Assembly (NCBI RefSeq): GCF_017875395.1
Contig: NZ_JAGGMO010000002.1
Span: 248,001 to 312,000, forward strand
DNA: 64,000 nucleotides
Direction of reading: 5' to 3'
DNA from: Methanococcus voltae
Lineage (GTDB): Archaea > AGJL01 > Methanococci > Methanococcales > Methanococcaceae
Shown here: in pieces, positions 1 to 64,000 of the stretch
Layout: the number at the start of each line of letters is the position of its first letter
How positions within the stretch are numbered: the stretch's first letter is position 1
The notes under the pieces: generated by a model
Told to the model about the DNA's origin: nothing
Databases searched by the model: none
Seen by the model: only the letters and a program-made list of their open reading frames with translations
Program-made: the position numbers and the translations under genes

Positions 1-135
1 TTCATCATTTAATTCTTTAAAGTTTTCGAGTTCTTCATTTGCAACTACGTCATTGTTTTTATTATCTTTTGGTTCATCGTTCAATTCATTTTGATTATTT
101 TCGGAATCATGTTTTGATTCATCTTCGAACGTCAT
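1..135 (-). CDS. N-terminal part of an acidic hypothetical protein (partial)
   Basis: An ATG at 133-135 on the minus strand opens a frame that runs off the left edge of the window, giving 45 residues. An AGAGGT ribosome-binding site lies about five bases upstream. The visible part is rich in Asp, Glu and Asn with no recognisable domain, so it looks like a disordered acidic N-terminus. It lies downstream of the RPA-like gene on the same strand, 282 bases away, so co-transcription is possible but not shown. Function unknown. Confidence 0.55.
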   Translation of the reverse strand, partial: MTFEDESKHDSENNQNELNDEPKDNKNNDVVANEELENFKELNDE

Positions 136-417
136 AATGTACCTCTTTATGTTGTATGTGTAAATTTGTTTTAATTAAACTATATTAAAGTAAACTAAAT
201 TAAGGCATACATTTTTGTATATACATTTAAAAAAATATATATCCACAATATCTATTATCCTAATCAAAATATAAATAAGTATAATAAAAAAAATGGTAAA
301 TTACATTATAAAAGAAATAAAAATAGATGAAAAAATAAAAAAATAAGAAAAATAAGAAAAATAAGAAAAAATAATAAATTTCATATAAATGGCATTTTAA
401 GCTAAATTTTAAGAGAA

Positions 418-1080
418 TTACATTTCACGATATACTCTTGGTTTTGGTTCATAAATTTCGGAATTATCGATTAATTCTTCCAAAATTCCATCTAATTCTT
501 CTTCAGATATTTCTGCCAAATCTATAATATCATAATAACCTATTTCATTATTATTTTTTATAATATCTAATACCTTATCTTTAGCATCCAATTCGCCGAA
601 AAGTTCTTCTAAAGCTTCATTTTCCATATCTCCAAATCCATCGTTTGATGAACCGCCGGAACCGGAAAATTCGCCTTCTTGGTACTCATCTCTATTGTAT
701 GTTTGGTTGCCTTCGTCACTTACGTATTTTCTAGTTTCTTCGATTTCCTTTTCTCTAAATTGAATCCATTTTTCAGCATTTTCGGATTTATTACTGATAA
801 CTTCCAAAGAAACGTATCTTTCTTCATTGTAAATACCAATTCTTCCGATTATATCCACTAAATCTCCTTCTTGGAATTTATTTTCGGAAGTATTTTCAAA
901 ATCCTTAACAACAACTTCATTTACTTGAAACGTTTTTACACCTTCTTGTGTAATGTTAGAAGCTTTTCCCAATATTCTAACCCTGTGAATATATTTTCCA
1001 TCCAAATTTAAAGCTTTATTGGATATTTCATTGTTTAAAAACTCTTCAGGCTTTATTTTGTATGCTACATACCTAATCAT
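418..1080 (-). CDS. RPA-like OB-fold single-stranded DNA-binding protein
   Basis: 220 residues from the ATG at 1078-1080, which has a GGGTGA Shine-Dalgarno 5 bases upstream; the longer frame to 1095 starts inside that signal. Residues about 20-105 look like an OB fold (pattern VRILGKASNIT..., then FQVNEVVVKDF and DLVDIIGRIG). A Ser/Gly/acidic linker follows, and the last 65 residues form a likely winged helix (IGYYDIIDLAEISEEELDGIL). This OB-linker-winged helix order is that of RPA32 and archaeal small RPA subunits. The expected role is binding single-stranded DNA in replication and repair, perhaps as partner of a larger RPA. The family call is by architecture; sequence conservation is weak. 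Confidence 0.6.
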   Translation of the reverse strand: MIRYVAYKIKPEEFLNNEISNKALNLDGKYIHRVRILGKASNITQEGVKTFQVNEVVVKDFENTSENKFQEGDLVDIIGRIGIYNEERYVSLEVISNKSENAEKWIQFREKEIEETRKYVSDEGNQTYNRDEYQEGEFSGSGGSSNDGFGDMENEALEELFGELDAKDKVLDIIKNNNEIGYYDIIDLAEISEEELDGILEELIDNSEIYEPKPRVYREM

Positions 1081-1329
1081 AACTTCACCCATCAAATAAA
1101 TATAAATAATTATGTTGTATAAATCACAATTAATTTTGGTTTTTATACCGTTAGTCTATTAGTTTATAATATTGGTTGTTTTTATAAATTATTATTTGTA
1201 TCTGAATATTACTTATTTTTATTTTTCATTTTTAAAATAATAATTTAAAAATTACTTTAAAGATTATTTTATGTTTATTTTAATTTATTTAGTTTATTTA
1301 GTTTATTTTATAATTAATATTCGTCCAAT

Positions 1330-1803
1330 TTATTCATCTAATTCGTATTCATTGATTATATATCCGTGTTTAGTTTTTGGTGCAATGCCTTTAATTAAAT
1401 GTAACAATGCAGGACTAACGTCTCCTTCATAATCTTCGTAATATTTATAGTTTTTTGAGTTTTTAAACTCTTCTTCATCCTGTTCATCAATTACAATTGA
1501 TATTCTAATACCGCCGTGTACGTCTTTATCGAAATTTAACGTATTTGAAAAAGCAGCTTGTTTATTTATATAAAACTTAGATAATTTGTCTGAAGCTCCT
1601 CTTTCTAAAACCATTCTTCCGGTATCTAATATTTCTTCAGTTCTTAATAATTTTTTAAATACATTTATATTTTTTGCAGTTCCCAAAACATATTTTTGGT
1701 CTTCCAAAGTTAGTTCTGCGTCAGGAAATATGTTTGTTATTGCTTTAGCAACTTTATCATAGCTTTCAGTTGGTTTTAAAAATGCTCGTAAGTTTATAAT
1801 CAT
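1330..1803 (-). CDS. UPF0201 family protein, predicted RNA-binding
   Basis: 157 residues with a GGGGGC signal before the ATG. The N-terminus (LKPTESYDKVAKAITNIFPD) and the central segment (EEILDTGRMVLERGA, then KFYINKQAAF) are the signatures of the archaeal UPF0201 family, related to the RNA-binding domain of predicted exosome-associated proteins. Family members are about 140-160 residues, so this one is full length. The C-terminal 25 residues are more acidic than usual. No enzyme function is known; RNA binding is inferred from the fold. It lies upstream of the RPA-like gene on the same strand with a 249-base gap. Confidence 0.7.
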   Translation of the reverse strand: MIINLRAFLKPTESYDKVAKAITNIFPDAELTLEDQKYVLGTAKNINVFKKLLRTEEILDTGRMVLERGASDKLSKFYINKQAAFSNTLNFDKDVHGGIRISIVIDEQDEEEFKNSKNYKYYEDYEGDVSPALLHLIKGIAPKTKHGYIINEYELDE

Positions 1804-2188
1804 AATATGCCCCCAAAATCTTATAGAAGTAAATATTACTAAGTATTACCAATACTATCAATGTAAATACTATCAATAATATCCTATTAATTTAAAATTC
1901 ATGTAATACTTAATAATTAATATGCAATAATTAATAATTACTAACTAATAAGTAATAAGTAATAATTTCTTAATAATCTAGTAATAGTATCCCATTATTT
2001 ATTAAGTTTACATTTTTCGATAGGTATTTTAAGAAATAATATTCTTTGCAATTAAAAAATGATAATTAAGTATATAAATAAGTAAGGAATGATTAATAAA
2101 TAAATTAACAAAATTTAACAATATTAATCATAATTATGTTGCACTATGTTATGATTTAATAGATTGTTAAACTTAAAAGGTGAGATAA
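1804..2188. other. Divergent intergenic region, A+T-rich
   Basis: Non-coding spacer between the UPF0201 gene (minus) and aIF1A (plus). A TATATAAATA stretch at 2071-2080 is a candidate TATA box for aIF1A. A direct repeat ATACTATCAAT occurs at 1852-1862 and 1867-1877, close to the minus-strand start. The rest is TAATAATTA-type simple sequence. Confidence 0.5.
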
Positions 2189-2503
2189 ATGGATCCAAGA
2201 CAACAACAACCACAACCTACTAGAGTTAGAACTCCAAGAAAAGAAGAAAACGAACTTTTAGGAATTATCGAACAGATGTTAGGCGCAAGTAGAGTAAGAG
2301 TAAGATGTATGGACGGTAAATTAAGAATGGGAAGAATTCCTGGTAAATTAAAAAGAAAAATCTGGGTAAGAGAAAACGATGTTGTAATTGTAACTCCATG
2401 GGAAGTACAAGGAGACGAAAAATGTGATATTATCTGGAGATACACAAAAGGACAAGTTGACTGGTTAAATAAAAGAGGATACTTAGATTTCATGAACCAG
2501 TAA
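2189..2503 (+). CDS. eif1a: Translation initiation factor aIF1A
   Basis: 104 residues, the normal size of archaeal aIF1A. An AAGGTGA signal precedes the ATG. Residues 20-90 form the S1-like OB fold; the diagnostic pieces are [39 protein letters not shown] and KCDIIWRYT. The protein binds the A site of the small ribosomal subunit and, with aIF1, helps mRNA scanning and start selection. The rio1 gene follows after 21 bases, so the two are probably one transcript joining initiation and small-subunit maturation. Confidence 0.96.
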
Positions 2504-2524
2504 CTTCGTTCATAGGGCGAAATC

Positions 2525-3460
2525 ATGAAAAACGTAAAAAATAATGACATAAATACCATGTCTGATGATTTAGATAATGATATAAATTTAGATATGGAAA
2601 ATACCAAGGAAAATGATTTGAAAAACGAAAAAGAGCATATTACTAAAAAAGACCAACAAAGAATCGACAAGGAATATCAGAAAAAAATTGTTGAAAGGAA
2701 AAAGAAGTTTTTAGAAAGTTTAAAAACCGAAAATGAAGTTTTTGACAAACGTACTTTAATGAATTTGTACAACTTACTTGTTGGTAAACACGTTGATGAG
2801 CTCTCTGGGATTATTAATTCAGGCAAAGAAGCGGTTGTATTTCGAGCCGAAGGAACAGACAGAGAAACTGGAGAATTAGAAGAGTATGCTGTAAAAGTAT
2901 ATCGTGTTTCAAATTGTGACTTTAAAACTATGTGGAAATATATTCAAGGAGACCCAAGATTCCACCTTAAACGAAGTAGTACTAGGCAAATTATAAATGC
3001 CTGGGTTGAAAAAGAGTTTAGGAACTTATTAAGAGCGGGAGATTATATAAATACTCCATTTGCAATACTTAAAAGGGAAAATGTGCTTTTAATGGAATTG
3101 ATATGTGACGAAGATGGAAATCCTTGCCCTAGATTAAAAGACTGTAAAGTTGATTATGAAAAATTCTACGCACAAATAAGGGACGACATAAAAACTCTCT
3201 ACCAAGATGCAAAATTAGTTCACGGAGATTTATCTGAGTATAACATCCTTGTTCAAGATGAAGAACCTGTTTACATCGACTTTTCGCAGGGTGTTATATC
3301 TCAACACCCATTATCTAAAACATTACTAATTAGAGATATAAAAAATGTTTGTAACTTTTTCAAGCGTAAAGGAGTTAAAACAGATTATAAAGAGTTTTAC
3401 GAGCATGTTACAGGTTCTGAATTACATTTGTTAGATGAAGAACTTGCTAAAAACTACTAA
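2525..3460 (+). CDS. rio1: RIO1-type serine/threonine protein kinase
   Basis: 311 residues. Residues 1-75 are charged and Asn/Asp/Lys-rich; the kinase fold follows. Visible motifs are the nucleotide loop IINSGKEAVVFRAEG, the lysine in YAVKVYRV, the RIO1 segment FKTMWKYIQGDPRF, the catalytic loop VHGDLSEYNIL near residue 234 and the metal-binding YIDFSQG. RIO1 acts in late maturation of the small ribosomal subunit. It lies 21 bases after aIF1A, preceded by an AGGGCGA signal, and is probably cotranscribed with it. The archaeal length is usually 260-300, the excess here being the low-complexity N-terminus. Confidence 0.95.
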   Translation: MKNVKNNDINTMSDDLDNDINLDMENTKENDLKNEKEHITKKDQQRIDKEYQKKIVERKKKFLESLKTENEVFDKRTLMNLYNLLVGKHVDELSGIINSGKEAVVFRAEGTDRETGELEEYAVKVYRVSNCDFKTMWKYIQGDPRFHLKRSSTRQIINAWVEKEFRNLLRAGDYINTPFAILKRENVLLMELICDEDGNPCPRLKDCKVDYEKFYAQIRDDIKTLYQDAKLVHGDLSEYNILVQDEEPVYIDFSQGVISQHPLSKTLLIRDIKNVCNFFKRKGVKTDYKEFYEHVTGSELHLLDEELAKNY

Positions 3461-3549
3461 AATAATATTAATAATTCAAAAATATTATAAAAAAGATGTA
3501 GAAGATATCCTAAAAATATATTAAAAATATTTTTTGATTTTTTTATTTT

Positions 3550-3670
3550 AATTTATTATTATATTACTTTTATTTTCTTATTTTTAATTTATTATTATAT
3601 TACTTTTATTTTCTTATTTTTAATTTATTATTATATTACTTTTATTTTCTTATTTTTAATTTATTATTAT
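3550..3670. repeat. 36-bp tandem repeat, 3.4 copies
   Basis: Copies begin at 3550, 3586 and 3622, with a partial copy at 3658. The unit starts AATTTATTATTATATTACTT and is T-rich on the plus strand. The three full copies are identical. It fills the space between the convergent genes rio1 and the UPF0200 kinase, where plus-strand U-tracts could end rio1 transcription. Confidence 0.85.
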
Positions 3671-3689
3671 TGATATTATTGTTATTTTT

Positions 3690-4247
3690 TTATTCTAGAA
3701 GATTATCAAATATATTTTCAACATTATTTAACACATCACTATATGTACCTTCATTAATAACCATGTAATCAGCAAGTGCTATGACGCTCCCGATTGTGAA
3801 ATCTAACTCCCTATTATCCCTTTCAATAAATACATCCCATTCTGTAGAATCATCTTCCCTACCGCGACTTCTTAATCTCTCAAATCGGGTTTTAGGTGAA
3901 GCATGTATTGCTAAAACTTCCACGTCATAGTATCTTTTAAAATAATTTAGTTCGTGCATGCTTCTCACACCTTCAACAGCTATGATATGCGTGTTTTCCT
4001 TATTTTTAGTCTCGACTTCATTCACTAAATTAATACACGGCACTGCAACTGCTTCAGCCCCGTAAAGTTCCCTTAGTTTTTTAGCCGTGTTTCCCACATT
4101 TTCAGGATTAAGTTCTAAACCCCGTTTTGTGGTCTCCTTTCTAACCACATCGCCCATTGAGACATACGCAATATGTTTGCTATCACATACTCCCTGAACT
4201 AAACTTTTTCCAGAACCCTGCATTCCTGTAATTGCAATAATTTTCAT
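3690..4247 (-). CDS. UPF0200 family P-loop nucleotide kinase-like protein
   Basis: 185 residues, with GGGAATTATT before the ATG. A Walker A motif, GMQGSGKS, is at residues 8-15 and a LID-like RLRSRGREDD lies near residue 130. The family (UPF0200) is archaeal and related to dephospho-CoA kinases and adenylate kinases; the true substrate is unknown. The segment VAVEGVRSMHELNYF is typical of this family. It is monocistronic, convergent with rio1. Confidence 0.8.
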   Translation of the reverse strand: MKIIAITGMQGSGKSLVQGVCDSKHIAYVSMGDVVRKETTKRGLELNPENVGNTAKKLRELYGAEAVAVPCINLVNEVETKNKENTHIIAVEGVRSMHELNYFKRYYDVEVLAIHASPKTRFERLRSRGREDDSTEWDVFIERDNRELDFTIGSVIALADYMVINEGTYSDVLNNVENIFDNLLE

Positions 4248-4714
4248 AATAATTCCCTTGTAATGTTGATATCGTTTATTAATATATTTACTAATTAATC
4301 AATAGTCTATAGTCTATAAACAGTCATATAAGGCAATTATCATTAATAGCTCGCTAACAACTATTACTAGACTATATACTATCATTTCTTACCATTTAGA
4401 TATAATAATTAATGATTTAAAGTATACAATCATTTAACTTTATAATAAAAATTTACAATACTTATAAGTACAAATATATATTAAATCTGTGTTAATTATA
4501 CTGTTATATTTAAATTATAATATAAGCATTTTATAAATATTTAAAAATTATTTTTATACTAAATATTATATCCTTACTCATATAAAAATATATTAAAATA
4601 GATTGTAAAAATATAAATAAAATTTAAATTTTATTAAATAAATTTAGCTAAACTTAACTAACTTTGAATAAATATATGAATTAAGTATATGAAAATACCT
4701 TTTAGGTGGTATTA
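4248..4714. other. Divergent intergenic region
   Basis: A 467-base A+T-rich spacer between the UPF0200 gene (minus) and uppS (plus). I see several TATA-like stretches, none clearly better than the others, and no coding frame, hairpin or repeat of note. Confidence 0.4.
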
Positions 4715-5509
4715 TTGTTTTGGATTAAAATATATAATTTATTTAGCAAATTGGGTTTTATGAAAATTTACGAAAATGTACTAGTTGAAATAATCTCCAA
4801 ACAGAAAGTTCCCAAACACGTTGCTGTCATTATGGACGGCAATAGGAGAGCCGCTAAATTATTGGGCATAGAAGCCACTAATGGTCACCAACTAGGTGCA
4901 AATAAGGTCAGAGAATTAATAGAATGGTGTGTTCTTTTAGACATTAAAGTTATAACAATTTACGCGTTCTCGTTGGAGAATTTTAACAGATCAGATAACG
5001 AAGTATACATGTTAATGAAGTTATTTGAAGAAGAATTTGAAAATCTTTCAAAAAATAAGTATATTTTTGAGAAAAAAATTAAAGTAAAAGCCATTGGGAA
5101 ATTGGAAAAATTACCTGAAAATTTACGAAAATCTATTGAAAAAGTAGAAGAACTTACCAAAAATAATAATGAATATTATTTGAATATTGCAATATCTTAT
5201 GGCGGACAGCAAGAGATAATTGATGCCGTTAAAAACATTGCAAAAGATGTAAAAGAAGGTAATATCACCATAGAAGATATTAACGAGGAATTAGTTTCGA
5301 AAAATTTATATACGAAAGATTTACCCCACCCTGAGCCGGATTTAATCATTAGGACGTCAGGAGAAGAGCGGATTAGCAATTTTTTAACTTGGCAATCTTG
5401 CTATTCTGAATTATATTTCTGCGAATCTAATTGGCCACAATTTAGAAAAGTTGATTTTTTACGATCCATAAGAGATTATCAAAAAAGAAATAGACGTTAT
5501 GGTAAATAA
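4715..5509 (+). CDS. uppS: Archaeal cis-prenyltransferase (polyprenyl diphosphate synthase)
   Basis: 264 residues from the TTG at 4715; AGGTGGT at 4704-4710 is the ribosome-binding site, so the upstream in-frame GTG at 4706 is not the start. The Z-type prenyltransferase motifs are all present: IMDGNRRAAK, SLENFNRS, AISYGGQQEI and LIIRTSGEERISNF, then a final acidic and aromatic segment. The enzyme elongates geranylgeranyl diphosphate with isopentenyl diphosphate to make the long polyprenol phosphate that carries glycans at the membrane. This fits the glycosyltransferase and N-glycosylated surface proteins expected in this organism. Confidence 0.93.
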   Translation: MFWIKIYNLFSKLGFMKIYENVLVEIISKQKVPKHVAVIMDGNRRAAKLLGIEATNGHQLGANKVRELIEWCVLLDIKVITIYAFSLENFNRSDNEVYMLMKLFEEEFENLSKNKYIFEKKIKVKAIGKLEKLPENLRKSIEKVEELTKNNNEYYLNIAISYGGQQEIIDAVKNIAKDVKEGNITIEDINEELVSKNLYTKDLPHPEPDLIIRTSGEERISNFLTWQSCYSELYFCESNWPQFRKVDFLRSIRDYQKRNRRYGK

Positions 5510-5620
5510 AATAAATAAAATAATATCAAATTAATCGATTTATTTTATCTAGTTTATTTTTTTTAATATAAAATAAAATTTGTATATTTAAATGTATAAA
5601 TTAATTTGCCTAAAATAAAA

Positions 5621-5693
5621 TGCGCCAGTCGGGATTCGAACCCGAGTAACTGGCTTGGAAGGCCAGAGTGATACCAGGCTACACCACTAGCGC
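5621..5693 (-). tRNA. tRNA-Gly (anticodon TCC)
   Basis: On the minus strand the acceptor arms GCGCTAG and CTGGCGC pair, the T stem is TCGGG/CCCGA around TTCGAAT, and the anticodon loop CTTCCAA gives TCC. The discriminator base is A and no CCA is encoded. It follows a second glycine tRNA by 39 bases and is probably cut from the same precursor. Confidence 0.96.
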
Positions 5694-5732
5694 ATAAGTC
5701 GGATTTAACATATAATTATAATATTTTAAAAG

Positions 5733-5803
5733 TGCGGCCTCCGGGATTCGAACCCGGGTATCGGCCGTGGCAGGGCCGTATGATACCACTACATCAAGGC
5801 CGC
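5733..5803 (-). tRNA. tRNA-Gly (anticodon GCC)
   Basis: On the minus strand the acceptor arms GCGGCCT and AGGCCGC pair, with discriminator A at 5733. The anticodon stem CGGCC/GGCCG holds the loop CTGCCAC, anticodon GCC. The T arm has GGTTCGAATCC. CCA is not encoded. It is the promoter-proximal member of a two-gene glycine tRNA unit that together reads all four GGN codons. Confidence 0.96.
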
Positions 5804-6888
<1,085 letters not shown>

Positions 6889-7043
6889 TATATTTTTTCT
6901 TTTTTTATTTTTATATTAATATATTTTTTATCCTTTCTTTTATTTTTTCTTTTATCTTATATCTTATATCATATTTCTTTTTTTCTTTTTTCTTATTTCT
7001 TATTTCTTATTTCTTTTTTTCAAAAACTATAAAGAGTCATGGG

Positions 7044-7051
7044 TTTTATAA
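7044..7051 (+). promoter_or_regulatory. Candidate TATA box for a leaderless transcript
   Basis: TTTTATAA ends 21 bases before the ATG at 7073, the usual TATA-to-start-site distance in archaea. No Shine-Dalgarno precedes that ATG, so the mRNA may begin at or next to the start codon. Confidence 0.4.
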
Positions 7052-7072
7052 TATCTTATTTAGTTCAATATA

Positions 7073-7616
7073 ATGAAAATTTTTAAAGAATTAAGAGTTG
7101 ATAATTTGGAAAATAGTTCTGTAATGAATGACTTAAAAAAGATTAATAAATTATGGGAATCTAAAAAAAAGGATAATAAAATAGCTTTAGAAAAATTAAC
7201 GGAATTTATGAGTGAAATTAAAATTGATGCAATGGGGAATGAATTTATTGGAAAGCTTCCCGATGGAAAAACTGAACTTACAATGTTTGAAGACGTAGAC
7301 AAATTATCATTGGATGAATGGATTAAAAAGTATTTTCCAATTATTTTTGGATTCGATAAAGAAATTATAGAAAATATGAATTTTAAAGTAAAATTAGAAT
7401 TATTTAAAGCTTATATGGAAGAGTATAAGCATATTTTATCTGAAAAATCCTTTCTGGATTAGGTGGGCCTTCAGCGAAGAAGCTTACGAGATATATCTCG
7501 TATCCTCATATTTGAAGATAACCACTTTTGAAACGTTAGAACTTAAAAATAAAGACCTTGGGGAATTTTATAGAATATTGGGGTTTGCTTTACGACTTAA
7601 AAATGAAAATATGTAA
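7073..7616 (+). pseudogene. Hypothetical gene interrupted by a +1 frame change
   Basis: The first frame gives 129 residues and stops at 7460-7462. A second frame, open through the same place, continues as LKNPFWIRWAFSEEAYEIYL and on to a TAA at 7614-7616, another 50 or so residues with normal composition. The switch needs one base skipped (or two re-read) at the A5 tract 7443-7447. Removing one A gives a smooth product of about 180 residues. I do not recognise the family. It may be a decayed gene, a sequencing error, or a shifty gene making two products. The start has no ribosome-binding site. The next gene follows after 48 bases. Confidence 0.6.
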
Positions 7617-7664
7617 TCATAAAAATAATTCTATAATAATCTAAATATAATTTTGAGGAAAAAT

Positions 7665-8390
7665 ATGGTATCTGAAGGTAATTTAAACTTAAATGTAAAT
7701 TTAAGTAAGGAATATTTTGTTGAAGTTGAGGAGTTAAAAAAAATATTGAGAAAGGTTAAAGGCGTATTTGATAATCCAGCTAATTTAAAAGGTATGCAAA
7801 GCATGCAAATTAACAGTATTAAAAGCGCTAATCCTGCTAATTTAGATAATAAGAATGAAAATGGTAACTATGAAGATAGTAAAAGCAATACCCTTGTAAA
7901 CTATGGAGTTTATAACATATACAAGAATTATAAAGTATACAAAGACTATAGTTACATTTTAGAAAATTTAAATACCTCTGCAAGTGTTTTATTAAAAAGT
8001 AAGCCTAAAAGTGATACTTACGAATCTTCATATGATTTAAATGGATTAAAAAGTAAGCGAGTTAATGATTTTGAGCCATTAAATGAAATAAGCAGAGAAA
8101 CTAACTCTTATATGGGGTACACTTATGAAAATAAAGAATATCCGAATAGTGGTTTAAATAATTTAAATGGCAGTGGAAAAGGAGATAATAACTCTAAAAG
8201 CGATGAAAATTATAAAAATTTGGAAATATCCTTATCAAAAATATACGATAGACTAGATGAGGGTTTCAAAAGTGTTAAAAAGGAAATAATAGATAATAAA
8301 CCTATTATAAATATAGATATAAGGGGGAACGACGTAGATTATGATATAGAATGGGAAAAACAAGCTAAAGCCCGTTATGAAAATTCTTAA
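7665..8390 (+). CDS. Hypothetical low-complexity protein
   Basis: 241 residues from the ATG at 7665, with GAGG six bases upstream; the in-frame TTG at 7653 precedes that signal. Residues 1-35 look helical (EVEELKKILRKVKGVF). The middle is Asn/Ser/Tyr-rich and probably disordered. The last 60 residues look like an amphipathic helix (LSKIYDRLDEGFKSVKKEI) followed by a short beta-like piece. No family is recognised. It sits right behind the frame-split gene at 7073 and may share its transcript. No signal peptide or membrane segment. Confidence 0.65.
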   Translation: MVSEGNLNLNVNLSKEYFVEVEELKKILRKVKGVFDNPANLKGMQSMQINSIKSANPANLDNKNENGNYEDSKSNTLVNYGVYNIYKNYKVYKDYSYILENLNTSASVLLKSKPKSDTYESSYDLNGLKSKRVNDFEPLNEISRETNSYMGYTYENKEYPNSGLNNLNGSGKGDNNSKSDENYKNLEISLSKIYDRLDEGFKSVKKEIIDNKPIINIDIRGNDVDYDIEWEKQAKARYENS

Positions 8391-8513
8391 TTGATTTAGG
8401 AATGTTATATTTGCAAATTCAAATTAATAAATATATTTATAAATTACTTGTATAATTGAAAAATAGGCACAATGTAGTGAAAATTATAATCTACTTAAGA
8501 TTTAAATCGAAAA

Positions 8514-8521
8514 TTATAAAT
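8514..8521 (+). promoter_or_regulatory. Candidate TATA box of the histone gene
   Basis: TTATAAAT lies about 50 bases before the histone ATG, which would leave a 5' leader of roughly 25-30 bases carrying the GAAGGTGA signal at 8561-8568. A second TTTATATA at 8543-8550 is too close to the start to serve with that ribosome-binding site. Confidence 0.4.
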
Positions 8522-8572
8522 ACTGTGAAAATACCATTTTTATTTATATAATATCAAAAAGAAGGTGAGTAT

Positions 8573-8773
8573 ATGGCAGAACTTCCAATAGCACCAATGG
8601 AAAGAATATTAAAAAAAGCAGGAGCTGAAAGAGTAAGCAGAGATGCTGCAATTTTGCTCTCAGAAGAATTAGAAGAAATCGCAATGGAATTTGCAAAAGA
8701 AGCTGTTGAATTATCAGTACACGCTGGTAGAAAAACAGTTAAAGCAGAAGACTTAAAATTAGCTTTAAAATAA
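8573..8773 (+). CDS. Archaeal histone
   Basis: 66 residues, a complete histone fold and nothing else. The N-terminal helix is [18 protein letters not shown], the loop contains RVSRDAA, the long central helix is [20 protein letters not shown], and the second loop and C-terminal helix are [14 protein letters not shown]. Such proteins dimerise and wrap DNA as tetramers or longer stacks. A strong GAAGGTGA signal and a clean terminator hairpin suggest a highly expressed single-gene transcript. It has no N- or C-terminal tails. It is very like the short histones of Methanococcus. Confidence 0.97.
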
Positions 8774-8809
8774 GATTAATTAGTATTTAATTAATTTTTA
8801 TTTACTATT

Positions 8810-8843
8810 AACTAAAATACGCCACATATGACGTATTTTAGTT
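8810..8843 (+). terminator. Hairpin terminator after the histone gene
   Basis: The arms AACTAAAATACG and CGTATTTTAGTT pair over 12 base pairs around a 10-base loop. More T residues follow. It begins 36 bases after the histone stop codon and is the cleanest hairpin terminator in the window. Confidence 0.75.
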
Positions 8844-9016
8844 TTTAATAGTTTAAAATAATGATATAGAATAGTAAAATAATAGCATAATATTATAGTA
8901 ATATAATAGTAAAATAATAGCATAAACATGATGATATACCAATAATTAATTGAATCTATTTTTTAAGAGATTATTTTTATAAATTATTTATTGTAAATTA
9001 TTTATTGCAAATTAGA

Positions 9017-9229
9017 TTATACGTTTTTTAAACCATCTAATGCCGCATTTGAGGTATTATTTATTGAACTAATACTTGAATCTTGTATTTTTTGAGAAAC
9101 GTCTATCATATAATATCCTAAAATAGCCGCTGCGGCAATTACTGCACCAATTAGTATAGAAAATTCAAGGCTAATTTGGGCTTTTTTCGAAAATAATTTT
9201 TTAGGAATACATATATTGGTAAAATCCAT
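9017..9229 (-). CDS. Type IV pilin-like protein with class III signal peptide
   Basis: 70 residues with a GTGG signal (GGTG read on the minus strand) before the ATG. The N-terminus is basic and followed by the Q-x-S-x-E-F motif (KKAQISLEFS) and one hydrophobic helix, ILIGAVIAAAAILGYYMI. In methanococci, prepilins of this kind are cut before the Gln by the peptidase EppA and assembled into pili. The tail has two overlapping N-glycosylation sequons (NNT and NTS near residue 57). The size matches the small Epd-type pilins. No partner pilin genes are nearby, so which pilin this is cannot be said. Confidence 0.85.
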   Translation of the reverse strand: MDFTNICIPKKLFSKKAQISLEFSILIGAVIAAAAILGYYMIDVSQKIQDSSISSINNTSNAALDGLKNV

Positions 9230-9497
9230 AAAAACACCACATTTTTAAGTTAACAATCCATATTATTTATATTATTTTTTAGTGATAATTATTATGTAAA
9301 TTATGATATATATAAGTCTCAAAAATAATAGAATTTTATAATTTATTCTATAGAAATATATATAATAATAAATAAACTATTTTAAAACGATTTGAAAAAT
9401 AATTTAAAATAATAAATTAAAATAATAATTTTGAAAAACGGTGTAACCATATAATTTATGATTTTATGGATACTTATGTCATATATCGGTGAATTTA

Positions 9498-12400
9498 ATG
9501 CTAATTATTCGAAAACCTAAAAAAAAGAAAGACGAAATACAAATAACGGACTTAAAAACAAAGATAATTTATTATGCTACATTAAGACCTACCAAAACTA
9601 AAATTACACTCTACAAATGTAAGGAACAGGTTGAAAATAATACAAAACCACTTCAACCATCTAAATTAATGACAGTACTTAGGGAAAACAAAATATACAT
9701 TAGTAACGATGAGGAATCCATTAAATTTGGACAATTTTTGGACGAAAATAATTTAGATTATGGAATTGTTACATTGTGTCCATTTTGCTTATTGAATGGA
9801 AAATACAACATTATCGATACAATTAAAGAATTAAAAAAATTAAAGAAATTAGAGAATTTAAATGAATTAAATGAGGTAAAAAACTCAAATAAACCTCAAA
9901 AAATTAAAAAAGAAAAGAAAAACACGTACAAAATTTACAAAACTAATGAAGTATGCTTAGAATGTGCAATAAACGAAATAAAACATGAAATTAATATTAA
10001 TGAAGAATTTATCGAAAAATTATTGAGACGATTTAAGGATGCCGATAAGGTATTAAGTTTATTTACAACTGCTAATCCAGTTAAAAATCCTGACTTAACA
10101 CGTTATGATATATTAACAGGCAGTGAAGAAGATAAAATTGATAATTTCGAAATAAAAGATTTAGAAATTCCTGAATTAATGAAAAAAGAATTAAAAAATA
10201 GAAATATTCATGAATTATTACCAGTTCAAACTCTTGCAGTTAAAGCGGGTTTAATTTCTAAACCTAAAACTAAAACAAATAACGATTTACTCATTACTTC
10301 GGCTACATCTTCTGGTAAAACACTTATTGGAGAACTTGCAGGTATTAAAAACCTTGAAAATGGCAAAAACGAAACACCAGCCCGTCAAAAAAAGTTTTTA
10401 TTCCTTGTACCACTTGTAGCTCTTGCAAATCAAAAATATATTGAATTTGAAGAAAAATACAGTAAATTAGGTTACAAAGTAGCTTTACGTGTAGGTACGG
10501 GTCGTTTAGCCGAAAATAAGAATATTAAAATAAACAGTGACCCAAATTCGGATATAATCGTTGGTACATACGAAGGTATCGATTACCTAATACGTTCAGG
10601 TAAATTAAAAGACATTGGAACCGTTATTATTGACGAAGTGCATACCCTTAATATGGAAGAGAGAGGCGCTAGACTTGATGGTTTAATTTCTAGGCTTAGA
10701 ACGTTATTTAATGCGCAGATAATTTATTTATCCGCTACAATTGGAAATCCTGAGGAGTTATCCAAACAATTTGATTCAAATCTTGTCATATATTCAGGTA
10801 GACCAGTACCACTTGAAAGACACTTGATATTTGCAAGAAATGACTATGCAAAATTAAATAATATCGTAGATATCGTTAATATAGAATTTAATAGTAAATC
10901 TAAATACGGATATAGGGGTCAGAGTCTTATATTTACATTTTCACGTAAAAGAGCGGAATATATAGCCAACTATCTTAATACACGAGGTATTAAAGCGGAT
11001 TATTACCACGGCGGTATGGAATACGGCAAAAGGCGAGCAGTTGAAAATAGGTTTATGACTCAAAAAACCAAATGTATCGTTACCACTGCGGCACTTGCTG
11101 CAGGTGTGGACTTCCCAGCGTCTGCTGTTGTACTTGAAAGTCTTGCAATGGGTGGCGATTGGCTAAACGCGTCAGAATTCCAACAAATGTGTGGTAGAGC
11201 AGGAAGAAAAGGAATGCACGACCTTGGTAAGGTTTATACTCTTGTAGAAGTGGGGAAAAAATACCATGCTAAAATGGAATTATCGGAAGATGAGATAGCA
11301 TTTAGGCTTTTAGGTTCAGAACCTCAAGATGTAGAAGTTGTTTACGAAGAAGAACAAGAATTTGAGCAAATACTTGCCACAATTTCGTCTTTTGAAAAAT
11401 ATGGGAAAAGTATTGTTAATGAATTTGATGAGCGAAAAATTAATGCAGATGACCCAAAATTAAAACTTAAGGATAAAAAGAATCCTAAATACGAAATAGA
11501 CAAAGTGCCTATGCTAGGTAGGAATTTAAATGCCAATTATGTATTAGAACAACTTGATAAATTTGAAATGATAAATCTTTCAGATAAAAAATCGCTTAAA
11601 ACTAGCAATTACGGTAATGCGGTTTCTTTATCTTTCTTATACCCTCAACAGGCTGAAGAAATAAAGAAATTGCTTAAAAAGTGCCACAATAGGAATAAAA
11701 ATAGAATAATCGAATCTAAAACCGGAAACGAACATGAAAAAGTAGCAATAGATAGCGATTCAGAAAATAAAAGAATTACTAGAATGGAAATTTATGAGGA
11801 AATTTTGGACATAGCTGTGCGTGTCAATCCATTTGAAAGTATATATATTCCAGGTAATTTAAAAAATAGGATTTCTAAAATAACTAATGTTAATGTACCA
11901 TCCAAATTTACCGATGCTTTTGAAATAGTCAAAGAAAACATTAATAAATTAAAAGATAGTACCAAAGATGACGTTATAAACTGGTTAGTGGAATTTGACG
12001 GCTGTATTGAGGAAGATATAGCTTATGAGGTATCCAAAAGAGTCATCCGCTATAGAATGATGGGAGAAGTACCTTCAAAAATTACCAATACGCTTTATGA
12101 AGTGTTAAAATTGCAAACTTACGGTGGAGATGTGTACTCTTACCTTGAAAGTACCGTAAACACGCTTGATGCAATTGAAAGGATTAGTAAACTGCATTAT
12201 CCTGCTTTAAGCAAATATGCCGTTGAATTAAAATTAAAAATTGAAAATCCGTTTAATAAAAAAATAAAGGATAATACAAAGTATAAATCAAAGATTAAAA
12301 TTAAAATAGACCCAAAAAATAAGAATAAAGATAAAAATATGGGGAAAAATAATAAAACTAATAAAAATAGTAAAAATAGTAAAAATAGTAAAAATAGTAA

Positions 12401-12575
12401 AAATAAGACTATTGATAGAAATAACGATAAAAATAAATTAGAAGATGCAAATGTGGAAAATTCTGACACTGAAAAATTAACTAACCCTCATATAAAAGTT
12501 AAAATTAAAAATAGGGCTAAAAAAAATAAATCTAACAAAAATAACGATAAAAAAATAGATAATAGTAAAAAATAA
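9498..12575 (+). CDS. Archaea-specific superfamily 2 helicase (COG1202-like)
   Basis: 1025 residues from the ATG at 9498; the in-frame GTG at 9489 is part of the GGTGA signal. Residues about 95-165 hold two CxxC pairs (CPFC and CLEC), a probable zinc ribbon. Then come the helicase motifs: LITSATSSGKT (Walker A), VIIDEVHTL (DEVH box), YLSATIGNPEEL, a second RecA domain with HGGMEYGKRRAVENRF, and QMCGRAGRKG (motif VI). The Ski2/Hel308-like order and the zinc ribbon fit COG1202. Substrate and role are not known; DNA or RNA unwinding in repair or processing is likely. The last 110 residues are Lys/Asn-rich, with a KNS triplet repeated four times from a 9-bp DNA repeat near 12363. Confidence 0.87.
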   Translation: MLIIRKPKKKKDEIQITDLKTKIIYYATLRPTKTKITLYKCKEQVENNTKPLQPSKLMTVLRENKIYISNDEESIKFGQFLDENNLDYGIVTLCPFCLLNGKYNIIDTIKELKKLKKLENLNELNEVKNSNKPQKIKKEKKNTYKIYKTNEVCLECAINEIKHEININEEFIEKLLRRFKDADKVLSLFTTANPVKNPDLTRYDILTGSEEDKIDNFEIKDLEIPELMKKELKNRNIHELLPVQTLAVKAGLISKPKTKTNNDLLITSATSSGKTLIGELAGIKNLENGKNETPARQKKFLFLVPLVALANQKYIEFEEKYSKLGYKVALRVGTGRLAENKNIKINSDPNSDIIVGTYEGIDYLIRSGKLKDIGTVIIDEVHTLNMEERGARLDGLISRLRTLFNAQIIYLSATIGNPEELSKQFDSNLVIYSGRPVPLERHLIFARNDYAKLNNIVDIVNIEFNSKSKYGYRGQSLIFTFSRKRAEYIANYLNTRGIKADYYHGGMEYGKRRAVENRFMTQKTKCIVTTAALAAGVDFPASAVVLESLAMGGDWLNASEFQQMCGRAGRKGMHDLGKVYTLVEVGKKYHAKMELSEDEIAFRLLGSEPQDVEVVYEEEQEFEQILATISSFEKYGKSIVNEFDERKINADDPKLKLKDKKNPKYEIDKVPMLGRNLNANYVLEQLDKFEMINLSDKKSLKTSNYGNAVSLSFLYPQQAEEIKKLLKKCHNRNKNRIIESKTGNEHEKVAIDSDSENKRITRMEIYEEILDIAVRVNPFESIYIPGNLKNRISKITNVNVPSKFTDAFEIVKENINKLKDSTKDDVINWLVEFDGCIEEDIAYEVSKRVIRYRMMGEVPSKITNTLYEVLKLQTYGGDVYSYLESTVNTLDAIERISKLHYPALSKYAVELKLKIENPFNKKIKDNTKYKSKIKIKIDPKNKNKDKNMGKNNKTNKNSKNSKNSKNSKNKTIDRNNDKNKLEDANVENSDTEKLTNPHIKVKIKNRAKKNKSNKNNDKKIDNSKK

Positions 12576-12618
12576 AATAATAAAATAATAAAAATTTGTG
12601 TAATGTAACTGGTGAATT

Positions 12619-13872
12619 ATGACTTATGAAACTCTTAAAATTGATAAAAGGGCATATCAATCTATTAAAAATTTTTCAAAGGTAGTATATAAAAATGCAG
12701 TAGTAAATCGAGAAGAAATGTACGAATTTGACGAAAAATTGGCAGATAGCTCAAAAAGTGAAGAAATAATTAACTTAGAATATAATAATAACTTTGTTGG
12801 AAAAGCAATATATAGTACGGACTTTCCAACCATAAAAATACTTACGACACTTTCAGAGTATTCTGATAAAGATATAGATTATGAATATTTCTATAATAGC
12901 ATAAAAAAGGCTAATGATTATAGAACTGATATTTTAAACTATAATGATACCTACAGAATGATATATGCGGAAGCTGACTCATTACCTACGATAGTATTAG
13001 ATAAATATAACGATATAGGGTCAATGCACGCTTCTTCGAACTTTGCGTTTGATAATTCAAAAATGATTTTTGAAATACTGGAAGAATTAACTGATATAAC
13101 TACATTGGGCGTTGTAAAAGGAAATAAAACTAAAAATAAACATAAAACTAAATCTAACGTTAAATCTAAAAAAGATAATCACCAAGAAACCGCAGATAGG
13201 TTAATTCACGGTAATAAGGATAAGTTAGAAACTACCATAACAGAAGGAAACGTTAAATTCAAAGTTAGTTTAAAAGGTCACAAAACAGGTTTCTTTTTAG
13301 ACCAACGTAATAATAGAATCGATTTAGAAAATTATGTTAAAGAAAACGACAAAGTACTAGATATTTGCAGTTATACGGGCGGTTTTGCTGTTCATGCAGG
13401 AATTAAAGGTGCAGACGTCACAAGTGTCGATATGTCCGAAAAAGCCCTTGAATTTGCAAAAGAAAATATGGAATTGAATGGGATAAAATCGGATAAATAC
13501 AACTGTATTTGTGGAGATGCGTTTTCAATAATGAAAGAAATGATAAATAAAGGTGAAAAGTTTGATGTTGTAATATTAGATCCACCTGCATTTACCGATT
13601 CTAAAAAAGATTTGAAAAATGCACTTAACGCATACAACACTATGAATGTATTGGGTTTAAAACTTGCAAAAAGAATATTGGTTACTTGCTCATGCTCTCA
13701 TCACGTTGATCGTGAAGAATTCAAAAAAACAGTTGTTTCTGCATCATATAGGGCTAAAAAAGAAATTAAACAGATTGGAGATTATAAAACACAAGCTCCA
13801 GACCACGTTATTACTATGGCAAATAAAGATTTGGAATATTTAAAATGTCTTTTCTTTGCGATAGACAATTAA
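12619..13872 (+). CDS. RlmI-like SAM-dependent RNA cytosine methyltransferase
   Basis: 417 residues with GGTGAATT before the ATG. An N-terminal PUA-like and beta domain precedes a Rossmann methyltransferase. The visible motifs are GFFLDQRNNR, VLDICSYTGGFAVHAG (SAM motif I), the acidic VDMSEKALEFAKENM, and the catalytic VVILDPPAFTDSKK and CSCSHHVDREEF. Family members (COG1092, RlmI/RlmK) methylate 23S rRNA. Residues about 165-205 are a Lys/Asn-rich insertion not usual in the family. It lies 43 bases behind the helicase gene on the same strand, so the two may be cotranscribed. Confidence 0.85.
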   Translation: MTYETLKIDKRAYQSIKNFSKVVYKNAVVNREEMYEFDEKLADSSKSEEIINLEYNNNFVGKAIYSTDFPTIKILTTLSEYSDKDIDYEYFYNSIKKANDYRTDILNYNDTYRMIYAEADSLPTIVLDKYNDIGSMHASSNFAFDNSKMIFEILEELTDITTLGVVKGNKTKNKHKTKSNVKSKKDNHQETADRLIHGNKDKLETTITEGNVKFKVSLKGHKTGFFLDQRNNRIDLENYVKENDKVLDICSYTGGFAVHAGIKGADVTSVDMSEKALEFAKENMELNGIKSDKYNCICGDAFSIMKEMINKGEKFDVVILDPPAFTDSKKDLKNALNAYNTMNVLGLKLAKRILVTCSCSHHVDREEFKKTVVSASYRAKKEIKQIGDYKTQAPDHVITMANKDLEYLKCLFFAIDN

Positions 13873-13902
13873 ATTCTCTTATTTTTTATTTATCTTTATT
13901 TA

Positions 13903-13959
13903 TTTTCTTTATCTTTATTTATTTTCTTTATCTTTATTTATTTTCTTTATCTTTATTTA
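13903..13959. repeat. 19-bp tandem repeat, 3 copies
   Basis: Copies of TTTTCTTTATCTTTATTTA begin at 13903, 13922 and 13941. The tract is T-rich on the plus strand and lies between the convergent methyltransferase and EngB genes, as does the similar 36-bp repeat between rio1 and the kinase. Confidence 0.8.
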
Positions 13960-14039
13960 TCTTTATTTATTTTATTTATATTTTTATTTTAATATATTTA
14001 TCACATTTATTTTCTATTTGTTAGTATTTTTTATTTGTT

Positions 14040-15008
14040 TTATTCTTGTTCCAAATTTTCTTTATCTTTATTTTTAGCTTGCTCTCTTAAATCATCATAA
14101 TATTGTTTAACATTATTTTTGATTCTCTCACTTATTTCTTCAAGTCCAAGACCTTCTTTTAAGATTGCAGGAGCTAAAATATCAATCCATTGTCTCCAAG
14201 GCGGTAAAAATCCTAACTTTTCAGAGATTACGTCTAATTCTTCATCCCATTGTGAATTCTTTATTTTATCCATCTTATTAATTACATAAATTGGTTTTAA
14301 ATCCAATTCTTCCAAGAAATCTGCCATTTCTAAATCAATAGGCAATTCTCTTGTTTCTTCCCATCTTTGTACGATTTCTACAAACGATTTCGCATCCAAT
14401 ATTTGAATTGCTGTAGCTATTGTACGTTGATTGTCCTCTACATATCTTATGATATTATCCTTTATTTCTTCTTGTCCTTTTTGGTCGATACCTTCCATAT
14501 AACCGAATCCTGGCAAATCTACAAGGTAATAGTTACCCATATCATATTCAGCTATTTTTAATGTAACACCAGGTTTCTTTCCAACTCTTATTGTTTTATC
14601 AGCGGTCATTGATTTTACAAATGTGGATTTACCAACATTTGAACGACCCATTACGATAACCTTAGGTTTTGTGTCTTCTTTTTTGGTTCTAATTATTTTT
14701 TTGAACTTTTGTACATCATCAATATTCATATCGATGTTTAGATTTTTGTCTATTATTCTATCCAAATTTTTTTCTTCTTTATGATTTAAGCTTTTAGTTT
14801 TAGTTTTAGCTTTATTTTTATTATTTTTACCATTTTTACTATCGGCTTCACTACTTATTATAACCCTATCGCTTTTAGTGAGTTTCATTGTTTGTAGCTT
14901 CTTACCCATTTTTTTTGAACTTTTACCTTTGCTCATACTGCTACTTTTGGCATTGTTCTTATTATTGTTCTTACCGTTTCTATTGCCTGATTTTCCATTT
15001 GTACTCAT
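14040..15008 (-). CDS. engB: EngB-like GTP-binding protein with long basic N-terminal extension
   Basis: 322 residues from the ATG at 15006-15008, preceded by GGTG; the frame reaching 15020 starts inside that signal. The GTPase has G1 GRSNVGKST, switch region [13 protein letters not shown]3 VDLPGFGY and G4 NKMD. This is the EngB/YihA family, which assists large ribosomal subunit assembly in bacteria; the archaeal role is assumed to be similar. The first 110 residues are an unusual Lys/Asn/Ser-rich extension, probably disordered and suited to RNA binding; typical members are only about 200 residues. Confidence 0.85.
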
Positions 15009-15420
15009 AAATAACACCATATAATACTGATTATAAATAGTATAGATTATAAATTAGTATAAATTGATTAGATATTTAATTTCAAAATATAAAATTCAAT
15101 ATATAAAATTCGACATATGAAATACAATCATAAAATAATATTTCATAATATGATTATAGGTTATGTTATAAATAAAGTATATCTCATATAGTATAATATA
15201 GAATAATACAAGATAATAAATTATTATAAAAAAGTCCTTATTACATTAATTATATAGCAAAATATAATATATGACCAACTTAAAAAGATAAAATACATTA
15301 TAATGAGGATTATATAATAAAATATAAATAATTATACTTAGTTATTATTTATATAGTGGATTAAAAATATTTATTGTAATATATTTATGGGATTATTAAA
15401 ATTACAAAAAGGGGTTTGCA
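15009..15420. other. Divergent intergenic region
   Basis: A+T-rich spacer between engB (minus) and minD (plus). It contains the minD TATA box at 15348-15355. Many ATATAAT stretches on both strands make the engB promoter hard to place. No gene or notable repeat seen. Confidence 0.4.
15348..15355 (+). promoter_or_regulatory. TATA box of the minD-like gene
   Basis: TTTATATA lies 65 bases before the ATG, putting transcription start near 15380 and leaving a leader of about 40 bases with an AAAAGGGG ribosome-binding site. Confidence 0.5.
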
Positions 15421-16221
15421 ATGAATCTGGTAGATTCTAAGAAAAACGAAGCCATTAAAATAGCGATGGTTTCGGGTAAGGGCGGCACAGGGAAATCTAC
15501 TATATGTGCAAATTTAGCACTTGCTTTATCTAAGTATGGTAAAGACGTTGTAGTAGTGGATACCGACGTTAATATGGCAAATTTAGAATTAATTGTCGGT
15601 ATGGAAGGAATGCCCATTACATTGAACTCAGTTATAGCCGGTAATGCAGATATTACCCAAGCGATATATGAATATGCAGAAAATATGAGAGTAGTGCCTG
15701 CAGGTGTTTCACTGGACGAATTGAAATTTGATAATTCTGCAGAACTTGAAATAATTATTGAAAGATTAGACTCCATGTGTGAAGTATTATTAATAGATTG
15801 TCCGGCAGGATTAAATCAGGATGTTAATTCGATAATTTCTTCCGCGGACCATGTTATTGTTATCGTTACCCCAGATATAACATCAGTATCTGACGCAATA
15901 AAATTGATAAACTTATCTACAAAATTAGAAACTAGTGTTTTAGGGGCAGTTGTAAATAAAGTAACAAATGATAGTTCAGAATTAACTACCAAAGCTATTG
16001 AAACCATTTTGGAACTTCCAGTAGTTGCCTCAGTACCGCAGGATGATACCGTTCGGGCAAATGCTGCATATGGTGTTTTATCAGTGGAAAAACAACCTGA
16101 ATCAGGTCTGTCAAACGCAATTATGGAATTGGCTGCAAAATTAACAGGGAACCGATACATACCACAAAAAGGGACTAACTCATCATTGATTGATAGAATT
16201 AAGCACTTATTTAAACGATAA
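15421..16221 (+). CDS. minD: MinD/ParA family ATPase
   Basis: 266 residues. The deviant Walker A SGKGGTGKST is at residues 19-28, the switch segment VVVVDTDVNMANLEL follows, and LLIDCPAGL is the Walker B region. The last residues, SLIDRIKHLFKR, can form an amphipathic helix like the membrane-targeting sequence of bacterial MinD. This suggests ATP-dependent membrane association and a positioning or polarity role. No minE, minC or parB partner is nearby, and archaeal MinD homologues do not act as the bacterial oscillator. The symbol marks the family, not a proven division function. Confidence 0.88.
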   Translation: MNLVDSKKNEAIKIAMVSGKGGTGKSTICANLALALSKYGKDVVVVDTDVNMANLELIVGMEGMPITLNSVIAGNADITQAIYEYAENMRVVPAGVSLDELKFDNSAELEIIIERLDSMCEVLLIDCPAGLNQDVNSIISSADHVIVIVTPDITSVSDAIKLINLSTKLETSVLGAVVNKVTNDSSELTTKAIETILELPVVASVPQDDTVRANAAYGVLSVEKQPESGLSNAIMELAAKLTGNRYIPQKGTNSSLIDRIKHLFKR

Positions 16222-16477
16222 TAAGGCATAATGCAAATTTATAAAATATATTTTCGAGTATCGATAATTTAACTTAATTTAACTTAATTAATGGTAACTC
16301 AAAGTTATAAATTTAAAATAAAATATAACTAAAAACTATTTTATACTCATTTTAAAATAAAAACAGTATAATACGTTATATTGTAATATTGATTATTTGA
16401 TATATTATCATAGTACATATTTTGATTAAATTATTCGTAATTCAGTAGTAACTATAATTACTAAAAAAAGGGGTAAT

Positions 16478-17425
16478 ATGAAAACTGTAGTAGTAATACC
16501 TGCATATAATGAAGAAAAAAATATATATGGACTATTAAACGACCTGACATATGTTGGTGTGGACATTATCGTCATCAACGATGGAAGTACGGACAAAACT
16601 TACGAAGTTGCATCAAAATTTATAAAAACATACTATAATAATTCAAAAAAAATAAACAATTCGAGCAATTTAAATAATTTATCCGATTTAGACGATAATA
16701 AAAATAATAATAAAAATAATAATGGGAATAAGGATACCAATAATACGTTGGACAATGTAAATGGCGTTGTTGGATATAATATTTCAAACAATGATTATAA
16801 CGTTAAAAAAGATAATAAATCCAACGAAATATCAATAAAATTAATAAATGAAAAGAAAAACAAAGGAAAAGCTAATGCGATTAAAATAGGTACGGAATAC
16901 GCTTTAAAAAATAATTACGAAGCGGTTGTATATATGGATGCGGATTATCAGCACGAGCCTTATGATGTACCCAAATTACTAAATTTACTAAGTAAAAAAG
17001 ATGTTGATGCAGTTTTTGGAGTTAGAAGTTATTCAAAAGTGCCATTCTTTAGAAATATAACTAATCAAATGGCCAATATCAGCATATCCATGATTTCTTC
17101 GCATTATTTACAAAAGAAAATATGGTTAAAGGACGTACAGTGCGGTTTTAAGGCTATTAAATTAAAACATTTGGCAGATATAAATTACGGTAATAATTAT
17201 AGTTTAGAACATATCTTAACTTTAGAATTATTAAGAAAAAATATTAAATTGGAACAGGTTTCAATATCTACAAATTACCATGAGAATGCTGTATCAAATA
17301 TTACCTTCAAAAAAGGAGCAGAAATATTTTTAGAAGTTATAAAATACGTTAAAAAAAATAATAGCTGTAAATTTAAATGTAAATCAAATTATATTACAGA
17401 ATATGAAACTACAGATAAAAATTAG
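16478..17425 (+). CDS. GT2 glycosyltransferase, polyprenyl-phosphate sugar synthase type
   Basis: 315 residues with AAAAAGGGG before the ATG. The GT-A signatures are VVIPAYNEEKNI, IIVINDGSTDKT, NKGKANAIKIG, VVYMDADYQHEP (DxD site) and VQCGFKAIK. This is the pattern of dolichol-phosphate mannose or glucose synthases that load a sugar onto polyprenyl phosphate for N-glycan assembly. Methanococcus voltae uses such an enzyme (AglK) to make dolichyl-phosphate-GlcNAc; whether this is that gene cannot be decided here. Residues about 55-120 are an Asn/Asp/Lys-rich insertion between two core strands. There is no C-terminal membrane domain. Confidence 0.8.
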   Translation: MKTVVVIPAYNEEKNIYGLLNDLTYVGVDIIVINDGSTDKTYEVASKFIKTYYNNSKKINNSSNLNNLSDLDDNKNNNKNNNGNKDTNNTLDNVNGVVGYNISNNDYNVKKDNKSNEISIKLINEKKNKGKANAIKIGTEYALKNNYEAVVYMDADYQHEPYDVPKLLNLLSKKDVDAVFGVRSYSKVPFFRNITNQMANISISMISSHYLQKKIWLKDVQCGFKAIKLKHLADINYGNNYSLEHILTLELLRKNIKLEQVSISTNYHENAVSNITFKKGAEIFLEVIKYVKKNNSCKFKCKSNYITEYETTDKN

Positions 17426-17749
17426 ATAGATTTTAAAATAATAGAATAAATAATAAATATATAATGAATATATTATGTAAATATACGAAATAATATATGA
17501 AATAATATAATACATATAATTTCTTAAATTATTAAATAATCAATTAAACATCGATTTTAACACATTTGAACCATTATTCGAACTATTTGGTTTAAATAGA
17601 ATTAACGTAATAGTATATGATATAGATAACTTTAAATAATAGCTTTTAATATAAGTTTTATGAAAATTACGATATGATTAATTTTTAATATAAGTTTGAA
17701 TTAATCGATTATTCAACATTTATATTAATAAATATATCGTGGAGATACT
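17426..17749. other. Intergenic region
   Basis: A 324-base A+T-rich spacer between two plus-strand genes. Only TATA-like simple sequence is visible; no hairpin, repeat or reading frame stands out. Confidence 0.35.
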
Positions 17750-18076
17750 ATGTCTTCCAAAAAGAGACTTCAAACGGTTAGGAACTCTATAAATGAAATC
17801 GATGAAAAAATCATTGAACTAATGGCGAAAAGAACACAACTAGCGCCAGAGATTGCAACTTTAAAATTTTCTTTAGATATGGATATAATGGATTCATCTC
17901 GTGAAAAAGATGTATATGCTAAAACACGTGAAATATCTAAAAAATACGACTTTGATTCAGAAATTGCAATTAAAGTTATGAAAATTTTAATTGAGCAAAA
18001 TAAAAAACTTCAGCTTAAACAGCTGGAAAAATTAAAATCAAAACCTATATCAAAATCTAATCTTAAATCAGAATAA
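17750..18076 (+). CDS. Chorismate mutase (AroQ type)
   Basis: 108 residues with a GTGGAGAT signal. The helical AroQ fold is shown by the N-terminal helix LQTVRNSINEIDEKIIELMAKR, then SSREKDVYAKTREI and the last helix KVMKILIEQNKKLQ. The active-site Arg in the first helix, the Lys-equivalent region and Arg of SSREK are visible. It converts chorismate to prephenate for Phe and Tyr synthesis. The C-terminus has an extra Lys/Ser tail. The S17e gene starts 30 bases later, then dapA: the same order I recall from Methanocaldococcus jannaschii. Confidence 0.9.
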   Translation: MSSKKRLQTVRNSINEIDEKIIELMAKRTQLAPEIATLKFSLDMDIMDSSREKDVYAKTREISKKYDFDSEIAIKVMKILIEQNKKLQLKQLEKLKSKPISKSNLKSE

Positions 18077-18106
18077 TTTTATTCCTAAAATTAAACAGGT
18101 GATACC

Positions 18107-18304
18107 TTGGGAAGAATAAGACAAACATTCATTAAAAGAACTGGCGATGAACTCGTAGAAAGATTTGCAGAAAAATTCACAACAGACTTCGATAGCAACA
18201 AAAAGGCTGTTGGAGAAGTGGCTTTAATCGAAACTAAAACACTCAGAAACAGAGTTGCTGGTTACGTTACTGCCAAAGTTAAAAAAATGCAAGCAAAAGC
18301 ATAA
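18107..18304 (+). CDS. rps17e: 30S ribosomal protein S17e
   Basis: 65 residues starting with TTG, three bases after a GGTGAT signal; the conserved N-terminus MGRIRQTFIKR confirms that start. The segments ELVERFAEKFTTDFDSNKKAV and LRNRVAGYVTAKVKK are typical. Full length for archaea. It lies between chorismate mutase and dapA with short gaps, so ribosome and amino acid genes share a transcript here. Confidence 0.95.
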   Translation: MGRIRQTFIKRTGDELVERFAEKFTTDFDSNKKAVGEVALIETKTLRNRVAGYVTAKVKKMQAKA

Positions 18305-18316
18305 GGATGTGATTTG

Positions 18317-19183
18317 ATGCAAGGAGTATTTCCAGCCATTATTACTCCTTTCAAAGAAGGAAAGGTTGACTTTGAAGGCTTAAAAAGTAATATAGATTTT
18401 TTAATAGAAAACGGCGTTAGTGGTATTGTTCCAGTAGGCACTACAGGAGAATCTCCTACTTTAACATCTGCTGAACACAACCAAGTAATCGAAAAAGCTG
18501 TTGAATTTGTAGACGGAAGGGTAAAAGTTATTGCAGGTACGGGTTCAAACTCAACTGCAGAAGCTATGGAATTTTCAGAACATGCCGAAGACGTAGGCGC
18601 TGATGGCATTCTTTTGATAAGCCCTTACTATAACAAACCAACTCAAGAAGGTTTAAAAAGGCATTTTGGAGCTATTGCGGAAGCTACAAACATCCCAATG
18701 GTTTTATACAATGTACCGTCAAGAACTGCACTTAACATTGAACCGGAAACTGTTAAATACTTATATAACGAGTATGACACCGTTCAAGCTGTTAAAGAAG
18801 CTAATCCAAGCATGTCACAAGTTTCAGAAATAAAGGATTTATGTGATATAAACATATTATCTGGAAATGATGAGTTAACATTACCTATTATGGCTTTAGG
18901 CGGTAGTGGGGTTATTAGTGTTGTAGCAAACATCGTTCCTAAGGAATTTGTTGAAATGGTGGAACTTGCACAAGCAGGTAAATTCGTAGAAGCTCAGAAA
19001 ATTCATTACAGGTTATTCCCATTAATGAAAAGTATGTTCTTAGAAACAAACCCAATTCCTATTAAAACAGCTATGAACTTGATGAGTATGCCTTCCGGGG
19101 AAATCAGATTACCTTTGACAGAAATGGCCGATGCAAACAGGGAAATTCTTAAAAAGTCCTTGGATGATTTAAAATTAATTTAA
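18317..19183 (+). CDS. dapA: 4-hydroxy-tetrahydrodipicolinate synthase
   Basis: 288 residues from the ATG at 18317, 12 bases after S17e; a TTG just before it lies in the spacer of the GGATGTG signal. The aldolase motifs are VFPAIITPF, PVGTTGESPTL, the Tyr of LYNVPSRTAL and the Schiff-base Lys in AVKEANPSM. It condenses pyruvate with aspartate semialdehyde in lysine synthesis. Full length. A lysine exporter (split LysO) is encoded elsewhere in this window. Confidence 0.96.
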   Translation: MQGVFPAIITPFKEGKVDFEGLKSNIDFLIENGVSGIVPVGTTGESPTLTSAEHNQVIEKAVEFVDGRVKVIAGTGSNSTAEAMEFSEHAEDVGADGILLISPYYNKPTQEGLKRHFGAIAEATNIPMVLYNVPSRTALNIEPETVKYLYNEYDTVQAVKEANPSMSQVSEIKDLCDINILSGNDELTLPIMALGGSGVISVVANIVPKEFVEMVELAQAGKFVEAQKIHYRLFPLMKSMFLETNPIPIKTAMNLMSMPSGEIRLPLTEMADANREILKKSLDDLKLI

Positions 19184-19354
19184 ATTAATTTAAATTAATT
19201 TAATAAAATAGTGAATTATAAAATAGTGAATTTAGATTATTATTTATATACTACTTATATATTATTTATATATTATTAAATATAATTAAATATATAGTAA
19301 CGATAGTAAAATATCAACTAATAATCTTGTTAATCAAATCCAAATGTGATAAAA

Positions 19355-19594
19355 ATGGTCGAAATTGAAAAAATTCAAAAACAGGCCAATGAAATTGTTG
19401 AAAAGTTTTCAGATGTTCTTGAAAATTTTTCATTGGATGTTGAAGAAGAATATTATATTCTTGAAAATAAAAATGTTTTGAGAGAAGGAGACGAGGCAAA
19501 ACTTGACCCTTCATTCAGAGAAAACGCATTAAAAGTTGCTCCAAAGACAAAAGACGGCTCAATTGTTGTTGAAAAAAGTAAATGGAGTCAATAA
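19355..19594 (+). CDS. gatC: Aspartyl/glutamyl-tRNA amidotransferase subunit C
   Basis: 79 residues from the ATG at 19355; an in-frame GTG at 19346 is part of the GTGAT signal. It has the GatC pattern: a short helix IEKIQKQANEIVEKF and a C-terminal part with LREGDEAKLDPSFRENALKVAP, the belt that wraps around GatA and GatB. In methanogens GatCAB forms Asn-tRNA(Asn) by transamidation. gatA and gatB are not in this window. The call is by short motifs and length. Confidence 0.78.
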   Translation: MVEIEKIQKQANEIVEKFSDVLENFSLDVEEEYYILENKNVLREGDEAKLDPSFRENALKVAPKTKDGSIVVEKSKWSQ

Positions 19595-19706
19595 ATTTGT
19601 ATTTTTGAATAGATTCATTTATTTATTGAATTTAGTCAATATAAATACTAACCTTTATATTCTATAAATGTATATTAAAAAAAAGCTAAAAAAGGAGCGT
19701 GGTACT

Positions 19707-19811
19707 ATCAAAAGAAGTTCAAGAAGATGGAAAAAGAAAGGACAAATGAGATGGAAACACTACAAGAAAAGACTTAGAAGAATGAAAAAAGATAAAAGAG
19801 ATAACAAATAA
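19707..19811 (+). CDS. Small basic peptide, L41e-like ribosomal protein candidate
   Basis: A 34-codon frame of almost only Lys, Arg, Trp and polar residues (RRWKKKGQMRWKHYKKRLRR). The size and composition resemble ribosomal protein L41e (about 25 residues). A good AAAAAGGAG signal ends ten bases before an ATC at 19707, and there is no ATG, GTG or TTG in that place. Either translation starts at ATC, or at the internal ATG 19746, which has AAGGA close before it and would give a 21-residue MRWK... peptide. The frame is open upstream to an ATG at 19668, but that lies at or before the expected transcription start. The gene follows gatC by about 110 bases. Confidence 0.6.
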   Translation: MKRSSRRWKKKGQMRWKHYKKRLRRMKKDKRDNK

Positions 19812-20066
19812 TTGAGCTAATCAATTATTGCTATTTCCATTTTACCTTATTTGTTAATTTAATACATTTGATGTACGCGTATTTTTTTATGAAATTATTA
19901 TTAACAGCATTACTTATTGCATTACTTATTATAACATTATTAAAATTACTGTTTTAACGATATTTTAAAAATTTAAATAAAAAAAGTATTTTTGTAGGAT
20001 TGTATGTTATATTTTATATTTTATATTTTATATGTTATATTTTCAGAATATATTTAGATTATAATC

Positions 20067-21032
20067 TTATTCTTGACTAGGTCTTATTCCTAAAACTTCG
20101 TTTTCATTATCTTTCAACAATTTTCCGAGACTTTTACCCAATTCTATTCCTTTTTCGAAGTCATCTACGTCACAATATACAAAGCTTTCTTTAGATACTA
20201 ATACCTTTTTACCCTTTGCTTCAAAAACTAAGTCACAAGTAAGTGATAAAACATTTTCTTCAGTATCATAAACTGCCAAAGCTCCAAAAGGTGCCTGACA
20301 ACCGCCACCATATTCCTTTAAAGCGCTACGTTCAGCCAATACTTCGATGTGGGTTTTTTTATCATCCAATAATTCCACGACTTCGTTTATTTCTTTATCT
20401 GCTTTTCTTGTAGCAATTCCAATCGCACCTTGAGCGGGAGCAGGCAACATGTCTAAAACTTCATAATTGTAGTTTTCTAGGCTAACTTTTAATCTGTTTA
20501 AACCGGCTTCTGCCATTATTATTGCGTCGTACTCTTCTTCTTCCAATTTTTTCATTCTGGTTTGAACGTTACCACGTAATAATTTTACCTTTAAATTTGG
20601 GTATCTTACTTCTAAGAATGCAGCTCTTCTTATACTTGAGGTTCCCACTATAATATCATCCTGGAAAACGTTTAATTCCTTATCTTTCTTCCAAATTAAT
20701 AAATCGTTATGGCTTTCTCTTGGAGGAACTGACCTTATAATTAATTCATCGCTCCAAAGTGTAGGAACGTCCTTTAAACTGTGTACTGCAATATCAGTTT
20801 CGTTCAATAACATACTCTTATCGATTTCTTTTGTAAAGACACCAATACCCAAATCTGCGAGCTTTTTATTTTGGTCCTTATCCCCAACTGTTTTAATTTT
20901 TATGATTTCAGTACCGATATCATTATCGTTATCTTGGTTCTTGATTTCTTTTTTTAATAATTCGTTTACATAATTTGTTTGTACCATTGCTAATTTGCTT
21001 CCCCTGGTACCTATCCTAATATTTAATGTCAA
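20067..21032 (-). CDS. hemC: Hydroxymethylbilane synthase (porphobilinogen deaminase)
   Basis: 321 residues from a TTG at 21030-21032 with GGTGA five bases upstream; the longer frame to 21071 lacks its own signal. Visible motifs are NIRIGTRGSKLAMVQT, HSLKDVPT, GTSSIRRAAFLE, LRGNVQTRMKKL and the cofactor Cys in YGGGCQAPFGA, which carries the dipyrromethane. It polymerises four porphobilinogens for siroheme, cobamide and coenzyme F430 synthesis, all needed in a methanogen. Full length. Confidence 0.96.
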   Translation of the reverse strand: MTLNIRIGTRGSKLAMVQTNYVNELLKKEIKNQDNDNDIGTEIIKIKTVGDKDQNKKLADLGIGVFTKEIDKSMLLNETDIAVHSLKDVPTLWSDELIIRSVPPRESHNDLLIWKKDKELNVFQDDIIVGTSSIRRAAFLEVRYPNLKVKLLRGNVQTRMKKLEEEEYDAIIMAEAGLNRLKVSLENYNYEVLDMLPAPAQGAIGIATRKADKEINEVVELLDDKKTHIEVLAERSALKEYGGGCQAPFGALAVYDTEENVLSLTCDLVFEAKGKKVLVSKESFVYCDVDDFEKGIELGKSLGKLLKDNENEVLGIRPSQE

Positions 21033-21291
21033 TTTTTCACCATAAATTATTAAATCATAAATTAAATACATCTAGTAAATTTTAATAACTTTTAATAACT
21101 TTTAATAAATTTCAATAGATTAAATAAATATTAAATTACATTATTGAGATTATCATATAAAAAACCGGATAGTTAAAAAATTAAAATTAAAATTAAAATT
21201 AAATTATAATAAGCTTAAAGTATAATACGATTAAAAAAGTTATAATTAAAAAAAGTTATGTAAATATTTAAGTATTTATGTAATTACTTAA

Positions 21292-21942
21292 TTATTTTCT
21301 GTTCATGTGTCCTTCCCAGTCTTTTAAGAATTTTTCAATACCATTGTCGGTTAATGGGTGGTTGAATAACTTAGCTAAAACATCGAATGGGATTGTTGCA
21401 ATATCTGCACCGATTCTTGCTGATTCTAAAACGTGCATAGGGTGTCTAACTGAAGCTACGATAATCTCTGTTGCAATTCCATAGTTTGAAAATACTTCAA
21501 CGATTTCTTGGATTAATTGCATACCGTCTTGTCCGATATCATCTAATCTTCCTACAAATGGTGAAACGTATGTAGCACCTGCTTTTGCAGCTAATAAAGC
21601 TTGGTTAGCTGAGAAAACTAATGTAACGTTTGTTTTGATACCTTCTTTTGACAATGTGTTTACAGCTTTCATACCTTCTTTTGTCATAGGTATTTTAATA
21701 ACAACGTTTTCTGCAATTTTAACCAATTCTCTTGCTTCTTTAACCATTCCTTCAGCATCTAAAGCGATTACTTCAGCGCTTACTGGACCGTCTACAATAC
21801 TGCAGATTTCTGTGATAACTTCGTGGAAGTCTCTTCCTTCTTTTGCAACTAAACTTGGGTTTGTTGTAACTCCATCAACTAATCCTAAGTCATTAAATTC
21901 TTTGATTTTTTCAACGTTTGCGGTATCTAAAAAGAATTTCAT
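21292..21942 (-). CDS. tal: Transaldolase (small, FSA/TalC type)
   Basis: 216 residues with AGAGGTG before the ATG. The fold class is the short transaldolase: [24 protein letters not shown], Schiff-base Lys in [31 protein letters not shown] and [14 protein letters not shown]. It interconverts sugar phosphates, in methanococci for erythrose-4-phosphate and ribose-phosphate supply. Full length. Single gene on its transcript as far as can be seen. Confidence 0.93.
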
Positions 21943-22142
21943 AAATACACCTCTATCTTTTACGTTTGTGTTTTTTCTTTTTAACTTTGTTAAATGTTTC
22001 TTTTAACTTATTAACAATTAACTTATTAACAATTAAAATTAAATTGGTAATCTAAAAAGGATATATTTTTAAAAATATAAGATAAGATATTTTAAATTAA
22101 TATATAAATTTATGCTTAGCAATAATAATTCATATATACAAA

Positions 22143-22820
22143 CTATAAAAATATCATATTGTATTTTAATGCAAGATTTTTCGCTTTTTGCATATTCGGA
22201 TATTCAGAAAACAATTTATCAATCAATTCATCTTTTGAATTCGAATCCAATGCCATTTTAAATATAGAAATTACTTCATCGATTAATTCATCTTTTTCCG
22301 TTTGGTTATTAAGTTTATCACCTTGTAGTTTCCATTTAGGTACTTCTAAAGTCATACAAAAAGCATTTTCATTTAATAACTTTCGGTACAATGGACTAAC
22401 GGATGCTACAAGTATATTATTTGAAATATCCACTAATGGAGGCACCCCTGTTTTTTTATACCTTTGTTCATTTGTTAAATTTTCATAACTTGCCTTTTCG
22501 TAGGTATGAACTTCAATATAAAAATTCGGAGAATGTTTTTTAAACAATTCCATTATTTTTTTACCTGCATTTGTATTTAAAAAATTTTTTGAAATCGTAG
22601 ATGTGTATTTTTCGTTATAATTTTTATTTAAATGAGGAATTACGGTAATTTCTAAACTTTCCAAATTTAGTGAAGTATCATTTAAATTATATTTAATAGG
22701 CATGTAATTATTAAATTTATCAAAAATTGGCTTTAAATCATAACCTTCGTCACCATGTAATCCACCTATTATTAATTTTTGAGTAATTTGTAAATTTTGT
22801 AAATTTTGTAAATCAGTCAT
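22143..22820 (-). CDS. DUF2119 protein, carboxypeptidase-like
   Basis: 225 residues. The segments IGGLHGDEGYD near residue 18 and NFYIEVHTYE near residue 100 resemble the His-x-x-Glu and His zinc ligands of the succinylglutamate desuccinylase/M14 fold, as in the archaeal DUF2119 family. The substrate is unknown. Near the N-terminus LQNLQNLQ comes from a 9-bp DNA repeat. It starts 11 bases after mobA on the same strand, so the two form an operon. Confidence 0.65.
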   Translation of the reverse strand: MTDLQNLQNLQITQKLIIGGLHGDEGYDLKPIFDKFNNYMPIKYNLNDTSLNLESLEITVIPHLNKNYNEKYTSTISKNFLNTNAGKKIMELFKKHSPNFYIEVHTYEKASYENLTNEQRYKKTGVPPLVDISNNILVASVSPLYRKLLNENAFCMTLEVPKWKLQGDKLNNQTEKDELIDEVISIFKMALDSNSKDELIDKLFSEYPNMQKAKNLALKYNMIFL

Positions 22821-22831
22821 AATTACACGTG

Positions 22832-23479
22832 TTAAATTTTCTTCAAACTCTCGAAATCTTCAAATGTGTTTATATTTACGTAAGTTTTTTGATTTATGTC
22901 TATTTCGTGAGCATCTACATAAAGAGGATTTAAACTATCTATTAATAACCTAATAGGAGCAGATTTTCCTGATTCTTTAATTTCATTAACAATAGTTTCA
23001 AGTTTTTTAATCGAAGATATATGATACAATGAAAAAAGAGGTTCTATAAACCCATTCTTATGTTTTGGAACTATACAATCGTTTCCACCTTTTTCGGCAA
23101 GTTCCACATTGCTAATTAACTTTTTAATGGCTTTTTTTGAGATATAAGGCATATCACAAGGCAATACTAATATCCAATCTCCTTTTGAGATTTTCATACC
23201 TTCATATATTCCGATTAAGGGACCTTTTCCTTCTACAGTATCCCAAGTTATCGGCTGTTTGTATTTATTTTTAAAATAAGTCTGTTTTTCAAGTTCTTCC
23301 GTGTTATCATTCATAAATTTGGGGTTTTTAAATACTGTAACGAACGGTAAATTCATATCAACTAAGATATCGGCAACCTTTTCGATTAGATACTTATTTT
23401 CATTAGGTGTTTTCCTAAAAGACTTTTCGCCACCCATTCTTGAAGCTTTACCGCCGGATAATATAATCGCTGAAATCAT
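22832..23479 (-). CDS. mobA: MobA-like molybdenum cofactor guanylyltransferase
   Basis: 215 residues. The nucleotidyltransferase start IILSGGKASRMGGEKSF, GKGPLIGIYEGM and the metal site LPCDMPYIS are those of MobA, which joins GMP to molybdopterin for formate and formylmethanofuran dehydrogenases. FIEPLFSLYH follows as usual. The N-terminal loop is slightly longer than in E. coli. Other NTP-transferases share the fold, so the substrate is inferred. It is followed 11 bases on by the DUF2119 gene. Confidence 0.8.
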   Translation of the reverse strand: MISAIILSGGKASRMGGEKSFRKTPNENKYLIEKVADILVDMNLPFVTVFKNPKFMNDNTEELEKQTYFKNKYKQPITWDTVEGKGPLIGIYEGMKISKGDWILVLPCDMPYISKKAIKKLISNVELAEKGGNDCIVPKHKNGFIEPLFSLYHISSIKKLETIVNEIKESGKSAPIRLLIDSLNPLYVDAHEIDINQKTYVNINTFEDFESLKKI

Positions 23480-23948
23480 AACTATCTATCTTTCCAATTA
23501 TTCTTATTTTATTGTATTTTATTGTATTTTACTGCACTTTTATTCGTATTTTGATTTTTGTACTACATATGTAATTTTTTATGTCTATACATATATAGAA
23601 TACTTTCTTTATTTATATATGGCTATATCAATAGTTTTGATAACCTTAACAAAAATTTATATACCAAGAAATTGAAGTAATATTGTTTTTTAAATTAATT
23701 TAAATTAGACAGTCTAAACGATTGAATTGTCAATAATCCTATTTATCATACAAAACATATTTAAATGGGTATGATGTAATTATTAAATTATTAGTTTGTA
23801 ATTAATAAAAATATTCTAAATAGGATATAAATATGAAATATGAAATAAAATTTCATAAAATACAATAAAATGCGATATCGATGCAAAATTATTGTATGAT
23901 AACATTAAAACACAAAAAACTAAATATAGAAAAATTTGGTGATTTTTT
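23480..23948. other. Divergent intergenic region
   Basis: A 469-base spacer between mobA (minus) and the FKBP isomerase (plus), with several TATA-like tracts on both strands. A GATATAAATATG stretch near 23822 is a possible TATA box for the isomerase. No gene seen. Confidence 0.35.
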
Positions 23949-24635
23949 ATGGAAAAAGGAACCTTTGTAAAAATTTCATATGAAGGATACACCGACGGTA
24001 AATTATTCGACACAACTAACGAAGAGTTAGCAACAGAAAACGGAATTCACAACCCTAAAATGGTATATGGACCTGTTACAATACCTGCCGGTGAAGGAAT
24101 GATGTTAAAAGGTTTAGATGACCTTGTAGTTGAAATGGAAGTAGGAGAAGAAAGAGAAATTGAATTAGCTCCTGAAAACGCTTTCGGTAAAAGAGACTCA
24201 TCATTAGTTAAAATTGTACCTGCAAAAGAATTCAAGAAACACAACGTACAACCTATTCAAGGAATGTCCGTAAACTTAGACGGTAAAGTTGGTAAAATCG
24301 CAAGTGTAAACGGCGGTAGAATCTTAGTGGACTTCAACCACGAATTAGCTGGAAAAACAGTAAACTACAAAGTTAAAGTTGAAGAAGTAGTTTCAGAGCA
24401 AGAAGATATTGCAAAAGAAGTTGTAAAATTATTCATGCCACAATTAAAAGCTGATGAATTAAAAGCAAAAGTTACAAAATCAACAGTTACTGTAACACTC
24501 CCTGAAAAAGCTGCATTCATTGAAAATATTCAAATGGCTAAATTAGGAATTGCAAACGAATTAATGAAAAGATTAGATGTTGAAAAAGTTTCATTAGTAG
24601 ACACTTTTGTAAAAAGAAAAGAAGAAAAAGAATAA
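23949..24635 (+). CDS. FKBP-type peptidyl-prolyl isomerase, long SlyD-like
   Basis: 228 residues with TTGGTGATT before the ATG. Residues 1-140 are the FKBP domain with an inserted IF (insert-in-flap) chaperone domain: VKISYEGYTDGKLFDTT, GEGMMLKGLDDLVVEMEVGE, APENAFGKRD and FNHELAGKTVNYKVKVEEV. The last 75 residues (EVVKLFMPQLKADELKAKV...) are an extra domain found in archaeal long FKBPs. It catalyses proline isomerisation and has chaperone activity in the cytoplasm. No signal peptide. Confidence 0.92.
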   Translation: MEKGTFVKISYEGYTDGKLFDTTNEELATENGIHNPKMVYGPVTIPAGEGMMLKGLDDLVVEMEVGEEREIELAPENAFGKRDSSLVKIVPAKEFKKHNVQPIQGMSVNLDGKVGKIASVNGGRILVDFNHELAGKTVNYKVKVEEVVSEQEDIAKEVVKLFMPQLKADELKAKVTKSTVTVTLPEKAAFIENIQMAKLGIANELMKRLDVEKVSLVDTFVKRKEEKE

Positions 24636-24797
24636 TTGAGTTAAGTAATTTAATTTAATTATTTGTCTTATTTTTTTATTTTTATTCTTATTTTAAATAT
24701 ATTTTATATTATATCCTATTTTATTTTTTATTATTATTTTCATTATTTTAGTATATTATATTATATTATATTATATTATATTTCATTTCATTATAGT

Positions 24798-26102
24798 TTA
24801 TCCGCCATTTACCAAAGTGTACAAGTAGATTACGAGCACTACTATGGGGTAAAAGTATTTTGCCCAAGGCTTCCATAATTTAGGAATTTTTACACTTGCG
24901 CCACGTTGTATATGCTCATATGCCTTATCAATACCGATTTTACCTAGTGCGATTGCTGCAAGTAATGCACCTAAAGGACCAATAAGTACTGTCGATATGT
25001 AGATTATAAAGTCAAAATATGGCATTCCAAATAAAGTTACACCTAAAAGGGAAGGTAAACTTACTAAAAATACCGCTAAACCTAAACCTATAGCTGCTAC
25101 AGTTCTGCTAATATTTGTTTTTGACATTACCGCTTCAACACAAACCTCTAGCATGGAAACTGACGAAGTAATTCCTGCAAACAATAAAGCTAGGAAGAAC
25201 AAAATTCCAATGTATAAACCGCCCGGCATTTGTTGGAATACTTCTGGCAAGATTGCAAATATTAAAGTAGGTCCTGCTTCCGGTGCAAATCCAAATGAAA
25301 ATACAGCTGGGAAAATGATTAAACCTGCTAAAAATGCCACAAGTGTATCACCAAAAGCCGTTACAACTGCTGAAACGGGTATATCTTCTTTTTCTTTTAG
25401 ATAACTACCATAAACGACCATTGTTGTACCTAAACAGCTCAGTGAGAAGAACATCTGTGATAATGCTATCATCCAAGTTCCTGGACTAAATAGCTTTTCC
25501 ATATCGGGTAATAAGTAAAATGAAAGCCCTTCGTTAACTCCCGGTAACATTAAACTGTTTATTGTTAAGAGTATAAGCAAAACATATAACACTGGCGTCA
25601 TAAAATTATTTGCTTTCTCTATACCTCTTTTTACACCCTTAGAAACGATAAAAATCGTTATGGCTATCCCTACAAATTGCCACATTGCCATCGATGGACT
25701 AAATGCCTGAGACGCTAAAAATTGACCTGCGTCAACTGCACTTAAACCTCCAAATAGCATATTTGATAAGTACATTATCATCCAACCTATAATAAGGGAA
25801 TAAAATGCAAAAACTAAAAACATTGTAAAATTAGCTAACATTCCGAAATATGTACCAAATGGGAGTCCTGCCTTCTCGAAAGCTACCACTGGACCGCCTT
25901 TCGTCATTCTACCTAATGTCCATTCTACGGTTAACGCTACAATACCAATTGATACTAACAATATAATATAAGGAATTAAGAATGCTGCTCCACCTTCGGT
26001 TCCAACTCTCCATGGAAACATCCATATATTGCCCAAACCTACTGCTGAACCAATTGCAGTTGCAATAAATCCCCTTTTAGAATTCCAAGTTTCACGAGTC
26101 AT
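24798..26102 (-). CDS. Sodium-dependent transporter, neurotransmitter symporter (NSS) family
   Basis: 434 residues with AGAGGT before the ATG. The N-terminus WNSKRGFIATAIGSAVGLGNIWMFPW is the unwound TM1 signature of LeuT-like carriers that binds sodium and substrate. About eleven or twelve hydrophobic segments follow. Prokaryotic NSS members import amino acids with Na+. The short length (LeuT has 511) and a single transcript fit archaeal members. It is adjacent to the trp locus, which invites the guess of an aromatic amino acid carrier, but this is only context. Confidence 0.92.
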   Translation of the reverse strand: MTRETWNSKRGFIATAIGSAVGLGNIWMFPWRVGTEGGAAFLIPYIILLVSIGIVALTVEWTLGRMTKGGPVVAFEKAGLPFGTYFGMLANFTMFLVFAFYSLIIGWMIMYLSNMLFGGLSAVDAGQFLASQAFSPSMAMWQFVGIAITIFIVSKGVKRGIEKANNFMTPVLYVLLILLTINSLMLPGVNEGLSFYLLPDMEKLFSPGTWMIALSQMFFSLSCLGTTMVVYGSYLKEKEDIPVSAVVTAFGDTLVAFLAGLIIFPAVFSFGFAPEAGPTLIFAILPEVFQQMPGGLYIGILFFLALLFAGITSSVSMLEVCVEAVMSKTNISRTVAAIGLGLAVFLVSLPSLLGVTLFGMPYFDFIIYISTVLIGPLGALLAAIALGKIGIDKAYEHIQRGASVKIPKLWKPWAKYFYPIVVLVIYLYTLVNGG

Positions 26103-26309
26103 TTAAAACCTCTTTTCAATTGAAGATTATTTAAATACTATTTTAAAAAAATTAAAAATTAAAAATTATTTTCTTGATAATATATTTTAATATAGTTATA
26201 ATTTAAATGACTTTTTATATTAAATTATAAAAAACTTCATTAATTTTACATTATATTTATTTATTTTTTAAGTATTATTTATTAGTGTTTATAATTTCAT
26301 TTTAAAAGT

Positions 26310-27119
26310 TTATTTTTTTAATAAATAATCCATAATTTTTAATTCTATTTTTTCATCTAAAATATATTCTTTCAATAAAAGTGCTAAATTGTCTGATACA
26401 AGCGTACCTTCGAAGTACTCATGTGATTTATCAACTAATTCACTTTCAAACATACAATTTACAATTGTTTCACAATCGCAAATATTTGAAATGTTTTCCA
26501 TGTGCGAAGCCATGATTTCAGTATTAAATATATCCATCATATTGCCGGTCGTTAAATTCAATAACAACATTCCGTCGAGCGATTTTATTTTATCATTTAT
26601 TATTTTTATTTTTGATTCATCCAAGTTTGGAGATATCGCTAGTATTGGTTTTAAGCCGTATTTTTCACAGATATTCAATAATTCCTCGGATTCTTTATAA
26701 GGTATATCCGGGATATGAATATGCGTAAAGCCCATTTCTTTAATAGTTTTTATAAAGTTATCTAAACCTTTTACGTATGCAATATTGTAATACGTGTAAA
26801 GTACAGTTTTATTTTTCTTGCTAAAATCAATGTTTTTTAATTCATCAAACATTTTTTTGACTTCAAAACCATTTTTTAAAGCTTCTTCGCATAAATACTT
26901 CTCTGCGTCAGTTTCTGCTCCGGGGTCACTGAAAGGTATTTTTAATACAAAATTTACGTTTTTTTCGCCGGTTTCTGAATTTATTAAATTATTTAATAAT
27001 TTTGCAGATTCCTGCATATTTGGATATCCTAAAACATAAGAATAATAATATTCGCATACTTCTTTCGATTTTAATTCGGGTTTTTCTGATTCTTTTTTTG
27101 TAATTTGAATTGATTCCAT
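26310..27119 (-). CDS. trpA: TrpA-like protein lacking tryptophan synthase alpha catalytic residues
   Basis: 269 residues with GGTGAT before the ATG. The TIM-barrel alignment to TrpA is clear: IPFSDPGAETDAEK, VLYTYYNIAYVKGLDNFI, HIHIPDIPYKES and GLKPILAISPNLDE. But residues needed for indole-glycerol phosphate cleavage are changed. Glu49 of the E. coli enzyme corresponds to Val58, Asp60 to Glu69 and Tyr175 to about Leu185. The phosphate-binding GFGI and GSA segments are replaced by NCMFE and VSDN. It lies 107 bases downstream of trpB on the same strand. It may be an allosteric partner of TrpB without lyase activity, or a decaying duplicate. Confidence 0.82.
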   Translation of the reverse strand: MESIQITKKESEKPELKSKEVCEYYYSYVLGYPNMQESAKLLNNLINSETGEKNVNFVLKIPFSDPGAETDAEKYLCEEALKNGFEVKKMFDELKNIDFSKKNKTVLYTYYNIAYVKGLDNFIKTIKEMGFTHIHIPDIPYKESEELLNICEKYGLKPILAISPNLDESKIKIINDKIKSLDGMLLLNLTTGNMMDIFNTEIMASHMENISNICDCETIVNCMFESELVDKSHEYFEGTLVSDNLALLLKEYILDEKIELKIMDYLLKK

Positions 27120-27226
27120 GCTATCACCGTAATTTTAAATTAATAAATAAGTAACTAAATAAGTAAATAAATTAAAAATATGATTTAAAAGATATTAATT
27201 GATATTAATTGATATTATTTTATAAA

Positions 27227-28504
27227 TTAAATCATATCATACATTTTTAAGTGTTTTAAAGCGTTATCTAAGTCTTTATCGCCCCTACCTGATAAATTAA
27301 CAACCATTATTTCATCTTTATCCATTTCTCCGGCTACATTCATCGCATGAGCTATGGCATGTGATGACTCCATTGCTGGAATAATTCCTTCGCATTGGCA
27401 GAGTGTTTTAAACGCATTTAAAGCTTCCTTATCAGTTGCTCCAGTGTACTGAATTCTTCCAATATCGTTTAAGTGCGCATGTTCTGGACCAACTCCAGGG
27501 TAATCCAATCCTGCGGAAATACTGTATGCTTCTTCAATCTGACCGTCATCATTTTGCATGAAATATGACATCATACCGTGGAATACTCCTTTTTTGCCTT
27601 TAGTAACTGCTGCACCGTGCTCTTTTGTATCCAAACCTTTTCCTGCAGGTTCTACACCAGTCATTGTGACATCTTTATCATTTAAAAAGGCGTGGAATAA
27701 ACCTATTGCATTACTTCCACCACCAACACAAGCCACCAAATGGTCTGGTAATCTACCTTCTTGTTCCATTATTTGTTTTTTAGCTTCTTTACCAATTACA
27801 GATTGGAAATCCCTTACAATCAAAGGGAAAGGATGAGGTCCAACCACTGAACCAACCAAATAGTGCGTATCTGCAAAATTCTTAACGAATTCTTCCAAAG
27901 CCTTGTTTACGGCATCTTTTAAAACTTTTGAACCTTCATCGACAGGGGTTACTTTTGCACCCATTAATTCCATTCTTGAAACATTTGGTTGTTGTCTTTC
28001 TACGTCGATTCTACCCATAAAAACTTCTGTTTTTAAACCAAATAGTGCTCCAACCATTGCAGTACCAACACCGTGTTGACCTGCACCAGTTTCAGCAATT
28101 AATCTTTTTTTGCCCATCTTTTTAGCAAGTAATGCTTGACCTAATGTGTTATTTGTTTTGTGGGCACCACCGTGCAATAAATCCTCTCTTTTTAAGTAGA
28201 TTTTGGCACCGCCAAGTTTCTCGGTTAATTCTTTTGCATAATAAAGGGGCGTTTCCCTACCTGCATATTGCTTTAAATAATACGTAAGCTCATTTTGAAA
28301 ATCTTCATCATCCCGGTATTGGAAATACTGCTCTTCAAGTTCTTCAAGTACTGGAATCATTGTTTCAGGTACGTATTGACCACCAAAACCTCCGAATTTT
28401 CCGAATTTTCCATTTTCAGCGTCAATGTAATCTTCGAGGCTTTTTAAATTTTTTGATTGTCTTTTTTGAGTGTTTTTAGTGTTTTTAGTGTTATCATTTT
28501 TCAT
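27227..28504 (-). CDS. trpB: Tryptophan synthase beta chain
   Basis: 425 residues from the ATG at 28502-28504, five bases after GGTGA; the frame to 28528 is not used. Residues 1-30 are a polar extension. The PLP enzyme motifs are complete: [25 protein letters not shown] (the Lys binds PLP), AETGAGQHG with the catalytic Glu, [12 protein letters not shown] (phosphate cup) and [12 protein letters not shown]. This is the TrpB1 class that normally pairs with TrpA. No other trp genes lie in the window. Upstream is a 1.3-kb leader region with a Trp-Trp containing reading frame. Confidence 0.96.
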
Positions 28505-28845
28505 AAATTCACCATTTTTAATTTTCATTTTTTTGATATTATTTTTAATTTTTAGAGATAGTTGCCATATAATTGAATATTGCGTAATAACTTGATAATT
28601 TTAATAACTTAATAATTTTGACAAGTTTATTTTGATAGATTAATAAGTTAACAATTCATCGTAGTTTAATAATTGCAAAAAAGTCGATATCATCATCTAG
28701 GTAGATTTACATCTGATTGATTATACTTCTTGATTTAATAATTCACTTATTCATTCATTTAGATATATAATACAATGAATATATACATTAAATCATAAAA
28801 TTAACATATCAGATAACTTCGATTAATAGATTATTGATATACTAT
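28505..28845. other. Spacer between trpB and the upstream leader element
   Basis: A 340-base A+T-rich stretch. On the minus strand TTATATATC near 28770 is a possible second TATA box for trpB alone. I see no TGTACA site of the kind bound by TrpY in other methanogens, and no coding frame. Confidence 0.4.
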
Positions 28846-28920
28846 TGATACTACTCAGGGACTTCTTGCACATAACCTTGCTATTACTATAGCGATAAGT
28901 AGTTAGTGCCACCACTGGAA
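28846..28920 (-). promoter_or_regulatory. Candidate structured RNA element upstream of trpB
   Basis: A patch clearly richer in G+C than its flanks. On the minus strand GCACTAAC (28909-28902) pairs with GTTA and GTGC (28876-28868, one bulged U). Inside is a 5-bp hairpin GCTAT/ATAGC (28893-28880). Alternatively ACTACT (28903-28898) pairs with AGTAGT (28855-28850); the two pairings share bases and exclude one another. Two Trp codons end at 28909, at the start of the first stem. Confidence 0.45.
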
Positions 28921-29097
28921 TAAAAAAGCGTTAGAGTTTACACTATTTGAAAATAAATTGGATACTGTTGATACAGTTGATAATATTGATAATTTCGATA
29001 CTTTTGATAAAGGCATTACTGACGTTTTCTTTGAAACTTCGGCCTTCAGCTTACTTTTTAACATTACTTTTATGTTCGATTCCATAGTTTCTACCAT
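28903..29097 (-). CDS. Possible leader peptide ending Trp-Trp-His, upstream of trpB
   Basis: A 64-codon frame from the ATG at 29095-29097, or 60 residues from the ATG at 29083-29085, which has a weak GATGGTAG signal. It ends ...FLFQWWH, then TAA at 28903-28905. Trp is rare in this proteome, so a terminal Trp pair on the trpB strand is striking. A TATA-like AAAATATATATATT near 29150 could drive it. The middle is Ser/Val-rich and repeats STVSTVS. The opposite strand is also open over this stretch (from a TTG at 28958), so coding is not certain. Confidence 0.4.
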   Translation of the reverse strand: MVETMESNIKVMLKSKLKAEVSKKTSVMPLSKVSKLSILSTVSTVSNLFSNSVNSNAFLFQWWH

Positions 29098-29885
29098 CAA
29101 TATGTTATATTCGTTTTTTAGATTTATTTTCACTATAGATATTTTAATATATATATTTTATTATGATTTATAATTTTACTATAATTTTATTATAATTTAT
29201 TATAGTGTATTATAATTTATTATAACGTATTATGGCGTGTAATACATTATTATTGTTAAACCTAAATTGTATATTAATATACATAAATTGTATATAAGTT
29301 ATCGAACTATTTTATTTAATCGTAATATTATTTTAAAATTATTATGAATAGGTAATACAAAAAAGAAAATTATATATACTAAAATATGCTAACATATTAT
29401 ACGTAATATTTTTTTAAAATAAGTATTACTGTAACATACCAATTAAGTATGACAACTAAATAATGAAATACGACTTCATAGTAAAATTAGGATACAAAAA
29501 ATACTTAAATATTAAAATATATCAACATATAAAAATAAATATTAAAAATAAACGATAAACATTGTTGTAGTATCAAAATACTACCTCCAAACTAATATAA
29601 TATACAATAAAACAATAAAACTCTCTAATATTTAATATACAATATAATTAACATGCAAATATAGACGTACAACAGATAATATATACTAAATTAAAAAATA
29701 ATAGCATAAATTACCAAAATGATATTTTATCGAAAGATATTTTATCATAATAATATTTTAATTAATATTTTATGATGTCGATAAATAAATAACTAAAATA
29801 AAAACAATATTATCTAATATTCAATTAAAAATATTGTAGAGTATTAGCTAATTTATCATTTTGGCATATCTTTGAGGTGTTAGAT
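29098..29885. other. Long intergenic region before cbiM
   Basis: About 790 bases, A+T-rich. A 17-base direct repeat TATTATAATTTATTATA lies at 29188-29204 and 29208-29224, upstream of the trp leader on the minus strand. The rest is TATA-like sequence without a convincing gene. The GAGGTG ribosome-binding site of cbiM is at the right end. Confidence 0.45.
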
Positions 29886-30518
29886 ATGCACATACCAGAC
29901 GGATTTATTCCAACATGGGAAAGTGCAATATTTTGGATAATATCCATTATATTTGTTGCATTAGCCATCAAGTGGGCAAAAAACAATATGGATGAAAAAT
30001 CCGTACCGTTATTTGCAGTTCTTGGTGCAGGAATCTTCGCGATTCAAGCCATAAATGTTCCTATTGGAATGGGAACGAGTGGTCACATGGTGGGTGCCGC
30101 TATGGCATCTATGATATTCGACAGTCCATACGCAGGTATTTTATTGTTAGCTCTTGTATTGCTTATACAAGGTTTATTCTTTGCAGATGGAGGAATATTG
30201 GTAATGGGTGCAAACATATTTAACATGGGCGTAATATGTGCCTTTGTTGGATATTATGCGTTCAAAAGCTTAAGAAGCAGGGGAATATCAATCGCTGCTT
30301 TCGTAGGTGGTTGGTTAGCCTTATTCACAAGTGCAATAGTATGTTCATTAGAATTAACTATTGCAGGAACATTCCCATTAGTTGCGGGATTAAGTGCTAT
30401 GGGTTTGTATCACGCCATTATTGGATTAATTGAGGGCGTAATTACTGCAGTTGTATTGGGTTACATTGCATCTGCAAGACCTGACATGTTGAAGTGGACA
30501 GGTGGTAAAAATGAGTAA
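29886..30518 (+). CDS. cbiM: Cobalt transport substrate-binding membrane protein CbiM
   Basis: 210 residues from the ATG at 29886, so that the protein begins MHIPDGF; the family's N-terminal Met, His2 and the next residues form the metal site. GAGGTG lies upstream, and the in-frame GTG at 29877 is within it. Six or seven hydrophobic helices follow, with GTSGHMVGAAMA as the second metal-site His. CbiM is the S component of an energy-coupling factor transporter taking up Co2+ for cobamides (or Ni2+ if NikM-like). The next gene overlaps by eight bases. cbiQ and cbiO are absent here. Confidence 0.93.
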   Translation: MHIPDGFIPTWESAIFWIISIIFVALAIKWAKNNMDEKSVPLFAVLGAGIFAIQAINVPIGMGTSGHMVGAAMASMIFDSPYAGILLLALVLLIQGLFFADGGILVMGANIFNMGVICAFVGYYAFKSLRSRGISIAAFVGGWLALFTSAIVCSLELTIAGTFPLVAGLSAMGLYHAIIGLIEGVITAVVLGYIASARPDMLKWTGGKNE

Positions 30519-30867
30519 TGGGAACTCAGCAGGTACAAACTCAAAAAATAGCAAATTTATAATGGGTGGTTTAATTATCGCCCTTATTATTGGAATATTA
30601 GCACCTTTCATCGCTTCAGGTGACCCTGATGGTTTAGAAAGTGCTGCGGGAAAAATAATCAATGGTAACGCACTCGAAAGTAACTTACAGGAAATTGGTT
30701 TGGAAGAAGAAGGTACAGTAGCTCCTTCACCTTTCGCAGATTATGCAATTCCTGGAATGGATAAAATCGGTGAAATAGCTGCCATGTTGATTGGTATTCT
30801 TCTAATGATGGTATTGGGTTACGGAGTAGCTGCAATATTAAAGAAAAAAGAACAAATTGCCAATTAA
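30511..30867 (+). CDS. PDGLE-domain / CbiN-like membrane protein
   Basis: 118 residues from the ATG at 30511, after GGTGG; it overlaps the end of cbiM by eight bases. It has one hydrophobic helix near residue 20 (GGLIIALIIGILAPF), the diagnostic DPDGLESAAG, and a second helix near residue 90 (AAMLIGILLMMVLGYGV). This two-helix PDGLE layout is that of CbiN/NikN-type accessory subunits, which work with CbiM. Tight coupling to cbiM supports that role. Confidence 0.85.
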   Translation: MSNGNSAGTNSKNSKFIMGGLIIALIIGILAPFIASGDPDGLESAAGKIINGNALESNLQEIGLEEEGTVAPSPFADYAIPGMDKIGEIAAMLIGILLMMVLGYGVAAILKKKEQIAN

Positions 30868-30921
30868 TTTAATAATTCAATTCAAAACCTAAATAGCTAC
30901 CATAGTTTGTAATATGATAAC

Positions 30922-30959
30922 TTATGCTCTATACTAGTGGGTGTTAGTATGGGGCATAG
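30922..30959 (+). promoter_or_regulatory. Strong hairpin with ribosome-binding sequence in its loop
   Basis: ATGCTCTATACTA pairs with TAGTATGGGGCAT (G-U pairs fit only the plus-strand RNA), 8-base loop GTGGGTGT. It lies 55 bases after the PDGLE gene. No U-tract follows, so it is not a typical terminator. The loop holds GGGTG and the ATG of a 17-codon frame (30949-31002) lies in the right arm. Confidence 0.5.
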
Positions 30960-31002
30960 TAACATATTGCTCAATAAAATAATAAAAATAAGAATATACT
31001 AA

Positions 31003-31669
31003 AATATAGTAAGAAATAAGAATAAAAATTAAATCAACATCTCATCACTCCTATAGTATTTAAGTTACATGAAAAATATACCACATAAATATACTACATT
31101 TAACAATTAAACGTAACCTAACATAACTACAACTAAACATAAACACCATAAAATGATACTTAAATAAGTAGTCATATTAGTCAATAGTCACATAGTCAAT
31201 AAGTCAAAAAAAAGTCAAACACATAACTAGTCACAAAATCAAAATCGGTAATCACATAAAAAATACGCATGATTAGTCAATAAAACACGAACACATATAA
31301 CACACATATAACACATAACACTAAACATTACATTAAATATTATATCAAACACACAACTACGACATACCACAAATTAAAAATGTATGTGCAATTCAATTTT
31401 AAATATATCTTATCTTCAAAATAATTTTTAATAAATACCTAGTAATACTTTTTTTTAATTTTTATTATTCGTATGTTAAAAATATTAATAATTTATTATC
31501 CCTTTTAGAATATTATTTTAAAATTATATTTTCCATAATCCTATATAATAACATAAATAAGTTCAAAAATATATAGTATATTAAAATGTTTATATATTAA
31601 AATGTTTGATTAAATGAATGAATTATTTAATAATTTTTAAAAAATAATACGATATTTTTGGGGGAAATT
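31003..31669. other. Long intergenic region with A/C-rich repeat cluster
   Basis: About 670 bases with no convincing gene. From about 31080 to 31380 the plus strand has very few G residues but many C (strong skew). It contains AGTCA motifs at 31170, 31179, 31186, 31194, 31202, 31213, 31229 and 31275, and repeats of ACACATATAAC near 31290-31315. The TATA boxes and GGGGG signal of the next gene are at the right end. Confidence 0.55.
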
Positions 31670-32971
31670 ATGTATTATAGGACTGTACCAAAAAATGGGG
31701 AAAAAATATCTATTTTGGGCTTTGGTGCGATGAGGCTACCTGAATATTATGGAAAAATAGATGAGGAAAAAGCCGAAGAATTATTTGTTTATGCAATAAA
31801 AAATGGTGTAAATTTTATAGACACTGCAGTACCGTACCATAATGGTAATAGCGAATCCTTCGTAGGAGAAATTCTTGAAAAACATAACCTAAGGGATAAA
31901 GTAAAGATTTCTACAAAATTATCCCTTGGTTCCCCAATTGAAGGTGGGAATGAACTAAAAACTATTGAAGATTTGGAAAATTACTTAGATAAACAGCTTA
32001 AAAAGTTGAAAACGGATTATATTGACTACTATTTGATTCACGCAATTACAAAACAAAGTTGGGAAAAATTAAAATCGTTAGACGTATTTGAATTTTTAGA
32101 AAAAGCAAAAAAAGAAGGAAAAATTAAAAATACAGGATTTTCAACCCATGAAGACTATGAAACCTTTAAAAAAATTGTAGACGCTTATGATTGGGATGTC
32201 TGCCTTATCCAATATAATTATATCGACCAAAATACACAGATTACAAAAAAAGGTCTTGAATATGCAAAATCCAAAAATATGGGTATTTTTATTATGGAAC
32301 CGCTTAGAGGTGGGAAATTAGTATATAAAGTACCTAAAGAGGTTAAAAAAATAATGGACGAGTACCAAAATAATTATGATAGTTATAATAATCCTATTAA
32401 CTCATCAAATCCTGTTGATTGGTCTTTTAATTGGCTTTGGGGGCATCCTGAAATTACCTGCGTTCTTTCGGGTATGAATTACATGCCTCATTTAGTTGAA
32501 AACGTTGAATTGGCCAACAATTTTGATTTGGAAAATTATAATATATATGGAGATTCTGAATCAATTTTAAAATATAATTCGGTTATTTCCAAAATAGCTA
32601 GAATTTACGATGATAAAACAAAAATAAATTGTACTGATTGTAATTATTGTATGCCATGTACTGGAGACGTCGCTATTTCTAGAATATTTGAACTATATAA
32701 TGATAAACATATTTTTGAAGATGAAAAAGATAATATAAGAGCTTATTACGCTAAATTGGACTATATGAAAGATATAGGGGGCGTGAATGGTGTTTGGAAA
32801 AATGCTTCAAGATGTATTGAATGTAATGAATGTATTGAGAAATGCCCTCAACATTTGGATATTCCAAATTTATTAAAAAATGTAGCTTTAGAATTTGAGG
32901 GAAATGAAGAATATTACGAATACAAGGTTGAATTAATAAAATACCTGTTAAATAATGATATGATTAGATGA
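31670..32971 (+). CDS. Aldo/keto reductase with C-terminal ferredoxin-like domain
   Basis: 433 residues from the ATG at 31670, after GGGGG; the TTG at 31658 overlaps that signal. Residues 1-290 are the aldo/keto reductase barrel: LGFGAMRLPE, FIDTAVPYHNGNSE, ISTKLSLGSP, YYLIHAI and GFSTHED. The C-terminus has CTDCNYCMPC and CIECNECIEKCPQ, ligands for iron-sulfur clusters. This is the COG1453 type, common in anaerobes, whose substrates are unknown; ferredoxin may supply electrons instead of NADPH. Monocistronic as seen. Confidence 0.9.
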   Translation: MYYRTVPKNGEKISILGFGAMRLPEYYGKIDEEKAEELFVYAIKNGVNFIDTAVPYHNGNSESFVGEILEKHNLRDKVKISTKLSLGSPIEGGNELKTIEDLENYLDKQLKKLKTDYIDYYLIHAITKQSWEKLKSLDVFEFLEKAKKEGKIKNTGFSTHEDYETFKKIVDAYDWDVCLIQYNYIDQNTQITKKGLEYAKSKNMGIFIMEPLRGGKLVYKVPKEVKKIMDEYQNNYDSYNNPINSSNPVDWSFNWLWGHPEITCVLSGMNYMPHLVENVELANNFDLENYNIYGDSESILKYNSVISKIARIYDDKTKINCTDCNYCMPCTGDVAISRIFELYNDKHIFEDEKDNIRAYYAKLDYMKDIGGVNGVWKNASRCIECNECIEKCPQHLDIPNLLKNVALEFEGNEEYYEYKVELIKYLLNNDMIR

Positions 32972-33061
32972 TTAAAAAAATAATATCAAAAATTTAATAT
33001 AATCTCGAATATCAATTATATTATATAAATTATGTAATTATCAATTAAAAGAAGTGATTTT

Positions 33062-34306
33062 ATGGTGGACAAATCCCAAGCATACGAAGATAAATTTAAA
33101 GGCTGTATCATTGGATTATCGATAGGTGATGCTTTAGGTATGCCTGTAGAATGGTTTACAAGGTCACAGATTGAAGAAATGGGGGGAATAAGCGGATATA
33201 TCGACCCCATAAATAAATTTAAAGGTGTATTAAAAGCAGGCGACTATACTGACGATACCGAGCAGACTTTAGCACTTGCGAATGCTTTTGATAAGAATGG
33301 ATATAATGAAGATAAATTTATTGAAAATTTGCTCTATTGGTACAACCACAATCCCATAGGTATTGGACCTACGAGTAGCAAAGCACTTGAAAATTTGTCA
33401 AAAGGGATTAAAAATGGAATGCCCTCTGAAACTTGTGGTTCTGCCATGCGAACAGCTCCATTGGGTTTATTTTATTTTGATAATTTAAGTAAATTAGTTG
33501 AAAAAAGTATTTCAGTCACGAAACTAACTCATAATAATCCTAATGCAATAGCAGGAGCTCTTTCCATTTCGTTCGTGGTTTCAAAGTGCTTAGTGCATGG
33601 TATTGCACACAATACCTATGATAAATATAGATTTGAGAAGGGCGGGTCTGATGATGGTTTAGTTGCTATTGATAAATTGCGGGACGTCTACGAAAAAGAC
33701 GTGGGAGCCTTTTTAAATAAGGATTTAGAAGAAAATGACATCTCACAATATGAACATCCTGAGGCTAGTCATTCCACATATTCTAAAATTATAGAATATA
33801 ATAAAAATATAATTAATAAAAAACGTATGGAAAAAGGGTATGACCCAATATTATTTATCGGAGAAAGGGACATTAAAAGACCGTTTGAATACCCCGAATT
33901 TAAGCAAACAATTGAAGATTGTAGTCATTTATTAATCGATACCTCGATTGAATTTTCTGAAAAAATCATTGATATCTTAGAAATTTGTGAAAATGCTCAC
34001 AATAACAATTATGATAAAAAAGTTATAGTGGAAGGTTATGATAAATTAGGTACTGGAATTAACGCTATTGAAGCAGTACCTTCTGCAATATTCTCCTTTA
34101 TGATAAGCAATAGTTTTGAATCATCTTTATTAAATTCAATAAATGCAGGCGGAGATACTGATAGTATAGGCAGTATGTGTGGAGCACTTGCAGGTACCTA
34201 TTACGGATTTAATGCAATTCCTAAAAAATGGATAGATGAACTATCAAATCACGAACATATAATAAATACATCGATTAATTTGTATAACTTAAAAGTTATG
34301 GATTAA
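33062..34306 (+). CDS. ADP-ribosylglycohydrolase family protein
   Basis: 414 residues with AAGTGATTTT before the ATG. The DraG-type signature pieces are IGDALGMPVEWF, AGDYTDDTEQTLALA (metal-binding TDDT) and NAGGDTDSIGSMCGALAG (second metal motif). Family members remove ADP-ribose from proteins such as nitrogenase reductase, or from other ADP-ribosylated substrates. No DraT or nitrogen fixation gene is nearby. Residues about 185-300 are an insertion longer than in DraG (about 290 residues), so the substrate may differ. Confidence 0.88.
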   Translation: MVDKSQAYEDKFKGCIIGLSIGDALGMPVEWFTRSQIEEMGGISGYIDPINKFKGVLKAGDYTDDTEQTLALANAFDKNGYNEDKFIENLLYWYNHNPIGIGPTSSKALENLSKGIKNGMPSETCGSAMRTAPLGLFYFDNLSKLVEKSISVTKLTHNNPNAIAGALSISFVVSKCLVHGIAHNTYDKYRFEKGGSDDGLVAIDKLRDVYEKDVGAFLNKDLEENDISQYEHPEASHSTYSKIIEYNKNIINKKRMEKGYDPILFIGERDIKRPFEYPEFKQTIEDCSHLLIDTSIEFSEKIIDILEICENAHNNNYDKKVIVEGYDKLGTGINAIEAVPSAIFSFMISNSFESSLLNSINAGGDTDSIGSMCGALAGTYYGFNAIPKKWIDELSNHEHIINTSINLYNLKVMD

Positions 34307-34504
34307 TCAACTATTTAATAGTTTAAATTTTAAATTTTAAATTTTGAAAAAAGATAATTTAATTCAGGATAATAAAAATAAATATCTGGAATATTTATTA
34401 ATTTATCTAGTTATCCATTATTATTCTTATTTTATATTTTTATTAAGTTTATTAAGTTTATTAATTTTATGTTATATTCTTATTTTTATTAGATTATTAT
34501 TGGA

Positions 34505-36778
34505 TTATTTCATTGATTCTACAATTTCAAAGAATCTATCCAATACCTTGCTTCTAAGTCCTTCAACGAATTTAAGACTTCCTGCACATTCGTGTCCTCC
34601 ACCATCAAGTGAAGATTCAGGTATTTCTTCCATTAACTGTGTTACAATCAAATTCAAGTTGAAGCTAAATGTTTCACTTACTGCGTCTGTTGCTCTTACT
34701 ACACCGAAATCTGGACCGTATGCGAGAGTAACGATTGGTTTTTCTTCGCCGTGTTCTTGTACGATACTATCGTGTGCAAAACCACATGTTTTACCAGGTG
34801 CTGGGAATGTAAACTTGTGTGCGTATTTTTCTACGTCAATAACGTTTAATAAAATACCGTTTGAAAGTTCCCTTGTTTTAATGGCTGGTATAACGCTTTT
34901 CATTTGTCTGTCAACCATTTTCATAGCCCTATGGTATAATATGTTGATTAATCGCTCATGTCTTGCAAATTCTTCCTTATTTATTGCGAGTATGTCATCC
35001 ACAATTCCAGTTCCAGACATGAATTTTAAGTAAAATGCTTCGAAGTCCATACAAAGTGCTATTTTTTGTAAATCTTCGAGTGTGAATTCTTTAGCTGAAG
35101 CGATCTTACTGTTTTCAGTTAAGGTTTCTAAAGCTAGTTTTATGTATTGTTTTACTTCTTCACCACTTGCGTGGTCACCAACCATTGCTACACCAGGTAA
35201 GTGTTTAATTATATCGGTTACATCGTCATTTATCATTCTTGCCACTTCTGTCGCAAGTGCACCGGCTGTTAAATTGCTGTCTCCACCAACTAAGTAAGGG
35301 TTTACGTGTGCATCGATGTAATCATCAATTTCTGCTCTTCCGTCAACTACTTCGCCAGGGTAGTGGTGGTCTACAACTACAACCTCAACGTCGTAAGCTT
35401 TAATTTCTGAAATAGCAGGTATATCTTCGTTTGTACTTCCATTATCTACGAGTATTACTAAAGGCATCTTTTGACCAAATCTTATGTAATCCTCTAATGA
35501 AAATATAATATCCTTTGTTACATCTTCTAATTCGTAGAAAGGTGCTTTTGAAGGACTTCTTCTATAGTAGTGCCATTGTGCTCCAGAATCTAATGAGAAT
35601 TCATTCAATACTGGTAAAATTGCTTTTTCTAAGGCAATACCTCCTGAATAACCATCTGTATCAGCGTGATGTCTTAATATGATAGGTCTGCCATCCAACA
35701 TTGCACGCCTAATTCTTTTGGCAACATCTGCCATTTTAGGTCTTAATTTTTCAAGGATTGGGCTTTCCACTAAAAATTTGATGTCACTTTTAGCTTCTGA
35801 CTTCCTATCTAACTGTTGTTCGATAGACTCTTTTACAGCGGTTTCTTCGTCTCCTTCGAGTAAAGATAACATCATTCTTTCGATTTGGAGTTTTCCATCT
35901 CTCACGCCAACTGAACCAACCACTTCGATGATTGAACCGAGTTCAACTTCAGGATTAGCTCTTACACCTGCGCTTTCGAAAGCTGCAACCCATCCTACTT
36001 CAGTACCATCTGTAACAGTGAATACGGTAGGTCCTGGAGTTTGTACTGCCTGGATAACTTCCCCTCTGATTTTAATTACTTTATCTTTCATATTTTCGAG
36101 ACCATTCTCGAATATTTGAGCGATAGGTATTAAATCATAGTGCTTTTCGAATTTCTTGAGTTCATAACCTGCTGTTGGAATGTACCTAAAGTCTACTTCT
36201 CTTTTACTAAGTTTCAATTCTGAAAGCTGTACAACTACTTCATCACCGATTTTAAAGTCGCTGTTTTTCCTACCTACAACTTCTCTAAATCTCAATAATC
36301 CCCTAACTTTTTCATTTAATTGAATAAAAACCCCGTATTTTTCAGCTCTTGAAACTTTACCCTTGTAAAACTTACCTTCTTCAAGGTCTTCCATAGTTAT
36401 AAAATCATCTAAAACATAAACTACCTTTTTATTTTCTTGGTCATCCTTTTGAGATTTCTGGCAGTTTTTGCATAATTTTTTATTTGAATCGTCAGGATAT
36501 TTTCCTATTTCAACCCCGCATTCATCACATGCTACAATTTTGCCAGTTCCTTCACAAAATTCACATAATCCATAAACTGGCACTTTTCCGGTCCCTTCAC
36601 ACTTTGAACAAGGTATTTCTGCATCATCAAAATCATATTTTGAATTTTTTGATACGCCTTTAAAGTGTTTTTTGGTCTCAAATTCTTCCTGGTAACCGGT
36701 CCCGTCACAATCGGGGCATATGTCGTATTTTATAACCTTTTTACCGGTACCGCCACATATTTTGCAATCTTTTATCAT
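34505..36778 (-). CDS. Archaea-specific RecJ-like DHH protein with DnaJ-type zinc fingers (COG1107)
   Basis: 757 residues from the ATG at 36776-36778, which follows AGGTGTAAT; the frame to 36868 is not used. The order is: four CxxCxGxG-type zinc motifs in residues 1-95 (CKICGGTGKK, CPDCDGTGY, CSKCEGTGKV, CEFCEGTGKI); an S1 domain (FYKGKVSRAEKYGVFIQL); an OB fold (KIRGEVIQAVQTPGPTVFTV); then the DHH phosphoesterase with RHHADTDGYSGG and VVDHHYPGE, and the DHHA1 GGGHECAGSLKF. It is probably a single-strand nuclease or RNA/DNA processing factor; the zinc and S1 parts bind nucleic acid. Confidence 0.92.
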   Translation of the reverse strand: MIKDCKICGGTGKKVIKYDICPDCDGTGYQEEFETKKHFKGVSKNSKYDFDDAEIPCSKCEGTGKVPVYGLCEFCEGTGKIVACDECGVEIGKYPDDSNKKLCKNCQKSQKDDQENKKVVYVLDDFITMEDLEEGKFYKGKVSRAEKYGVFIQLNEKVRGLLRFREVVGRKNSDFKIGDEVVVQLSELKLSKREVDFRYIPTAGYELKKFEKHYDLIPIAQIFENGLENMKDKVIKIRGEVIQAVQTPGPTVFTVTDGTEVGWVAAFESAGVRANPEVELGSIIEVVGSVGVRDGKLQIERMMLSLLEGDEETAVKESIEQQLDRKSEAKSDIKFLVESPILEKLRPKMADVAKRIRRAMLDGRPIILRHHADTDGYSGGIALEKAILPVLNEFSLDSGAQWHYYRRSPSKAPFYELEDVTKDIIFSLEDYIRFGQKMPLVILVDNGSTNEDIPAISEIKAYDVEVVVVDHHYPGEVVDGRAEIDDYIDAHVNPYLVGGDSNLTAGALATEVARMINDDVTDIIKHLPGVAMVGDHASGEEVKQYIKLALETLTENSKIASAKEFTLEDLQKIALCMDFEAFYLKFMSGTGIVDDILAINKEEFARHERLINILYHRAMKMVDRQMKSVIPAIKTRELSNGILLNVIDVEKYAHKFTFPAPGKTCGFAHDSIVQEHGEEKPIVTLAYGPDFGVVRATDAVSETFSFNLNLIVTQLMEEIPESSLDGGGHECAGSLKFVEGLRSKVLDRFFEIVESMK

Positions 36779-37128
36779 ATTACACCTGAAATTATTTAAT
36801 ACACGCGTGTGATGCTCTCGCTGTACGTCATATATAATATATAATTTTACATATATTTTAACATACACTTGTATTTTTATATTTTTTATATTATACCTTA
36901 TAGTTAAAATAGTTATTTCGAATATATAGGTATTTTTATAAATTTATTAATTTTGCCATAATAAAAAAAGCATTTAAATTATATAAAATTACTTAAAAAC
37001 ATTTTCAAATATTTCCAAAGATTAAAAAATAATGTAAAATAACTTAAAATAACTTAAAATAAAGTAAAATAAATAATAGTATTTTTGATTATTTTTCAAT
37101 TAAAGTTTATTTTATACGATAGACACAA
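36779..37128. other. Intergenic region with a 10-bp palindrome
   Basis: A spacer between two minus-strand genes. ACACGCGTGT at 36801-36810 is a perfect palindrome in the 5' leader of the RecJ-like gene. TTATATATTATATATG on the minus strand near 36830-36845 is its likely TATA region. Nothing else seen. Confidence 0.45.
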
Positions 37129-37359
37129 TTATTTAAACTTTGTATCCTCATCCTCACCCAAAGACTCCAAATAAGCTAATGAAGCCCAGCCATCTAATTC
37201 TTTAGTTATTTTTCTTTTTCCAGACTTTAACATTGCCATGTATTTTAATTGTTCCAGCGTTTCTTCCATTTCCTTCCCATCCATTAATGGGGCGGATACT
37301 AACATATCAATTGCAAGTCTATCTAGCTTAGAACGTTCTAAACTCGAAATTTTTGCCAT
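37129..37359 (-). CDS. Small hypothetical protein
   Basis: 76 residues from the ATG at 37357-37359, which follows TTGGGGGATT; the frame to 37401 starts upstream without a signal. It is mostly helical and charged (SLERSKLDRLAIDMLV, MEETLEQLKYMAML) with no membrane segment. I do not recognise the family. The strong ribosome-binding site and normal codon choice support it as real. Divergent from the HerA gene. Confidence 0.65.
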   Translation of the reverse strand: MAKISSLERSKLDRLAIDMLVSAPLMDGKEMEETLEQLKYMAMLKSGKRKITKELDGWASLAYLESLGEDEDTKFK

Positions 37360-37774
37360 AATGAATCCCCCAATAAGCTTATGGGCATATACCATTTTCA
37401 AATAACTTTATACGTTATTTATAATTAATACGATAATTACTAAATTTTCAATAAAGTATTACTCCAATCTTTTTAATTCAAAACCTTTTTATAATTTAGA
37501 TATCGCGCATATATTAGATTTTCCAAACTAAAAACGGTTTTATTCAATTATTTAGTCAATATTTTATAAACTGTTTCTAAAACATATATAGTTTTTGATA
37601 TGTAATTACATTCGGTATCTGATTTACATTTGATTACTTTTTAAGGGCAGATTTTTAGAATCAGAAATATTTTATTTAGAAATTTAAATAAATAGATTAT
37701 TTATAAGTAGATAAATTATAATTAAGTAAGATATTATAATTATAGACGATATATGATGTAATAAGAGGGTAATT
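37360..37774. other. Divergent intergenic region
   Basis: A 415-base A+T-rich spacer between the small gene (minus) and the HerA-like gene (plus). TATA-like sequence only; no repeat or frame stands out. Confidence 0.35.
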
Positions 37775-39301
37775 ATGAATCAAAATAATGCAGAAATTAA
37801 TAATTTAAAAATTTTGGGATATACAATAGGCGAAACGTCTTCCTACGCATTACAAATGATTTCATCCGATGTTCCAGAAATAGGGCAGTATGTATCAATA
37901 TATAATGAAGGAACAGAAGTATTGGGAATGATTGAAAATGTAGTTCGTGGAAATTTGATTACTAACGAATTAAAAGAATATGGGGCAGTTACTAATATAA
38001 AAGAGTTTGAAAGCGAAGATGAAATTTACACAATTTCATCAATAAAAATTTTGGGCGATACTAAGAATATGCAAATACCAAGACGACCCCCAAAGCCATT
38101 AACCGAGATATACAAGACTTCTAAAGTAACACTTGATAAAGTATTTTCCAATGGCAAATTAGAAATTGGAAAATTGATATCATCAGATATAGGTGTTTCC
38201 TTAGATGTAAATAAATTATGCTCTAGACATTTGGCAGTTTTAGCGATAACAGGGCAAGGTAAATCAAATACGATTTCAGTTTTATTGGAACAGTTTAAAA
38301 AACTGAATGCCACAATAATAGTTTTTGATATGCACCGTGAATATTTGGAAATGGAAAGTTACAGCACCGATTTAAAAATAAATCCAATTAAACCAAAAAT
38401 AAATATTTACAATATGCACCCTGATTCACTTATGAATTTAGCGGGTGTAGACCCTGCAGCATCTATTCAAAGGTCATTTGGTAGACGTGCAATACTTGGT
38501 TTAAATAAAGAACACGAAGAAGTTGAATTTAATAGCGTAGAAGAGTATATAAATACCATAATAACTAGAATAGAAATTTACGCAGATATGGATGAATATA
38601 AAAACAAATTAGATAGTTTAATAACATTAAAAATGAGATTTGAAGATTTATTAGCGTATAAATCAAAAATTACTGCAATAAACTACAATCCTATTTCAGG
38701 CATTAAAGAAAATAGAATTAACATTGTGGACATTAGCGAACTTGATGAAGAAAGTACGGATTTAATAATATCTTATTTCTCAAAAGAAATATTAAAAGAC
38801 AGGAAAAAGTCATTTTGGAGCACAAAAACTGCAAATCCGATATTTATAATATATGAAGAGGCGCATTTGATAGTGCCTCAAAATAGACCTACAAAATCAA
38901 AAGTGCCCATTTCTAGAATTGCTAGGGAAGGTAGGAAGTTTGGCGTCGGTATTTGCCTTGTTTCTCAGCGTCCTAAGACATTAGACCAAGAGGCACTTTC
39001 ACAGTGTAATAATTTCATAATCTCAAAGATAATTGAACCAAAAGACCAAAGATACATCCAACAGGCTTCCGAAAGTCTAAGTGAAGATTTAATTGCACAG
39101 TTACCTTCTTTAAACGTTGGTGAAGCTATTGTATTAGGTCCTTGCCTTAAAATACCTGCACTTATAAAAGTAAACCGTTTTAATGGAATTTACGGCGGTG
39201 AGGACGTAATGTTTGATGAATTATGGGAAAAAAGTGAAAATGATTTATCAAATAAAACTTTGGGAAAAAGTATTTTTGAAGATGAAGAGGATGAATTATA
39301 A
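37775..39301 (+). CDS. HerA-like hexameric DNA translocase/helicase ATPase
   Basis: 508 residues with AGAGGGTAATT before the ATG. An N-terminal HAS-barrel (about 1-100) is followed by the ATPase: Walker A AITGQGKSNT near residue 170, VFDMHREYL, Walker B IIYEEAHLIVP, then VSQRPKTLDQEALSQCNNF and the arginine finger region. HerA works with NurA, Mre11 and Rad50 in resection of DNA ends; none of these genes adjoins it here. The family includes close paralogues, so the partner is not certain. Confidence 0.87.
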   Translation: MNQNNAEINNLKILGYTIGETSSYALQMISSDVPEIGQYVSIYNEGTEVLGMIENVVRGNLITNELKEYGAVTNIKEFESEDEIYTISSIKILGDTKNMQIPRRPPKPLTEIYKTSKVTLDKVFSNGKLEIGKLISSDIGVSLDVNKLCSRHLAVLAITGQGKSNTISVLLEQFKKLNATIIVFDMHREYLEMESYSTDLKINPIKPKINIYNMHPDSLMNLAGVDPAASIQRSFGRRAILGLNKEHEEVEFNSVEEYINTIITRIEIYADMDEYKNKLDSLITLKMRFEDLLAYKSKITAINYNPISGIKENRINIVDISELDEESTDLIISYFSKEILKDRKKSFWSTKTANPIFIIYEEAHLIVPQNRPTKSKVPISRIAREGRKFGVGICLVSQRPKTLDQEALSQCNNFIISKIIEPKDQRYIQQASESLSEDLIAQLPSLNVGEAIVLGPCLKIPALIKVNRFNGIYGGEDVMFDELWEKSENDLSNKTLGKSIFEDEEDEL

Positions 39302-39440
39302 TTATAGATTTAATTATAAAATAACAATAACTTTTTAAACATATTTGTTATTTTTATTTTTATTTTATTATTTTATTACTATTTTATTATTTTATTACTA
39401 TTTTATTATTACTTTTATCGTATAATATTTCAAATTTCAA

Positions 39441-40085
39441 TTATATCGGTAACATTAGTATTAAAGGCAAAATAAACGGAACTAAAGCGCTTAATATAAC
39501 CCCATGTACGAATGAAAGCATTGTATACTCATTACCGCCAAATTTAGCCACTACGGGCATTGTTGAGTCCATTGAAGTTGCACCGCCCAATGTTATAGCA
39601 CTATCCTTTGGAAATTTTTTTATGACTAGCGGGTAACCTACCATAGTAAATATTTCCCTCATAAAATTCATTAAAAATGCAATAAGTCCAAATTCTGTTG
39701 AGTAAGTTACTATTGTAGGTCCAGCTAAACTGTACCAGCCCAAACTCATAGATATGGCCATACTGTACTTTAAAGGAATGCCTAAAAGTGGTATTGCAAT
39801 TATTGCTGATACAAATGCACCAAATATTGATATTGCAGGTAATAATAAGCCCATTTTACCCACATGTCTTATACTTTTTAAGCCATCACTTTTTGCTAAG
39901 TCTATTCCAATTAAAAATACCATAAGATAGAGCATTAACTCGTAGGTATTTGCAAAATCCATTGTCGTGTATTTGCCTACCGCATACCCTATGATTAAAG
40001 CCAATAACATAATATGAGTAAATGACAATTTATTTGTTATTTTCTTTAGAGTTGAATTTTTAGACGTGAATTGTGATTTTATCAT
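39441..40085 (-). CDS. lysO: LysO-type lysine exporter, C-terminal half
   Basis: 214 residues with AAGGATGATT before the ATG. It holds about six hydrophobic helices and the conserved parts of the DUF340/LysO family: LVFLIGIDLAKSDG, SLGWYSLAGPTIV, NFMREIFTM and LGGATSMDSTMPVV. E. coli LysO (YbjE) is one chain of about 299 residues. Here the first part is encoded by a separate gene 113 bases upstream on the same strand, and together they have 303 residues. Export of lysine is the inferred role. Confidence 0.82.
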   Translation of the reverse strand: MIKSQFTSKNSTLKKITNKLSFTHIMLLALIIGYAVGKYTTMDFANTYELMLYLMVFLIGIDLAKSDGLKSIRHVGKMGLLLPAISIFGAFVSAIIAIPLLGIPLKYSMAISMSLGWYSLAGPTIVTYSTEFGLIAFLMNFMREIFTMVGYPLVIKKFPKDSAITLGGATSMDSTMPVVAKFGGNEYTMLSFVHGVILSALVPFILPLILMLPI

Positions 40086-40198
40086 GTAATCATCCTTTTA
40101 TTTGTATTCTTAGGTTATTTTATTTAGTTTTTTAATATGTTTACTATTTTTTAATATTTTTTAATATTTTTCTTTTTTTATTTTATTTTATTTTCTTT

Positions 40199-40468
40199 TT
40201 AATTTTTAGATAATTTACGTGTTTTCATCTTATTCATTATAACTGTGGCAATTATCAAGGTTACAAACATTGTTAAAAGACAAAATTCTAATGAAGTTAT
40301 AACTGTGGATACTGCATTTGTCTCCATTTTTCCTGTGGAAACGCCTATGAAAAATACCAATAAAATTAACGTTAAATTTATAATGTTGGATAAATTTTTG
40401 TTCTTTAATTGTTTTCTGAAGATATAGCCCAGCAATACCCCAGATATCAAAATTAGCATGATTATCAT
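40199..40468 (-). CDS. LysO-type lysine exporter, N-terminal half
   Basis: 89 residues, three hydrophobic helices, with GAGGT nine bases before the ATG. The pieces LISGVLLGYIFRKQLK and LTLILLVFFIGVSTGKM match the N-terminal region of LysO. The C-terminal part is the next gene downstream with its own ribosome-binding site. The split is therefore a real two-gene arrangement and not a point frameshift. Confidence 0.78.
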   Translation of the reverse strand: MIIMLILISGVLLGYIFRKQLKNKNLSNIINLTLILLVFFIGVSTGKMETNAVSTVITSLEFCLLTMFVTLIIATVIMNKMKTRKLSKN

Positions 40469-40719
40469 AAGATATCTACCTCGTGTTTAATTAAATTTAT
40501 GTAATAAAATTTATATAATTATATTATATTTATTTAGTTTTTTAGGTATATGTCTTTAAATATATATAGATAATTATATATAATTTCCAGAAGTAATTAT
40601 CATTTAATAATAAAATAATGAAAATATTCGTAAAAATGATAAAAAATAACAATAAACTAACAATAAAATAATAATTTTAAAACAATTTACAAAATATTAA
40701 TTTAAATAGGGGGCATATT

Positions 40720-41538
40720 ATGATAGAAATCATAACCTTTCAAGAAGTTAAAAGTAACGACGAACACATTACAGAAGTTATGTATGAAAAATTTTTAAAA
40801 GAATTAAAAGAAAAATACCCTAAACTAGAAATAATATCTGAAGATTACGATGAAGAAGTTGATGAAAGTAAAAATAATGGTACAAAATTCTATACAAAAA
40901 TTTTAGAAATGAAATTAACCTTTGAAACATTCACAGAGTACATAAAATTTTGTATAGAACAAGGTGCTGACTTAGAAGTAATGAAACCTTCAAAAATAAC
41001 TGTTAGCTCAAAAGAGTTTGGGGAATTGTTATTATACATAATTGAATTTTTTAACAAAATACAAGCAAGATACGATATTAGTTACTCTGTTGAATCAAAA
41101 CCTGATATCGAATATACACTTGAAGAATTAAGAGAAGGAATTTACGATGAAGATGACATGTATGAGTTCGTAGAAGATGGATATATTGATGCCAAATTTG
41201 TTTTAAAGGGATTCGGGAAAAGTGAAAAAGAAGTTGTATCTAACATATTGAAAACCATTAGCGAAGATATGTACGTTAATAAGGTTATTACACAACCTAT
41301 GGAAATTGAAAACAACGGCGCAAATGGAAATATGCCAAAACCTGGCTTTTCTGGATTAATAGCACTTGAAGTATTTGCAAAACCATTTGAAATAGTAGAA
41401 TTTACATACAAATATTTACCTGTTACCGTGAAATTCCAAGATAAGGATATAGAATTAGAAATTAACGAAATACAAGACATTGGAAATGATTTGGGTGGTG
41501 CAATATTTGAATTATCCCACGCTGCAGCAAATATGTAA
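40720..41538 (+). CDS. Hypothetical acidic protein
   Basis: 272 residues with TAGGGGGCATATT before the ATG. It is cytoplasmic, acidic and has no Cys or membrane helix. The halves look somewhat alike: each has a charged helix followed by beta-like pieces (KFYTKILEMKLTFETFTEYI; KFVLKGFGKSEKEVVSNIL), so an internal duplication is possible. I do not recognise a family. Monocistronic in a clean promoter setting. Confidence 0.7.
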   Translation: MIEIITFQEVKSNDEHITEVMYEKFLKELKEKYPKLEIISEDYDEEVDESKNNGTKFYTKILEMKLTFETFTEYIKFCIEQGADLEVMKPSKITVSSKEFGELLLYIIEFFNKIQARYDISYSVESKPDIEYTLEELREGIYDEDDMYEFVEDGYIDAKFVLKGFGKSEKEVVSNILKTISEDMYVNKVITQPMEIENNGANGNMPKPGFSGLIALEVFAKPFEIVEFTYKYLPVTVKFQDKDIELEINEIQDIGNDLGGAIFELSHAAANM

Positions 41539-41714
41539 TATATAAAATTATTATTTTATTTTTTAACATTTACTTTTTTACGATAATTAATTATTTAAAG
41601 GAAGTTATGATATTACATACTATCATAAATATAATTATTAATTTCAATTATTAATTTTAAGTATAAATTAATTATTCGTATCATTTAGTGATTAATTCAT
41701 AATATGGTGATAAA

Positions 41715-42515
41715 GTGCATCCTTCAATAAAACATATGCGTGAAGATAGATTACCTCACATATTCTGTGCAGGTTGTGGAAATGGGATTGTATTAAACTG
41801 TTTTATAAATGCTATGGAAAGGCAGAAATTAGATACCGATGATATAATAGCAATTTCAGGAATTGGGTGCTCTTCTAGAGTTCCAGGCTATTTAAACTGT
41901 GATTCATTGCACACTACTCACGGTCGACCGATTGCTTTTGCTTTGGGGACAAAAGTAGCAAGACAGGATAAAAAAGTAGTTGTATTTACAGGTGACGGGG
42001 ATACATCTGCAATTGGTGGAAATCACTTTTTACATGGTTGTAGAAGAAATATTGATATGACCGTTATTTGCATTAACAACAACATATATGGTATGACAGG
42101 AGGGCAGTGCTCACCTACAACGCCACACGAGAAAAAGGCAACTACAGCACCTTACGGAAACCCCGAAAATCCATTAGATTTGTGCAATGTTGCAAAAGCT
42201 GCAGGTGCTTCGTATGTTGCGAGATGGACAACAGCTCATCCAATACAACTTGCTAATTCAATCAAAAAAGGAATGGAAAAGAAAGGTTTTGCATTCATCG
42301 AAGTAGTTTCACAATGCCCTACATACTACGGTAGATTTAACGTTTCCAAGAAACCTGCTGATATGATGACATTCTTAAAAGATAGTAGTTTAAGAGCTGC
42401 TAAAGCTGAAAAAATGAGTCCTGAAGAATTAATTGATAAAGTTATTATTGGAGAATTCCAAGATATTGAAAAACCAGAATACATTGAACAATTGAAAAAA
42501 TTACAGGATTTATAA
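41715..42515 (+). CDS. korB: 2-oxoglutarate:ferredoxin oxidoreductase beta subunit
   Basis: 266 residues starting with GTG after GGTGATAAA. The ThDP site is VVFTGDGDTSAIGG, with NNNIYGMTGGQ about 27 residues later. The Cys pair in CAGCGNG and GIGCSSR are cluster ligands. The pattern CAGCGNGIVL with VPGYLNCDSLHTTHGR is that of KorB rather than PorB. It makes or uses 2-oxoglutarate with ferredoxin; in Methanococcus it runs in the synthetic direction of the incomplete reductive citric acid pathway. korC follows. korA and korD are not in the window. Confidence 0.9.
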   Translation: MHPSIKHMREDRLPHIFCAGCGNGIVLNCFINAMERQKLDTDDIIAISGIGCSSRVPGYLNCDSLHTTHGRPIAFALGTKVARQDKKVVVFTGDGDTSAIGGNHFLHGCRRNIDMTVICINNNIYGMTGGQCSPTTPHEKKATTAPYGNPENPLDLCNVAKAAGASYVARWTTAHPIQLANSIKKGMEKKGFAFIEVVSQCPTYYGRFNVSKKPADMMTFLKDSSLRAAKAEKMSPEELIDKVIIGEFQDIEKPEYIEQLKKLQDL

Positions 42516-42607
42516 GTAATTAACCTAAATAATGCAATAATTATTAAATAGATAATATTAATTAAATAATATTATTAAATAATATAACTAAGCTATTGAG
42601 TGAAATT

Positions 42608-43141
42608 ATGAGAAAAGAAGTAAGATTTTCAGGATTTGGCGGTCAGGGTATCATATTAGCCGGTGTTATATTGGGCAAAGCCATATCATTATACGGCGGT
42701 AAAAACGCAGTTCAAACACAATCCTACGGTCCAGAAGCTAGAGGTGGGGCAAGTAAGTCCGAAGTAGTAATATCTGAGGAAGAAATAGATTTTCCAAAAG
42801 TTATATTACCTGATGTACTTATATCAATGTCACAACCTGCTTTTGACAAATATGGGGAAGAGATAAAAGAAAATGCTACCATTTTAATCGATAAAGATCT
42901 TGTAAGTGTTCCTGAAGAATACGAATCAAAAAATAAGGTTTACAAAATCCCATTCACCGAAATCGCAAATAAAGAAATTGGTTTGGGTATTGTTGCAAAT
43001 ATTGTTATGCTCGGCTCCTTAACAAAAATATTAGATGTAGACCCGGAAATAGTTAAAAAAGCGCTTTTAGAAAGTGTTCCAAAAGGTACGGAAAAGAAAA
43101 ATACCTTAGCATTTGAAAAAGGGTACGATTATATCCAATAA
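42608..43141 (+). CDS. korC: 2-oxoglutarate:ferredoxin oxidoreductase gamma subunit
   Basis: 177 residues from the ATG at 42608, with GAGTGAAATT directly upstream; the TTG at 42596 is not used. The gamma-domain start VRFSGFGGQGIILAGVILGKA and AVQTQSYGPEARGGASKSEVV are diagnostic. It is the small subunit that joins the KorAB core. It follows korB by 92 bases. Confidence 0.92.
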   Translation: MRKEVRFSGFGGQGIILAGVILGKAISLYGGKNAVQTQSYGPEARGGASKSEVVISEEEIDFPKVILPDVLISMSQPAFDKYGEEIKENATILIDKDLVSVPEEYESKNKVYKIPFTEIANKEIGLGIVANIVMLGSLTKILDVDPEIVKKALLESVPKGTEKKNTLAFEKGYDYIQ

Positions 43142-43526
43142 TATCTAGATTATTCCTAAATAGTATCTTTTTTTAATTTTGGATTTTTATATTCTTTTAT
43201 ATATTTCTTATATTCTTTTATATATTTCTTATATTCTTTTATATATTTCTTATATTCTTTTATATATTTCTTATATTCTTTTATATATTTCTTATATTTT
43301 ATTTTAAATTTTAGTTTAGTTGTTTTATTTAGCTTAGTGGATTATAGGGTTATTTTATTACCAATTACTCTTTAAAAATGATTTACTTTAATTTGTTTAT
43401 TTATTATGACTTATTGACGAGGTAAGTATTATATATGTTAAAAATCATAAATAAGTGTAATAGATTTGTGTAATAAATTATGGAATAACTAATTGTATAC
43501 TAAAAAAATAGTCAAATTGTGAAACC
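43142..43526. other. Intergenic region with TATA-like repeat
   Basis: A 385-base spacer behind korC. It holds the 21-bp repeat at 43188-43292. The right half is A+T-rich with the promoter of the next gene; no further structure seen. Confidence 0.45.
43188..43292. repeat. 21-bp tandem repeat, 5 copies, each with a TTTATATA box
   Basis: Five identical units TATATTCTTTTATATATTTCT begin at 43188, 43209, 43230, 43251 and 43272. Each contains TTTATATA, the methanococcal box A, on the plus strand. It starts 46 bases after korC and about 235 bases before the next plus-strand gene. Confidence 0.88.
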
Positions 43527-44015
43527 ATGGCTTCAAGAGATTCCCAAATACCAATAATATTCATAGGAATAATCATTATAATTTTAACCGCTATTCCATT
43601 CATATTTATGACTGAAAAGTCTAAAACTGAAACTTACGATTATAAACTTAAAGAATTGGGCGTAGTATCACATGAAACCTATGAAACTGATGGAAAAGTA
43701 TATTTAACATGTAATCAAGTCGTTTTGGAATTAGGAAGTAGATTACATTATGAACTAGATAGAAATAATAAATTAGATATTTGTAAAATAGTTTGGCTTT
43801 CAGCTAATGAATTTGAAAATCTTGAAAAATGTACGATATTATCAGAATACAACAACTCAGGTAGGATGATTAAGTACTATAAATTTGAAATTGAAAGACA
43901 AAATTTTGAAGTTTTAAAATTAAACAATATTTCAAAAAGTGAATATTATGGAAATTTAGAATACTATTATCCTAAAATCATGAGTTTAGGAGAATTAGAG
44001 GTATACTACAGATAA
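43527..44015 (+). CDS. Hypothetical membrane-anchored protein
   Basis: 162 residues. A short polar N-terminus is followed by one hydrophobic helix (IPIIFIGIIIIILTAIPFIF, residues 8-27), then a probable extracytoplasmic domain with three Cys residues. A weak GTGAAACC signal precedes the ATG. I do not recognise the domain. It may be secreted or an anchored surface protein. The next gene begins 150 bases later. Confidence 0.65.
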   Translation: MASRDSQIPIIFIGIIIIILTAIPFIFMTEKSKTETYDYKLKELGVVSHETYETDGKVYLTCNQVVLELGSRLHYELDRNNKLDICKIVWLSANEFENLEKCTILSEYNNSGRMIKYYKFEIERQNFEVLKLNNISKSEYYGNLEYYYPKIMSLGELEVYYR

Positions 44016-44165
44016 GTATTGCTAAGTATAATTAATTACGGAAATTCGCATATTAAAAATACATGAAACATGAAATTAATTAAATAGATATTTAAATAAT
44101 TATGTCGTAATAAAGAAGTAGTAAAAATATAAAATAACCATAACGTGAAAACTTGGAGGCTTATT

Positions 44166-44726
44166 ATGGTTACCGTTATACCCCTAAACGAAGAAGAAAA
44201 AGCAAGTATTATAAAGGGACTTAGAAGTGCCGTTCCAGCTACAAAATTAGTTACTTTAAAAAGATTAGTTGACCTTACTGAAGCTAGACCTGAATCATTT
44301 CAATACATGGACATGTATGACAAAAGGTCATTAAACGAAATTATAACCAGCGTGGAATATATCGTAACATATGATATGGATGAAGTCATTAAAAGAGAAG
44401 CTATGGTGACTTTAGAAAAAGTTAAAAGAACTTTAGGTATTAAATTCTTTAACAGTTTAACACTATGTAATAAGTGTAACAACATTATTGATGTAGGATG
44501 GGAACATTGTGCACATTGCGGTACCAGTATTGAAAACATGGTATTTGAGGATGTAGAATTCTGTAAAGGTTGTTCAAAGCCTGTTTTACCAGATTGGGTA
44601 CATTGCACACATTGCGGTATTGAATTGAAGAAAAAAGAAGACACTATTCCAAAATGTAGAAAATGTAGGAGAGAAGTTGACCCTACATGGCTCGTTTGTC
44701 CATTCTGCGGTGCAAAATTAAGATAA
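44166..44726 (+). CDS. Double zinc ribbon protein
   Basis: 186 residues from the ATG at 44166, after TTGGAGGCTTATT; the GTG at 44145 lies upstream of that signal. Residues 1-100 are helical with no known motif. Three zinc-ribbon units follow: CNKCNN...CAHCGTSI, CKGCSK...CTHCGIEL and CRKCRR...CPFCGAKL. This is a methanogen-type protein of unknown function; zinc ribbons suggest nucleic acid or protein binding. Confidence 0.8.
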   Translation: MVTVIPLNEEEKASIIKGLRSAVPATKLVTLKRLVDLTEARPESFQYMDMYDKRSLNEIITSVEYIVTYDMDEVIKREAMVTLEKVKRTLGIKFFNSLTLCNKCNNIIDVGWEHCAHCGTSIENMVFEDVEFCKGCSKPVLPDWVHCTHCGIELKKKEDTIPKCRKCRREVDPTWLVCPFCGAKLR

Positions 44727-44828
44727 TTTAAATTATATTTATTTTAATTCTTTATTTATTTCTTATTTTTATAGTATTTTATATTATTTTATAGCATTAT
44801 CTCTTTTTTTAGTTTTTATTCTTAATTT

Positions 44829-46049
44829 TTAATTTTTTATCCAAATATCATCTATAATTTCATTATTAGTAGATTTTAAGATTATATAATTTTTAAAATC
44901 ATGTATTGCATTTAAATAAATACCGTAAGCATCATAAGGGCTTTGAAAATGACTGAAATAGTTATGAACATCCTTATCACTCGAAGATTTATTACACATG
45001 TAATAGAAGTTGTCACTGGTTTGCAAATTTTTATACAGCAAATATTCCTGAGATTCTTTAGAGTACTCGAAGAAATTTATATAATTTTTTAAACTTTCTA
45101 AATTTTGAAAGGCTAAATCCTGCATTTTGTTCCCTAACCAAGCACTTGCGTCTCGCTCCATATCTGCCCAGGAAATAGTATTATGCTCAAATACATTAAT
45201 AATACCGCGTGAATTACAATTGTCTAATATATCAGACGGTGTAGCGTATTCTATGTTTTCTAACATTGCTAATTGTTCGGGTAACGCTGTCAAAAAGTCA
45301 AAAATGCCACTTTCTTTGGTGTGATGCTCCCCAATAGTCTCATAATCCATATAAAGGTTCACGCAATCACCATTGCAACCATTTATCCAACTTGCATATT
45401 TTTCAGCCGTTAAAGGATATTCTGACCAATCATTGGATGAAAATCTAAATCCAATATCATCACTTAAACTGTAGTTTCTAAGTAATACCTTTAAACCAGA
45501 AAGGGTCTTATACAAGTAGTTTGGAGAACCGTATTCCAAAACACGGTCTACACCTTCAGTAAATATACCTTTAAAACCCAAATCTTCGACTATTTTTGCA
45601 ACCCGGTTATTATATATCAATTCAGTATTTCTAAAAACTTTTGGTTCGTATTTAAATAAATCCTTTGTCATATATTGATGCTTTTTTATTTCGTCAGTAA
45701 ATTCCTCTTCGGAAATAAAACAACTTAAGGAATGATAATATGTTTCGGTCATTAATTCAACGTTTTTAGTATCAACCAAATCTTTAAAGATGTCCAAAAG
45801 ATAATTATCGTATTCTAAAGCTTGTTCTATAAAGGTACCGGTTATACTAAATGAAACCTTTATATCGTGCTCATCTATTAGATCTAACAACAAATAACTT
45901 GCAGGGTAGTATGATTTCTTGGATACAGTCTTAAAAAGCTCCCTATTTAGATTTATATCCATATATCTACCCCATAAATCCATATCATTATTTATAAATT
46001 TATTTAACCTATGTGGTTGGTGTACTTCGAAATTAAAAGATAAATACAT
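44829..46049 (-). CDS. Glycoside hydrolase family 57 alpha-amylase
   Basis: 406 residues with GGGGGCGAATTTA before the ATG. The GH57 motifs are the N-terminal HQPHRL, the nucleophile segment FRNTELIYNN (Glu143) and the acid/base MDYETIGEHH (Asp235). The enzyme hydrolyses or transfers alpha-1,4-glucan chains and is expected to act on the internal glycogen of methanococci. It is 174 bases downstream of the glycogen synthase-like gene on the same strand. Length is that of the archaeal intracellular group. Confidence 0.9.
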   Translation of the reverse strand: MYLSFNFEVHQPHRLNKFINNDMDLWGRYMDINLNRELFKTVSKKSYYPASYLLLDLIDEHDIKVSFSITGTFIEQALEYDNYLLDIFKDLVDTKNVELMTETYYHSLSCFISEEEFTDEIKKHQYMTKDLFKYEPKVFRNTELIYNNRVAKIVEDLGFKGIFTEGVDRVLEYGSPNYLYKTLSGLKVLLRNYSLSDDIGFRFSSNDWSEYPLTAEKYASWINGCNGDCVNLYMDYETIGEHHTKESGIFDFLTALPEQLAMLENIEYATPSDILDNCNSRGIINVFEHNTISWADMERDASAWLGNKMQDLAFQNLESLKNYINFFEYSKESQEYLLYKNLQTSDNFYYMCNKSSSDKDVHNYFSHFQSPYDAYGIYLNAIHDFKNYIILKSTNNEIIDDIWIKN

Positions 46050-46118
46050 TAAATTCGCCCCCTGAATTTAATAGTTGATAATATGTAGCACGGGTAAAAA
46101 TAAAATAAAAATTAGTTA

Positions 46119-46160
46119 AAATTAAGTTAGATAAAATTAAGTTAGATAAAATTAAGTTAG
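46119..46160. repeat. 15-bp tandem repeat
   Basis: The unit AAATTAAGTTAGATA recurs with GTTAG at 46126, 46141 and 46156. It lies between the glycosyltransferase and amylase genes and has no evident function. Confidence 0.6.
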
Positions 46161-46223
46161 ATAAACTTAAATTATTTAGCATTAACTTATTAATATTAAC
46201 TTATTGACATTAAATTAATAATA

Positions 46224-47444
46224 TTAAATTCTTTCACTTATTTCTGAAGAACTATCATTTTTAGAGTCTAATTTATTTTTAACGGCTTTTTTATATATTT
46301 CTGAAGTGTTATATGCTATATTATCCCAGCTATAATTTAATAAATCGTTTTTAGCATTATTAATTATATTATTTCTAAATTCATTATTTTCAATTAATTT
46401 GGATATTGCCACTGCCAGCTTTTTGGGATTTTTTGGCTCAACTTTAATTCCATTTTTTGAATTTACAATCTCTGATAGTCCACCAGTGTTGCTAACTACG
46501 AGCGGGGTTTCTGAAGCCATAGATTCCAGTGCAACTAAACCAAAAGGCTCATATATTGAAGGAACCACACAAATATCTGCACAGCAGTATAATTTCTTTA
46601 ATTCATCCCCATTTTTAAAGCCCGTAAATATCATATTCTTATTACAACATAGATTTTCGGAAAGAGACTTTAAATAATCATGTTGCGAGCCTTCACCCAC
46701 CAATACTAGCTTTAAATTTTTATATTTGTCGGATAATATCCTAAATGCTCGTATAAGATAATTAACGCCTTTTTGATGCTCTAAACGACCGACGTACAGT
46801 AACATATAATCGTTATTTTTTATGCCTAATTCATCCCTAAATTCAGATAATTCGTCAGAATCTTGAGTAACACAGTATTCACTGAGGTTGATACCGTTAT
46901 AAATTGTATGTATTTTATTATCTGGAGCGCTAAATATGCTACATAATTCTTTTTTTGAAGAATTACTTACAGTTATTACTTCATCAGCTTCAAAAACACT
47001 TAGAAACTCCATTTCATTTATTATTTCTGATATTTTTGAATTAATACCACTACAGCGTCCATATTCCGTGCTGTGTATTGATTGGATATAAGGTTTATTT
47101 AAGAGGTATTTTAAATTTATTCCAACTTTCGACGTCATCCAATCATGGCAGTGAATTAAATCGTATTTATCTATTTCTAAATCGCCTAATTTCTTCTCCA
47201 TTTCACTAGCCATTAACAGTGACCACGATAGGAAATCTTCGCCCTCTTTTATCATTGGTTTTACACGATAAACGTTAACACCGTTTACTAATTCGGGTTT
47301 AGACGTGTACATAACTTCCCCAGTAGTTATAACATCCACTTCATGACCCATTTTAACCAAAGCCTCTGCTAAATTCTTACAATGGATGGATAAACCCCCT
47401 ACGATTAATGGAGGATATTCCCACGTTAGCATTGCTATTTTCAT
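46224..47444 (-). CDS. Glycogen synthase-like glycosyltransferase (GT4/GT5 fold)
   Basis: 406 residues with GGGATGGGATAGG before the ATG. The N-terminal Rossmann domain has TWEYPPLIVGGLSIHCKNLAEAL and LIHCHDW. The C-terminal one has LLYVGRLEHQKGV, LVLVGEGSQ and the nucleotide-sugar site SIYEPFGLVALESMA. It is close to the enzyme of Methanocaldococcus, which is encoded beside pgi and the ADP-dependent PFK. It probably adds glucose to glycogen. Downstream lies the GH57 gene. Confidence 0.85.
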   Translation of the reverse strand: MKIAMLTWEYPPLIVGGLSIHCKNLAEALVKMGHEVDVITTGEVMYTSKPELVNGVNVYRVKPMIKEGEDFLSWSLLMASEMEKKLGDLEIDKYDLIHCHDWMTSKVGINLKYLLNKPYIQSIHSTEYGRCSGINSKISEIINEMEFLSVFEADEVITVSNSSKKELCSIFSAPDNKIHTIYNGINLSEYCVTQDSDELSEFRDELGIKNNDYMLLYVGRLEHQKGVNYLIRAFRILSDKYKNLKLVLVGEGSQHDYLKSLSENLCCNKNMIFTGFKNGDELKKLYCCADICVVPSIYEPFGLVALESMASETPLVVSNTGGLSEIVNSKNGIKVEPKNPKKLAVAISKLIENNEFRNNIINNAKNDLLNYSWDNIAYNTSEIYKKAVKNKLDSKNDSSSEISERI

Positions 47445-47820
47445 CCTATCCCATCCCTAAATTTTAAATTTACTTAGTTATTTAATTTAATTAATGATTT
47501 ATTTCGTTCAGTAGCTAATTTTATCAAGTTTATTAATTTACTAGTAATTAGCTAATGATGAATTTTTGAAAATATAAATTAAAATTAACCCATTATATAT
47601 TTTTTAATTAAAACTTTTTATTATTAACGATATTTTTTATTTTTTAAAATACGTTTAAATGAATGCGGAATTTATAAGTGCTAACATTATATATGACGAA
47701 GATATAAATTAAATTAAGAAGAATAAAATAAACGATGATAAAATAACTCTAATTATTAAAACTATTCTGTATTTAGATTTTAGATTTGATTTTAGTTCAA
47801 ATGTGCCTGCGAGGTAAATT
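47445..47820. other. Divergent promoter region of the glycogen cluster
   Basis: A 376-base spacer between the glycosyltransferase (minus) and pgi (plus). TTATATATGA near 47690 is a likely TATA box for pgi. GAGGTAAATT precedes its ATG. No operator-like palindrome stands out. Confidence 0.45.
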
Positions 47821-49116
47821 ATGAAAGGGATATACAAGTTCAATTTTGATAATGTACTTAAAGATAAGATTGGGGAAACTGGAATATCTATCGATGAAAT
47901 TGACGAATTAAGAGATTTTACAAATTTAGCAAAAGCAAACGTAACAAAAAAATATGAAAAAGGAGAATTAGGGTTTATTGAAGTTTTAAATGAAGATTTA
48001 GAAATATATGAGGAAGTAAAAGAATTATCAAAAGAATTTGACTATATAATAATCATTGGAATTGGGGGTTCCATTTTAGGTTCAAAAGCAATACATCAAG
48101 GTATATACGGTTCTAGTAATACATATCATCCAAAAGTGTTTTATTTGGATAATTCAGACCCTGAAAAGATTTACGAAACTTTAAAAGCGGTAAAATTAGA
48201 AAAAACTTTGATATTCGTGATTAGTAAATCCGGAAATACTGTGGAAACCCTTGCAAATTACTTTGTAATAAAAAAACATATGGATAAAAATAATATTACT
48301 CCTGCGAAACCAAATTTTGTTGCAATAACTGGTGGCGGTCTTTTGCAAAAAATAGCTGACAAAGAAGGTTATATGTGTTATAAAGTACCTGAAAACGTTG
48401 GCGGTAGGTTTTCAGTTCTTTCAGCGGTAGGACTTGCCCCATTAGCTTGTTTAAATGTGGATATTCACAACCTTGTTAAAGGAGCTAAAAAAATGAACGA
48501 TATTTGTCAAACTGACAATATATTTAGAAATCCTGCACTCTTGAATTCATTGATACATTACAAAATGGACAATACGGGTAAAAAAATATCGCTTATGATG
48601 CCCTATATTGGTAGATTACACCAATTTGGAATGTGGTATAGACAACTTTGGGCGGAAAGTTTAGGAAAAGATGGCAATGGACAAACCCCCGTTATAGCTT
48701 TAGGAGCTACGGATCAACATTCACAACTTCAATTGTACATGGATGGACCGGAAGACAAAATTATGACATTTTTAAAAGTAAATAGTTTTAAACAGGATTA
48801 TTCAATTGAAACAGATTATGATTCAGACCTTAAAGGACATAAACTGTCTGAATTGATAAATTCAGAGCAATTAGGTACTGAAAAGTCAATTACTGAAAAA
48901 GGAATACCCAATGTAAAAATTACCCTTAGTGAATTAAACGAATATACTTTGGGGATGTTAACCTACTCATATGAGCTTCAAACGGCTTATAGTGGAGAAT
49001 TATTTTGTATAAATGCGTTTAATCAGCCAGCTGTAGAGCATGCTAAAAAATTATCCCATGCTGTTCTTAAAGGAAGTATCGTAGAAAAATCATACAATGA
49101 AATAAAAATTGAGTAA
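47821..49116 (+). CDS. pgi: Glucose-6-phosphate isomerase
   Basis: 431 residues with GAGGTAAATT before the ATG. The sugar isomerase motifs are IIIGIGGSILGSKAI, LIFVISKSGNTVET, VPENVGGRFSVLSAVG, ATDQHSQLQLYMDGP and the C-terminal NAFNQPAVE. It interconverts glucose- and fructose-6-phosphate, linking glycogen to glycolysis and back. The next gene is the ADP-dependent PFK, 72 bases on. Full length for archaea and typical bacterial-type (PGI) family. Confidence 0.95.
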   Translation: MKGIYKFNFDNVLKDKIGETGISIDEIDELRDFTNLAKANVTKKYEKGELGFIEVLNEDLEIYEEVKELSKEFDYIIIIGIGGSILGSKAIHQGIYGSSNTYHPKVFYLDNSDPEKIYETLKAVKLEKTLIFVISKSGNTVETLANYFVIKKHMDKNNITPAKPNFVAITGGGLLQKIADKEGYMCYKVPENVGGRFSVLSAVGLAPLACLNVDIHNLVKGAKKMNDICQTDNIFRNPALLNSLIHYKMDNTGKKISLMMPYIGRLHQFGMWYRQLWAESLGKDGNGQTPVIALGATDQHSQLQLYMDGPEDKIMTFLKVNSFKQDYSIETDYDSDLKGHKLSELINSEQLGTEKSITEKGIPNVKITLSELNEYTLGMLTYSYELQTAYSGELFCINAFNQPAVEHAKKLSHAVLKGSIVEKSYNEIKIE

Positions 49117-49188
49117 TTTAAAAATAAAAAATAAAAAATAAAAATAACTTAAAATAACTTAAAATAACTTAAAAATTGAGGGGATAGA

Positions 49189-50664
49189 TTGCCATTTAAA
49201 AATTTGAATGATGTAAAGGAACATTGTGAAAATTTAGAAAATGTATCCATATTTTTGGGATATAATGCAAACGTAGATGCTTTAAAATACATCTCTAATG
49301 AAAATGAGATATATGAGCTTTTAGATGAAAAAAACAACATTGGCGATATAAAAATTGATATAAATAAGATAATTGAAAATATAACAATTTACCCTCGAGA
49401 AATAAAAACTCCTGAGGAGTTCTTAGCACGTCTAATTTTAGCGATGAAATCAGGCAAACCTGTTGAAATACCATTAATAAGTGCAAATTTATCCCCAAAT
49501 TTTAAAAAATGGTTAGATGATTTAAAATTTAATGAAAAGAGAATTGGTGGGCAAGTTGGAATTATTGCTAATTTGCTATCGATATTAAATTTAGAAAAAA
49601 TAATAGCTTATACGCCATTATTATCCAAAAAACAAAGTGAAATGTTTGAAAATAAAGGTAATCATACCAATATATTCTACCCTGTTTTAAAAAAGGATAA
49701 TCAGGATGTAAAAGTCTCTTTAGAAAATATAAATAACGCGTATAAAGATGATGAAACCAAAATAAACAGAATTTTTGAATATAAGGAGTTCGATTTTGAA
49801 TTTAATAATGAAAAAATTGATATTCCTAGGGCAAATCGTTTAATTCTTGCTTCTCGTCCTGAAAATTTACGTATTGATATTTCTGATGATATAAGAAATG
49901 AATTACCCGAAATGGGTAAATACATTGATTGTGCGATTGTTTCAGGATATCAAAGCATTAAAGAAAAGTATTCTGACGGAAAAACTGATGAATATTACTT
50001 TAAAAGAGCAGTTGAAGACATTAAGCTTTTAAAAAGCAAAAATCCGGATTTAAAAGTACATTTGGAATTTGCTTCAGTTCAAAACCCTGAGTTACGTAAG
50101 AAAATTGTTGAATATTTATATCCTGTTGTGGATTGTGCAGGATTAGATGAAACGGAAATAGCCAATATATTGAATTCGTTGGGCTATTCGGAAATAAGTG
50201 AAAAAATACTAACAGATAGTAAAATAGAAGATGTAATAGGGGCTTCTAAAATAGTTCTTGAAAAATACGACTTAGAAATGATACAAATCCACACGATTTT
50301 CTATATCATGTTTATTTGTAAAAAAATTGAAGACAAAACTAAAAACAACATAAAAATTGCTCAATTAAAAAAATCTTTAGAATTTGCTACAATTTTGGCA
50401 TCAACCAAAGCTAAAAATGGTTTGATAACCAGTATTGAAGATTTAAAAATGGGTTTAGAGACTCCATATAACCAATATGGGGACTTACTGATAGATTTAG
50501 TTTCGAATATTTCGAATTCCTCTGAATTTGACAATTATAATATCGTGCTTGTTCCATCTAGAATTGTAAAAAACCCTAAAAGTACCGTGGGACTTGGAGA
50601 TACCATATCGTCAGGTGCTTTCGTTAGTTATGTAGCAGATTTAAAAAATAACAACATATTATAA
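49189..50664 (+). CDS. pfkC: ADP-dependent phosphofructokinase/glucokinase
   Basis: 491 residues starting with TTG, after GAGGGGATAGA. It has the ribokinase-like fold of archaeal ADP-dependent kinases: IGGQVGIIANLLS, LASRPENLRID and the C-terminal STVGLGDTISSGAF, whose Asp is the catalytic base. It uses ADP to phosphorylate fructose-6-phosphate; in methanococci the enzyme also accepts glucose. It gives the reverse flow of the cluster. Probably cotranscribed with pgi. Confidence 0.92.
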   Translation: MPFKNLNDVKEHCENLENVSIFLGYNANVDALKYISNENEIYELLDEKNNIGDIKIDINKIIENITIYPREIKTPEEFLARLILAMKSGKPVEIPLISANLSPNFKKWLDDLKFNEKRIGGQVGIIANLLSILNLEKIIAYTPLLSKKQSEMFENKGNHTNIFYPVLKKDNQDVKVSLENINNAYKDDETKINRIFEYKEFDFEFNNEKIDIPRANRLILASRPENLRIDISDDIRNELPEMGKYIDCAIVSGYQSIKEKYSDGKTDEYYFKRAVEDIKLLKSKNPDLKVHLEFASVQNPELRKKIVEYLYPVVDCAGLDETEIANILNSLGYSEISEKILTDSKIEDVIGASKIVLEKYDLEMIQIHTIFYIMFICKKIEDKTKNNIKIAQLKKSLEFATILASTKAKNGLITSIEDLKMGLETPYNQYGDLLIDLVSNISNSSEFDNYNIVLVPSRIVKNPKSTVGLGDTISSGAFVSYVADLKNNNIL

Positions 50665-50793
50665 AATAAAAGGAATATAAATGAATATATAAATGAATAT
50701 ATAACATAAATAAATAAATGAAAAATTCTTTTCTAAAATAATTTTTAAACTTTATTTTAACTTATTTTAAAATCAATATTTTGTTTAAATGGA

Positions 50794-50868
50794 CGAGCCC
50801 GGAGGGATTTGAACCCCCGACCACAGGGTCCGAAGCCCTGTATTCTATCCAAGCTAAACCACGGGCCC
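50794..50868 (-). tRNA. tRNA-Arg (anticodon TCG)
   Basis: On the minus strand the acceptor arms GGGCCCG and CGGGCTC pair, with discriminator G. The anticodon stem CAGGG/CCCTG encloses CTTCGGA, anticodon TCG. The T arm has GGTTCAAATCC. CCA is not encoded. Confidence 0.95.
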
Positions 50869-51269
50869 ATATAATAGTAAAATAACGCCAAATCGTTGGG
50901 CTTTTTACGTATAACGGAAATATTAGAATTAATAAATTTAAAACAATCTAAAACGGTTATTTGTAGTTTATTATATATAAATGTAACTATTATTTTTATT
51001 TTATCGTTTATACTATCAGTTATTATACTTTTGTTATACTTTTGTTATAATTTTTAGTATACTTTTTATTATATTTTATTTTAATATATTATATCTAATT
51101 CTACTTTATTATGCTATCTTAGGCTATCTTAGGCTATCTTATGTTTTATTATATCTTGTTATCACTTATAATTTTTATTTGAAAAATATTTATATAATAT
51201 AAAATAGGTTAATATGATTAATAAACTGAAAAAATTAAAAATAAGAATTAATACATAGAGCGTGAAAAT
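50869..51269. other. Intergenic region between tRNA-Arg and crcB
   Basis: Contains the tRNA-Arg box A at 50974-50981. A small hairpin at 50887-50901 followed by five T (plus strand) could be a weak terminator. A 10-base repeat TAGGCTATCT recurs near 51111-51140. No fluoride riboswitch motif is seen before crcB. Confidence 0.45.
50974..50981 (-). promoter_or_regulatory. Box A (TATA) of tRNA-Arg
   Basis: The minus strand reads TTTATATA, about 105 bases upstream of the mature tRNA end. A start near 50950 would give a long leader of about 80 bases. Confidence 0.45.
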
Positions 51270-51650
51270 TTGCGAGAATTATTACTTATTGGGATAGGCG
51301 GTTTTTTGGGTGCAGTTTTAAGGTATGCAATAAGTGGAATAATCCCCGTAAAATTTGGAATACCTTCGGGAACTTTAACAGTTAATTTAATTGGTAGTTT
51401 AATAATGGGCTTCGTGCTTTACTCTTGCTTATTAGTAGACATTCCCGTGGAATGGAAAATTTTAATAACTACGGGCTTCTGTGGAGCTTTAACTACGTTC
51501 TCAACGTTTAGTTACGAAACATTTTCTTTAATGGACGAAGGTTATTTGCTTAAAGCATTTTACAACGTTTTTTTAAACGTTGCAGGCTGTTTATTTATGA
51601 TATACATTGGTAGACAGATATCATATTCATTATTCAACATATCTTTATAA
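51270..51650 (+). CDS. crcB: Fluoride channel CrcB/FluC
   Basis: 126 residues from a TTG with GAGCGTGAAAAT upstream. Four hydrophobic helices with GGFLGAVLRYAISG, GTLTVNLIGSLIMG and TGFCGALTTFSTFSYET are the signatures of FluC, a dual-topology dimer that lets fluoride leave the cell. It is single-gene here; the usual length is 120-130. Upstream there is no recognisable fluoride riboswitch. Confidence 0.93.
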   Translation: MRELLLIGIGGFLGAVLRYAISGIIPVKFGIPSGTLTVNLIGSLIMGFVLYSCLLVDIPVEWKILITTGFCGALTTFSTFSYETFSLMDEGYLLKAFYNVFLNVAGCLFMIYIGRQISYSLFNISL

Positions 51651-51761
51651 TCTACCCAATAATAAATTAAATAAAACATATTACTAGCAAAAAATATGAT
51701 TAGATGATAAAAAATAAGCATAAATTAATTAAAAATTTATAAGTATCTTAAGGGTGTTAGT

Positions 51762-52571
51762 TTGTCAAAACCTGTTGAAATAGTATTTTTAGGCGGAGGA
51801 GGCGGTAGATGGGAAACCATCAAACAAAACAAAGGAACTGGCGGTTTTAGAATAACCACAGAGCAGTTAAATGCTCACGTTGACCCGGGACCTGGAGCCT
51901 TAGTTCGTATGAATCAGTTGAATATTGACCCATGGGATACAAACTTGTTGGTTGTCTCTCATTGCCACCCTGACCACTATACTGATTCGGAATTAATCAT
52001 TGAGGCTATGACATTTGGAATGACTAAAATAGCAGGTCGGATAATAGGTAATAGCTCAGTACTATGTGGAAATGAGATATTTGAAAAAAAGATATCTAAA
52101 TATCATCAAAGTAAAGTGTTGGAAAAACATATTCTTAAAGTTGGTAACTCTATCGATATTGATGATGTAAGCTTTAACGGAACTAAAACTAAACACGGTG
52201 ACCCTTACGGGGTTGGATTTAGACTTGAAACGCCTCAAGGAATTATTGGATATACTGGAGATACAGAAAATATCCCTTCATTGATTAAAGACTTTTCCGG
52301 TGTTAAGGTACTTATTGCGAATGTTGTAAGGGCGGATATTAAAGTACCGGGTCATATGTATTCGGAAGACATAATTTCAATATTAAATAGCATGGAACCA
52401 TCTGAAAAACCTGAATTAGTAGTTATTTACCACATGGGAACTAAAATGAAGGAACCGGATAAATTTGGGAAATTAATCACTGAAAGAACAGGCATTCTGA
52501 CAATTCCTGCTAAAATAGGGCTAAAATTGACAATTGATGAAAATATAAATTATGAATATTTAAAATATTAA
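51762..52571 (+). CDS. MBL-fold metallohydrolase
   Basis: 269 residues starting with TTG after AGGGTGTTAG. The metallo-beta-lactamase motif SHCHPDHYTD binds zinc, GYTGDTE is the next ligand region and VIYHMG the last. It starts with VEIVFLGGGGGRWETIKQNK. This archaeal type of hydrolase is of unknown substrate. Single gene. Confidence 0.85.
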   Translation: MSKPVEIVFLGGGGGRWETIKQNKGTGGFRITTEQLNAHVDPGPGALVRMNQLNIDPWDTNLLVVSHCHPDHYTDSELIIEAMTFGMTKIAGRIIGNSSVLCGNEIFEKKISKYHQSKVLEKHILKVGNSIDIDDVSFNGTKTKHGDPYGVGFRLETPQGIIGYTGDTENIPSLIKDFSGVKVLIANVVRADIKVPGHMYSEDIISILNSMEPSEKPELVVIYHMGTKMKEPDKFGKLITERTGILTIPAKIGLKLTIDENINYEYLKY

Positions 52572-52805
52572 TTTTAGTTTTTTACTTCTTTTTTATTTAT
52601 TTTATATTTTTATTCTTTTTAACTTATTTTTTAACTTATTTTTTAAATTATTTATTTTATTAGTTTATTTATAGTATTTTGTAATATTTTTTAATTATTT
52701 ACAAAAGGATAATTTTATAAGCTATAATTTAAATAAGTAAATAGCATATTCAAACGATTATAATCAGTTATTACAAGTTACAATTATTCGAATTCAAGTG
52801 ATATT

Positions 52806-54263
52806 ATGCCAAATAACCAAAAAACCGAAATAACAATTTATTCCCCAAATCATTATACTTATGGTGCAATGTTAATGGGTGGGATATTAAAGAAAGAATT
52901 TAAAGATGGTAAAATTAATTTAATCAATAATTTAAACTCAAATAGCCGAAAAATTTTATCAAATTCAAATTTTGTAATATTTGCCCTTTATTCAACACTC
53001 CACATATTAAACACCGAGATAAAAGAGACAATGGCTGAAATTAAAAGGAAATCGCCAAATACAAAAATTTTTGTTGCAGGCGCAGTTTCAGCTTACCCTG
53101 AAATCATATTAAATGAAATGAAAATGGTTGATGCTGTGATTATGGGCGAAGGTGAATATACGACCCCTAATTTAATTAAATATTTTAAAAATCAGATCGA
53201 CAGTCGATTAGGTAATAAAAATTCAGAATATTTGGAAGATTTTAAAGAAATTGGTGGTATAGCCTACAAATTAGAGTCTGAAGATTCAAATAATACAAAT
53301 AATGATATAATAGTTCAAGTCTCAAAAAAGAATAAAGATATTGAATTGGATTTTTCAGACCTTTTAATTCCCAATGATATCGAAAAACAAACCATAAGAG
53401 GAGCAAATGTATATATTGAAACGCATAGGGGTTGTTTAGGTAATTGTACATTCTGCCAAGTTCCAGAGTTTTTCGGGCGAGATATAAGAAGTAAACCCCT
53501 TGAATTAATTTTAAAAGAGGTAGAAAACCTTAAAAAAAGAGGCGTAAAAAGAATAGCAATTAGTGGAGGTACGGGAAGCCTTTACAACTTTAAAAAGTCA
53601 TCGAATAGAAATTTATTTATTGAAATGATAGAAAAAGTTTCAGATATCATCGAACCTAAAAATTTGTCCGTACCTGATATGAGGGTTGATTACGTTGATT
53701 CGGATATTTTAAACGCTATAAAAAATAATACTGTAGGATGGGTATTTTATGGCATAGAAAGTGGAAGTAATAAATTATTAAGTGATATGAAGAAGGGTAC
53801 AAATCCCGAAAAGAACTTAAACGCCATAAAACTAGCGAAAGACTGTGATGTAAAAGTAGGTGGCAGTTTTATTGTAGGTTACCCCACAGAACGAGAAGTG
53901 GACTATCTGATGACTAAGGACTTTTTAGTCGATGCAGAACTTGACGACATATTTGTAAGTAGTGCTGAACCAATCCCGAAAACAAGATTGTGCAATAAAG
54001 TGATTGAAACGAAAAAAGAAGATAATCCAACCTTTAAATTACATAATGGGATGTATAGAAAGTTACATTTAACTGAAAGCGAAGCTAGATGTTTTGATTT
54101 ATTATTACACGCTGAAATGTGGCGTTCTATTCCAAGAATTCCAAACCCTCAAATCAAGAAAATATACCTAGATGAAGCAAAAACTCAAGGAAATGACATA
54201 AGAAATGTTACAAATTTAGTATACAATTATAAAGATTTGATATATAAAGATTTTAACAATTAA
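52806..54263 (+). CDS. B12-binding-domain radical SAM protein (MJ0865 type)
   Basis: 485 residues with CAAGTGATATT before the ATG. The N-terminal domain has a cobalamin-binding look (LYSTLHILNTEIKETM, FVAGAVSAYPE, DAVIMGEGE). The radical SAM site is HRGCLGNCTFCQ (CxxxCxxC) near residue 217, followed by IAISGGTGSLYN and a TIM barrel. Such enzymes methylate unreactive carbon. The class is conserved in methanogens and some act on methyl-coenzyme M reductase; whether this one does is not known. Residues 130-175 are low complexity. Confidence 0.8.
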   Translation: MPNNQKTEITIYSPNHYTYGAMLMGGILKKEFKDGKINLINNLNSNSRKILSNSNFVIFALYSTLHILNTEIKETMAEIKRKSPNTKIFVAGAVSAYPEIILNEMKMVDAVIMGEGEYTTPNLIKYFKNQIDSRLGNKNSEYLEDFKEIGGIAYKLESEDSNNTNNDIIVQVSKKNKDIELDFSDLLIPNDIEKQTIRGANVYIETHRGCLGNCTFCQVPEFFGRDIRSKPLELILKEVENLKKRGVKRIAISGGTGSLYNFKKSSNRNLFIEMIEKVSDIIEPKNLSVPDMRVDYVDSDILNAIKNNTVGWVFYGIESGSNKLLSDMKKGTNPEKNLNAIKLAKDCDVKVGGSFIVGYPTEREVDYLMTKDFLVDAELDDIFVSSAEPIPKTRLCNKVIETKKEDNPTFKLHNGMYRKLHLTESEARCFDLLLHAEMWRSIPRIPNPQIKKIYLDEAKTQGNDIRNVTNLVYNYKDLIYKDFNN

Positions 54264-54406
54264 AATAAATTTATAGATTTATAAATTATAGGTTATAGGT
54301 TATAGGTTTATAAAGTTATATATAACTTGCAACAGATTTTAATTTAAAAGTAATATAATTAGGATAATTTATTTAAAATTCCAAAAATGTATTAAAAAGT
54401 GAAATT

Positions 54407-55273
54407 ATGAAGTGTACAAAGTCTGATTTAAAATCAAAGTGTAATGAAAATAGCGATAAATGTGATGCAGTGAATATTTTGGATAAAAAAATAAAAATGA
54501 TATCTGAATTCATACAAGAGTACTACGAAACTACAAACGTAGAAGGCGTAGTTTTAGGGCTTAGTGGTGGCATTGATAGTGCATTAGTAGCTTATTTGGC
54601 AGTAAATGCACTAGGAGCCGATAAAGTACACGGTATAATAATGCCAGAGTCTAGTTCTAACCCATTAGATAAAGAACATGGCGAATTAGTGGCTAAACTA
54701 TTAGGTATTAATTACCATGTAAGCGATATTACCCCATTAATGGAAGCTTTCGGGGCAGGGGGCTACTCTAAAGATGAAGAAGGAAACTTAAAGGAATTCA
54801 ATAAATTAGCAGACGGTAATTTAAAGTCTAGATTTAGAATGTGTACCTTATACTACTATGCAAATAAAAATAACAGTTTAGTGCTTGGTACAGGTAATAA
54901 ATCAGAAATATATATGGGGTACGGTACTAAATTCGGTGATTTGGGCTGTGATATCTTACCGATTGGTCACCTATTTAAAACAGAAGTTAGGGAACTTGCA
55001 AAACATATCGGCGTTCCTGAAGATGTAATCACAAAGGCGCCTTCTGGTGGCTTGTGGGAAGGTCAAACCGATGAAAAGGAAATGGGTATTACTTATGAGA
55101 TATTGGATAAGTTATTACATGCAATGGAAATAGGCAAGGATCCAGAATATACTGCAGAGCTTTTAAATATTAATTCTGAACAAATGATTAACATAATGAC
55201 TAGAATTGATAGAAATAAACATAAATCATTGCCAATTCCGATGCCTAATAAATATTTAGAGTTAATTGAATAA
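54407..55273 (+). CDS. nadE: NH3-dependent NAD+ synthetase
   Basis: 288 residues with AAGTGAAATT before the ATG. The N-type PP-ATPase has VVLGLSGGIDSALVAYLA, LKSRFRMCTLYYYAN, LVLGTGNKSEIYMGYGTKFGD and KAPSGGLWEGQTDE. It forms NAD from nicotinic acid adenine dinucleotide, ATP and ammonia. No glutaminase domain. The first 20 residues have three Cys, an extension of unknown use. mtxX starts 118 bases on. Confidence 0.95.
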   Translation: MKCTKSDLKSKCNENSDKCDAVNILDKKIKMISEFIQEYYETTNVEGVVLGLSGGIDSALVAYLAVNALGADKVHGIIMPESSSNPLDKEHGELVAKLLGINYHVSDITPLMEAFGAGGYSKDEEGNLKEFNKLADGNLKSRFRMCTLYYYANKNNSLVLGTGNKSEIYMGYGTKFGDLGCDILPIGHLFKTEVRELAKHIGVPEDVITKAPSGGLWEGQTDEKEMGITYEILDKLLHAMEIGKDPEYTAELLNINSEQMINIMTRIDRNKHKSLPIPMPNKYLELIE

Positions 55274-55391
55274 TAATCTCTTTTTATTTTTTTATATTTT
55301 ACTTCTTTTATTTTACATTTTATTGATTAACTATTTATTTTTTAAAAGATAGACTTATTTATGAAATCTAAAAAAAGTAACGGATGATTTT

Positions 55392-56267
55392 ATGTATATT
55401 TTAGGATATGATAAGGATATAGAAAGTTCTAGTGAAGTTTTAGAAGCATATGAACGGCTAATTTCTGAAGATATAAATGTAAAATTGGTTGAATCCCCTC
55501 AAGAGTTTTTAAAATTGTTTAAAGACTATATTTCTAGTAATTTATGTAATGGACTAGGATGTGATAATGAAAATAACGCAGAAATTGAAGTTATTAGCGG
55601 TTTTGTTAGAGGTAACCTATCATCGTCCAAAATAATGCCCGAAATAAAAAATTTAATAAAAAAAACCTTTGATGCTAAATTCTATAGGGCTTCCATATTG
55701 AAAAATCCATTTTTGGATAAATATTTTATATTGGCACCTGTTGGGATAGATGAATTTAGTTTTGAGCATAAAAAACGAATTGATGATAAATTAGAGTTTA
55801 TGGAATATGTAATAAATTATTTAAAAAAACATAATAGAACTTATTCGTCAAATAAAAATATATGCGATACAAAAATAACAATAGGGCTACTTTCTGGCGG
55901 TAGATTATCTGATTTGGGTCGAGACCCCTTTATAGACGATACAATATATGAATGTAAGGATATTGTAAACCTATTTAATGAAAAAAAGAATTTAGAAAAG
56001 GATTTAGAAGAAAATTTAAAAAATGTAGATGTTATACATGATGGTATATTGATAGAAGAATACTTAAAAAAAGGTTTTGACGTTGTTATAGCGCCTGACG
56101 GGATTTCTGGAAATCTAATATTTCGCTCTTTGGCACTAGTTTGTGGCTTAGAAGGTTGTGGGGCACTTTTAGTATCAAGACAACCCATAAATTTCATAGA
56201 TACTAGTAGAAGTGGAAATTATTTGAGATATTATAATGCAGTTAAATATCTTAGTAATCAAAAATGA
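55392..56267 (+). CDS. mtxX: MtxX, methanogenesis marker protein 4
   Basis: 291 residues with GGATGATTTT before the ATG. The diagnostic pieces are GFVRGNLSSSKIMPEI, FILAPVGIDE, IGLLSGGRLSDLGRDP and PDGISGNLIFRSLALVCG. The fold is that of phosphate acetyltransferase (PTA). The family occurs only in methanogens and relatives and was named a methyltransferase-related protein; its reaction is not known. It follows nadE on the same strand. Confidence 0.85.
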   Translation: MYILGYDKDIESSSEVLEAYERLISEDINVKLVESPQEFLKLFKDYISSNLCNGLGCDNENNAEIEVISGFVRGNLSSSKIMPEIKNLIKKTFDAKFYRASILKNPFLDKYFILAPVGIDEFSFEHKKRIDDKLEFMEYVINYLKKHNRTYSSNKNICDTKITIGLLSGGRLSDLGRDPFIDDTIYECKDIVNLFNEKKNLEKDLEENLKNVDVIHDGILIEEYLKKGFDVVIAPDGISGNLIFRSLALVCGLEGCGALLVSRQPINFIDTSRSGNYLRYYNAVKYLSNQK

Positions 56268-56344
56268 ATAAAATAAAATGAATAAAATAATTGGATAATA
56301 TAAAATAAAAATAATTATGGGGACATTTCGTACATTTGTATATA

Positions 56345-56836
56345 TTACCACATATTTATGTAAATCGGATAATCTTTAATTAATCCCTTTCTTTTTTTAA
56401 TCATTAAAATGGCATCACTGCCATCTTCGTAATAATTGTACAATATTTTTCTGTCACTGTATCCTCGCTTGTAGTAAAATTTCCTGGCAACTGTATTTGT
56501 AAATCTTACCTCTAAGACGATGTGTTTGACCTCGTAAACTTTGAAGAAATGGTTTTCAATTGCGTCTAATAGCAAATTACCTATTCCATGATGTCGATAT
56601 TCTTTATCAACTGCAATAGAGACCACATGTGCATTACCCCATTCTAAAACTGTTATTATGTAGCCCAAAACGTAGTTATTTTCATCTAAAGCTACTAAAA
56701 AACCGTCTGGACATTTTGAGTGTAAACTCTTTATCAAAAATTCAGGGTATTCGTAATCAAACGATTGTTTTTCAATTTCAAGCACTCGATTTAAATCACA
56801 TTCTTTAAAACTTCTCAAGGTAATTCTAGACATCAT
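56345..56836 (-). CDS. RimI-like GNAT N-acetyltransferase
   Basis: 163 residues from the ATG at 56834-56836, nine bases after AGGA; an earlier ATG at 56845 overlaps that signal. The GNAT core is ITLRSFKECDLNRVLEIE, VVSIAVDKEYRHHGIGNLLL (acetyl-CoA site) and VLEVRFTNTVARKFYYKRGY. It is the archaeal protein N-terminal acetyltransferase (RimI/Ard1) group, acting on nascent chains. It precedes mptE by the orientation (mptE is upstream with a 94-base gap reading the other way from the window's left). Confidence 0.88.
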   Translation of the reverse strand: MMSRITLRSFKECDLNRVLEIEKQSFDYEYPEFLIKSLHSKCPDGFLVALDENNYVLGYIITVLEWGNAHVVSIAVDKEYRHHGIGNLLLDAIENHFFKVYEVKHIVLEVRFTNTVARKFYYKRGYSDRKILYNYYEDGSDAILMIKKRKGLIKDYPIYINMW

Positions 56837-56930
56837 AAATTTCATTCCTGGTGTTATGGTTAGTTACTAAATATTTTAATTTATCTAATTTATCTAATTT
56901 ATCTAATTTACTTAAATTACTTAGATTATT

Positions 56931-57710
<780 letters not shown>

Positions 57711-57890
57711 ATTATCCCTTTTTATGATTAATTAATAAATTATAGTGAATTAAAATAAATAATTTAATTACAATATGGATTATATGATATATAAGTCATT
57801 ATACATAAAATTTAGTTAAATTGTCAATTATTATTTCATGTTATCATTATTTTAGTTTTACGGTATTTTTATTTTATTTCTTTACCATTA

Positions 57891-58664
57891 TTATTCTAAA
57901 TCTACAATTTCACCTGCTAAACCACGTATTACAACATTTTTATGGTATTTTTTTGCCATATTTCCGATTCTTAAAAGCTCGTCATCAGTTGCAGGCTTCA
58001 TTTTTTTATATTCTTCCGAACAAGCGTGTTCATTATCGTATTGTTGTATAGCGTACAAATCTGCATCTTTTACAGTCTTTGCTATGTCCATGATATCTTC
58101 TTTAGATATCTCCTGTGGTACGTACGTTGTCCTACATTCAATATAAACTCCCGCATCTTTGCAATATTTTATTATTTTTAAAATATTTTCTTTTATATGT
58201 TCCTTAAATTTATCATTGGCTTTTTTAAATTCTTCTTCTGATTTACTATTTAGTAGCTGATTTTCATAATTTGTAAATTGTAAATATTTACCAAATCCAC
58301 ATTTTACATCTACTGCTACGTAATCCAATAAATTTTCATCAAGTAACTCTTTTACAGCGTTAGGATTTGTTCCGTTTGTATCCAATTTTGTTTTTAAGTT
58401 GTTTTCTCTTGCAATCCTTAAAAGCTCCTTTACACCCTCTAATTGTAAGGTAGGCTCCCCACCACTTATTACAACCGCCTCTGAAAATAATCTATCCATT
58501 CCTTTAAAAATTTGCTCTGCAGTCATCTCCTGCATTCGCTCTTGCATATGGTCATAATTTTGACAGTAACCACATTTCATGTTGCAATCTGAAAAAAAAA
58601 CTACGGAAGAAGGTACTTTTGGATAATCTAAACTTGATAAATCTACAATTGCGGAAATTCTCAT
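57891..58664 (-). CDS. Radical SAM activating enzyme, NrdG-type
   Basis: 257 residues with AAGATGTGATATT before the ATG. The cluster motif CNMKCGYC (CxxxCxxC) is near residue 28, then VISGGEPTLQ and LDTNGTNP. The N-terminus IVDLSSLDYPKVPSSVVFF is that of activases for anaerobic ribonucleotide reductase (NrdG2/MJ1227 type). The enzyme would make the glycyl radical in NrdD. nrdD is not in the window. The assignment is by family resemblance; other glycyl radical activases are possible. Confidence 0.82.
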   Translation of the reverse strand: MRISAIVDLSSLDYPKVPSSVVFFSDCNMKCGYCQNYDHMQERMQEMTAEQIFKGMDRLFSEAVVISGGEPTLQLEGVKELLRIARENNLKTKLDTNGTNPNAVKELLDENLLDYVAVDVKCGFGKYLQFTNYENQLLNSKSEEEFKKANDKFKEHIKENILKIIKYCKDAGVYIECRTTYVPQEISKEDIMDIAKTVKDADLYAIQQYDNEHACSEEYKKMKPATDDELLRIGNMAKKYHKNVVIRGLAGEIVDLE

Positions 58665-60749
<2,085 letters not shown>

Positions 60750-60982
60750 AATTTAATAATTCATAAATATCTCTTTTTTAATTTTTGTATTGTTCGTAAG
60801 ATATGATAAGATAATTAAATTTTTTGTCATCTAAAAGTATATATAATAATTAAAAACTATTAGTAAAATTATGATAAAAATTTATGATAATAATGTAATA
60901 GTATACAAAATTAAGAATGTGGCAAAATAAAATATGATAAAAATACATTAAATATACCTAATCATGAATTGGAGGATTAAAC

Positions 60983-61915
60983 ATGTTTAATTCAAAAATG
61001 TTTATAGAGGAAACCGTTGAGGAAATAAAAAAAGCTATAAACGGAAGAAAAACCATTATCGCATTAAGTGGCGGTGTTGATAGCTCCGTAGCTTCTGTTT
61101 TAGTAAGTAAAGCAGTTGGTGAAAACTTATTAGCCGTATTTGTAGATACTGGCTTAATGAGAAAAAACGAAACTGAGGAAATCAAAAGGATTTTCCAGGA
61201 TGAAATGGGCGTAAACTTAAAAATCGTTTATGCTAAAGATAGGTTTTTAGGCGAATTAGCGGGAGTTGACGACCCTGAAACAAAAAGAAAAATAATCGGT
61301 AGAGTATTCATTGAAATATTTGAAGAAGTTGCAAAAGAAAATGGTGAAGAAGTTTTAATTCAAGGAACAATTGCTCCGGACTGGATTGAAAGTGAAGGAG
61401 AAATTAAAACACACCACAACATTGCTTTACCATCAGGAATGGTTTTAGATGTTGTAGAACCTATTAGAGACTTGTACAAAGACGAAGTTAGACAAGTTGC
61501 TGTAGAATTAGGTTTACCTGACGCTGTTGCATACAGACAACCATTCCCAGGACCAGGATTGGCTGTAAGAATACTCGGAGAAATTACCGAAGAAAAATTA
61601 GAAATTTGTAAGGAAGCAAACGCTATTGTAAGCGAAGAAATTGAAAAGGAAGGACTAGATAAAGAATTATGGCAATACTTTGCTGCAGTCCTTGATACAA
61701 AAGCTACCGGTGTTAAAGGAGATATTAGAGATTACAACTGGGTTGTAGCTCTTAGATTTGTTGAATCATTAGATGCAATGACTGCAACAGCTCCAGAATT
61801 ACCATTTAGTATTATTAAAAGAATTAGTAAAAGAATTACTTCAGAAATTCCAAATGTTACAAGAGTTGTACTCGATATTACCGATAAACCTCCTGCAACC
61901 ATTGAATTTGAATAA
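60983..61915 (+). CDS. guaAb: GMP synthase subunit B (ATP-PPase)
   Basis: 310 residues with TTGGAGGATTAAAC before the ATG. PP motif [43 protein letters not shown] and the C-terminal dimer part with [17 protein letters not shown]. In methanogens the glutaminase (subunit A) is a separate gene, not seen here. The protein turns XMP to GMP using ammonia from that subunit. Full length. Confidence 0.96.
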
Positions 61916-61961
61916 ATAATCTTATTACTAATTTTACATTACTTTACTATTTTTTTATCTA

Positions 61962-61996
<35 letters not shown>

Positions 61997-62154
61997 GTAT
62001 ATTGTTTAGTATATTGTTTGTTTTCTAAGTTATATTATCTTATTTTAATCCATATATTTTAATAGAAATTGATAGATATTAGATGATAGATATAATATTT
62101 ATTATTTAATTCATTATTAGGATTTACAAGTAATTTAGGTAATAGAGCGATATT

Positions 62155-62475
62155 ATGAAATTTATAGACTGCAAAATTTTAAGGGTTTATTTAAAAGAAA
62201 GTGACAAATTTAATGGGCAAAATATGACCCAAGTTGTTGTAAAATTATTAAAAAGTCACGGAATATCTGGCGCCACAGTTTTCAAGGCACAATGCGGTTA
62301 TGGTAGGCGTGGAGTATCTAGATTTGATATATTAAGACTTTCTATGAATTTACCGGTTATTGTAGAGTGTATAGATTACGAAACAACTTTTGAACAGGTT
62401 CTTCCCGAATTAACAAAAATTGTTGGAGAAAATGGGTTAATTACTATGGAAAACATTCAGGTGGTTAAGGAATGA
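62155..62475 (+). CDS. DUF190 family protein
   Basis: 106 residues. The family pattern is LRVYLKESDKFNGQNMTQVVVKLLKSHGISGATVFKAQCGYG, then LRLSMNLPVIVECID. DUF190 proteins have a PII-like ferredoxin fold and may bind nucleotides; function is unknown. The tfrA start codon overlaps its stop codon (ATGA), so the two genes are translationally coupled, an unusual partner for this reductase. Confidence 0.88.
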   Translation: MKFIDCKILRVYLKESDKFNGQNMTQVVVKLLKSHGISGATVFKAQCGYGRRGVSRFDILRLSMNLPVIVECIDYETTFEQVLPELTKIVGENGLITMENIQVVKE

Positions 62476-64000
62476 ATTTAAAAAATACGGAAAATAAAAT
62501 TGAAAATAAAAATAACGAACTAAAAAATAATATTATAAAAACGGATATTTTAATAATTGGTGGAGGAGGTGCTGCTGCACGTGCATGTGTTGAAGCTTCT
62601 TCAACTGATTTAAATGTAAACATATTAATAGCCTCAAAAGGATTATTTGGTAAAAGTGGCTGTACAGTTATGGCAGAAGGGGGCTACAATGCTGTATTAA
62701 ATGCAGAGGATAGCTATGAAAAGCACTACATGGATACAATGAAAGGTGGTGCTTACATAAATAACTCCGAACTTGTTAAAATTCTTGTGGAAAATTCCCC
62801 AAAAGAATTAAAAAATTTAGAAAAATTTGGATGTTTATTTGATCGTAAAAACGAAAAAAATGAAGAAAACGAAGAATATATTAATAATAACCCATATAAC
62901 AGATTCAAAAAGGCACAAAGGGCTTTTGGCGGTCAAAGTTTCAATAGGACTTGCTATGCAGGAGATAGAACAGGTCACGAAATAATGACTGGTTTAATGG
63001 AATTTATTGGCAAATTAGACAATGTAAATATTATGGAAGAAGTTATGGCATTAAAACTTATTTTAGACAATGAAAATAAAACCTGTATTGGTGCAATCTT
63101 CTTAAATTTAATAACTGGTGAGATATTCCCAATTTACGCTAAATCTGTAATTCTTGCAACAGGCGGAGCTGGTCAAATATACCCAATTACTTCAAATCCA
63201 GTTCAAAAAGTTGGCGATGGCTACGCTATGGCTTACGAAATAGGATTGGATTTAATAGACATGGAAATGGTACAATTTCACCCAACCGGAGTTGTAGGTA
63301 AGGGTACGCTTGTAACAGAGGCAGTCCGTGGGGAAGGAGGGATATTATACAACAAAAATCGCGAAAGATTTATGGAAAAATACGACCCTAAAAAAATGGA
63401 GCTTTCCACTCGTGACGTTGTAGCTAAAGCAATCTACAATGAAGTAGTAAATCTAGATAATGGTCATAATGGGGGCGTTTATTTAGACGTTACCCATCTT
63501 GATTCGGAAGTTATCGAAAAGAAACTTGAAACGATGTTTAAACAATTTATGAATTTAGGCGTCGATATTAGAAAAGAACCTATGATTGTCGCACCTACTG
63601 CACACCATTTTATGGGCGGTATTGTAATAAATACGGATTGTGAAACAGCTATAGGCGGATTATTTGCTTGTGGTGAAATTGCGGGAGGTATCCACGGGGC
63701 TAATAGATTAGGGGGCAATGCTCTTGCAGATACACAGGTTTTTGGTGCCATAGCTGGTAAAAATGCTGTAAATTATATTAAAAAAGATAACTTTGTATCC
63801 AATGTGGAAAATGAAAATGAAGATGAAAAAGAAGATTCTAAAACAATAAATTTGGAATTAAAAAAAGTCAATGACGAGATTAAATTGAAAAAAGAGTGCC
63901 AAAATGACTATGAAGATGAAAAATTAAATTATTCTAAGTTAATAAACGAATTAAGAAATATTATGTGGAAATATGTTTCAATTGTGAAAAATGAAAAAGG
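62472..64000 (+). CDS. tfrA: Thiol:fumarate reductase subunit A, flavoprotein (3' end cut off)
   Basis: The first 509 residues are seen; the frame runs off the window. The FAD site is ILIIGGGGAAARACVEA; AFGGQSFNRTCYAGDRTGHE, VQFHPTGVVGKG, VRGEGGILYN, STRDVVAKAI and GLFACGEIAGGIHGANRLGGN are the catalytic and flavin pieces of fumarate reductase/succinate dehydrogenase. In methanogens TfrA with TfrB oxidises coenzymes M and B to the heterodisulfide while reducing fumarate. Residues 1-20 and 440-480 are charged low-complexity. SdhA itself has a similar sequence, so the electron donor is inferred from organism type. Confidence 0.9.
   Translation, partial: MNLKNTENKIENKNNELKNNIIKTDILIIGGGGAAARACVEASSTDLNVNILIASKGLFGKSGCTVMAEGGYNAVLNAEDSYEKHYMDTMKGGAYINNSELVKILVENSPKELKNLEKFGCLFDRKNEKNEENEEYINNNPYNRFKKAQRAFGGQSFNRTCYAGDRTGHEIMTGLMEFIGKLDNVNIMEEVMALKLILDNENKTCIGAIFLNLITGEIFPIYAKSVILATGGAGQIYPITSNPVQKVGDGYAMAYEIGLDLIDMEMVQFHPTGVVGKGTLVTEAVRGEGGILYNKNRERFMEKYDPKKMELSTRDVVAKAIYNEVVNLDNGHNGGVYLDVTHLDSEVIEKKLETMFKQFMNLGVDIRKEPMIVAPTAHHFMGGIVINTDCETAIGGLFACGEIAGGIHGANRLGGNALADTQVFGAIAGKNAVNYIKKDNFVSNVENENEDEKEDSKTINLELKKVNDEIKLKKECQNDYEDEKLNYSKLINELRNIMWKYVSIVKNEK

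Follow-up and report, generated by a model that had tools for sequence, protein, structure and literature searches.

Genes and features of the trpB'A' locus

The stretch of DNA analysed here (the window) comprises 64,000 nucleotides of a contig of Methanococcus voltae (NZ_JAGGMO010000002.1, positions 248,001 to 312,000), and all coordinates below are those of the window. Its minus strand carries two adjacent genes related to the alpha and beta subunits of tryptophan synthase. We call them trpA' and trpB', since TrpA2 and TrpB2 are names already used for something else in work on archaea (PMC1854888). The features of the locus are the following:

24798..26102, minus strand: gene for an NSS sodium symporter, MhsT-like (phmmer best PDB match 4us3; NF037979)
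26310..27119, minus strand: trpA', a TrpA-fold protein of 269 amino acids without the alpha active site (ORF, PF00290, residue table, model and PDB match, dN/dS)
27227..28504, minus strand: trpB', a TrpB1-type beta subunit of 425 amino acids from its likely start (TIGR00263, residue map, tree, Shine-Dalgarno)
28903..29085, minus strand: leader ORF, 60 amino acids from the ATG at 29085, ending ...NAFLFQWWH-stop, with tandem Trp codons at 28909-28914
28903..28917, minus strand: the 15-mer CAGTGGTGGCACTAA (Q-W-W-H-stop), located by genome search

The order of transcription is thus leader ORF, trpB', trpA' and NSS gene. The longest ORF of trpB' extends to 28528, and its start is likely the second ATG (28504), which is preceded by a GGTGA Shine-Dalgarno sequence, as in a sister species. 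Between trpB' and cbiM (28505-29876) there is about 1.4 kb without any large gene; a third related species (G006) lacks the leader portion of this region but shares the portion next to cbiM at about 75% similarity.

The NSS gene might be co-transcribed with trpB'A', and by homology it would encode an amino-acid or tryptophan importer. A functional link to the pair was considered and is weakened by G006, which keeps this gene in the same place (85% alike) without either the pair or a second leader; the MhsT-like transporter is compatible with amino-acid uptake, without being tied to trpB'A'. Farther along the window, a gene at 22143-22820 without any NCBIfam match appears loosely constrained (dN/dS 0.27, against 0.01-0.1 for its neighbours).

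The alpha active site is lost and the beta active site is kept

The TrpA' protein belongs to the TrpA family by its Pfam profile (PF00290, 72 bits against a cut-off of 27), and falls under the cut-off of the curated trpA profile TIGR00262 (91 bits against 102). Its structural model is a TIM barrel (pLDDT 73) whose top PDB matches are all TrpA, the best being that of P. furiosus (E about 1e-14); this model was built on an alignment of mostly canonical TrpA, so it cannot count as evidence separate from the sequence match. Identity to canonical TrpA is only about 24-28%, with divergence over most of the length, and 32 of the 81 columns conserved among 20 canonical Methanococcaceae TrpA survive.

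An earlier note, made from the sequence alone, had described a TrpA homologue without its key catalytic residues beside a TrpB with every catalytic motif intact, and its residue claims held. In the numbering of the E. coli subunits (confirmed for the key residues of TrpB), the position of Glu49 is Val58 when read ungapped and a gap in the MAFFT alignment, and that of Asp60 is Glu69. Tyr175, which the note had placed at about Leu185, corresponds to Gly183 to Leu185, a register that is uncertain by two residues because loop 6 of TrpA' is one residue shorter. The phosphate-binding loops are indeed replaced, with G211/G213 changed to Met/Glu (GFG to M-F-E) and G234-S235-A236 to Ser-Asp-Asn; F22 is now Ser, and four residues are deleted ahead of the last phosphate strand. 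In all, TrpA' lacks F22, E49, G51, D60 (Glu), G61, Y175, G181, G211, G213, G234, S235 and A236, and retains G26, P28, I52-P57 (IPFSDP), A59, Y102-N104 (YYN), D130, P132, T183 and G184. The Glu/Asp/Tyr triad is strictly conserved across the archaeal and bacterial TrpA aligned in PMC1854888. It is very likely that IGP cleavage is absent in TrpA', a prediction that rests on residue loss only, with the activity untested.

TrpB', for its part, keeps all the catalytic residues (K87, E109, R141, K167, G232-N236, D305, E350 and S377), as the residue map confirms. It scores 630 bits with TIGR00263 (cut-off 392) and 185 bits with TIGR01415, is 74% identical to the canonical TrpB of the same genome, and keeps 153 of 164 family-invariant columns.

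Neither protein contains any Trp residue, and W177, invariant in 21 TrpB of the family, is Phe in TrpB'. As a sign of use under starvation, this absence is weak, since the canonical Trp enzymes are nearly Trp-free too; the loss of the invariant W177 is the exception.

Distribution, selection and leader ORFs

The same genome carries a complete trpCDEGFBA operon on another contig (C8), whose trpA is intact, with IELGIPFSDPVADG, YVGFGIS and IIVGSAF all present; tryptophan can therefore be made from chorismate without the trpB'A' locus. The intact trpA elsewhere in the genome, whose search the earlier note had proposed, is thus found, and the two alternatives of that note, a pseudoenzyme or a second trp locus beside a normal trpA, are both supported and mutually compatible, although TrpB' activation and the condensation of serine with indole remain inferences.

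Among 36 Methanococci genomes (the class-level and phylum-level sets are the same 36), the pair occurs in two, those of the source species and of one sister species (G005), where TrpA' is 96% identical and the locus is in full synteny. In G006 the surrounding genes are the same, the NSS gene among them, but neither trpB'A' nor the second leader is present, and no remnant of the pair was found in the corresponding gap. The leader, trpB' and trpA' were therefore probably gained or lost together, as a single cassette. Two wider contig scans for relatives of TrpA' yielded, in one, nothing and, in the other, only two Ferruginibacter matches of 26-29% identity, likely ordinary TrpA; no relatives were found among viral contigs.

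In the tree, the canonical TrpB sequences of all seven Methanococcus genomes form the sister group of TrpB' (100/99), inside the genus clade (96/93). This placement could suit either an old duplication within the genus with subsequent losses or acquisition by transfer from a close relative, and it may also have been pulled down by rapid change in TrpB' itself. The branch of TrpA' measures 3.68 changes per site and that of TrpB' 0.27, lengths that indicate that the alpha subunit was rebuilt after the duplication and the beta subunit was not.

The pair is not decaying. Between the source and sister species, dN/dS values (Nei-Gojobori) are 0.048 for trpA', 0.026 for trpB' and 0.022 for the NSS gene, against 0.113 and 0.041 for the canonical trpA and trpB, so purifying selection in this species pair is stronger on trpB'A' than on the canonical copies. 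The trpA' comparison covers 268 codons with 45 synonymous changes; neither species shows any frameshift or stop, and the Shine-Dalgarno sequence is kept. With only two closely related species, the case for conservation amounts to one comparison, in which TrpA' differs at 11 to 12 amino acids. These changes are unevenly spread, with 1 in 141 positions at residues 37-177 and 8 in 92 after residue 177 (p 0.003); they cluster after 177, and therefore the half bearing loops 2 to 4 appears constrained and the half of the old phosphate site looser. Canonical TrpA follows the same trend, but more weakly (9/135 against 16/111, p 0.056), and the windows for these Fisher tests were picked after the data had been seen.

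The genes of the pair share a leader motif with the canonical operon. Genome-wide, CAGTGGTGGCACTAA occurs only upstream of trpB' and of the canonical trpC, with two copies in the source genome, two in G005 and one in G006, all of them at trp loci; the reversed 15-mer, used as a control, is absent from those genomes. Upstream of the canonical operon, all seven Methanococcus genomes carry a short ORF with a Shine-Dalgarno-like sequence and an LFQWW[HQ]-stop ending, which in the source genome reads LSQWWH-stop (the leaders of the seven genomes are L006, about 3574-3706, L083 and L101-L105). The trpB' leader, which ends LFQWWH-stop in both species, is a different ORF. On the 3' side of the canonical leader lie two hairpins, one spanning the Trp codons and the other with two compensatory pairs among the seven sequences; after the trpB' leader no significant fold was found, nor any Rfam match around trpB'. 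Other FQWW-coding matches away from trp loci do not immediately precede a stop and appear to be chance matches.

A leader-like ORF, MELSNRTRLSTIYKMDTFFNNYSNVAWRWW-stop (ending AWRWW-stop), with three terminal Trp codons, precedes trpC on the minus strand in a species from a different genus of this family (G009).

Given the shared motif, trpB'A' appears to be wired as a tryptophan gene set, and we regard the QWW[H/Q]-stop ORFs as candidate archaeal tryptophan leader peptides. Their action is inferred, and attenuation, a nascent-peptide effect or polarity are all conceivable. Little was known of tryptophan regulation in archaea beyond TrpY by 2019 (PMC6737238); no account of such a Methanococcus leader was found in the literature searched, and ribosome-based leader-peptide control of tryptophan sensing is, to our knowledge, not known in archaea. 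In the bacterial trpL attenuator, too, trp genes are preceded by a short ORF containing consecutive Trp codons, with a hairpin at these codons, whereas the present leaders are archaeal, carry their Trp codons at the very end before the stop, and have no established terminator/antiterminator pair.

Proposed function of the pair and rival explanations

Because the active site is lost while the loops facing the beta subunit are kept, selection is strong, and the helix of TrpB' shows matching changes, TrpA' reads as a non-catalytic partner of TrpB'. Such a partnership is likely, although inferred and without binding or activity data. The surface residues that face TrpB were assigned from the literature and from general knowledge of the Salmonella enzyme. 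In the beta subunit, K167, R175 and S178 contact loops 2 and 6 of alpha (PMC6608616), in a stretch that lies on the COMM helix, and the described contact pair formed by D56 of TrpA' and K167 of TrpB' is retained. In the invariant columns of residues 167-178, TrpB' is changed at three of eight (E172K, R175E and W177F), out of 11 changes in all (p 0.011), a stretch that was selected after the changes had been seen. R175 of TrpB normally contacts the Asp60 region of alpha, and this contact would be free to change in TrpB' because Asp60 and alpha catalysis are gone. The changes on the COMM helix may thus have evolved together with those of TrpA', and might keep the two proteins apart from the canonical pair, with no model of the complex at hand; they could also reflect a loss of alpha binding by TrpB'. 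It is also possible that the interface residues kept in TrpA' serve in part for folding, given the overall divergence.

The reading that we prefer, by a modest margin, is that TrpA', itself non-catalytic, activates TrpB' as its partner subunit, and that when tryptophan is short the two produce it from serine and free indole. Its basis in the sequences is established, namely the loss of the alpha active site, the intact beta active site, purifying selection and the common leader motif; complex formation, activation, the indole substrate and the action of the leader are all inferred. TrpA' would bind TrpB' through its retained loop-2, loop-3 and loop-4 surface and, as a subunit, activate it, close it and perhaps gate indole, with TrpB' condensing L-serine and free indole into tryptophan. 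The indole would come from outside the cell or leak from the canonical TrpA, no source having been shown for this organism. The upstream leader with its tandem Trp codons would couple expression to tryptophan shortage, alongside the canonical operon.

Several other explanations deserve consideration. That trpA' is a pseudogene decaying beside a useful second trpB could be argued from its low identity to canonical TrpA and its many active-site losses, but is all but excluded by the dN/dS of 0.048, the open frames in two species and the conserved Shine-Dalgarno sequence. It is also very unlikely that a rearranged active site, in which Glu69 stands for Asp60 and another acid acts elsewhere, still allows TrpA' to cleave IGP: Glu69 is a conservative replacement and T183-G184 are kept, but strand 2 holds no acid (residues 56-60 are NFVLK), Gly211, Gly213, Gly234, Ser235, Phe22 and Tyr175 are all replaced, and the triad is strictly conserved in the TrpA aligned in PMC1854888.

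An unlikely, though less remote, possibility is that TrpA' gained a new catalytic activity or ligand, other than IGP cleavage, and that TrpB' uses the product or is regulated by the ligand. Strong purifying selection following a long burst of change (3.68 against 0.27) speaks for it, as do the acidic and basic residues that have newly appeared where the active site used to be (Lys60 in place of G51, Glu69 in place of D60, Glu73 and Lys74); against it stand the destruction of the phosphate-binding loops, the faster change of the C-terminal third (strands 7-8, where phosphate is normally bound) and the Trp leader motif, which points to plain tryptophan supply. Equally doubtful is a TrpB' that acts alone on indole, with TrpA' as a separate regulator that binds, for instance, the canonical TrpB or titrates subunits. 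E172K, R175E and W177F on the alpha-contact helix might uncouple TrpB' from TrpA, and an extra trpB outside the operon is common in archaea (PMC1854888, TrpB2 type); however, the two genes are adjacent, strongly conserved and identical in phyletic pattern, and both members of the K167/D56 pair are kept.

The preferred reading of an activating TrpA' has a counterpart in urogenital Chlamydia trachomatis, whose TrpA is unable to make indole from IGP, yet whose TrpB needs full-length TrpA (PMC6635532). An active TrpB accompanied by an alpha subunit without IGP cleavage, the use of free indole and regulation by tryptophan (PMC6635532, PMC6608616) are features predicted for trpB'A' as well. In contrast to the chlamydial system, trpB'A' is archaeal, its TrpA' is far more diverged, it has an upstream leader ORF and no repressor gene in the unit, and it accompanies a complete canonical trpCDEGFBA operon instead of replacing a lost one. 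With the TrpA1-TrpB1 pair of the P. furiosus type it shares the TrpA fold and a TrpB1-type beta subunit with K87/E109/D305/S377, but it lies outside the trp operon, its TrpA' lacks E49, D60, Y175 and the phosphate site, and the alpha-contact helix of its TrpB' is altered. The archaeal TrpB2 (trpB2_o/_a) is likewise a second trpB outside the trp operon, whereas TrpB' is of the TrpB1 type by sequence and has its own trpA-like partner.

A bolder reading, towards which we lean less than away, is that translation of a leader with tandem Trp codons at its end serves Methanococcus as a tryptophan sensor, and that in one lineage the same control drives a dedicated indole-salvage synthase in which a dead TrpA paralogue does no more than activate and shape the TrpB that belongs to it, the two being insulated from their canonical counterparts. 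Under the proposed function, the catalytic role of TrpA and its role as an activator of TrpB would be found naturally separated and under selection, beside the complete enzyme in one genome, and the allosteric half of TrpA would be open to study without the catalytic half. Moreover, the leader peptide common to both loci would allow the control of amino-acid genes by such peptides to be tested directly in an archaeal genus that is genetically tractable.
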